From positions 1 through 32,654 of the forward strand of contig JAGVAH010000012.1 of NCBI GenBank assembly GCA_020060385.1: 32,654 bases of DNA. Direction: 5' to 3'. Position numbers and translations under genes: made by a program. A model generated the notes under the pieces. The model ran no database searches, had not been told where the DNA came from, and was given only the letters and a program-made list of their open reading frames with translations. Numbering within the stretch: position 1 is the stretch's first letter; every line of letters begins with the position of its first letter. Shown here one piece after another: positions 1 to 32,654 of the stretch. This DNA comes from Syntrophobacterales bacterium (lineage in GTDB: Bacteria > Desulfobacterota > Desulfobaccia > Desulfobaccales > 0-14-0-80-60-11).

Positions 1-1144
1 CCCAGCGCTGGGTGGGCCGGAAAAAGGCCAGATAGAGGCCCGGCAGCAGCAGGAGAAAGCCCCCGTAGACCCACCCCACCCCAGGGTCGTGTTTGACCTG
101 GAGAACGGAATAATACTCCAGCTTTAAGGGCCCCAGGGCCAGGCGGAAGGGTCCCAGGGGCTCCACCTTATCCGGATGCTTCTGGAGCAGCCAGGCAAAC
201 CGGGGGTGTCCGGGACCCTGCCGGTAAGCAAGTTGCACCGCCGGCCCCAATCCCTGGAGGTTCCCCTCCACCCGCACCGCCATCACCTGGATTTCGCTTC
301 CCGGCAACTTAACCCAGCGTCTAAAGGGGAGCTCCAGCCTCTGGCGCTGCTCTCCCCGGGTTGCCTCCAGTTGGACGGGACCGCTGGGCAGGGTCCCGTA
401 GCTGGACTGGTAAAAGGTATAGCCCCCAAAGGTCACCGGCTCGTTCACCCGGCAGACCGCGTGCTTTACCTCTGCCCCATCTTTTAAAAAGGTCAAATCG
501 GAGCGGAATTCCTGGGGAGTGCCGCCGCTGCCCTCATAGTAACGGACTTGAAATTTCTCCAGGCGCACCAGAAAGCCCAGGGGGAGCTTGCCGCCGGGTT
601 GATCCAACTCCATGGAACTGCCATCAATCCCGGGTTGGAGCAAGATGCGGCCTTCGATGCCCCAAAACTTGCCCAGCACCCCCCCCGCCAGGATGAGCAC
701 CAGGGCCAGATGCACGAGATAAGGCCCCAGAGGCCGCAGGCGGCCGCGGCCATAGAAGAAGACTTGTTTCTCCCCCAGAATCTGGTGGCGGGGCCGCCCC
801 AGTTCCTGGCGCAGGACCTCCGTCACCAGAGCCGGAGCCGCAGTCTCGGCCGGCCAGGAAAATCGGCCCCGCACCGGCAAAGCCAGGGCCATCTCTCCGG
901 TAAAAGGCCGGGCCGCCCTTTTTATGGCCTGGGGCAAGCCTTCCACCAGACAGGCCAAGAGATTCAGGGCCAATAGACCCAAAGGCGCCAGGAACCAGAG
1001 GGTGTAATAGAGGCCCGGGAAGCCCAGGGTGCCCGCCACCGCCACTACCGCCAAGATCAGCAACAGGATAACAGTGAGGCGGATGGAGGTCAGTTGCCTC
1101 CACAGCCAGGAAAATCGCCGGGAATCAGAAAGGGATGCAGACAT
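1..1144 (-). CDS. resB: ResB-like cytochrome c biogenesis protein (3' end outside window)
   Basis: I translated the minus strand from an ATG at 1144. It stays open for 381 codons to the window edge, so the C-terminus is missing. The N-terminal half has hydrophobic spans at about residues 22-42, 48-66 and 143-160. A long soluble region follows, and another membrane span at about 355-375 lies near the edge. This order, and stretches such as VHLALVLILAGGVLGKFWG and the later FGGYTFYQSSYG, are typical of ResB/Ccs1, the membrane partner of CcsA/ResC in system II cytochrome c maturation. ResB helps deliver reduced apocytochrome and heme on the outer face of the membrane. No strong Shine-Dalgarno is visible. 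A ResC/CcsA partner would be expected just beyond position 1, but that cannot be seen here. Confidence 0.85.
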   Translation of the reverse strand, partial: MSASLSDSRRFSWLWRQLTSIRLTVILLLILAVVAVAGTLGFPGLYYTLWFLAPLGLLALNLLACLVEGLPQAIKRAARPFTGEMALALPVRGRFSWPAETAAPALVTEVLRQELGRPRHQILGEKQVFFYGRGRLRPLGPYLVHLALVLILAGGVLGKFWGIEGRILLQPGIDGSSMELDQPGGKLPLGFLVRLEKFQVRYYEGSGGTPQEFRSDLTFLKDGAEVKHAVCRVNEPVTFGGYTFYQSSYGTLPSGPVQLEATRGEQRQRLELPFRRWVKLPGSEIQVMAVRVEGNLQGLGPAVQLAYRQGPGHPRFAWLLQKHPDKVEPLGPFRLALGPLKLEYYSVLQVKHDPGVGWVYGGFLLLLPGLYLAFFRPTQRW

Positions 1145-1248
1145 TAACCTGCCGGGGGCCCAAAACCTCGAACGGCTGCCTGGGGGGAGGTTGGGGCCGA
1201 TGGAGCATGCTGGGGAGAGGAAAAAACCACGCCAAGGCTGGAGGGCTG

Positions 1249-1656
1249 CTACTCCTCCTCCAACTCTTCTTCACTCAGATAATCCTCGTACTCCTCTTCA
1301 GTGAGCAAGTCATCAAACTCCTGGCCCGCCGGCATCTCTAACTTGATCAGCCAACCTTCAATCCAGGGGTCATCATTGATAATCTCCGGCACTTCCAGGG
1401 CCTCATAATTGATTTCCACCACCTCGCCGGAAATGGGGGCCGTCAACTCCCGGCGGCCGTTTTTGGCCTCCAGAATCCCGAAAGCCTCCTCTTTAATCAA
1501 TTCCTCGCCTTCTTCCGGCAGCCTGAGGGAATAAATCTCCCCCATCTTTTCCTGGAAATAATCGGTTACTCCCAGGGTGGCGCGGATATCGTCATCCATT
1601 CTGACCCACAGATGGTCCCGACTGAAAAGGATCTCGCCGATGGTCCTCACCCCCAT
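1249..1656 (-). CDS. GcvH-like lipoyl carrier protein
   Basis: 135 residues from ATG 1656. The frame is open further upstream, but that extension has no family resemblance. The protein aligns with glycine cleavage H protein: a beta-rich N-terminus with DHLWVRM, then LGVTDYFQEKMGEIYSLRLPE, the lipoyl hairpin around LEAKNGRRELTAPISGEVV, and NDDPWIEGWLIKLE. Lys65 is the likely lipoylation site. The spacing from this lysine to the Ala-Pro of the hairpin is one residue longer than in classical GcvH (ESVKAASDLYAP), and the flanking residues differ. The last 20 residues are very acidic. No gcvT, gcvP or lipoate ligase lies nearby, so it may serve glycine cleavage from a distance or be a paralogue such as the lipoate-binding proteins of sulfur metabolism. 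The fold assignment is firm, the role is not. Confidence 0.8.
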   Translation of the reverse strand: MGVRTIGEILFSRDHLWVRMDDDIRATLGVTDYFQEKMGEIYSLRLPEEGEELIKEEAFGILEAKNGRRELTAPISGEVVEINYEALEVPEIINDDPWIEGWLIKLEMPAGQEFDDLLTEEEYEDYLSEEELEEE

Positions 1657-1798
1657 CTTCGTGATAGTATGGGCACGGGTGTGTACGCTGGGGAAATATA
1701 ATAACCAAAAAAAGGTTTGGCAAGCATTTTTTACGGAAATTCCCGGCCCACCCGCTCCAGGGAGGCATGAACCCTCCTCCGGGACCGGGGCTTTTTCC

Positions 1799-1827
1799 TT
1801 GACAATGCCTGGGGGCATTGATAGAAG
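1799..1827 (+). promoter_or_regulatory. Putative promoter and operator of the universal stress gene
   Basis: A perfect -35 hexamer TTGACA lies at 1799-1804. A 17-bp spacer leads to a weak -10 (TAGAAG, 1822-1827). An inverted repeat with 7-bp arms, CAATGCC (1803-1809) and GGCATTG (1814-1820), sits over the -35 edge and spacer, where a repressor could block RNA polymerase. The -10 is poor, so the exact start is uncertain. Confidence 0.4.
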
Positions 1828-1883
1828 ACTTTCCTGGTATTATTTTATAAATATTCGAGCGATTTCACCAAAGGAGACGACAT

Positions 1884-2330
1884 ATGCCGAAGATCCAGAA
1901 GATCCTCTTCCCCATTGATTTTGCTGCGCCATATGAGTCCTTTTTGCCCTGGGTCTCCACCTTTGTGGAACAATTTGGGGCCACTTTGTACGTGATGTTC
2001 GTGGCCCAGGATCTATCAGAATATACCTCCTTCTACGTGCCCCACGCCAGTATCCAGGGTTTCCAGGAGGAGGCCCTGGCCGCGGCGCAGAAAAAAATGG
2101 CCGCGGCCGTCCAGGAATTTTTCAAAAAATTCCCTAAGCTCGAGACCCGGGTGGCCGTAGGCGCGCCCGCGGCCAAGATCCTGGAAACCGCAAAAAATGA
2201 ACAGATCGATTTGATCATCATGGGCACCCACGGCCGCAAAGGACTGGAACGCACCATCTTCGGCAGTGTGGCCGATAAAGTCGTCGGCGGCGCGCCTTGT
2301 CCGGTGCTCACCATCAGCCCGAACGCTTAA
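1884..2330 (+). CDS. Universal stress protein, UspA family
   Basis: 148 residues, the usual size for a single-domain UspA protein. The start follows AAGGAG at 1871-1876. The N-terminal strand KILFPIDF opens the fold. The C-terminal GTHGRKGLERTIFGSVADKVV matches the nucleotide-binding G-2X-G-9X-G-(S/T) signature, so this is probably an ATP-binding type. UspA proteins are cytoplasmic dimers linked to survival under starvation or redox stress; the specific role here cannot be read from sequence. It appears to be a single-gene unit, with its own putative promoter at 1799 and a strong terminator at 2414. Confidence 0.92.
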   Translation: MPKIQKILFPIDFAAPYESFLPWVSTFVEQFGATLYVMFVAQDLSEYTSFYVPHASIQGFQEEALAAAQKKMAAAVQEFFKKFPKLETRVAVGAPAAKILETAKNEQIDLIIMGTHGRKGLERTIFGSVADKVVGGAPCPVLTISPNA

Positions 2331-2413
2331 CCATTTAGGTTCCCCTACCCGCGCTTTCCGCCAGGGCTGCGACCCCCGGGGCAGATGCCCCTGGGGAAAC
2401 CATAGGGGTCCGA

Positions 2414-2446
2414 GGGCGACCCCTGGGGGTCGCCCTTCTTTTTTTT
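2414..2446 (+). terminator. Rho-independent terminator after the UspA gene
   Basis: Arms GGGCGACCCC (2414-2423) and GGGGTCGCCC (2426-2435) form a 10-bp GC-rich stem (practically 9 bp with a 4-nt loop). A T-rich tract follows at 2436-2446. It lies 84 bp after the usp stop. Confidence 0.9.
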
Positions 2447-2455
2447 GCGGCACCT

Positions 2456-2480
2456 GGAAAAACCAGGCCCCGGTTTTTCC
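2456..2480. other. Second hairpin in the intergenic region
   Basis: Arms GGAAAAACC (2456-2464) and GGTTTTTCC (2472-2480) pair perfectly across a 7-nt loop. No T tract follows on the plus strand, so it is not a clear second terminator. The rest of 2331-2608 holds no gene that I can support. Confidence 0.4.
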
Positions 2481-2608
2481 GGCTCGGCTTTTTCCCGGCA
2501 GCCGGTTGCGCAATTTTGCAAAAATGACAGAATTAAAATTTTATGGGCGTCTTCCTGGCGCCTTTGCGTTTTGGCGTGAGGTCCAATCTGGGCAAATCAG
2601 GTGCATAA

Positions 2609-3403
2609 ATGCTGCTGGCCAGTTCCTTAATCGGTCTCTTGACCGGACTCTTCGGCGGTCTGGTGGGCCTGGGCGGCGGGGTGATCATGATCGCCCTGAT
2701 GGTGCGGCTCTTTGGATTCAGCCAGCACCAGGCCCACGGCACCAGCCTCATGGCCCTGGTGTTCACCGGGCTGGCCGGCGCGGTCACCTACTATCTTAAA
2801 GGCTCGGTGGATGTTCTGGCCGCGGCCATCCTGGCCGCGTCCGCCATCTTCACCGCCCGCCTGGGCGCGCTCTACGCCAATGCCATGCCGGAATGGCAGC
2901 TGAAACAGGCCTTCGGCGTTTTTGTGATCTGCGTCTCTTTTCTGCTCCTCAGCAAACCTTACCTGGCCCATTTGGCCTTCCTGGCCCATCCCGCCACCGG
3001 CTGGGTGAAAGTTGCGGTCCTGCTGGGCAGCGGCGCCTTGGCCGGGTTTCTTTCCGGAATGATGGGGGTGGGGGGCGGTTCCATCATGGTCCCGGCCATG
3101 GTGCTGTTGGTGGGGGACACTCAATATACCGCCCAGGGCAGCTCCCTGTTGGCCATGGTCCCCACCGGCGCCGTGGGCGCTTACACCCATTGGCGCCTGG
3201 GTAACGTGGTCCTTAAAGTCCTCCCCGGCCTCATCCCGGGCATCATTATCGGCGCCTACGCAGGCGGCAACCTGGCCCATCTACTGGCGGAAGCCAACCT
3301 GCGCCTGATCTTCGCCGGGGTCCTCATCTGGCTGGGCCTCCGGTATATCCGCAAGGCCCGGAAGCTCAGGGCAGCACTGATCGCCGCCTCGGTGCAGGCC
3401 TGA
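2609..3403 (+). CDS. TauE/SafE family membrane permease
   Basis: 264 residues and very hydrophobic, with about eight membrane segments. It has the two-repeat layout of the TauE/SafE (former DUF81) family: a glycine-rich GLVGLGGGVIMIALM near the N-terminus and GMMGVGGGSIMVPAMVLL at about residues 150-168. Members are exporters or importers of sulfite, sulfoacetate, sulfolactate or related organic anions; the substrate cannot be assigned from sequence. The ATG is preceded by a weak CAGGTG. It heads a plus-strand run with a half-size homologue, a sirtuin and small ORFs. In a sulfur-metabolising anaerobe a sulfite-type substrate is plausible but is only inference. Confidence 0.88.
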   Translation: MLLASSLIGLLTGLFGGLVGLGGGVIMIALMVRLFGFSQHQAHGTSLMALVFTGLAGAVTYYLKGSVDVLAAAILAASAIFTARLGALYANAMPEWQLKQAFGVFVICVSFLLLSKPYLAHLAFLAHPATGWVKVAVLLGSGALAGFLSGMMGVGGGSIMVPAMVLLVGDTQYTAQGSSLLAMVPTGAVGAYTHWRLGNVVLKVLPGLIPGIIIGAYAGGNLAHLLAEANLRLIFAGVLIWLGLRYIRKARKLRAALIAASVQA

Positions 3404-3456
3404 TTGCTGGTTGTTCTTGGACGTACGCATCTTGACCATAAAGGACCTGACTACTA

Positions 3457-3816
3457 ATGACCATACAACTTTTGCTCATGGCCTTCTTCGGGGTCCTCGT
3501 GGGCGTGGGCGCCTCCTTCACCGGCCTGGGGGGCGGTTTTCTCATGGTGCCCCTCCTCATCTTCATGGGCTACTCGGCCCCCAAGGCCGTGGGCACCTCT
3601 TTCATGGCCATCCTGGTGCTATCCATCTCCGCCCTGGCGGCCCACGGCAAGCTGGCCCACGTGGACTACAAGACCGGTCTCTTCTTGGGAATCGGCGGCA
3701 TCATCGGCGCCCAGGTGGGCTCCCGGCTCATCGACTACGTCTCCACCGGCAGCTTCAAGAAGATCTTCGCCGCCATCCTGGTGGCCCTGGCCGCCTACCT
3801 CTTTTTCCAGAAATGA
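3457..3816 (+). CDS. Half-length TauE/SafE family protein
   Basis: 119 residues, about half the family length. It contains one repeat only: GASFTGLGGGFLMVPLLIF near the N-terminus, then KAVGTSFMAILVLSISALAAHGK and GLFLGIGGIIGAQVGSRL, and it ends cleanly with FFQK. AAGGA at 3441-3445 lies 11 bases before the ATG. It starts 53 bp after the full-length permease. The frame has its own start, stop and coding character, so it looks like an intact one-repeat protein, not debris of a longer gene. It could dimerise with itself or join the neighbouring permease. Single-repeat TauE/SafE proteins are known; their stoichiometry is not something I can see here. Confidence 0.82.
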   Translation: MTIQLLLMAFFGVLVGVGASFTGLGGGFLMVPLLIFMGYSAPKAVGTSFMAILVLSISALAAHGKLAHVDYKTGLFLGIGGIIGAQVGSRLIDYVSTGSFKKIFAAILVALAAYLFFQK

Positions 3817-3870
3817 GCGGGGGAGGCCGATAAGGCTGGATAGCAAAGGGAACTACCCAAGGAGGTCAGG

Positions 3871-4605
3871 ATGAAAGAGATTTCCCCCCAGGAGCTGGCC
3901 GCGATTATCCACCGTTCTTCCCGGGTGGTGGCCTTAACCGGCGCGGGCATCTCCGTGGAGTCCGGCATCCCCGACTTCCGCAGCAAAGGCGGCCTCTGGG
4001 AGCGCTTCGAACCCATGGAGTACGCCACCATCCAGGCCTTCCGGAGGAATCCCGCCAAGGTCTGGCAGCTGATTAAAGAAATGGACCGGATGCTCACCGC
4101 GGCCCGGCCCAATCCCGCGCATCAGGCCCTGGCGGCGCTGGAGGCCCAAGGCCTGCTCTTAGGCGTCATCACCCAGAACGTGGACAACCTCCACCAGGCC
4201 GGGGGCAGCCAGAAAGTGGTAGAGTACCACGGCAACGCCCACCGTTTCGTCTGCGATACCTGCCGGGGGCTGCATCCCCGGGAAACCCTGGATTTTGCGG
4301 AAACGCCCCTTTATTGTTACTGCGGCGGCCTCATCCGCCCGGACGTAGTCTTCTTCGGGGAACCCATCCCCCCCAAAGCCCAGGAAGAAGCCGCAGACCT
4401 GGCCCAATCCTGCGATTTATTGCTGATCATCGGCACCTCCGGGGAGGTCTCCCCCGCCAATTTCCTGCCCCACATCGCCAAAGACCACGGCGCGGCCATC
4501 GTGGAAAACAACCTGGAGCCCACGCGGCTGACCCGCAGTGTCACGGATTATTTGCTTCTGGGCAGGGCAGGGGAGCTGTGGCCCGAGGTAATTAAAGCCA
4601 GGTAA
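3871..4605 (+). CDS. cobB: NAD-dependent protein deacylase (sirtuin)
   Basis: 244 residues, normal for a bacterial Sir2 enzyme. The ideal Shine-Dalgarno AAGGAGGT (3859-3866) fixes the start. The NAD-binding motifs GAGIS (24-28) and GIPDFRS (32-38) are present, as are TQNVDNLH (101-108), catalytic His120 and GTSGEVSP. Zinc ligands are Cys128, Cys131, Cys149 and Cys151, with the second pair spaced CxC. The enzyme removes acyl groups from lysines using NAD+, releasing nicotinamide and O-acyl-ADP-ribose; acetyl-CoA synthetase is the classic bacterial target. It lies 54 bp after the half-length permease, probably in the same transcript. All key residues are present. Confidence 0.95.
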   Translation: MKEISPQELAAIIHRSSRVVALTGAGISVESGIPDFRSKGGLWERFEPMEYATIQAFRRNPAKVWQLIKEMDRMLTAARPNPAHQALAALEAQGLLLGVITQNVDNLHQAGGSQKVVEYHGNAHRFVCDTCRGLHPRETLDFAETPLYCYCGGLIRPDVVFFGEPIPPKAQEEAADLAQSCDLLLIIGTSGEVSPANFLPHIAKDHGAAIVENNLEPTRLTRSVTDYLLLGRAGELWPEVIKAR

Positions 4606-4609
4606 ATTA

Positions 4610-4756
4610 ATGCCGATACTTATCCACCAAGGTATCACCTCCCAGGAGCAAAAGGCGTATACGTCCGCCAACCCGGGGGAATACCAGAGTCGCCTCTCCG
4701 CCCTGAGGTATCATCCGGTTTTGGTGGCGGCTGGGGGCCAAGCCGGCAATGGATAG
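4610..4756 (+). CDS. Possible 48-residue ORF between cobB and the next gene
   Basis: An ATG four bases after the cobB stop opens a 48-codon frame (begins MPILIHQGITSQEQK). It ends in a TAG that overlaps the start of the following gene by 8 bp. The tight packing would suit translational coupling, and CCAGGT upstream is a weak ribosome site. I recognise no family. It may be chance coding. Confidence 0.25.
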   Translation: MPILIHQGITSQEQKAYTSANPGEYQSRLSALRYHPVLVAAGGQAGNG

Positions 4757-5027
4757 AAAAGAAGCCCGGAAGCTGTTGGACTTATTCGTGGCGGCCTTGC
4801 AAGCCCGCTCCTACCAGGAATGGCAATCTCTGCTCGGCGAAGCTGAGGTCATGGAAAAAACCGGCCCCAGCGGCGTTACCTACCAGATTGAATGGGAGGC
4901 ATTTTGGGATGCCCGGGCGGGAGGCGATATCCGGGTTATGGTTTCTATTGACGACGGCAGCCTGGCCCGCTTCATCCTGCCCCTCTCCACCAGCTTCCTG
5001 GTCTCTCCCGGCGGTCGGATTATCTAG
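4749..5027 (+). CDS. Small protein of unknown function
   Basis: 92 residues. The N-terminus is helical and charged (RKEARKLLDLFVAALQARSYQEWQ). The second half looks like beta strands: VTYQIEWEAFWD, then IRVMVSIDDGSL and ARFILPLSTSFLVSPGG. There is no signal peptide or membrane span. The amphipathic pattern and clean stop suggest a real cytoplasmic protein; I think similar small proteins occur in other delta-proteobacteria, but I cannot name a family. It is the last gene of the plus-strand run that includes cobB, and a palindromic repeat begins 2 bp after its stop. No ribosome-binding site stands out. Confidence 0.6.
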   Translation: MDRKEARKLLDLFVAALQARSYQEWQSLLGEAEVMEKTGPSGVTYQIEWEAFWDARAGGDIRVMVSIDDGSLARFILPLSTSFLVSPGGRII

Positions 5028-5028
5028 A

Positions 5029-5155
5029 AGCTATTGCAAAACCTCCTGATCTGCCACATTGTCATTCTGAGCGAAGCGAAGAATCTAGTAATTCCAAATA
5101 CTAGACCCTTAGCCTACGGCTCAGGGTGACAAGGAAAATAGGTTTTGCAACAGCT
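5029..5155. repeat. Nested palindromic intergenic repeat, copy 1
   Basis: Outer arms AGCTATTGCAAAACCT (5029-5044) and AGGTTTTGCAACAGCT (5140-5155) pair with one mismatch. Inside, TTGTCATTCTGAGC (5059-5072) pairs with GCTCAGGGTGACAA (5119-5132) with two mismatches. The inner TTGTCATTCTGA...GAAGAATCT unit recurs at 10695-10783, so it belongs to a dispersed family. It carries no gene. Confidence 0.75.
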
Positions 5156-5207
5156 TCAGCTGGTTATTGAAAAATAGCTCGTGCGCCTGAATGGATGAAG
5201 TTTCTAT

Positions 5208-5286
5208 CCCCCCCTTTGCCAAAGGGGGGTTAGGGGGGTTTTATAAGCGTCTGAAATCCCCCTAAATCCCCCTTTTTCAAAGGGGG
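5208..5286. repeat. C-run/G-run palindromic repeat
   Basis: CCCCCCTTT (5209-5217) and AAAGGGGGG (5221-5229) form one hairpin; CCCCCTTT and AAAGGGGG (5268-5286) form another. The inner segments GGGGGGTTAGGGGGGTTTTA and TGAAATCCCCCTAAATCCCCC are also near-complementary, so the whole unit is an imperfect palindrome of about 80 bp. It looks like a non-coding dispersed element. The rest of 5028-5373 holds no gene. Confidence 0.7.
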
Positions 5287-5373
5287 ACTTTAGATAACTT
5301 GTTTTATATGAAGCCCTGAATTCCCAGATGAAGATATTTTTTTCACATCCTGCTTGCCGCGTCAGGACTACCC

Positions 5374-6111
5374 TCAGGCCGGCAGGCACATCAGGGCATA
5401 AACTTTATCCGGGTCCTGGAAAAGGGAGGTCAGGCCGGAAAACCCCTGTTCCCGGCCCATCTGCTCCAGGGTGGAGATCTTTTCGGGAAAATCGTGGTTG
5501 TTGATATGGTCCCCGATCCTCTCCAGTTCCGCCGGGGTCATGGCCGGCCAGGAACTCTGGCGGATGCGGCCGCTGCGCTCCAGGAACTGGTCCCGGTCCT
5601 CATCTTCTAAGAGAATGGGTTCGTACATCAGCAGGTAGCCGCCGGCAGGGAGGATTTTTCTGGCGGCCTGGAGGAACTTGGCCTTCTGGGGCCGGGGCAG
5701 ATGGTGAAAAGTCAGCCCCAGCCAGATGACGTCCGCCTGGATTTCCCCCGCGACCACCACTTCATAATAATCTTCTTCCTTCAAAAGATGCTCGCACCCC
5801 AGCCCGGCCAGGTTCTGGGCGGCCAGGTCCAGGGCCATCTTGGCCAGGTCCACCCCCACGTAGCGGGCAATCGCGGTCCCGGCCAGGGCCCGGGCCATGC
5901 ACCCGGCGTCGCCGCATCCCAGGTCCAAAAGCGCGAAGGGCCGGGACATGCGGCTCAAGAAGAAATCGCGCAACCGGGCATAGACTTGCCGGTGATAGAG
6001 ATAATTGTTGCTCACCACCTTGGAGTACAGTTGCCACTCCTTGAAAACGGCTTCCACCCCTTCAATCTGCTCAACTTCCCTCTCCAGGGGCAACCCTTCT
6101 TTTGCGGACAT
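5374..6111 (-). CDS. Class I SAM-dependent methyltransferase
   Basis: 245 residues from ATG 6111, with GGAGGA about 12 bases upstream; an in-frame TTG one codon earlier is less likely. The Rossmann motif I is LLDLGCGDAG (about residues 62-71), followed by an acidic strand end in YVGVDLA. The post-motif region has DVIWLGLTFHHLPRPQKAKFLQ, and LPAGGYLLMYEP follows. These are hallmarks of methyltransferases acting on small molecules or lipids; the substrate is unknown. The next minus-strand gene upstream is an SRPBCC-like protein 24 bp away, so the two are probably co-transcribed and may act on the same hydrophobic compound. That link is inference. Confidence 0.85.
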   Translation of the reverse strand: MSAKEGLPLEREVEQIEGVEAVFKEWQLYSKVVSNNYLYHRQVYARLRDFFLSRMSRPFALLDLGCGDAGCMARALAGTAIARYVGVDLAKMALDLAAQNLAGLGCEHLLKEEDYYEVVVAGEIQADVIWLGLTFHHLPRPQKAKFLQAARKILPAGGYLLMYEPILLEDEDRDQFLERSGRIRQSSWPAMTPAELERIGDHINNHDFPEKISTLEQMGREQGFSGLTSLFQDPDKVYALMCLPA

Positions 6112-6135
6112 CAAACCCGATCCTCCCCCCTGGTG

Positions 6136-6660
6136 TTAACGGGCTTCTGCCCGCTGTTTGATCAGCCGCAGCCACTCCTTACGGATGATGCCACTGAAGG
6201 GAGCAATGAGCAGCCAATAGAGACGAAAGTAGCGGCGGCTGGCATTACATGGGCAGTGAATCCGCGTCTCCGTGGTGACCCGCACTCCTTGGCCGTCCCT
6301 TAAGGGGGTAAAGGCCATATTCCCCACGGCCTTGGCAAAGCCCGGACGGTTAAAGGCAACGAAATCATCGACCTTAATCCGCTGCATCCGCGGGTAAGGA
6401 GTCCAGAAACGCCCGACCAGCCCAAAGACGATCTCTTGGGACGGCTTATCCGCCAGGAGAACAAACCCCAATTTTGACATGCCTTCCAAGGTAAAGTCGG
6501 CTGGGGGGAGTCCCCGCAGGCGACAAAGCCCACGCACTATGAGGGAATCGCCCATATCGAGATGGCGGGCCACCGCGTACGCCCGCGGGGCCGGCGCCTT
6601 AACGTCGATCTGATAGCGCGCCTTTATCTCGAAAGTGGGCATGAACCGATCGATGAGCAT
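6136..6660 (-). CDS. SRPBCC-like protein of unknown ligand
   Basis: 174 residues from ATG 6660, with GGAG about 10 bases upstream; Met7 is an alternative start. The protein opens with a polar strand and a helix (PRAYAVARHLDMGDSL). Several predicted beta strands follow, including EIVFGLVGRFW, RIKVDDFVAFNRPGFAKAVGNMAF and GVRVTTETRI, and it closes with a long helix ending in KEWLRLIKQR. This pattern, with conserved FxxFxxPGFAKAxxNF-type residues, resembles the START/Bet v1-like (SRPBCC) fold, which binds hydrophobic ligands. It has no signal peptide. The downstream methyltransferase is probably in the same operon. The function is not assignable. Confidence 0.65.
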   Translation of the reverse strand: MLIDRFMPTFEIKARYQIDVKAPAPRAYAVARHLDMGDSLIVRGLCRLRGLPPADFTLEGMSKLGFVLLADKPSQEIVFGLVGRFWTPYPRMQRIKVDDFVAFNRPGFAKAVGNMAFTPLRDGQGVRVTTETRIHCPCNASRRYFRLYWLLIAPFSGIIRKEWLRLIKQRAEAR

Positions 6661-6943
6661 ACTTTATTGACTCCGGGGCTCTGGCCAGCTTCAATAATTT
6701 CCTGCAAAGCCCTCAGCGCTGGGCTCTGGCCCTGCTGCCATCTCTTCCTGCGTGAGGTCGATGGCTGGGAGGGGTGAGGGGTGCTGATCTCCCCAGGTTC
6801 GAAGTGGCTCCATCTCCTGCCGGGTTATTTTAGCAGAAACTTCCTTTAATATCCCCCTTGTTCCCAACCTCCTGGTGGATGGGGCAGAGGAGTGCGCCTG
6901 AGGAAGCCCCACTGGTTCCCCGGGCTCCTCCGCTATTTTTCCC
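6661..6943. other. Intergenic region between divergent units
   Basis: I find no supportable gene, RNA or strong hairpin in this stretch. It separates the minus-strand methyltransferase/SRPBCC pair from the plus-strand tetR gene and probably carries the promoters of both. Confidence 0.5.
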
Positions 6944-6981
6944 TTGACAGGAAGCCCCCTTTATATTAAACATGTTTAATA
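6944..6981 (+). promoter_or_regulatory. tetR promoter element and 18-bp palindromic operator
   Basis: A perfect TTGACA (6944-6949) is followed by a perfect 18-bp palindrome, TATTAAACATGTTTAATA (6964-6981), in the expected -10 region. AATAAACATGG just downstream (6982-6991) looks like a partial second copy. TetR-family regulators usually repress their own promoters through such sites. The -10 hexamer is not unambiguous. Confidence 0.65.
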
Positions 6982-7002
6982 AATAAACATGGATATATAA
7001 TT

Positions 7003-7611
7003 ATGAATCGGCGGGAAGCCTCCAAGAAGGAAACCAGGCAGCTGATACTGAAAGCGGCGCGCCGCCTCTTTGCCCAAAAGGGCCTGGAGGACTGCACCAT
7101 CCGGGATATCGCCACAGCAGCCGGGGTCTCCCCGGCCTCGGTGGTGGTCCATTTCCAGAACAAGACCGGGCTGCTGGAAGAGGCCCTCAACCGCGACCTC
7201 GAAAAAACCCTGTCTGCCCTGCTAGCTTCGATGCCTCAAGACCTGCCGCTCCTGGAGCGCTTGCTGCACCTGGCCACCGGGTTTTTGCGGCTCTACGACA
7301 CCAACCGCAACCTCTACCGGGCCCTGATTCGCCAGACCATCTTTGAGCCCACGGGGGAAACCCCCCACATGACCAAACTCACCGCCAGGTACCTCCAGTT
7401 TTTGGCCGACATGATCGGGACGGAAAGGACCCGGGGCCTGATCAGGCCGGAAGTTGATACCTCAATAGCCGCGGGCGCCATCTTCTCTTTGTACCTAGGG
7501 GCCCTTACCCTGCTTTTCCGGGAGCCGGCCATGACCGTGGAGATGGTGGCCGCGGTCTTGGCAGCCATGACCGGCCAATACCTGCAAGGCATCATCATTG
7601 AGCAGGAATAG
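7003..7611 (+). CDS. TetR/AcrR family transcriptional regulator
   Basis: 202 residues, the normal TetR size. The N-terminal DNA-binding domain contains ILKAARRLFAQKGLEDCTIRDIATAAGVSPASVVVHFQNKTGLLEEAL (shown only in part: the helix-turn-helix is about residues 31-52). The ligand-binding C-terminal part is helical and divergent. ATG 7003 is chosen because the upstream ATG at 6989 hits a stop at once; the ribosome site is poor. A palindrome at 6964-6981 is its likely operator. A radical SAM gene starts 28 bp after its stop, so the regulator probably controls itself and that gene, and perhaps the divergent methyltransferase pair. Confidence 0.9.
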   Translation: MNRREASKKETRQLILKAARRLFAQKGLEDCTIRDIATAAGVSPASVVVHFQNKTGLLEEALNRDLEKTLSALLASMPQDLPLLERLLHLATGFLRLYDTNRNLYRALIRQTIFEPTGETPHMTKLTARYLQFLADMIGTERTRGLIRPEVDTSIAAGAIFSLYLGALTLLFREPAMTVEMVAAVLAAMTGQYLQGIIIEQE

Positions 7612-7639
7612 CTTTTGAGTCTGAAGGAAGAGGTAATTA

Positions 7640-9007
7640 ATGAAAATTTTGCTGATACAACCCGCCAAACCTGCGAAGGCCCTGGGAGGCGAAGACTTTT
7701 CCGTATTTGAGCCCCTGGCCCTGGAATACCTGGCCGCGGGCGTGGCCCCGGACCACGATGTCCGCATCCTGGATATGCGCCTGGAGCCCGATCTCCAGGC
7801 GGTTCTGGCTGATTTTCAGCCGGTGGTGGTGGGCCTCACCGCTTATACCGTCCACGTGAACACGGTCAAAAGGCTCTGCCAGCAAATCAAGGAACTTAAT
7901 CCGGAGATAGTGACCGTAGTGGGCGGCCACCACGCCACGGTCATGCCCGGAGATTTTTCCACCCCTGGCATCGATATCATTATCGCCGGCGAAGGTGTCT
8001 TTCCCTTCCGGGAAGTCATCAGACGGCTGGAAAAGGATCAGGAACTGTCTGGGATTCCCGGGGCCGTCTCCCTGGAGAACGGCGGCGTCCTGATCCACCA
8101 CGAAGATCAAGGCCTCGATCTGGACGCCTTGCCCTACCCCCGGCGGGACCTCACCGCCGGCTACCGGCAATCTTATTTCAGTGAGTGGATGCGGCCCCTG
8201 GCCTCCATCCGCACCTCCAAGGGCTGCCATTTCCGCTGCCAATTCTGCGCCCTGTGGAAACTGACCGGGGGGCGTTATCTCACCCGCCAACCGGAGCGCA
8301 TCGTTGAAGAGCTGGGCGCCATCCGGGAGCCATATGTCTTCTTTGCGGATGATGAATCCCTGCTGGATACGGCCCGCATGGCCTTGCTGGCGGACCTTAT
8401 CCAGCAGGCGGGGATCAAGAAACACTATTTCCTCTACGGGCGCAGCGATACCATCGCCAGGCATCCGGAACTGCTGGAGAAGTGGAAGAAAGCAGGTCTG
8501 GAACGGGTCTTTGTGGGGCTGGAGTTCATGGGGGACAGGGACCTGAAACTGATCCGCAAGGGCTCCACCGTGGCCAACAACCTCCAGGCCCTGGAGATAC
8601 TCAAGGGCCTCGACCTGGACATCTGGCCCATGTTCATGGTCCGGCCCGAATTCGAGCGCCGGGATTTTGCCAACTTACGGCAACGCTGCCTGGATTTGGA
8701 CCTCAGTTTTATCGGCTTTTCCGTACTGACGCCCCTGCCGGGCACCGATCTCTACCAGGAGGTCCAGGACCGGCTGATCACCACCAATTACGACTACTTC
8801 GATTTCTTCCACACCCTTTTGCCCACCACCCTGCCCCTCCAGGACTTTTACCGGGAACTGGCCACCCTCTTCCAGCGCTCCCGGTCTCTGAAAAACCAGA
8901 TCAGGCTCATGGGCAAATACCGCCTCCAGGAGCTGCCTTCCCTTTTCAAAGCCTATGGGCAGTTAATGAGACGGGTGAAAATGCTGGCCCAGGATTATGG
9001 GGCTTGA
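7640..9007 (+). CDS. B12-binding-domain radical SAM enzyme
   Basis: 455 residues. The N-terminal 140 residues have the cobalamin-binding-type Rossmann fold (VVGLTAYTVHVNTVK, VTVVGGHHATVMPGDF, IIAGEGVFPF). The radical SAM core follows, with the [4Fe-4S] ligands Cys196, Cys200 and Cys203 in CHFRCQFC. FFADDESLLD and VGLEFMGD are typical core strands. No classical DxHxxG cobalamin-ligand motif is obvious, as is common in this group. Such enzymes carry out C-methylations, ring closures and lipid or tetrapyrrole modification; BchE, HpnP and HpnJ are distant relatives. The substrate is unknown. Start: AGGAAGAGGT precedes the ATG. The link to the upstream TetR gene (28 bp) suggests induced expression. 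Confidence 0.88.
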   Translation: MKILLIQPAKPAKALGGEDFSVFEPLALEYLAAGVAPDHDVRILDMRLEPDLQAVLADFQPVVVGLTAYTVHVNTVKRLCQQIKELNPEIVTVVGGHHATVMPGDFSTPGIDIIIAGEGVFPFREVIRRLEKDQELSGIPGAVSLENGGVLIHHEDQGLDLDALPYPRRDLTAGYRQSYFSEWMRPLASIRTSKGCHFRCQFCALWKLTGGRYLTRQPERIVEELGAIREPYVFFADDESLLDTARMALLADLIQQAGIKKHYFLYGRSDTIARHPELLEKWKKAGLERVFVGLEFMGDRDLKLIRKGSTVANNLQALEILKGLDLDIWPMFMVRPEFERRDFANLRQRCLDLDLSFIGFSVLTPLPGTDLYQEVQDRLITTNYDYFDFFHTLLPTTLPLQDFYRELATLFQRSRSLKNQIRLMGKYRLQELPSLFKAYGQLMRRVKMLAQDYGA

Positions 9008-9026
9008 TTTGGGGGAAAGGGCCAAA

Positions 9027-9056
9027 GGGCCGGGAACCTGAGATTCCCGGCCCTTC
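9027..9056 (+). terminator. Hairpin between convergent genes
   Basis: Arms GGGCCGGGAA (9027-9036) and TTCCCGGCCC (9044-9053) form a perfect 10-bp stem with a 7-nt loop. It sits between two convergent stops and could act in both directions. The T tract is weak, so the mechanism is uncertain. Confidence 0.6.
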
Positions 9057-9069
9057 CCCTAATACGTTC

Positions 9070-10146
9070 CTAATCCAGCAACAGAAGTCCCCATGCAGAA
9101 TTACCCCCGGGGCTCCGGCCCATAAACCAGGGCCGGCCGCCGTCCCCTTGCCAGGCATGGTAGGCGATATTCAGGAGGGGGAGGAACTCTCCCGAGGCCT
9201 TTTGGCCCCCCGCCGCCGAGGGGTGGCTGTCACCGCCCGTGGTGTAGGCCGAGAAGTCGTAGTTCACTCCGGTGACGTGCTGCACCCCACTGTCCCGCAG
9301 GCGATGGTGGTTACCCGCGGCAACTCCCAGGTCGTTGGTGTCCGGGGCCCCGCCGTTGGAGGTGAGGACATTGTAAAAATCAAAAACCGCGACGTTGTGG
9401 TAGCGGTAGGAATCCAGCCAGTGCCGCACCAGCCAGGTGTTGATGGCCCGCAGCCGGCTGGCTGAGGAGCGGTTTAAATCAGGGTCGTCGTAGGAACTGG
9501 GCGGAGTGGTAATCAGGATGAACAGCTTATCCTGGCGGGTGGCAAAATATGAGAGTAGGTCCCGGTACATTCCTTTGATGTTGCTCACGGTATAATGCTC
9601 TCCCCCCGCCCACTCCCCCCAAATGGGATTGGGGTTGCTAACACTGCTTTGGCGGGGAGGATCATTAGGATCGCCGGAAATGAGGTAGCCGCTGACAAAG
9701 CAGGATTTGAACATGACCACCGTATTATCCCCCGCGGGCTGGGCAATGGTATTGGTCCCGCCCACATCCCCGCTCAGACCAGCCCTGGGGTACAGAGCGC
9801 CAAGGAAAACACTGCTCCTGGAGCCCAGAAACCAATCATACCAGTGGCCGATATCGGTGCGGTCGCCGATGGTGCCGCCGCCCGGATCGGCGGGGTCAAA
9901 AAGAGGGCCCCAGCCATAATAGGTGTCCGAAACGAAATAGTTATTGGTATTCAGTCCGCGGAGCAGGTTGCCGTTATCGTCGCTCAACCAGTTGGCGCCC
10001 ACTGAATGGTGAATAAAGACCAGGCGTACCGGGGTGGTGGGCGGTTGGGAATTGAGGGGAAGGGCCCGGGCCTGGGAACCCCACGCCAGCAGGAGGATAC
10101 CCAGGGAAAGGAACAGGCTCAGGGTAAGTCTGCCACGACTAGACAT
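9070..10146 (-). CDS. Secreted SGNH-hydrolase-like protein
   Basis: 358 residues from ATG 10146, chosen because AAGGAGGGG lies at the right distance. A GTG 18 bases upstream is inside that ribosome site. Residues 1-28 form a signal peptide (basic start, LTLSLFLSLGILLLAW, cleavage after ARA). The mature part begins with LVFIHHSVGANWL, where HHS resembles a block I nucleophile. It ends with GGDSHPSAAGGQ, which resembles the Asp-x-His block V of SGNH esterases. TDIGHWYDWF and VVMFKSCF are further motifs I associate with a family of exported unknowns. The role is probably hydrolysis or modification of an extracellular glycan or ester; the substrate is unknown. It faces the radical SAM gene convergently. 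Confidence 0.7.
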   Translation of the reverse strand: MSSRGRLTLSLFLSLGILLLAWGSQARALPLNSQPPTTPVRLVFIHHSVGANWLSDDNGNLLRGLNTNNYFVSDTYYGWGPLFDPADPGGGTIGDRTDIGHWYDWFLGSRSSVFLGALYPRAGLSGDVGGTNTIAQPAGDNTVVMFKSCFVSGYLISGDPNDPPRQSSVSNPNPIWGEWAGGEHYTVSNIKGMYRDLLSYFATRQDKLFILITTPPSSYDDPDLNRSSASRLRAINTWLVRHWLDSYRYHNVAVFDFYNVLTSNGGAPDTNDLGVAAGNHHRLRDSGVQHVTGVNYDFSAYTTGGDSHPSAAGGQKASGEFLPLLNIAYHAWQGDGGRPWFMGRSPGGNSAWGLLLLD

Positions 10147-10381
10147 AACCAACCCCTCCTTCACTTTTGGATACCATCCATATACGCAGTTTTCGTACTT
10201 TTCGCCAAGTTTTTTTAAAGAATTAGGGGTGCTATCCTCTTTTTCTGCCGGTCTTGCCCCTGATCCTCAGGGATGGGGTCAGGCAGCGGAACCTATTGTC
10301 TTCCTCTTTTCTGCCGATTTCTCCTCAAGGGGGGATTATTATGGTATTCTGGGGTTACACCCATTTACGCGAGGGAAAGGC

Positions 10382-10600
10382 ATGACACACTCGAAGCACC
10401 AGAAGCACTCGAAGCATGGGCATCACTCCGAAAAAAGGCCTGCCTGGAAGGGGCTGCACAAGGACTGGCGGGCCTGGTTGGCCCTGGGCCTGATGTTGGC
10501 GGCCATTAGCATCTATGTCCTCACCCTGGATGATTCAGTGCAGCCGGAAATTACGGCCGGCAACGCCGCCCCGGCCCAAACCGCCGGGCCCCCCAAATAA
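10382..10600 (+). CDS. Small His-rich single-span membrane protein
   Basis: 72 residues from ATG 10382, preceded by GAGGGAAAGG. The frame runs open upstream but without coding character. The first 16 residues carry six histidines (MTHSKHQKHSKHGHHS). A basic segment (EKRPAWKGLHKDWR) leads into one membrane span (AWLALGLMLAAISIYVLTL). A short acidic then Ala/Pro-rich tail follows. The His-rich N-terminus, probably cytoplasmic by the positive-inside rule, could bind metal. I know no family. A GC-rich palindrome and then a bidirectional terminator lie downstream. Confidence 0.65.
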   Translation: MTHSKHQKHSKHGHHSEKRPAWKGLHKDWRAWLALGLMLAAISIYVLTLDDSVQPEITAGNAAPAQTAGPPK

Positions 10601-10624
10601 TAATATGATGGATTACAGGTTATT

Positions 10625-10667
10625 GGGGGAGGAGGCTAAGGGCCGGGGGCCCTTAGCCCCTCCCTCC
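10625..10667. repeat. GC-rich palindrome with CTAAGGG core, copy 1
   Basis: Arms GCTAAGGGCC (10635-10644) and GGCCCTTAGC (10648-10657) pair perfectly across GGG. Flanks GGGGGAGGAG and CCCTCCCTCC extend the palindrome. A very similar element lies at 32612-32653 at the end of the window, so this is a dispersed family. There is no T tract. Confidence 0.7.
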
Positions 10668-10694
10668 GGCCCCATAGACGCTGACTTAGGAATA

Positions 10695-10783
10695 TTTGTC
10701 ATTCTGAACGGAGCGTAGCGGAGTGAAGAATCTCTCTCTTTTCAACAAAATGCGAGATTCTTCGCGGCGCTCAGAATGACAAA
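10695..10783. repeat. Palindromic intergenic repeat, copy 2 of the TTGTCATTCTGA family
   Basis: Outer arms TTTGTCATTCTGA (10695-10707) and TCAGAATGACAAA (10771-10783) are perfect. Inner arms GAAGAATCTC (10725-10734) and GAGATTCTTC (10754-10763) are perfect. It shares TTGTCATTCTGA...GAAGAATCT with the repeat at 5029-5155. Confidence 0.8.
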
Positions 10784-10842
10784 AAGCTTAGGTTAGCGCT
10801 TATACCCCCCAACCCTCCCCACAGTGGAGGAGGCCTGGACAT

Positions 10843-10871
10843 AAAGGCCGGAGCCAAGCTCCGGCCTTTTT
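10843..10871. terminator. Bidirectional terminator between the His-rich gene and clpB
   Basis: Arms AAAGGCCGGAGC (10843-10854) and GCTCCGGCCTTT (10858-10869) form a 12-bp stem with a 3-nt loop, followed by TTTTT on the plus strand. On the minus strand it lies 28 bp after the clpB stop and reads into TTTAT, so it can serve both convergent genes. Confidence 0.85.
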
Positions 10872-10898
10872 ACTTATTGCCCTTTTATCCTGCTTCTC

Positions 10899-13481
<2,583 letters not shown>

Positions 13482-13532
13482 TATTTGCAAACCTCCGCTT
13501 CATGTGGCTAACTTTTAGAAATCACTTAAAAA

Positions 13533-13560
13533 ATAATAAGCAGCAAAACATTTTTGTCAA
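13533..13560 (-). promoter_or_regulatory. Putative clpB promoter
   Basis: On the minus strand TTGACA (13560-13555) and TATTAT (13538-13533) are separated by 16 bp, about 50 bp before the clpB start. The -35 lies next to a CAAGCGCTTG palindrome. No CIRCE element was seen. Confidence 0.6.
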
Positions 13561-13614
13561 GCGCTTGTGATCAAATGAATATGACCTGAGGAATAAAATT
13601 AATGGGGTTTGGCT

Positions 13615-13681
13615 TCTGGAATAGTCTAAAAATTATTTTAAATTGATAAGGTTATCAACTGATTAGGTCATCTGGAATAGT
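13615..13681. promoter_or_regulatory. Possible regulatory cluster between clpB and the DUF362 gene
   Basis: The 11-bp sequence TCTGGAATAGT occurs at 13615-13625 and again at 13671-13681 in direct orientation. Between the copies is the palindrome TTGATAAGGTTATCAA (13643-13658). The stretch is AT-rich against GC-rich surroundings. The remainder of the 13482-13886 gap holds two facing promoters and no gene. Confidence 0.4.
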
Positions 13682-13823
13682 TCATTGAAAAACTTTTCTT
13701 ATTAAGTCAGGCGCTTCTGCCTCCGGAATCATGCCCATCATTCCCCCTTCTCCCCTATCCTTAGGGCTCCAGCCGCTTACCTGGGAAACCTCAGCCAGAG
13801 AGCACTTTCTTTTTCGAAATCCT

Positions 13824-13851
13824 TTGATAAACCATTCCTGTAAGATATAAT
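13824..13851 (+). promoter_or_regulatory. Putative promoter of the DUF362 gene
   Basis: TTGATA (13824-13829) and a perfect TATAAT (13846-13851) are spaced 16 bp apart. They lie 36 bp before the DUF362 start codon. Confidence 0.65.
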
Positions 13852-13886
13852 GGCTTTACACAATTATTTCCAGGAGGAGGTACATC

Positions 13887-15170
13887 ATGCCGATAAGGCT
13901 CTTGTACGCCTGGAAGAACAAGATCAACCGGCGGCGGTTTCTAAAGATTGCTGGAGCGGCCTTCATTACCGCCATCTCGCTGCCCTATCGACGGCAGTCC
14001 CAAGCCGCGACTGCAAACCCCCTTTTCTGGATCGTTAACATTCCCACCCAACCTTTCCGTGATTCCCGGCGCCCCAATCGCCATGCGGGTGTCGATTCCT
14101 TGTTGCGCGCCATGGGCTCCCAAGGGTTGAGGTTCTATCGCGGCTCCTCCACCGCCCCCCTTTCCGGACCTCAGGGCCTGATTCATCCTGATGACGTGGT
14201 CCTGATTAAGGTGAACGCCCAGTGGAAATACCGGGGATGCACCAATAGTGACGTGATCCGGGGGCTCATCCAGGCCGTCCTCGACCACCCCGATGGTTTT
14301 CAGGGTGAAGTGGTGATTATGGAAAACGGCCAGGGCCGGGGCAGCCTCAATTGTGACACCAGCCCTGGCTACCTAGATAACTCTGTCCAGGCCAATGCCA
14401 ATGATCCTCTCCACAGCTTCCTATATCTGGTGAACACGGTCTTCCAAGACCCCCGGGTGTCAGCTTATCTGCTTGACCCCATCTCTGCCAATTTCATTGC
14501 CGCGGATGAGCACGCGGCGGACGGCTACCGGCGCTTTGAAAACGTCTCCTATCCCTGCTTCACCACCGCCGGAGGCCACCGGGTGGAATTGAAGGAAGGA
14601 ATCTGGCAGGGTGATGGTTATTCCTCCAACCTCAAGCTGATTAACGTCCCGGTACTCAAGCATCACGATGTGGGCGGCTCCGAGATTACCGCCTCCCTAA
14701 AACACATGTATGGCGTTCTCTCTATGGCGGATGGGCAGAGTTCCTTCCGGCACTATAGCGGCCTGGGGGAAACCTGCGGGAAGATGATGGCTGCGATCCG
14801 CACCCCGGTGCTGAATCTGGTGGATGCTATCTGGGTCTCCCAAAGTTCTCTAACGGGGTACCCAGAGAATACCACGGTCCGGCTCAACCAGCTTCTGGCC
14901 AGCCAGGACCCGGTGGCCCTAGATTATTGGGCCGCCAAGTATATTATGTATCCCATCGACCAGAATCCTAATCATCACCCGGATTATCCCACTATTAGTC
15001 AATGGCTTAACGCCGCCCTTCAGACCATCAATGGTCTGGGGGGCCTTGCCAGTCCTGAGATGGGCATTCTGGTGGATCAGGTCACCCGGACGGAAGCAGA
15101 GATGCAAGTCGTTAAGAGAAATGCCCTCCCGATCATTTCTCCGATTGTCAATCTCCTCTTAGAAGGGTAG
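13887..15170 (+). CDS. Tat-exported DUF362 domain protein
   Basis: 427 residues; AGGAGGAGGT at 13872-13881 supports this start. The N-terminus is a twin-arginine signal: RRRFLKIAGAAFITAISLP, with probable cleavage near QAATA. The mature protein matches DUF362: HPDDVVLIKVNAQWKYRGCTNSD, then GEVVIMENGQGRG, and the highly typical LKLINVPVLKHHDVGG followed by KHMYGVL. The role of DUF362 is not well established; several members sit near iron-sulfur or redox proteins. No ferredoxin-type Cys cluster is present here. Tat export implies it folds, perhaps with a cofactor, before reaching the periplasm. It has its own promoter; kdsB follows after 113 bp. Confidence 0.85.
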   Translation: MPIRLLYAWKNKINRRRFLKIAGAAFITAISLPYRRQSQAATANPLFWIVNIPTQPFRDSRRPNRHAGVDSLLRAMGSQGLRFYRGSSTAPLSGPQGLIHPDDVVLIKVNAQWKYRGCTNSDVIRGLIQAVLDHPDGFQGEVVIMENGQGRGSLNCDTSPGYLDNSVQANANDPLHSFLYLVNTVFQDPRVSAYLLDPISANFIAADEHAADGYRRFENVSYPCFTTAGGHRVELKEGIWQGDGYSSNLKLINVPVLKHHDVGGSEITASLKHMYGVLSMADGQSSFRHYSGLGETCGKMMAAIRTPVLNLVDAIWVSQSSLTGYPENTTVRLNQLLASQDPVALDYWAAKYIMYPIDQNPNHHPDYPTISQWLNAALQTINGLGGLASPEMGILVDQVTRTEAEMQVVKRNALPIISPIVNLLLEG

Positions 15171-15283
15171 CATAAGGACAGATAGCTCCTCGTCCGCTGA
15201 AAGCGCCGAGGCAGCTGCAGGGACGGGAACCGTATTGAAAGGGTCCCGCGCCAACTTCATCTCGCTGCAGAGGGTGTCGCTTC

Positions 15284-16027
15284 GTGCCTACCATCGCCAT
15301 CATCCCCGCGCGCCACGGCTCCACCCGCTTTCCCGGGAAGCCGTTGGCCCCCATTTTAGGAAAGCCCCTGATCCAGCGGGTCTACGAGCAGGCCCGGCAG
15401 GTGCCGGGGTTGGACGGGGTCTTCGTGGCCACCGATGATGCGCGCATCCGGGACTGCGTGGCCGCGTTCGGCGGGCAAACAGTGCTGACCCGGGAGGACC
15501 ACCTCTCCGGCAGCGACCGCCTGGCGGAGGCCTCCCTTCTCCTCAAACTGGCTCCCGAGGACCTGGTGATCAATATCCAGGGGGACCAGCCCGTCTTCCC
15601 TTTGGAACTCATCGGCCAGTTGGCCTGGGTCCTGCGCCAGGACCCCAGCGCGGCCATGGCCACCCCGGCCCGGCGGGTGGACGACCTGGAGCTGGCCTTA
15701 AACCCCAACGTGGTGAAGGTGGTCTTCGACCAGCATCACCGGGCCCTCTACTTCTCCCGCAGCCCCCTGCCCTACTGGCGGGACGACGGCACCCCCTATT
15801 TTTATAAGCATATCGGCATCTACGCCTACCGGGTGGATTTTCTGCAGCGCTTCGTCACCCTGCCCCCTGGCCGCTGGGAGGACGCGGAAAAACTGGAACA
15901 GCTCCGGGCCCTGGAACACGGCTTTCCCATCCTCATCGTGGAAACCCCGGGGGACACCCTGGAGGTGGACACCCCGGAGGATCTTAAGCAGGTGGAAATC
16001 TATCTGCGGCAGGCCACAGGGGTCTAA
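15284..16027 (+). CDS. kdsB: 3-deoxy-manno-octulosonate cytidylyltransferase
   Basis: 247 residues, the usual KdsB length. The start codon is GTG, preceded by AGAGGGTG; the N-terminus begins directly with the nucleotide-binding IIPARHGSTRFPGKPL. Further signatures are VATDD, REDHLSGSDRLAEA, INIQGDQPV, and YKHIGIYAYRVDFL with LEQLRALEHG. The enzyme activates KDO with CTP to CMP-KDO for the lipid A inner core, so the organism makes a Gram-negative outer membrane. The gene is separated from other KDO genes here and runs convergently into an SGNH hydrolase gene with only a 20-bp gap and no terminator. Confidence 0.96.
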   Translation: MPTIAIIPARHGSTRFPGKPLAPILGKPLIQRVYEQARQVPGLDGVFVATDDARIRDCVAAFGGQTVLTREDHLSGSDRLAEASLLLKLAPEDLVINIQGDQPVFPLELIGQLAWVLRQDPSAAMATPARRVDDLELALNPNVVKVVFDQHHRALYFSRSPLPYWRDDGTPYFYKHIGIYAYRVDFLQRFVTLPPGRWEDAEKLEQLRALEHGFPILIVETPGDTLEVDTPEDLKQVEIYLRQATGV

Positions 16028-16047
16028 AGGCAGGATTAAGGCGGAAA

Positions 16048-17223
16048 CTAATTGCTGCCGGGGGCCAGGAGGTAGCCGGGAAATTTTTTGGCCAGGTACG
16101 GCTGGAGATCCTGGGAGATGATCTCGGCTGCCTTTTCCGCGCCGCCGTTGGTGAAGTGCATGAAATCATAATAATATATCGAGTTTTTCGGCATCTTCCG
16201 GGCCAGGTCGATGACCAACACCCCCGCTTCCTGCCCCACTTTCCTGGTGGTGTCATTATAGAGCTCCAACACCTGCCAGGCCAACTGGCCGTCCATCTCC
16301 TTGCCGATTTCCACCCGGGCCAAATTGACCCCGGTGGCCGGGTCCTGAAGATCTCCGAAAAGCACCGGTTGGGTGAGCAAAACCGGGATGATGCCGTGGC
16401 TTCTGGTAATTTCCACCAGTTTCTTGAGCCTCTGCCCAAAGGCTCCCAGGTATTTTTCCCGGTATAGTTGTATCTTGGCGGCCCGGGCCCCCGGGGGCAC
16501 CTCCACGGTGGGCACGGTTTTGAGGTCTATTTCTTCATGGACGATCTTAATGGTCACCCTGGGAAAATAAAACCTCTTCAGGTTGAGGATGGCGGCAAAG
16601 ACTTCGCTGTAATTGGCCAGGCCCGTCAGGAAACCGTCCAGAGAACGAAAAGATATCTTCTTGATCATTCTGGTCTCGAATTCCACATTCCTTATCAGGC
16701 CGATGTCATTAATTCCTATTAAAAACAACACCATCTTGGGTTTTATTTTGCAGATGTAGTCTTCCATCAAAATCAGGTGGCCGACGGTGGAATGGCCGGC
16801 CAGCCCGGCATTATTGAGCCACAATTTGCGAAAACTCTTTTGTAATTTGGACCCCAGGGCCAGGGGCCAGGTCTTATCATCGCTCAGTTCCAGGCATTCC
16901 GTGGTGCTGCCGCCGATGGTCAGAATGGTCAGCCACTGGGCAAAATCGGGCGGTGGGTCCTCACCCATGAACCCCAGGGAATTCCGATGCACCTTAATCA
17001 TCTTATCCAGTTTCGCGGTCTGGGGATGGTGGACCACGTCGGTACGGTTTACCAGCAAGACGATCCTATCCCCTTTAATCCTGAACCCCAGGGGATTATA
17101 AAATCTGAGGGCCACTTCCACGACCCCCAGGGCGACCACCAGGCTGAGGAGTATTAAAAAGAGATTCTTACCCAGATTGGCCCAGAAAGGTTTCTTTGGA
17201 GCCGGATCTTTGGCCGTATCCAT
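16048..17223 (-). CDS. Membrane-anchored SGNH/GDSL hydrolase, copy 1
   Basis: 391 residues from ATG 17223. Residues about 19-40 are a single membrane anchor (LFLILLSLVVALGVVEVAL), and the rest is likely periplasmic. SGNH blocks are visible: GGSTTE with Ser106, NNAGLAGHS with the Gly, GINDIG with the Asn, and DFMHF with Asp353 and His356. The preceding HRNSLGFMGE is typical of this anchored subgroup. Such proteins often deacylate or acylate envelope glycans; the substrate is unknown. It lies 117 bp after its close paralogue at 17341-18558, in the same direction, and clearly arose by tandem duplication. Confidence 0.85.
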   Translation of the reverse strand: MDTAKDPAPKKPFWANLGKNLFLILLSLVVALGVVEVALRFYNPLGFRIKGDRIVLLVNRTDVVHHPQTAKLDKMIKVHRNSLGFMGEDPPPDFAQWLTILTIGGSTTECLELSDDKTWPLALGSKLQKSFRKLWLNNAGLAGHSTVGHLILMEDYICKIKPKMVLFLIGINDIGLIRNVEFETRMIKKISFRSLDGFLTGLANYSEVFAAILNLKRFYFPRVTIKIVHEEIDLKTVPTVEVPPGARAAKIQLYREKYLGAFGQRLKKLVEITRSHGIIPVLLTQPVLFGDLQDPATGVNLARVEIGKEMDGQLAWQVLELYNDTTRKVGQEAGVLVIDLARKMPKNSIYYYDFMHFTNGGAEKAAEIISQDLQPYLAKKFPGYLLAPGSN

Positions 17224-17340
17224 GGAGTGTCCTAGCGGTTAGGAAGCGTCAGCTTCAAAGGTGAGAAGGTCCCGCCCCGGTTCCCCTGCTGTTCAAGGTG
17301 CGCCGCCAGTGCCGGCGGTCCTCCCGTCCCGGGTCCAGCA

Positions 17341-18558
17341 CTAGTTGCCTTTACTACTGATGGTGGTCCGGAGGTATTGGGGGAATTTTTGGGCCAGGTA
17401 GGGTTCCAGATGCTGGTAAACGATGTTTGCCACCTTGGCCGCGCCGATATTATCATAATGGATAAAGTCGTAATAATATTTGGAGCTCTTGGGGAGTTCC
17501 CGGGCCAGATCGATCAGGAGAACCTTATCCTCCTGGGCCACCTTCCTGGTGACGTTATTATAGAGCTCCAAAATACGCCAATAAAACCCGCCGTTGATGC
17601 CATCCCCCACCTTTAACTGGGAGAGATCGACTCCGGTCACGTCATCTTTGCCAGGCCCATAAAGGGCCGGCTGGGTCATCAAAACGGGCAGTATGTTGTT
17701 TTCCCTGCAAATATGGACCAACGTTTGCAGCCGCTTTTCATAAGGCCGGGGATACTTGGCCGCATGTTGCCTGTAGAGAGCCTCCTTGGTTGCCTCGGAC
17801 ATCTCGAAGACAGGTTCGGTCTTCAGGTTGATTTCCCGCTGGGGCGGCGCCCAGGTAACCTTTGGGAAATAATACCTTTTTAGATTGAGGATGGCGGCCG
17901 CCACCTCGCTGTGATCCGCCAGGGCTCCCGTAAATCGTTCCAGGGAACGGAAGGACCCCCATTTAAGCCCTGCGTTAATGTTCTTATCCACCCTTTTGAC
18001 GTCGCTTACCCCTATATCGTTGACCCCCACCAGAAAAACCGCGACTTTGGGCCGCAACTGCACCAGAAAATTTTCCATCAGGATAATATGGCCGAAGACG
18101 GAATGACCGGCCAGGCCGGCATTATTGATCCACAATCTCTGGAAATTTCTTTTTAATTTTTCTCCCAGGACATGGACCCAGGTCTTGTCATCAGCCAGCT
18201 CAAAGCAGATGGTCGTGCTCCCCCCCACCGCCACGATACTCAAGCACCGGTCCCAGTCCTGGGGAGGCTCTTCTCCCCGGAATCCCAGGGAATTCCGGTG
18301 CAAATAAACAATAGGGTCCAATTTACTGGCGCGGCTGTGATGAATCACCTCTTTTTTGTTATAGGGCAGGATGATCTGATAGCCCTTGATGCTGAAGCCC
18401 AGGGGGTTATAGATCCTCAGGGCGATCTCCACTAAACCCAGGGCCAGGACCAGGCTCACCAAGACCAGCAGCAGATTCTTGGCGGCATTGCGCAGCCGGG
18501 TCCTTATCCGGCTTTGAGGCTGAACCTCTTGAGGACTGCTGTTTTCCTGATTAACCAC
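17341..18558 (-). CDS. Membrane-anchored SGNH/GDSL hydrolase, copy 2
   Basis: 405 residues from a GTG at 18558. No ATG fits in this frame before the anchor, and no strong ribosome site is seen, so the start is tentative. A membrane anchor spans about 29-50. The SGNH residues are Ser114 (GGSTT), the Gly in NNAGLAGHS, the Asn in GVNDIG, and Asp364 with His367 in DFIHY. It matches copy 1 from end to end, including NPLGF, HRNSLGF, DDKTW and ILNLKRYYFPKVT. The N-terminal tail is longer and polar. Both copies keep their catalytic residues, so both are probably active. Confidence 0.83.
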   Translation of the reverse strand: MVNQENSSPQEVQPQSRIRTRLRNAAKNLLLVLVSLVLALGLVEIALRIYNPLGFSIKGYQIILPYNKKEVIHHSRASKLDPIVYLHRNSLGFRGEEPPQDWDRCLSIVAVGGSTTICFELADDKTWVHVLGEKLKRNFQRLWINNAGLAGHSVFGHIILMENFLVQLRPKVAVFLVGVNDIGVSDVKRVDKNINAGLKWGSFRSLERFTGALADHSEVAAAILNLKRYYFPKVTWAPPQREINLKTEPVFEMSEATKEALYRQHAAKYPRPYEKRLQTLVHICRENNILPVLMTQPALYGPGKDDVTGVDLSQLKVGDGINGGFYWRILELYNNVTRKVAQEDKVLLIDLARELPKSSKYYYDFIHYDNIGAAKVANIVYQHLEPYLAQKFPQYLRTTISSKGN

Positions 18559-18641
18559 GATAGGCTGGGACCCTTTCGAAAGCTTTCCGAATCATTATTT
18601 GATACCCCAAACTCATCCTCTTTGTCAACGCGAGGAGGTTC

Positions 18642-18668
18642 CCCCCAGACGGCTAGCGCGCCTGGGGG
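18642..18668. other. Weak hairpin in the gap 18559-18777
   Basis: CCCCCAG (18642-18648) and CTGGGGG (18662-18668) can pair across a 13-nt loop. The gap otherwise holds no gene. It carries the upstream region of the SGNH pair. Confidence 0.3.
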
Positions 18669-18777
18669 CCGGCATAACCGGGGCCGCGGCGCAGCTCAGG
18701 GATAGTCAAACACACCAGGGGGAAAAAATGTGGATCACCACGGTGGGTGGAGGAATTGGCGCCGGAACTGCCAGAGG

Positions 18778-18811
18778 AAAAAACTTAAGGGAGGGGGGAG
18801 AGAGCCTTAAG
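18778..18811 (-). terminator. Rho-independent terminator of the response-regulator pair
   Basis: On the minus strand CTTAAGG (18811-18805) and CCTTAAG (18790-18784) form a 7-bp stem with a 14-nt loop, followed by TTTTTT (18783-18778). The stem overlaps the stop codon of the preceding gene. Confidence 0.65.
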
Positions 18812-19559
18812 AGGCGGGGCCCCCGTTGGAACCATTTAACTTTTCCGTGACCTTATCCGCCAGGTCGACGATCAACTGCCCTATGGTCTCTATCTGCCGG
18901 GGATTAACCTGGGAGGTGGTGCCCATGGCCGCCAGGGAGGACCCAAAGGCCTTAATGCTGTTCATTTCCTCCCGGATCAAAGCCAAGGGTTTCTCCCTCT
19001 GGCCTGCCATCTCTCCCCGGGAGTCTGCCTGGTTAATCTTTTCCTTTTGTTCCTGCAGGTTTTTATTAATGGTGGCCGCGGCGTTGATGATCATTTCCCC
19101 CAAGGATTTGACCTGGGAATGGTCCAATTCCCGGACCCGTTTCCCATCTTCCGCCAGGGCGACAATGGACTCGCCCATAGTCTTGAGAAGGATGACCTCG
19201 CCGGCGATGGTCTGGAATTGGGAGGGGATACCCGTCAGGAGTATGGTTTCCTCCTGATTGATCAACTCTCTTTCAGGGTCTTTTTCCACTTCTATTTGTG
19301 GCTCCACCAAGGCCGCCATCTTTTCCAGATTATGCCAGACCTTGGCTGCCAGTCCATGGATCATTTTTAGACATTGATCGGTGGAAGAGAATCTTTCCCA
19401 GGGAGCGCCCTTGACATAATCTCCCAAATCTTCACTCAAAATGGGGGTGGATTCAGAAAAATGCAGGCCCATGGCCGCAAAAAAACCGATGGCTTCAATC
19501 TTTTCCTGAACCTGCTGCAGACCCTCTTTCCAATCCAGATCCAAGTCCTTCTCCTCCAC
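18807..19559 (-). CDS. Helical protein of unknown function downstream of a CheY-like gene
   Basis: 250 residues from a GTG start at 19559. The protein is almost wholly alpha-helical and soluble. It has amphipathic stretches such as LDWKEGLQQVQEKIEAIGFFAAMGLHF, KVWHNLEKMAALVEPQIEVEK, MIINAAATINKNLQEQKEKINQ and ETIGQLIVDLADKVTEKL. No membrane span, signal peptide or known catalytic motif is visible. The gene follows a single-domain response regulator by 45 bp and ends at a terminator, so the two form an operon. A role as output partner or phosphatase of the receiver is possible, in the manner of helical CheZ or CheC-type partners, but no CheZ active-site motif is clear. Confidence 0.65.
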   Translation of the reverse strand: MEEKDLDLDWKEGLQQVQEKIEAIGFFAAMGLHFSESTPILSEDLGDYVKGAPWERFSSTDQCLKMIHGLAAKVWHNLEKMAALVEPQIEVEKDPERELINQEETILLTGIPSQFQTIAGEVILLKTMGESIVALAEDGKRVRELDHSQVKSLGEMIINAAATINKNLQEQKEKINQADSRGEMAGQREKPLALIREEMNSIKAFGSSLAAMGTTSQVNPRQIETIGQLIVDLADKVTEKLNGSNGGPAS

Positions 19560-19604
19560 CCGAGAGCCTTGGCCCCCGCCGGGCTGGCCCCCCGGAGGCA
19601 GAAA

Positions 19605-20018
19605 CTAAATATTATTGGACTTACCCAACAATTTAAGTAACAGTTTGGCCAATACCGCGCTGGGAAAAGGTTTAAGCAGATAGCCGTCCCATTTGCTTTC
19701 CACCGCCAGGGCCATCATCTCCTCAGAGACTTCGCCGGTAATCATCAAAAACGGCATTTCCGCGAAACGGGGGGTGGCCCTCAGGAGCCTTTTGAGTTCC
19801 AGCCCGTTCATCCTGGGCATACGAATATCGCAAATCACCACATCATATTTGGAGGCCTGCATCATTTCCCAGGCCTCCAAACCGTCCTGGGCCGCATCAA
19901 TACGGCCTCCCACCCCCAGGTTGCGGAGAATTTGGGCCAGGATGTTGCGGACTGCGGAAATGTCGTCCACCACCAGGACGTCGAGATGTCGCAGCACTTC
20001 TTTGTGATTATCACCCAT
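19605..20018 (-). CDS. Single-domain (CheY-like) response regulator
   Basis: 137 residues from ATG 20018; an in-frame GTG at 20027 is an alternative, and neither has a strong ribosome site. The receiver domain is complete: acidic pair Asp18-Asp19, phosphoacceptor Asp64 in VICDIRMP, Thr94 in MITG and Lys116 in LLKP. No output domain follows, so it works by protein contact, as CheY or Spo0F does. The neighbouring helical unknown is its likely partner. No histidine kinase is adjacent; the nearest is the hybrid kinase at 23098-25128. Confidence 0.9.
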   Translation of the reverse strand: MGDNHKEVLRHLDVLVVDDISAVRNILAQILRNLGVGGRIDAAQDGLEAWEMMQASKYDVVICDIRMPRMNGLELKRLLRATPRFAEMPFLMITGEVSEEMMALAVESKWDGYLLKPFPSAVLAKLLLKLLGKSNNI

Positions 20019-20250
20019 ACTAAACACTACAGTAATTTTCTCTTCCTTGGTATCGTCACATTAACACAAGATGATTAAATCAAATAGGTTAAAAATCCTG
20101 GATGACGAAATTTCTTACTGGAGTACTGGAGGCCATGCAGACTTAAAGCTCTTCCCTGTCGCCTTACTATTTTGCCGAAAGCATTTTGAGGACCAGAGAT
20201 AGAACCATGTGGCCCCTGCCCGCGGCCTCGGACCTTAGCCCACCGTCTCT

Positions 20251-21600
20251 CTAGTCTTTGTTTACCTCCTGGCAAATGGACTCGTAGGTTATCCGGGCCA
20301 GGGTGTCCAGCTCCTCCAAGGAGATGCACAAAGGAGGCATGAGGACCACCACATCCCCCAGGGGCCTGAGGATGACCCCCCGTTTCCTGGCCTCCAGGAT
20401 TACCCCGTGGCCGGTGCGGCGGGCCGGCGGGAAAGGCTCCCTAGTCTCCCGGTCCTTAACCAGCTCAATACCCACCATCAATCCCCGCTGGCGGATATCC
20501 CCCACTTGGGGGATAGCCTGCATCTCTGCCAGCAGTTGGCTCAGCCTCTCTATCTTGGCAGGCAAGGACTCCATCACTTTCTCTTTCTGGAAGATCTCCA
20601 GACTGGCCAGGGCCGCGGCCGCGGCCAGGGGATTGCCGGTATAGGTATGGCCATGGAAAAAGGCCTTGAATTCCTGGAATTCCCCCAGGAAAGCCTGATA
20701 AATCGCGGCGGTGGCCATGGTGGCCGCCAGGGGCAGATAACCCCCGGTGATGCCCTTGGCCAGGCACAGGAGATCGGGGCTCACCTGCTCCTGGTCGCAG
20801 GCGAACATCCGGCCGGTGCGCCCGAAACCGGTGGCCACCTCGTCGGCGATGAGCAGCACGTCGTAGCGCCGGGTCACTTCCCGGACCCGGGTCAGATACC
20901 CGGGGGGTTGAGGGATCATGCCCGCAGCGCCCTGCATCACCGGCTCCAGAATCAGCGCGGCCAGTTCCTGGTGATGCGCGGCCACCAGCTCTTCCAGCCG
21001 CTCCAGGCATTGCTCCCGTCAGTCCTCGGCCTGGGGGCAGCGGTAACAGTAAGGGGCCGGAGCCTCCAGGGTCTCAAAGAGCAGGGGCCGGAAGATGTCA
21101 TGGAATAAGGTAATGCCCCCCACGGAGACCGCGCCCAGGGTATCGCCGTGATAAGCGCCGCTGAGTTTCAGAAAACGCTGCTTCTGGGGGGAACCCTGCA
21201 ACTGCCAGTATTGAAAGGCCATCTTCAGGGCCACTTCCACCGCGGTGGAGCCGCTGTCGGAGTAAAAAACCTTGGTGAGCCCCGGCGGGGTGACCTCCGC
21301 CAGGGCCCGGGCCAGCACAATGGCCGGAGGATGGGCCAGGCCCAATAAAGTGCTGTGGGCCACCAGCTCCAGTTGCCCCCGCACGGCTTGATCCATTTCC
21401 GGGCGGCCGTGGCCATGGACATTGGTCCAGAGGGAAGAAACCCCGTCCAGATAACGCCGGCCTAGATGGTCAAAGAGATAGACCCCTTCGCCCCGGGTGA
21501 TGAGCAGCAGTTCCTCTTCCCGGAAGCCCTGCATCTGGGTGAAGGGGTGCCAGAGATGCTCCCGGTCCCAGTTCACCAGGGTTTCATAGGAGTAACCCAT
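20251..21600 (-). pseudogene. bioA: Adenosylmethionine-8-amino-7-oxononanoate aminotransferase (bioA) with one in-frame TGA
   Basis: The frame from ATG 21600 (AGGAGG eight bases upstream) is interrupted once, by TGA at codon 194 (21019-21021). It resumes in the same frame with no base lost and reads to 20251, for 449 codons, normal for BioA. Before the TGA: the HPFTQMQGF start, [28 protein letters not shown] and [11 protein letters not shown]. After it: [31 protein letters not shown] and the PLP lysine Lys282 in LAKGITGG. The enzyme converts KAPA to DAPA in biotin synthesis. No bioB, bioD or bioF is nearby. If the TGA is a true stop, only an inactive 193-residue fragment is made. See the separate note on the TGA. 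Confidence 0.85.
21019..21021 (-). other. In-frame TGA at a cysteine position of BioA (nonsense or selenocysteine codon)
   Basis: The TGA falls in ...QAED-[TGA][11 protein letters not shown]. As I recall the family (for example the Bacillus ECRQEALRELAQ segment and a CGxxCL segment in other bacteria), a cysteine stands there. A weak stem-loop, GCC-TGGAGC-GGC, starts 10 nt after the TGA, about where a bacterial SECIS would lie, but it has only 3 bp. One change, TGC or TGT to TGA, also explains it. Confidence 0.5.
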
Positions 21601-21722
21601 CCATCCGCCTCCTAAGGGGATAAACCATCAATCCACGGCCCGGGGAAATATCCGCACCCTGCCAGTGTCTTGCCAACCCGCGTCCCTCATCGGCTCTGGG
21701 AAATCTCCAGGGGGTCGGCAGA

Positions 21723-23108
21723 TTATAAGGACCCGGTCTGCCGCCGGGGATCAAAAAGCTGCAATCTCTTCATCTTATTGAACAGGGTGGTGCGGCTGAT
21801 GCCCAAAGCCGTGGCGCTGATCTGGCGGTTCCATTGATAGCGTTCCAAAGTCTCCAACAAGACCTGTCTCTCTGTCTGCTCCCGGGCTTCTTCCAGAGAG
21901 AGGTCCCTGCCCCCCGGCGCCCCCGGCTGTCCAGCCGCTTTTATCTCCGGGGGCAGCGTCTCCGGGACAATGAATTCTCCGGGGCTCAAAAGAACTGCCC
22001 GCTCCACCACATTTTCCAGTTCCCGGACGTTCCCGGGCCAGGGATAGCGCAGGCAGAGCTGCAACGCGGTCCTGGCCATACCCTTGATCTGGCGGCGATG
22101 ACTCTGGTTGAAGCGCTGGATAAAATGCTCCATCAAGGGTTCAATATCGCTTAGACGCTCCCTTAGGGGCGGAATGTTAAGGTTAACTACATTTATCCGG
22201 TAATAAAGATCTTCCCGGAAATTATTGCGGGCCACCTCCTCCTTAAGGGAGGCATGGGTGGCGGTGATGAGCCGCACATCCACCGGGATGGGGGTGCCTC
22301 CCCCCACCCGCTCGATGACCCTCTCCTGGAGAACCCGCAGGATCTTCATCTGCAGATTGGGGGAAGCACAATCGATATCGTCCAGAAACAGGGTGCCCTC
22401 CTGGGTCTCCTCGAATTTGCCCTTCTTGTCCCGGATGGCCCCGGGGAAAGCCCCCCGCACGTGGCCGAAGAGCTCGCTCTCCAGCAGGGTTGCCGACAGG
22501 GCCCCGCAGCTGATCTGGTAAAAAGGGCACTCCCCCCTGGAGGATTGGTCATGGATGTGGCGGGCCAGCATGGTCTTGCCGGTGCCGGATTCGCCGCTAA
22601 TCAAGACGGTGGCCAGGGTATCGGCAACGGTGTGGACCAGTTCCAGGAGCAGGCCCATTTTCCGGTCCCTGAACACCAGGTTCTCTGCCAGCTCCCAGGG
22701 CCGGAAACGCCTTTGCAAAGACTGGTATGAGTTTTTCAGCTCCACCTGTTCCAAGGCCCGGCGCAACGTCAGCTTCAAGCGCAGGTCGTCAAGGGGCTTG
22801 GTCAGATAGTCATATGCCCCCAATTTGATGGCTTCCACCGCGTCGTCGATGCGGCCGTGGCCGGTAATGAAAATGACGGGGGTGTCCGGGGAACGGCCCT
22901 TCAACTCCCGGAGGAGCTCCAGGCCATTGACCCCGGGCATGTGGATGTCCGAGAGGATGACCCGGAAGCGTTCTCCCTGTAATTTGGCCAGGGCCTGATC
23001 CCCATCCAGGGCCGTGTCTGACTGGTACCCCTCCAGAAGAAACATCTCCTTCAGGGAGTCACAGACCAGGGGATCATCATCCACGATCAGGAGATCTTTA
23101 ATGGACAC
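21723..23108 (-). CDS. NtrC-family response regulator with altered GAFTGA loop
   Basis: 461 residues from a GTG start that overlaps the kinase stop by 11 bp, so translation is coupled. Domains: receiver with Asp54 and Lys104; AAA+ sigma-54 activator domain (about 142-380) with Walker A GESGTGKT (172-179), arginine finger region FREDLYYR and WPGNVREL; and a Fis-type helix-turn-helix at the end (ISATALGISRTTLFNKMKRLQL in part). Two motifs depart from consensus: the sigma-54-contacting GAFTGA loop reads GAFPGA (219-224), and Walker B reads FLDDID where FLDEI is usual. In NtrC relatives the loop threonine is critical for sigma-54 contact, so activation may be weakened or replaced. The kinase is the evident partner. 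Confidence 0.92.
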   Translation of the reverse strand: MSIKDLLIVDDDPLVCDSLKEMFLLEGYQSDTALDGDQALAKLQGERFRVILSDIHMPGVNGLELLRELKGRSPDTPVIFITGHGRIDDAVEAIKLGAYDYLTKPLDDLRLKLTLRRALEQVELKNSYQSLQRRFRPWELAENLVFRDRKMGLLLELVHTVADTLATVLISGESGTGKTMLARHIHDQSSRGECPFYQISCGALSATLLESELFGHVRGAFPGAIRDKKGKFEETQEGTLFLDDIDCASPNLQMKILRVLQERVIERVGGGTPIPVDVRLITATHASLKEEVARNNFREDLYYRINVVNLNIPPLRERLSDIEPLMEHFIQRFNQSHRRQIKGMARTALQLCLRYPWPGNVRELENVVERAVLLSPGEFIVPETLPPEIKAAGQPGAPGGRDLSLEEAREQTERQVLLETLERYQWNRQISATALGISRTTLFNKMKRLQLFDPRRQTGSL

Positions 23109-25128
23109 GGCCCCCCCTTTGAACCTGCTTGGGCAGAAAGATGCTGACTCTGGTGCCCTGCCCGGGCTGGCTGCTTACCTCCATCCGCCCCCCATGCCTC
23201 TCCAGGATCTTCTGGCAGATGGGCAATCCCAAACCCAACCCCTGGGCCCCCCTTTTGGTGGAATAGAAAGGCTGGAAGATCTGCTCCAATTCCTGGGTCG
23301 AGAGGCCGTTCCCGGTATCCTGGAAGATAATCTCCATCTCCTGGGGATGGAGCAGGCCGCCGATGTGCAAGTGGCCTCCCTGGGGCATGGCCTGGAGGGC
23401 GTTTTTAATGACATTGAGGAATACATGATAAAGGTCCCCCTCGATTTTCACCTGCTGCAACTCCCGGGGGGGGTTGAGAGTCACGTTCACCATCTGGTCG
23501 CTGGCTTGAAACATCATGATCTTCAGCGCATCCTGCAGCAGGTTCTGGAGGTTAACCTTTCTCCGGGAGGTCTTCAGCGGCTCGGCGGAGGCCATCAAAG
23601 ACCTGATGCTGGAGGCCATCTTTTCCAGGCCATTTAGGGCCTCAGCCAGATATCGCTCCACCTCCTGGGGCTCTTCTTTCTTCATCACCGCCAAAGAGAG
23701 GTAACGCCGGATGCCGTCCAAGGGGTTATTCAGCTCATGGGCCACACAGAGGCTGAGTTTGCCCATGATGGCCAGGTGCTCGAAGAGATGGAGACGTTGC
23801 CGCAGTTGCTCCAATTCGCTCACGTCTTCCATCAGCACCAGTCCCTGGGTACTCCCCTCCCGCCCGGGGATGGGCATCATCTTCACTTCCAGAAACCTCT
23901 CGCTCTGACCGTCGGGAAGGGCCTTCACCGAGATCTTCCGCTGCTCCTGGCCAGAGAGGGCGCTCTGAAAGGAATCCCTCAACTCTTGCTGGGTCTGGAG
24001 GTCGAGGCCCAAGAGCGGGAAGAACTCCTGTCCCGCCAGCACCTTGCCCCCGGTCCCCAGGAGGCCCTCCAGGGCCGGGTTGGTTTGGACGATCTGCAGA
24101 TCCTCATCCAAGATAGCCAGGGCCACCGGCACCTGTTCATGGACCAGGGCCGCGGGGGGAGTGAACTCGTCCCTGGGCTGCTGGTCCTGCCGCGTCTCCA
24201 GGACCTCTACCAGCAGTCGGCCCAGGAGCCACCCCAGGAAGAGGTCCCGGGAAGTAAAAGGTGCGCCATCCTCCCGGTCGGAAAGATTGATCACCCCCCA
24301 AAATTTCCGGCCCAAGAGGGGGATCAGGATGAGACTGGCACTGCGGTAACCTTCCCGGCCGGGATTCATGGGAAAGCGGGAATCCTGCCGCAGATCGGCC
24401 ACTAACAAGGGACGGGGGTGGGTGGCCAGATAACCCATGAGCCCGGAGTTGGCCGACACCTTTAACCCGGCCCGGTATTCCTGGTTGGGCCCCATGGCCG
24501 CCAACCCGCAAAATTGCCCCAAGGTGGCTTTAAAGAGAAAGATGGAGCCGTGGGTGGCGGCCACCAGTTGCCGGCTCGCCTCCAGGAAACGCCGGCCCAC
24601 CTCCCTAAGGTTCTGTTCTTTCTGGGCCTCCTCCCGCAAGGCAGTCAGCACCGCGGCTTCCGGAGTATCGGAGACCAGCTCCAGGGCCTGCCAACCCAAG
24701 GACTCGGCCCCCTGCAACACCATCTCCAGGTCCCGCTGCGCCCGGGTGAGGCGGCGAAATTCCAAGGCCCGGTTAATGGCATGACGCAGGATCTCGGCCC
24801 GCAAGGGCTTGGTGAGATAATCAAAGGCCCCCAGTTTCACCGCGGTCACCGCGTCCTGGTAATTGGCGTAGCCGGTGAAGACGATGGTCAGCGTCTCCGG
24901 ATGGTGCAGACGCACATATTGGAGCAGCTCCAGACCCTGCATCTCCGGCATCACCATGTCGGTGAGCACCAGGTCATAGCGGGTCTTCTTGAGCCGCTCC
25001 ACCGCCACCCGGCCGTTGCGGGCGACATCGACGCCGTAGGAGGAGCCGAAGCGCAGGATCTCCCGCATCAGCTCCAAAATGACGGGGTCGTCATCCACCA
25101 ACAGGATCAGGGGCTGTTCTTTCATCAT
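23098..25128 (-). CDS. Hybrid sensor kinase: receiver-GAF-PAS-HisKA-HATPase
   Basis: 676 residues from ATG 25128 (a second ATG follows at once); longer upstream readings would run into rmlB. The N-terminal receiver has Asp57 and LTKP. A GAF-like domain (about 165-315) and a PAS-like domain (about 325-445) follow, ending in VLMEDVSELEQLRQRL. The HisKA H-box is CVAHELNNPLDGIRRYL with His464. The ATPase has NVIKNALQAMP, DTGNGLS and GLGLGLPICQKILERHGG. With no membrane span or signal peptide it is a cytoplasmic sensor. The receiver-first layout suggests it is itself an intermediate in a phosphorelay. It overlaps the NtrC-like gene, which is its likely output. Confidence 0.93.
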   Translation of the reverse strand: MMKEQPLILLVDDDPVILELMREILRFGSSYGVDVARNGRVAVERLKKTRYDLVLTDMVMPEMQGLELLQYVRLHHPETLTIVFTGYANYQDAVTAVKLGAFDYLTKPLRAEILRHAINRALEFRRLTRAQRDLEMVLQGAESLGWQALELVSDTPEAAVLTALREEAQKEQNLREVGRRFLEASRQLVAATHGSIFLFKATLGQFCGLAAMGPNQEYRAGLKVSANSGLMGYLATHPRPLLVADLRQDSRFPMNPGREGYRSASLILIPLLGRKFWGVINLSDREDGAPFTSRDLFLGWLLGRLLVEVLETRQDQQPRDEFTPPAALVHEQVPVALAILDEDLQIVQTNPALEGLLGTGGKVLAGQEFFPLLGLDLQTQQELRDSFQSALSGQEQRKISVKALPDGQSERFLEVKMMPIPGREGSTQGLVLMEDVSELEQLRQRLHLFEHLAIMGKLSLCVAHELNNPLDGIRRYLSLAVMKKEEPQEVERYLAEALNGLEKMASSIRSLMASAEPLKTSRRKVNLQNLLQDALKIMMFQASDQMVNVTLNPPRELQQVKIEGDLYHVFLNVIKNALQAMPQGGHLHIGGLLHPQEMEIIFQDTGNGLSTQELEQIFQPFYSTKRGAQGLGLGLPICQKILERHGGRMEVSSQPGQGTRVSIFLPKQVQRGGRVH

Positions 25129-25238
25129 CCTGAAAAGAATAGTTCCAGGTTCAAGGTTAAGAGATAGACAATGCCTCCGAAAATGAGAAAAATTAACCCA
25201 TTGACGCCGTATTGTTAACCGCAAACAGCAAACCGTCC

Positions 25239-26300
25239 TTAAACCACGGCCGCGCCATATTGCCGGCGCAAATAATCCCGGTAAGCTCCGGAGCGCACCC
25301 GCTCCAGCCAGTCCTGATGGGCCAGATACCAGGAGAGGGTGCGCCTCAGCCCCTCCTCCAGATCCACTTGGGGCCGCCAGTCCAATTCCCCCTCGATCTT
25401 GGCGGTATTCAGGGCATAGCGCCAATCATGCCCCGGCCGATCAGTGACAAAGGTAATCAGCTCCTCCGGCTGGCCCAACTCCGGCCGCATCTCCCGGAGC
25501 AGTTGCAGGAGCAGGCGCACCAGTTCCAGGTTGGGTTTCTCCTGTTGCCCCCCCAGATTATAGGTCTCCCCCGGACGCCCCTTTTCCAGCACCAGCAGCG
25601 CGCCCCGGCAATGGTCTTCCACAAAGATCCAGTCCCGGATATTGGCGCCGGTGCCATAAATGGGCACGGGCTTACCCGCCAGGGCCTGGCTGAGGGCAAA
25701 GGGAATGAGCTTTTCCGGAAACTGGTAGGGGCCATAGTTGTTGGAGCAGTTGGTGATCAGGGCTGGAAAGCCGTAGGTGCGGTAATAGGAGCGCACCAAC
25801 AGATCCGCGCCCGCCTTGGAGGCCGCATAAGGACTGTTGGGGGAATAGGGCGTCGCCTCGGTGAACGCGGGGTCGTCGGGGCCCAGGGAACCGTAGACCT
25901 CATCGGTGCTGATGTGCAGAAAGCGGGGCTCTTCCCCTTTCAGCCCCTGCCAGGCTTGGCGGGCCGCCTCCAGCAGGGTGAAGGTGCCCAGGACGTTGGT
26001 GCGCACGAAGACCCCGGGGTCCATAATGGACCGGTCCACATGGGTTTCCGCGGCAAAATGCACCACCCGGGTGATGGGATACCGCTGGAATAAAGAGGTT
26101 ACCAACTCCCTATCCGCAATGTCCCCGGGCACCAGAATATGTCCGGGGTCTCCCTCCAACTCCGCCAGGTTTTCCGGATTCCCGGCATAGGTGAGGAGAT
26201 CCAGATTGAGGATCTGCCATTCCGGGCGCTGCCGCCTGAGATAGTGGACAAAATTGGCGCCGATGAAACCGGCCCCGCCCGTTACCAAAACCATGCTCAT
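25239..26300 (-). CDS. rfbB: dTDP-glucose 4,6-dehydratase
   Basis: 353 residues from ATG 26300, whose first bases overlap the rmlD stop in an ATGA junction. The Rossmann motif VTGGAGFIG is at the N-terminus. HFAAETHVDRSI, the catalytic HISTDEVYG (Thr-Asp, with Glu next) and YAASKAGAD (Tyr-x3-Lys) follow, then NCSNNYGPYQFPEKLIP, and RDWIFVEDHC and DRPGHDWRYALN. This is a complete RmlB, which converts dTDP-glucose to dTDP-4-keto-6-deoxyglucose, the first committed step to dTDP-rhamnose. It is coupled to rmlD. The glucose-1-phosphate thymidylyltransferase gene (rmlA) is not in the window. Confidence 0.96.
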   Translation of the reverse strand: MSMVLVTGGAGFIGANFVHYLRRQRPEWQILNLDLLTYAGNPENLAELEGDPGHILVPGDIADRELVTSLFQRYPITRVVHFAAETHVDRSIMDPGVFVRTNVLGTFTLLEAARQAWQGLKGEEPRFLHISTDEVYGSLGPDDPAFTEATPYSPNSPYAASKAGADLLVRSYYRTYGFPALITNCSNNYGPYQFPEKLIPFALSQALAGKPVPIYGTGANIRDWIFVEDHCRGALLVLEKGRPGETYNLGGQQEKPNLELVRLLLQLLREMRPELGQPEELITFVTDRPGHDWRYALNTAKIEGELDWRPQVDLEEGLRRTLSWYLAHQDWLERVRSGAYRDYLRRQYGAAVV

Positions 26301-27157
26301 AGTTGGTCCCCGCACAGGTCCCAAAAGTGATGAAAAGCATCCTGCCAGGCAGGCATCAAGTCCAACCCCTCCAGTCGTAACATACGGTTCTCCAGGACCG
26401 AGTTCGCCGGCCGGGGGGCCGGCCGGGGAAATTCCCAGGTCTCACAGGGACGCACCGGCACCTCCAGACCCGCCCGCGCCAGGATCAGCCGGGCAAATTC
26501 ATACCAGGTAGCCTCCCCCTGGCAGGTGGCGTGATAGGTGCCGAAGGCCTCGGTGGCCGCCAGGGCCAGAAGTTGGGGGGCCAAGGCCAGGGCGCTGGTG
26601 GGGGAGCCCCTTTGATCGTGCACCACCTTGAAATCCTCCCCCAGGGATAGGCTGCGGCCCCGGGCCAAAATGGCGTTGACAAAGTTGGGTCCGGGCAGCC
26701 CATAGAGCCAGGCGGTGCGGACGATGAAATGATCCGGGCATTGCTCCCTGACGCAGCGCTCCCCCAGCAGTTTGCTCAACCCGTAAACCGACTGGGGCCG
26801 GGTCTCGTCCCACTCCACATAGGGGCCGGGCTTGGCCCCGTCAAAGACGTAATCGGTGGACACGTGCACCAGCTTGCTCCCCAGCCGCCGGCAGGCCGCG
26901 GCCAGGTTCCGGGGCCCCAGAGCGTTGACCGCAAAGGCCAGGTCCGGGGCGGCCTCCAGGTCGTCCACCCGGGTGGCCGCGGCCGCGTTAATCACCAACC
27001 CCGGCCGCTGGGCCGAGAGACTGGCCCAGACCGCGTCCTGGTCGGTGATATCCATTTCCGCCAGGTCGGTGGCCACCACTTCCCAATCCCGGTGCGCCAA
27101 CTCCTGCACCAGGGCCCGTCCCAGCTGCCCGGCCGCGCCGGTGATCAGTACCTTCAT
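26297..27157 (-). CDS. rfbD: dTDP-4-dehydrorhamnose reductase
   Basis: 286 residues from ATG 27157; a TTG two codons earlier is less likely. MKVLITGAAGQLGRAL is the dinucleotide-binding motif. Then come NAAAATRVDDLE, the catalytic STDYVFDG and VYGLSKLLGE (Tyr-x3-Lys), and RTAWLYG. The enzyme reduces dTDP-4-keto-rhamnose to dTDP-L-rhamnose with NAD(P)H. It overlaps rfbB by 4 bp. Upstream lies a 270-bp gap with a palindromic repeat, then the cupin gene. The order rmlC-like, cupin, rmlD, rmlB suggests one nucleotide-sugar cluster, though gaps of 137 and 272 bp allow separate promoters. Confidence 0.94.
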   Translation of the reverse strand: MKVLITGAAGQLGRALVQELAHRDWEVVATDLAEMDITDQDAVWASLSAQRPGLVINAAAATRVDDLEAAPDLAFAVNALGPRNLAAACRRLGSKLVHVSTDYVFDGAKPGPYVEWDETRPQSVYGLSKLLGERCVREQCPDHFIVRTAWLYGLPGPNFVNAILARGRSLSLGEDFKVVHDQRGSPTSALALAPQLLALAATEAFGTYHATCQGEATWYEFARLILARAGLEVPVRPCETWEFPRPAPRPANSVLENRMLRLEGLDLMPAWQDAFHHFWDLCGDQL

Positions 27158-27207
27158 AAGCAACTTTCAGACATCTGCTCCGAAAAGTTCCGTCTGCCAG
27201 TGGCGCA

Positions 27208-27246
27208 GGCGTCTCGCCTGGGCGACGCTGGGGCGGGCGAGACGCC
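27208..27246. repeat. Palindromic repeat with GGCGTCTCGCC arms
   Basis: GGCGTCTCGCC (27208-27218) and GGCGAGACGCC (27236-27246) pair perfectly over 11 bp with a 17-nt loop. The extended GCGGGCGAGACGCCCGCCCCTAC resembles dispersed intergenic elements known from other genomes. The rest of 27158-27429 holds no gene. Confidence 0.65.
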
Positions 27247-27429
27247 CGCCCCTACTACGGATTTTTCATTATTTATGGGTGAGCCTCTGGCTCATGAGCA
27301 TCTGTTGGAAAATCAGCCCGCCCCGGAGAGTTGGGTGACTGCCGTTTTATCCCTCCCTAAATCAAAAAAGGGGGCCTGCTCAATTCATCTTTTCCCCGGT
27401 GCCCCCTGACTGATATTCAAGGCAATCCC

Positions 27430-27855
27430 TTACCAGGTCAGCTTATAAGGCACCGTATCGGCCGGATCATAAGTCGAAGGCGCATATTCCAAGACCTGGG
27501 AATATTTCCTGGCCTGATAAGCATGAGCCAACTGCGGGCGGATAGTGAGCCGATCTCCAGCCTGCACCAGGATGGTCTCTTTGCTGCCGCTCTCCAGGTC
27601 TTCCACCAGCAGATCCATCTCCCCCGACAGGATATAGACGTTTTCTGTCTTTCTCCGGTGGTAATGGTGCCCTCTTTCTTGTCCGGTTGCATCCAAATCC
27701 CAATACACCAGATGCCTGTAGGCCTCTTGCTTGCGGTTTAAGATTTGCGCCATTTCCCCTTTACTGGAGAACAGGCGGCGTTCGGAACTGTCATCGCCCT
27801 CCGTGGGCAGTCTTTCAATGGTCAACTTGGTTGTTACCATAGCCTTCATTTTCAT
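27430..27855 (-). CDS. Cupin-domain protein, possibly a sugar-nucleotide or sugar-phosphate isomerase/binding protein
   Basis: 141 residues from ATG 27855. In-frame ATGs at 27849 and 27840 are alternatives; the last has AAGG just before it. The single cupin is seen in GHHYHRRKTENVYILSGEMDLLVEDLE (motif 1, shown in part, with three His and a Glu) and in GDRLTIRPQLAHAYQA (motif 2, with the metal-binding His). It ends EYAPSTYDPADTVPYKL. Cupins beside rhamnose genes are often sugar isomerases or regulators, but the exact reaction is not readable. It lies between the rmlC-like and rmlD genes on the same strand. Confidence 0.8.
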   Translation of the reverse strand: MKMKAMVTTKLTIERLPTEGDDSSERRLFSSKGEMAQILNRKQEAYRHLVYWDLDATGQERGHHYHRRKTENVYILSGEMDLLVEDLESGSKETILVQAGDRLTIRPQLAHAYQARKYSQVLEYAPSTYDPADTVPYKLTW

Positions 27856-27993
27856 CGATAAGTGGGTGTTTAATGAAATTTACTTCAGGAAACCTTAGAA
27901 AAAGTCTCATGAAGTCTGGGGTCGTTGGCTCCAGCATGACCGCCGACCGCCACCCCCGCCCCCTCCCTCAGAAATACCTGCCTCCCCCCCTGA

Positions 27994-28488
27994 TCACTCC
28001 AGCCGGAAGGGGCAGTCAGGGTCATCCTCATAGCGGATTTCGTCCACCTCCTCCCGCCGCCCCGGGCCCTTGAAAAGACGATTGGCGCAGTTGATTACCA
28101 GGCCCATCTGTCCACTGATATTCAGGTAACCGTGCACCACTCCCGGGGGCACCAGGAGAATACCCGGGCAATTCTCCCCCAGATGGAATTCCTGCCGGGT
28201 GCCGTAACTCGGGCTCTCCGGACGCTGGTCCCAAAGGATCACCCGGAAGTCTCCAGGGCCGGGGAAGCAGAAATAATCCGTCTGCTGGCGGTGGGCATGG
28301 GGACCCCGCCCCACTCCCGGCCGGGTTAGGGAGATATAGGACATCACCGGCGCCAGTTCCGGGGCCAGTTCATCCTGGCGGAACAGTTCCGCCAGCCAGC
28401 CCCGGGCGTCTTCGTAGATCACCAGGGCCCGGCAGACCACCCCGGGGATGTTCACTGCGGGTATGATAAATTTTGCCGATCCACCCAT
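27994..28488 (-). CDS. dTDP-4-dehydrorhamnose 3,5-epimerase-like protein (divergent RmlC)
   Basis: 164 residues from ATG 28488, slightly shorter than classical RmlC (about 180). Family features: DARGWLAELFRQDEL, GPHAHRQQTDYFCF in place of RGLHYQ...Q, ILWDQRPESPSYG in place of the DLR-S-TFG segment, and VPPGVVHGYLNIS for the lid histidine. The C-terminus has YEDDPDCPF. The first segment lacks the Arg-Gly of RG(L/I)H, so the catalytic centre is not identical to RmlC. It could make an alternative sugar epimer. Position with rmlB and rmlD supports dTDP-sugar work. No good Shine-Dalgarno is visible before the ATG. Confidence 0.75.
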   Translation of the reverse strand: MGGSAKFIIPAVNIPGVVCRALVIYEDARGWLAELFRQDELAPELAPVMSYISLTRPGVGRGPHAHRQQTDYFCFPGPGDFRVILWDQRPESPSYGTRQEFHLGENCPGILLVPPGVVHGYLNISGQMGLVINCANRLFKGPGRREEVDEIRYEDDPDCPFRLE

Positions 28489-28851
28489 ATAATTGGAGAA
28501 ATGTAACTCTCTATCCCCTTCCCGGGGAAATTATCCCCCTCATCTTATATAGCGGTAAAAACTACCTCTTCCTTTAACTTTTTTTAATCATTCATTAAAT
28601 TTTGTTACTGATTTTTTCATTTTCTTGTCGCGGCTAGCAGCTTGTCAAGCAGCGGGTGTCTGAAATTATCTTAAAAAATATTAAAAATAACATCATCACC
28701 CCCTGAAAAAAACCCTGGGCCGGGATGCCGCCCTCCTGCGAGCCGCTTAACCGCAGAGAGACGGGACCTGGCCCGGCAAGATTGCGATTTTCTTCCCGCT
28801 TCAGAGGTTAACTACCAACGAAACTGGGAATGGCGCCCGCAGACTGGCCTG
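28489..28851. other. AT-rich intergenic region before the RmlC-like gene
   Basis: I see no gene here. On the minus strand a TTGACA lies near 28640, but no convincing -10 follows at the right distance. Runs of A and T at 28560-28690 stand out against the GC-rich surroundings. No strong hairpin or RNA gene was found. Confidence 0.4.
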
Positions 28852-29508
28852 TCAGCTGCCCGCAATGAAGTTGGAGATAGCCCTGATGATGGGGTCGAAA
28901 TAAGGGCTGAAAATACCATGGTGAGTGACCCGCTCCAGCAGGGCCAGGGCCAGAACCAAAAAGGGGCCGATCTGCACCGTCAGTGCCCTGATCCGCTCAT
29001 CGATCTGGGGTATCAATTCACAGACCAGGTATCCCATGGCCATGGGAGGCACTGGGATCAAGTTATATATGGCGGTGGTAACATTGACCCCAATGACCAT
29101 CAAAAAGACGCGGGGGTCATATTGAAAGATATTAAAAAGCATGACGATGCTGCCAAAGATGCTGGCCATCAGCAGATTCGCCACTGGTCCCGCGACCCGG
29201 CTCAATACCATGTAGAGCCGGGGATACTCGAATTTACCGGCATCGATATCAAAGTTGCGGCCCCAGCCGAAGCCGGCCACCAAGTAGCAGATCGACCCCA
29301 GAATATCCAGGTGCAGGAAGGCGTTAAAATGGAGTCGATCCCTGGCCCCGGGACGCCGGTCCCCCAGAAAATTGGACATGAAGGCCTGGGCCTCGGCATT
29401 AATGGTGATGGCCACCAGCACCGAAACACAGAAGGATACCACCGCATCAACGGCGAAGGTGCCGGGCTCGAGAATAAAAGGCACCGGCCAAGAGGTTGCC
29501 ATGGACAT
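28852..29508 (-). CDS. M50 (site-2-protease-like) membrane protein with all catalytic residues lost
   Basis: 218 residues from ATG 29508, supported by GGGGGTAAGG about eight bases upstream. About five to six membrane segments. The backbone fits M50 proteins: GDRRPGARDRLHFNAFLHLDILGSI (in part), FGWGRNFDID, LSRVAGPVANLLMA and NLIPVPPMAMG. But the metal-binding HExxH is replaced by NAEAQ (Asn37-Ala38-Glu39-Ala40-Gln41), and the Asp of NxxPxPPxDG by Ala157. No zinc site remains, so it cannot cleave peptides in the normal way. It may be a pseudoprotease acting as a scaffold or membrane chaperone. It lies downstream of the OFA-type carrier on the same strand, after a 147-bp gap containing a hairpin. 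Confidence 0.75.
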   Translation of the reverse strand: MSMATSWPVPFILEPGTFAVDAVVSFCVSVLVAITINAEAQAFMSNFLGDRRPGARDRLHFNAFLHLDILGSICYLVAGFGWGRNFDIDAGKFEYPRLYMVLSRVAGPVANLLMASIFGSIVMLFNIFQYDPRVFLMVIGVNVTTAIYNLIPVPPMAMGYLVCELIPQIDERIRALTVQIGPFLVLALALLERVTHHGIFSPYFDPIIRAISNFIAGS

Positions 29509-29540
29509 CAGTATTACCTTACCCCCTTTCCTCAACAATA

Positions 29541-29572
29541 GAGAAGGCAGGGTTAGCGTACCCTGCCTTCTC
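29541..29572 (-). terminator. Hairpin after the MFS carrier gene
   Basis: GAGAAGGCAGGGT (29541-29553) and ACCCTGCCTTCTC (29560-29572) form a perfect 13-bp stem with a 6-nt loop. On the minus strand the sequence after it is TATTGTT, only moderately T-rich. It probably terminates or attenuates the MFS transcript. Confidence 0.65.
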
Positions 29573-29655
29573 GGGATCACTCCGGTTTTACCTGTTTCCC
29601 ATTTCAGCGCTTCAACGCTCAGGTCGCAGGCAAAACCGGGTTGCAGAATTGAGAT

Positions 29656-30945
29656 TTACTCGGTCGCATGCATGGGCCGTTTGGTCACCCGGGAGATAAC
29701 CACCGCCACGATCAGCACGATGGCCGAGAGGATGAAGGCCCAGGTCAGGGTGCCGGTGATGTCTCTGATGGTGCCCGCCAGACGGGTCATGAAGAAGCCG
29801 GCGCCCCACCCGAGGAACACCAGGCCGTAGTTCATGCCCAGGTTCTTGGGGCCGAAGAAGTCGGCAGTATAAGCGGGCATCAGAGCCAGACCGCCGCCGT
29901 ACTGCCAGTAGGCGATACCCACGGCCAGGAACAGGATGACCACGTTGCCGCCGGCGATGATCATTGGCAGCACGAACAGACAGAGGGCTGATACCAGACA
30001 GTTGATGGTGTAGGCGTTATCCCGGCCGATCTTATCCGAATACATACCGGTTCCCACCCGGCCCAGGGCGTTCACCAAACCGCCCCAGGAAGCCAAGATC
30101 CAGGCGTTGGCCACCAGGAAGGGGGTGCCTTTGGCCGCGGTGGCTAAAATCGGTGCGGCATTGGCGATAACCAGCAGACCCGACTGGGTGGTGCCCGCGA
30201 ACATCAGGACCAGGGCGAAGAACTGCCAGGTCTTGACGATTTCCGACGGCGACCAGTCCACAATGGTGCCCACCGCCTTGGCCGGGGCCGCCCCTGCTTT
30301 CACCGGGGCGGGAGGCGCCACATAGCCCGGGGGCGCCTTGGCCAGCTGGGAGCCGGCGATGATGACCACGGCTGCGAAGAAGATGCCCAGGAAGATCCAG
30401 CTGTAAGTGACGCCGCCGGTGGCGATGAGATAAGCGGCCAGGGGCGAAATGTAGAGAGCCGCGCCGCCGTAGCCGCCCACCACCAGACCGGCCACCAGAC
30501 CCCGCTTATGGGGGCCGAACCAGGTAAGAGCCGCGGGCGTGGGCGCGGCGTAACCGATGCCCATGCCGATGCCGCCCATCACGCCGAAGCCGAATACCAG
30601 GCCGCCGTAGCTTTTCATCAAACCGGCGATGATGCAGCCCAAAGCCAGGAAGAGGCCGCCGGTGATGGCGCCCACCTTGGGCCCCAACCTATCCTGGATC
30701 CGGCCGCCGGGAATCATTAATAAGGCAAAGATAATGACGCACAAGGAAAATGGTGTGGCCGCCTGGGCGTTGGTGATATAAGTCCAACCCGCCGCCGGGC
30801 CTTCGGTAATGAGCTGCCCGGCTTTTTTGACGTCAATCAGGGCCTTGGTCCAAACGCTCCAGGCATACAGGATTCCCAAACAGAGGTTAACAGCCGTGCC
30901 CGAAAATACAACTACCCAAGCTTTCCCTGGAACTTTGTCTGCCAT
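29656..30945 (-). CDS. OFA-family (oxalate/formate antiporter-type) MFS transporter
   Basis: 429 residues from ATG 30945; AGGAGGAG precedes it. About twelve hydrophobic helices are visible with a central polar, Ala/Pro-rich loop (KAPPGYVAPPAPVKAGAAPAKA). Family traits: NLCLGILYAWSVW at the start, GGRIQDRLGPK after helix 2-3, GIGMGIGYAAPTPAALTWFGPHKRGLVAGLVVGGYG, and GLVNALGRVGTGMYSDKIGRDN in the second half. OFA members exchange small carboxylates such as oxalate/formate or take up monocarboxylates; the substrate is not determined. A sigma-54-type promoter lies about 110 bp upstream (31068-31084). Confidence 0.88.
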   Translation of the reverse strand: MADKVPGKAWVVVFSGTAVNLCLGILYAWSVWTKALIDVKKAGQLITEGPAAGWTYITNAQAATPFSLCVIIFALLMIPGGRIQDRLGPKVGAITGGLFLALGCIIAGLMKSYGGLVFGFGVMGGIGMGIGYAAPTPAALTWFGPHKRGLVAGLVVGGYGGAALYISPLAAYLIATGGVTYSWIFLGIFFAAVVIIAGSQLAKAPPGYVAPPAPVKAGAAPAKAVGTIVDWSPSEIVKTWQFFALVLMFAGTTQSGLLVIANAAPILATAAKGTPFLVANAWILASWGGLVNALGRVGTGMYSDKIGRDNAYTINCLVSALCLFVLPMIIAGGNVVILFLAVGIAYWQYGGGLALMPAYTADFFGPKNLGMNYGLVFLGWGAGFFMTRLAGTIRDITGTLTWAFILSAIVLIVAVVISRVTKRPMHATE

Positions 30946-31013
30946 GAGACTCCTCCTCAGTCAAGATTAACCGTAAGAATAAGGCCTATAAATAGATAAC
31001 TTGCTAATATCCC

Positions 31014-31025
31014 TGGCAATTGCCA
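31014..31025. promoter_or_regulatory. 12-bp palindrome in the leader of the MFS gene
   Basis: TGGCAATTGCCA is perfectly symmetrical. It lies between the likely sigma-54 start site (about 31057) and the MFS start codon, so it could be a regulator site or mRNA structure. Significance is uncertain. Confidence 0.35.
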
Positions 31026-31067
31026 AAACCACCCCCTTCCTTAAAAAAAAGTCACCACAATCATTAA

Positions 31068-31084
31068 TGCAAGGTGCCTGCCAA
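31068..31084 (-). promoter_or_regulatory. Probable sigma-54 (-24/-12) promoter of the OFA carrier
   Basis: On the minus strand the 17-mer TTGGCAGGCACCTTGCA fits the -24/-12 consensus YTGGCACGRNNNTTGCW at all but two defined positions. It keeps the invariant GG and GC with exactly 10 bp between them. It lies about 123 bp before the start codon, in the right orientation. Confidence 0.65.
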
Positions 31085-31267
31085 CTAACGCCAAAATTTA
31101 GAATCCCGGCCTGGTGGAAAAAATGACTAGAATCATTAAGTTAATTTTTTCTCAAAGTAATTGGGTCTGTCCAAAAACGAGAATCAGGGGACCAAATCGG
31201 GACATTTTCCCCAAAGCGGGGGGTATTTCACCCCATGCGCCTCGCGGCCACCAGAGAGCCCTCTTCT

Positions 31268-32563
31268 TCAATGGCCGACCATACCCGCCCAGACCCGCTC
31301 CACCGCGGCCACCGTAGATTCCAGGTCCTCCTGGCGGTGGGCGGTGGAGACAAACCAGGCCTCGAACTGGGAAGGCGGCAGGTACACACCCTCTGCCAGC
31401 AGGCCCTGGAAGAAGCGGGAGAACCGGCCCAGATCCGCGGCCTTGGCCTCCTCCAGAGAGGTGACCGGCCCAGTGGTGCAAAAAACCGTGAGCATGGACC
31501 CCACCCGGTTAATGGTCACCGGCACTCCCCGGCGGCCTGCCGCCCCGGCCAGCTCCCGGGCCAACCAGGAGCCCTTTTCCTCCAAGGACTCATAAGTTCC
31601 GGGTTGATTCAAGGCCCTCAGAGTGGTCAAACCCGCGGCCACCGCCACCGGATTCCCGGAGAGGGTCCCGGCCTGGTAGATGGGTCCGGCCGGAGCCATC
31701 TGGGCCATCAAGTCCTTGCGGCCCCCATACGCGCCCACCGGTAAGCCCCCACCCATAATCTTCCCCAGGCAGGTGAGGTCCGGTCTGACCCCGTAAAGGG
31801 CCTGGGCTCCTCCCCAGGCGACCCGGAAGCCGGTGATCACCTCGTCGAAGACCAGGAGGCAGCCCTCCTGATCACAGAGCCGCCGCAGCCCTTCCAGAAA
31901 ACCATCCTCAGGCGGCACCACCCCCATGTTCCCGGCCACCGGCTCCACGAAAATGGCCGCCACTTCTCCGGAGTATTGTTTCAGGCTCCGGGCCACCCCC
32001 TCCAGGTCATTGTAGGGCAGCGAGATGGTCAGGCCGGCGATCTCCGGCGGCACCCCGGGGCTGCCGGGGATACCTTGGGTGAGAACGCCGCTGCCCGCAG
32101 CCACCAAAAAAGAATCGGCATGGCCGTGGTAACCCCCGTCAAACTTGATCACCCGGCCCCGTCCCGTGGCCCCCCGGGCCAGGCGCAGCGCGCTCATGCA
32201 GGCCTCGGTGCCGGAACTCACCAGACGCACCATCTCCAAACCCGGCACCGCTTCCACCAATATCTGGGCCAGTTCCACCTCCCCGGGGGTGGAGGCCCCG
32301 AAGCTGGTGCCCCGGGCTGCGGCCTCCTGCACCGCGGCCACCACCTGGGGGTGGGCGTGCCCCAAGATCAGGGGTCCCCAGGAACCCACATAATCCAGAT
32401 AGGCATTGCCGTCCACATCATAGATCCGGGGCCCTTCACCCCGGGCGATGAGGCGGGGACTCCCTCCCACCGCGCCCCAGGCCCGCACGGGAGAGTTCAC
32501 CCCCCCGGGCATCAATTGCCCTGCGGCTTGAAACCAACGCTGCGAATTCCCAAACGTGGGCAT
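31268..32563 (-). CDS. hemL: Glutamate-1-semialdehyde 2,1-aminomutase
   Basis: 431 residues from ATG 32563, with AGGAG upstream. The sequence is full-length and canonical: PGGVNSPVRAWGAVGGSP, YLDYVGSWGPLILGHAHP, VRLVSSGTEACMSALRLAR, KFDGGYHGHAD, Asp240 in LLVFDEVITGFR, and the PLP lysine Lys268 in CLGKIMGGGLPVGAYGG. The enzyme converts glutamate-1-semialdehyde into 5-aminolevulinate in the C5 tetrapyrrole pathway, used for heme, cobalamin or siroheme. It sits upstream of the MFS carrier with a 322-bp gap and appears to be an independent unit; no other hem genes are visible. A GC palindrome lies just upstream at 32612-32653. Confidence 0.97.
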   Translation of the reverse strand: MPTFGNSQRWFQAAGQLMPGGVNSPVRAWGAVGGSPRLIARGEGPRIYDVDGNAYLDYVGSWGPLILGHAHPQVVAAVQEAAARGTSFGASTPGEVELAQILVEAVPGLEMVRLVSSGTEACMSALRLARGATGRGRVIKFDGGYHGHADSFLVAAGSGVLTQGIPGSPGVPPEIAGLTISLPYNDLEGVARSLKQYSGEVAAIFVEPVAGNMGVVPPEDGFLEGLRRLCDQEGCLLVFDEVITGFRVAWGGAQALYGVRPDLTCLGKIMGGGLPVGAYGGRKDLMAQMAPAGPIYQAGTLSGNPVAVAAGLTTLRALNQPGTYESLEEKGSWLARELAGAAGRRGVPVTINRVGSMLTVFCTTGPVTSLEEAKAADLGRFSRFFQGLLAEGVYLPPSQFEAWFVSTAHRQEDLESTVAAVERVWAGMVGH

Positions 32564-32611
32564 AGAATGGCTCCTGATGATGGAGTTGTATGGGATTGGG
32601 GGAGGGGGCGT

Positions 32612-32653
32612 GGGGGAGGGGGTAAGGGTCTGTGACCCTTAGCCCCCTCCCCC
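32612..32653. repeat. GC-rich palindrome with TAAGGG core, copy 2
   Basis: TAAGGGTC (32623-32630) and GACCCTTA (32634-32641) pair across TGT. The flanks GGGGGAGGGGG and GCCCCCTCCCCC extend the palindrome with one bulge. It resembles the element at 10625-10667. Confidence 0.7.
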
Positions 32654-32654
32654 A

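Follow-up and report, generated by a model that had tools for sequence, protein, structure and literature searches.

pM50, a 218-residue membrane protein of sulfate-reducing Thermodesulfobacteriota, is a homologue of the M50B (site-2) proteases in which all three metal ligands and the catalytic glutamate have been lost. According to its phylogeny the family arose once; it evolves under purifying selection, and its genes are linked to one subclade of MCT-type carriers and to acetyl-CoA synthetase (ACS). From this gene order, we infer a partnership with the carrier. More specifically, we give roughly even chances to the reading that pM50 is a catalytically dead protein of the site-2 protease (S2P) fold acting as the non-proteolytic partner of an MCT-type carrier, itself most likely an importer of acetate for ACS. 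The features on which the analysis rests are collected in Table 1; the window denotes the entire stretch of 32,654 bases analysed, contig C8 of a 4.15 Mb genome.

Table 1. Features of the pM50 locus and of related loci (window positions unless a locus is named)
Feature	Position	Strand	Basis
pM50 CDS (M50-fold pseudoprotease, 218 aa + stop)	28852..29508	minus	ORF, profile, tree, fold
NAEAQ (pM50 residues 37-41), at the HExxH position	29386..29400	minus	A38/E39/Q41 invariant in 48 homologues
M50B scaffold segment GDRRPGARDRLHFNAFLHLDILG kept (residues 49-71)	29296..29364	minus	alignment
NLIPVPP loop kept (residues 149-155)	29044..29064	minus	alignment
PMAMG (residues 155-159), at the P-L-D-G position	29032..29046	minus	metal-ligand Asp replaced by Ala157
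Intercistronic hairpin in the carrier-pM50 gap, 13-pair stem GAGAAGGCAGGGT / ACCCTGCCTTCTC	29541..29572	minus	conserved, covarying
OFA/MCT-type MFS carrier (429 aa), immediately upstream of pM50	29656..30945	minus	Pfam MFS_1, NCBIfam NF049980
HAEAQ-type pM50 directly behind etfB-etfA-ETF:QO	L096:2452-6636, L104:2201-5747, L105:1739-6651, L108, L109		

Fold, active site and descent of pM50

The pM50 reading frame begins with an ATG at 29508 and its stop codon ends at 28852. An alternative GTG start at 29580 would yield 242 residues; homologues favour an ATG at 29508/29502. In a single-sequence Pfam search, the window protein matched PF02163 below the gathering score (E = 0.033; score 13.9 bits, cut-off 27.2), and 33 of 48 family members matched this profile at E-values up to 1, the best being 1.7e-7. 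When a pM50 profile was aligned to 16 HExxH M50B proteins using hhalign, the match extended over 200 columns with a probability of 99.95 and an E-value of 4e-38. The AlphaFold2 model (mean pLDDT 87.1, pTM 0.85) had the S2P transmembrane fold. According to Foldseek, the first four PDB matches of this model were site-2 proteases, the best being MjS2P (3b4r, probability 1.00), with SpoIVFB at 0.98 (8vjl) and 0.87; the E-values were modest, 0.003–0.09 (best 3.3e-3), and the TM-scores were 0.43–0.48. Overall, pM50 is an M50B homologue by fold and descent, firmly so by profile comparison, and a placement outside M50 was rejected by both the profile comparison and the fold search.

The first-pass annotation had described a retained site-2-protease scaffold, including a GDPxAR-like segment and an NLxPxPP loop, in which NAEAQ stands for HExxH and alanine for the DG aspartate while the frame stays intact. 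The alignment bore this out. Like MjS2P, SpoIVFB and other M50B proteases, pM50 possesses the GD, R and H-D-G residues, GFGW, GPxxN (107–111), N142 and NLxPxPP. By contrast, HExxH and the aspartate of PLDG were each present in 33 of 33 HExxH relatives but are NAEAQ and Ala157, respectively, in pM50. The same losses occurred in all 48 pM50 members, which carried xAE[AGS]Q in place of the zinc-binding and catalytic motif and A, P or T in place of the third metal ligand. More specifically, the motif was NAEAQ in 20 members, SAEGQ in eight, NAEGQ in seven, HAEAQ in six and SAESQ in four, with TAEAQ, QAEAQ and SAEAQ occurring once each. An alternative alignment, shifted so as to match glutamate to glutamate, was rejected: the interval up to GD needs no gap when NAEAQ is set against HExxH. 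Judged by these two catalytic motifs, pM50 is not an M50 peptidase. Its former active site is conserved in a new form rather than decaying, since A38, E39 and Q41 are invariant across the family. S120, F135 and V141 are likewise invariant in the 48 members and are variable in the HExxH relatives.

Within the order Desulfobaccales, pM50 was found in 26 of the 29 genomes searched, one copy being truncated by a contig end; a 27th genome contained only the C-terminal end of the gene, at a contig edge. In a scan of a genome collection, pM50 also occurred in records titled Desulfobulbaceae, Desulfopila, Desulforhopalus, Desulfoprunum benzoelyticum, Desulfococcus, Desulfobacteraceae and Desulfosoma. 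A scan of 395 genomes of the phylum yielded 25 matches at E ≤ 1e-35, 24 of which were pM50 family members. The weakest (G096, E = 9e-36) was considered as an intermediate and rejected, being an ordinary HEYAH protease, and the best matches read in carrier-bearing genomes that lack pM50 were rejected on the same grounds, each having HExxH. In this sample, therefore, the pM50 and HExxH sequences do not grade into each other. A plasmid search with pM50 returned matches of ~30% identity only, and most of those listed were annotated as site-2 proteases.

In a tree built without the active-site motif columns, a single branch with support of 100/100 separated the 48 pM50 members from 33 HExxH proteins. 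The pM50 clade spans several orders of the Thermodesulfobacteriota, and its single origin is established at the level of the sequence phylogeny. For close pM50 pairs (dS below 0.7), dN/dS was 0.12–0.43. These data indicate a selected, lineage-wide loss of the catalytic residues, and the purifying selection on a catalytically dead gene supports the earlier proposal of selection for a non-proteolytic role. The first-pass annotation had also asked whether homologues with the same losses form a clade, which they do, and had allowed that a close homologue with an intact HExxH would point to a local mutation; we looked for such a homologue and found none. A local mutation or pseudogene was accordingly rejected, the losses being common to 48 open-frame homologues and the close pairs being under purifying selection. 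The genome from which the window derives also encodes a canonical HExxH M50B paralogue (contig C89), one of the 33 HExxH proteins in the tree, so the protease role is filled separately.

The adjoining carrier and the genes around pM50

The adjoining carrier scored 351.8 bits against NF049980, a family model named for the L-lactate transporter SfMCT (cut-off 320). Its scores against oxalate/formate models did not reach the cut-offs (for TIGR00890, oxalate/formate antiport, 176 against 374.85). In a tree of carriers, all but one of those linked to pM50 fell under a branch of 47 rows with an SH-aLRT of 99, the remaining one (L086) lying just outside it. None of the OFA carriers beyond that subclade was linked to pM50 in this sample.

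In the Desulfobaccales, every contig that reaches far enough has the carrier gene immediately upstream of pM50 and co-directional with it, and three contigs that end early still include the C-terminal part of the carrier gene. The same order occurs in a Syntrophobacteraceae-type set (f71) that includes the record titled Desulfosoma. In Desulfobulbales-type loci and in G184, taken as Desulfococcus multivorans, an acetate–CoA ligase separates the two genes in the order carrier–ligase–pM50; the ligase was identified as ACS by a score above the TIGR02188 cut-off. An OFA-carrier neighbour is thus kept in these three sets, with ACS intervening in the last, and not in the HAEAQ lineage. In the latter (G312 and close kin), pM50 lies behind etfB, etfA and the gene for ETF:quinone oxidoreductase (ETF:QO), at one locus (L104) only three bases past the stop codon of the upstream gene, and in G312 the carrier and the ligase are encoded elsewhere. 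The partnership of pM50 with the carrier is not universal, because this lineage follows etfBA-ETF:QO and has its carrier–ACS pair at another site. The association holds at most pM50 loci, but some carriers of the same subclade have no linked pM50: that of G312, a second copy in G011, and the carriers of families f10 and f15, where pM50 is missing. In family f10, the ligase adjoins the carrier and pM50 is absent. One further genome (G014, 98% complete) lacks both the carrier and pM50.

The genome taken as Desulfobacca acetoxidans (G024) has a single carrier of this type, and it adjoins pM50. D. acetoxidans grows on acetate; reportedly, it uses none of lactate, pyruvate, formate and fumarate (PMC3156406). 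Because of this physiology, the single carrier beside pM50 and the linkage to ACS, acetate is the likely cargo of the carrier.

The gap between the carrier and pM50 in the window contains a terminator-like hairpin with a weak T tail; in some relatives the tail is a long T run. The hairpin was present in 22 of 22 aligned intergenic regions, chosen from loci with room for it, and 8 of its 12 consensus pairs had changed on both sides with pairing kept. Two loci (L049 and L082) have short apparent gaps without the hairpin. For L049, whose genome is G004, the short gap is explained by a start placed too far upstream, since a hairpin-pattern match there ends ~40 bases before the match to pM50. The genome of the window contains the pattern once, and most of the relatives searched contain it at one to three sites. 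In Desulfobulbales-type loci, a hairpin lies between the ligase gene and pM50, just ahead of pM50 and often with a long T run. Nearly all carrier-linked loci have a terminator-like hairpin in front of pM50. The intergenic comparison revealed no comparable hairpin ahead of pM50 in the ETF lineage, and an Rfam search of the hairpin region returned nothing above the gathering score. The hairpin is a putative terminator or attenuator. A terminator-like element between the genes argues against equimolar co-expression and suggests that the cell produces pM50 in amounts that differ from those of the carrier and are probably smaller.

The carrier and pM50 occupy one reading frame in the window (28855-30945, minus strand), interrupted by a single TAA; the 49 intervening codons are otherwise open. 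The shared frame is probably due to chance, as relatives are mostly out of frame. An AlphaFold model of the two read as a single chain had a pTM of 0.62, with most of the pM50 half at a pLDDT below 50, and was counted neither way.

Two other arrangements were observed in the window, both on the minus strand. A class-III aminotransferase-like (bioA-like) gene at 20251-21600 is split into ORFs at 20251-20985 and 21019-21600; it is intact in relatives, where it encodes 447–449 residues (e.g., L041:17403-18746). The split reflects a frameshift, a pseudogene or an assembly error. At 16048-18558, an apparent tandem duplication consists of two adjacent, similar ORFs of 391 and 405 residues, to which L046 has related ORFs.

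Possible functions of pM50

Were pM50 a partner of the carrier, it would regulate the assembly, stability or activity (gating) of a monocarboxylate carrier of the MCT type, and the carrier would import acetate for acetyl-CoA synthetase. The two proteins would touch, and the helix of the former active site, with its invariant E39 and Q41, would form part of the contact or regulatory surface. This model accounts for most of the observations; what it chiefly leaves unexplained is the ETF:QO lineage, together with carriers that occur without pM50. The ETF:QO lineage may have changed its partner, or the role of pM50 may be broader.

The broader role can be stated as an explanation in its own right: pM50 would serve membrane energy metabolism generally, for example by anchoring or regulating ETF:QO or another quinone-linked complex, and its adjacency to the carrier would reflect co-regulation of genes for the oxidation of acetate and fatty acids rather than contact. 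It draws on the lineage in which pM50 lies 3 to ~138 bases behind ETF:QO in the row etfB-etfA-ETFQO-pM50, with no terminator hairpin between them and with the carrier and ACS elsewhere in the genome. That arrangement is, however, limited to one pM50 subclade, all others following the carrier or the carrier–ACS pair, and no ETF genes occurred beside pM50 in the carrier or carrier–ACS loci examined. We consider this explanation unlikely. It is quite improbable that pM50 regulates proteolysis as a decoy or adaptor, capturing the genuine M50B protease of the same cell or the substrates of that protease. Inactive rhomboids (iRhoms) provide a precedent, being described in PMC3149277 as regulating a pathway of their active relatives, and pM50-bearing genomes of the order generally also hold a canonical HExxH M50B paralogue. 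Nevertheless, genomes that lack pM50 have that paralogue too, and gene order links pM50 to the carrier and ACS, not to a protease.

The remaining explanations assign pM50 a catalytic function. That it has become another enzyme, with E39 and Q41 forming a new catalytic or ligand site together with H66, N111 and N142 (another hydrolase, a metal site or a carboxylate/proton site), is consistent with the six residues invariant in the 48 sequences, the former active-site positions not drifting. Yet H66, N111 and N142 are scaffold residues common to HExxH proteases and, in the profile searches, no family profile indicated another enzyme; we regard this possibility as highly doubtful. It is scarcely credible that pM50 is still a protease with a different catalytic arrangement. 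Although pM50 retains the fold and several features of the scaffold, the first histidine survives in the HAEAQ branch only and the second is always glutamine, the catalytic glutamate is always alanine, the third-ligand aspartate is never present, and the retained glutamate (E39) is one helix position away.

Returning to the partnership with the carrier, its most developed form is tentative, and we hold it to be somewhat less probable than not: a bacterial S2P fold would have been converted once, becoming a regulator or accessory subunit dedicated to an MCT-like importer of acetate, and later re-partnered with ETF:QO in one lineage, making pM50 the bacterial counterpart, in function and not by ancestry, of basigin for the human MCTs. 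A basigin-like charge pairing through E39 is speculation only, as the glutamate of basigin is not essential (PMC2409183).

Relation to known systems

Non-proteolytic relatives of intramembrane proteases are known mainly from eukaryotes, such as iRhoms and EGY3; pM50 is a bacterial, clade-wide case among the site-2 proteases. If the proposed role is correct, the S2P scaffold lends itself to reuse in a partner protein, and pM50 is a testable candidate helper of bacterial MCT-type carriers. Its metabolic context is specific, its hosts being competitors for acetate in anoxic sludge and sediment. The findings also call for caution in the automatic annotation of pM50-like genes as site-2 proteases. 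The word pseudoprotease is absent from a review of bacterial site-2 proteases (PMC10202637), and we found no earlier description of this carrier–pM50 gene pair among the open-access papers searched.

pM50 differs from the M50B proteases in lacking HExxH and the PLDG aspartate, in forming a separate clade and in its carrier/ACS or ETF:QO neighbourhood. Its nearest described parallel, by analogy, is EGY3, an S2P pseudoprotease of Arabidopsis reported to stabilise other chloroplast proteins (PMC10978774). EGY3 is likewise an M50-type protein without the zinc-binding motif but, unlike pM50, is a plant chloroplast protein, and the two are likened by description. The iRhoms also reuse a membrane protease fold without catalysis; theirs is an unrelated serine-protease fold, and they act in eukaryotic signalling and trafficking.

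On the carrier side, the adjoining protein passes the family cut-off of SfMCT, an SLC16 homologue of Syntrophobacter fumaroxidans characterised in E. coli; the excerpted text of that report mentions no such bacterial partner (PMC6573034). According to the same text, human MCT1–4 associate with basigin or embigin as a membrane ancillary partner, and a basigin-like role for pM50 would be an analogy only. Unlike pM50, basigin spans the membrane once, is of the immunoglobulin type and is unrelated to M50. In E. coli, the acs-yjcH-actP operon groups the genes for acetyl-CoA synthetase, a small membrane protein and a permease for acetate. The pM50 locus resembles this arrangement with a permease of a different family and a different small protein.
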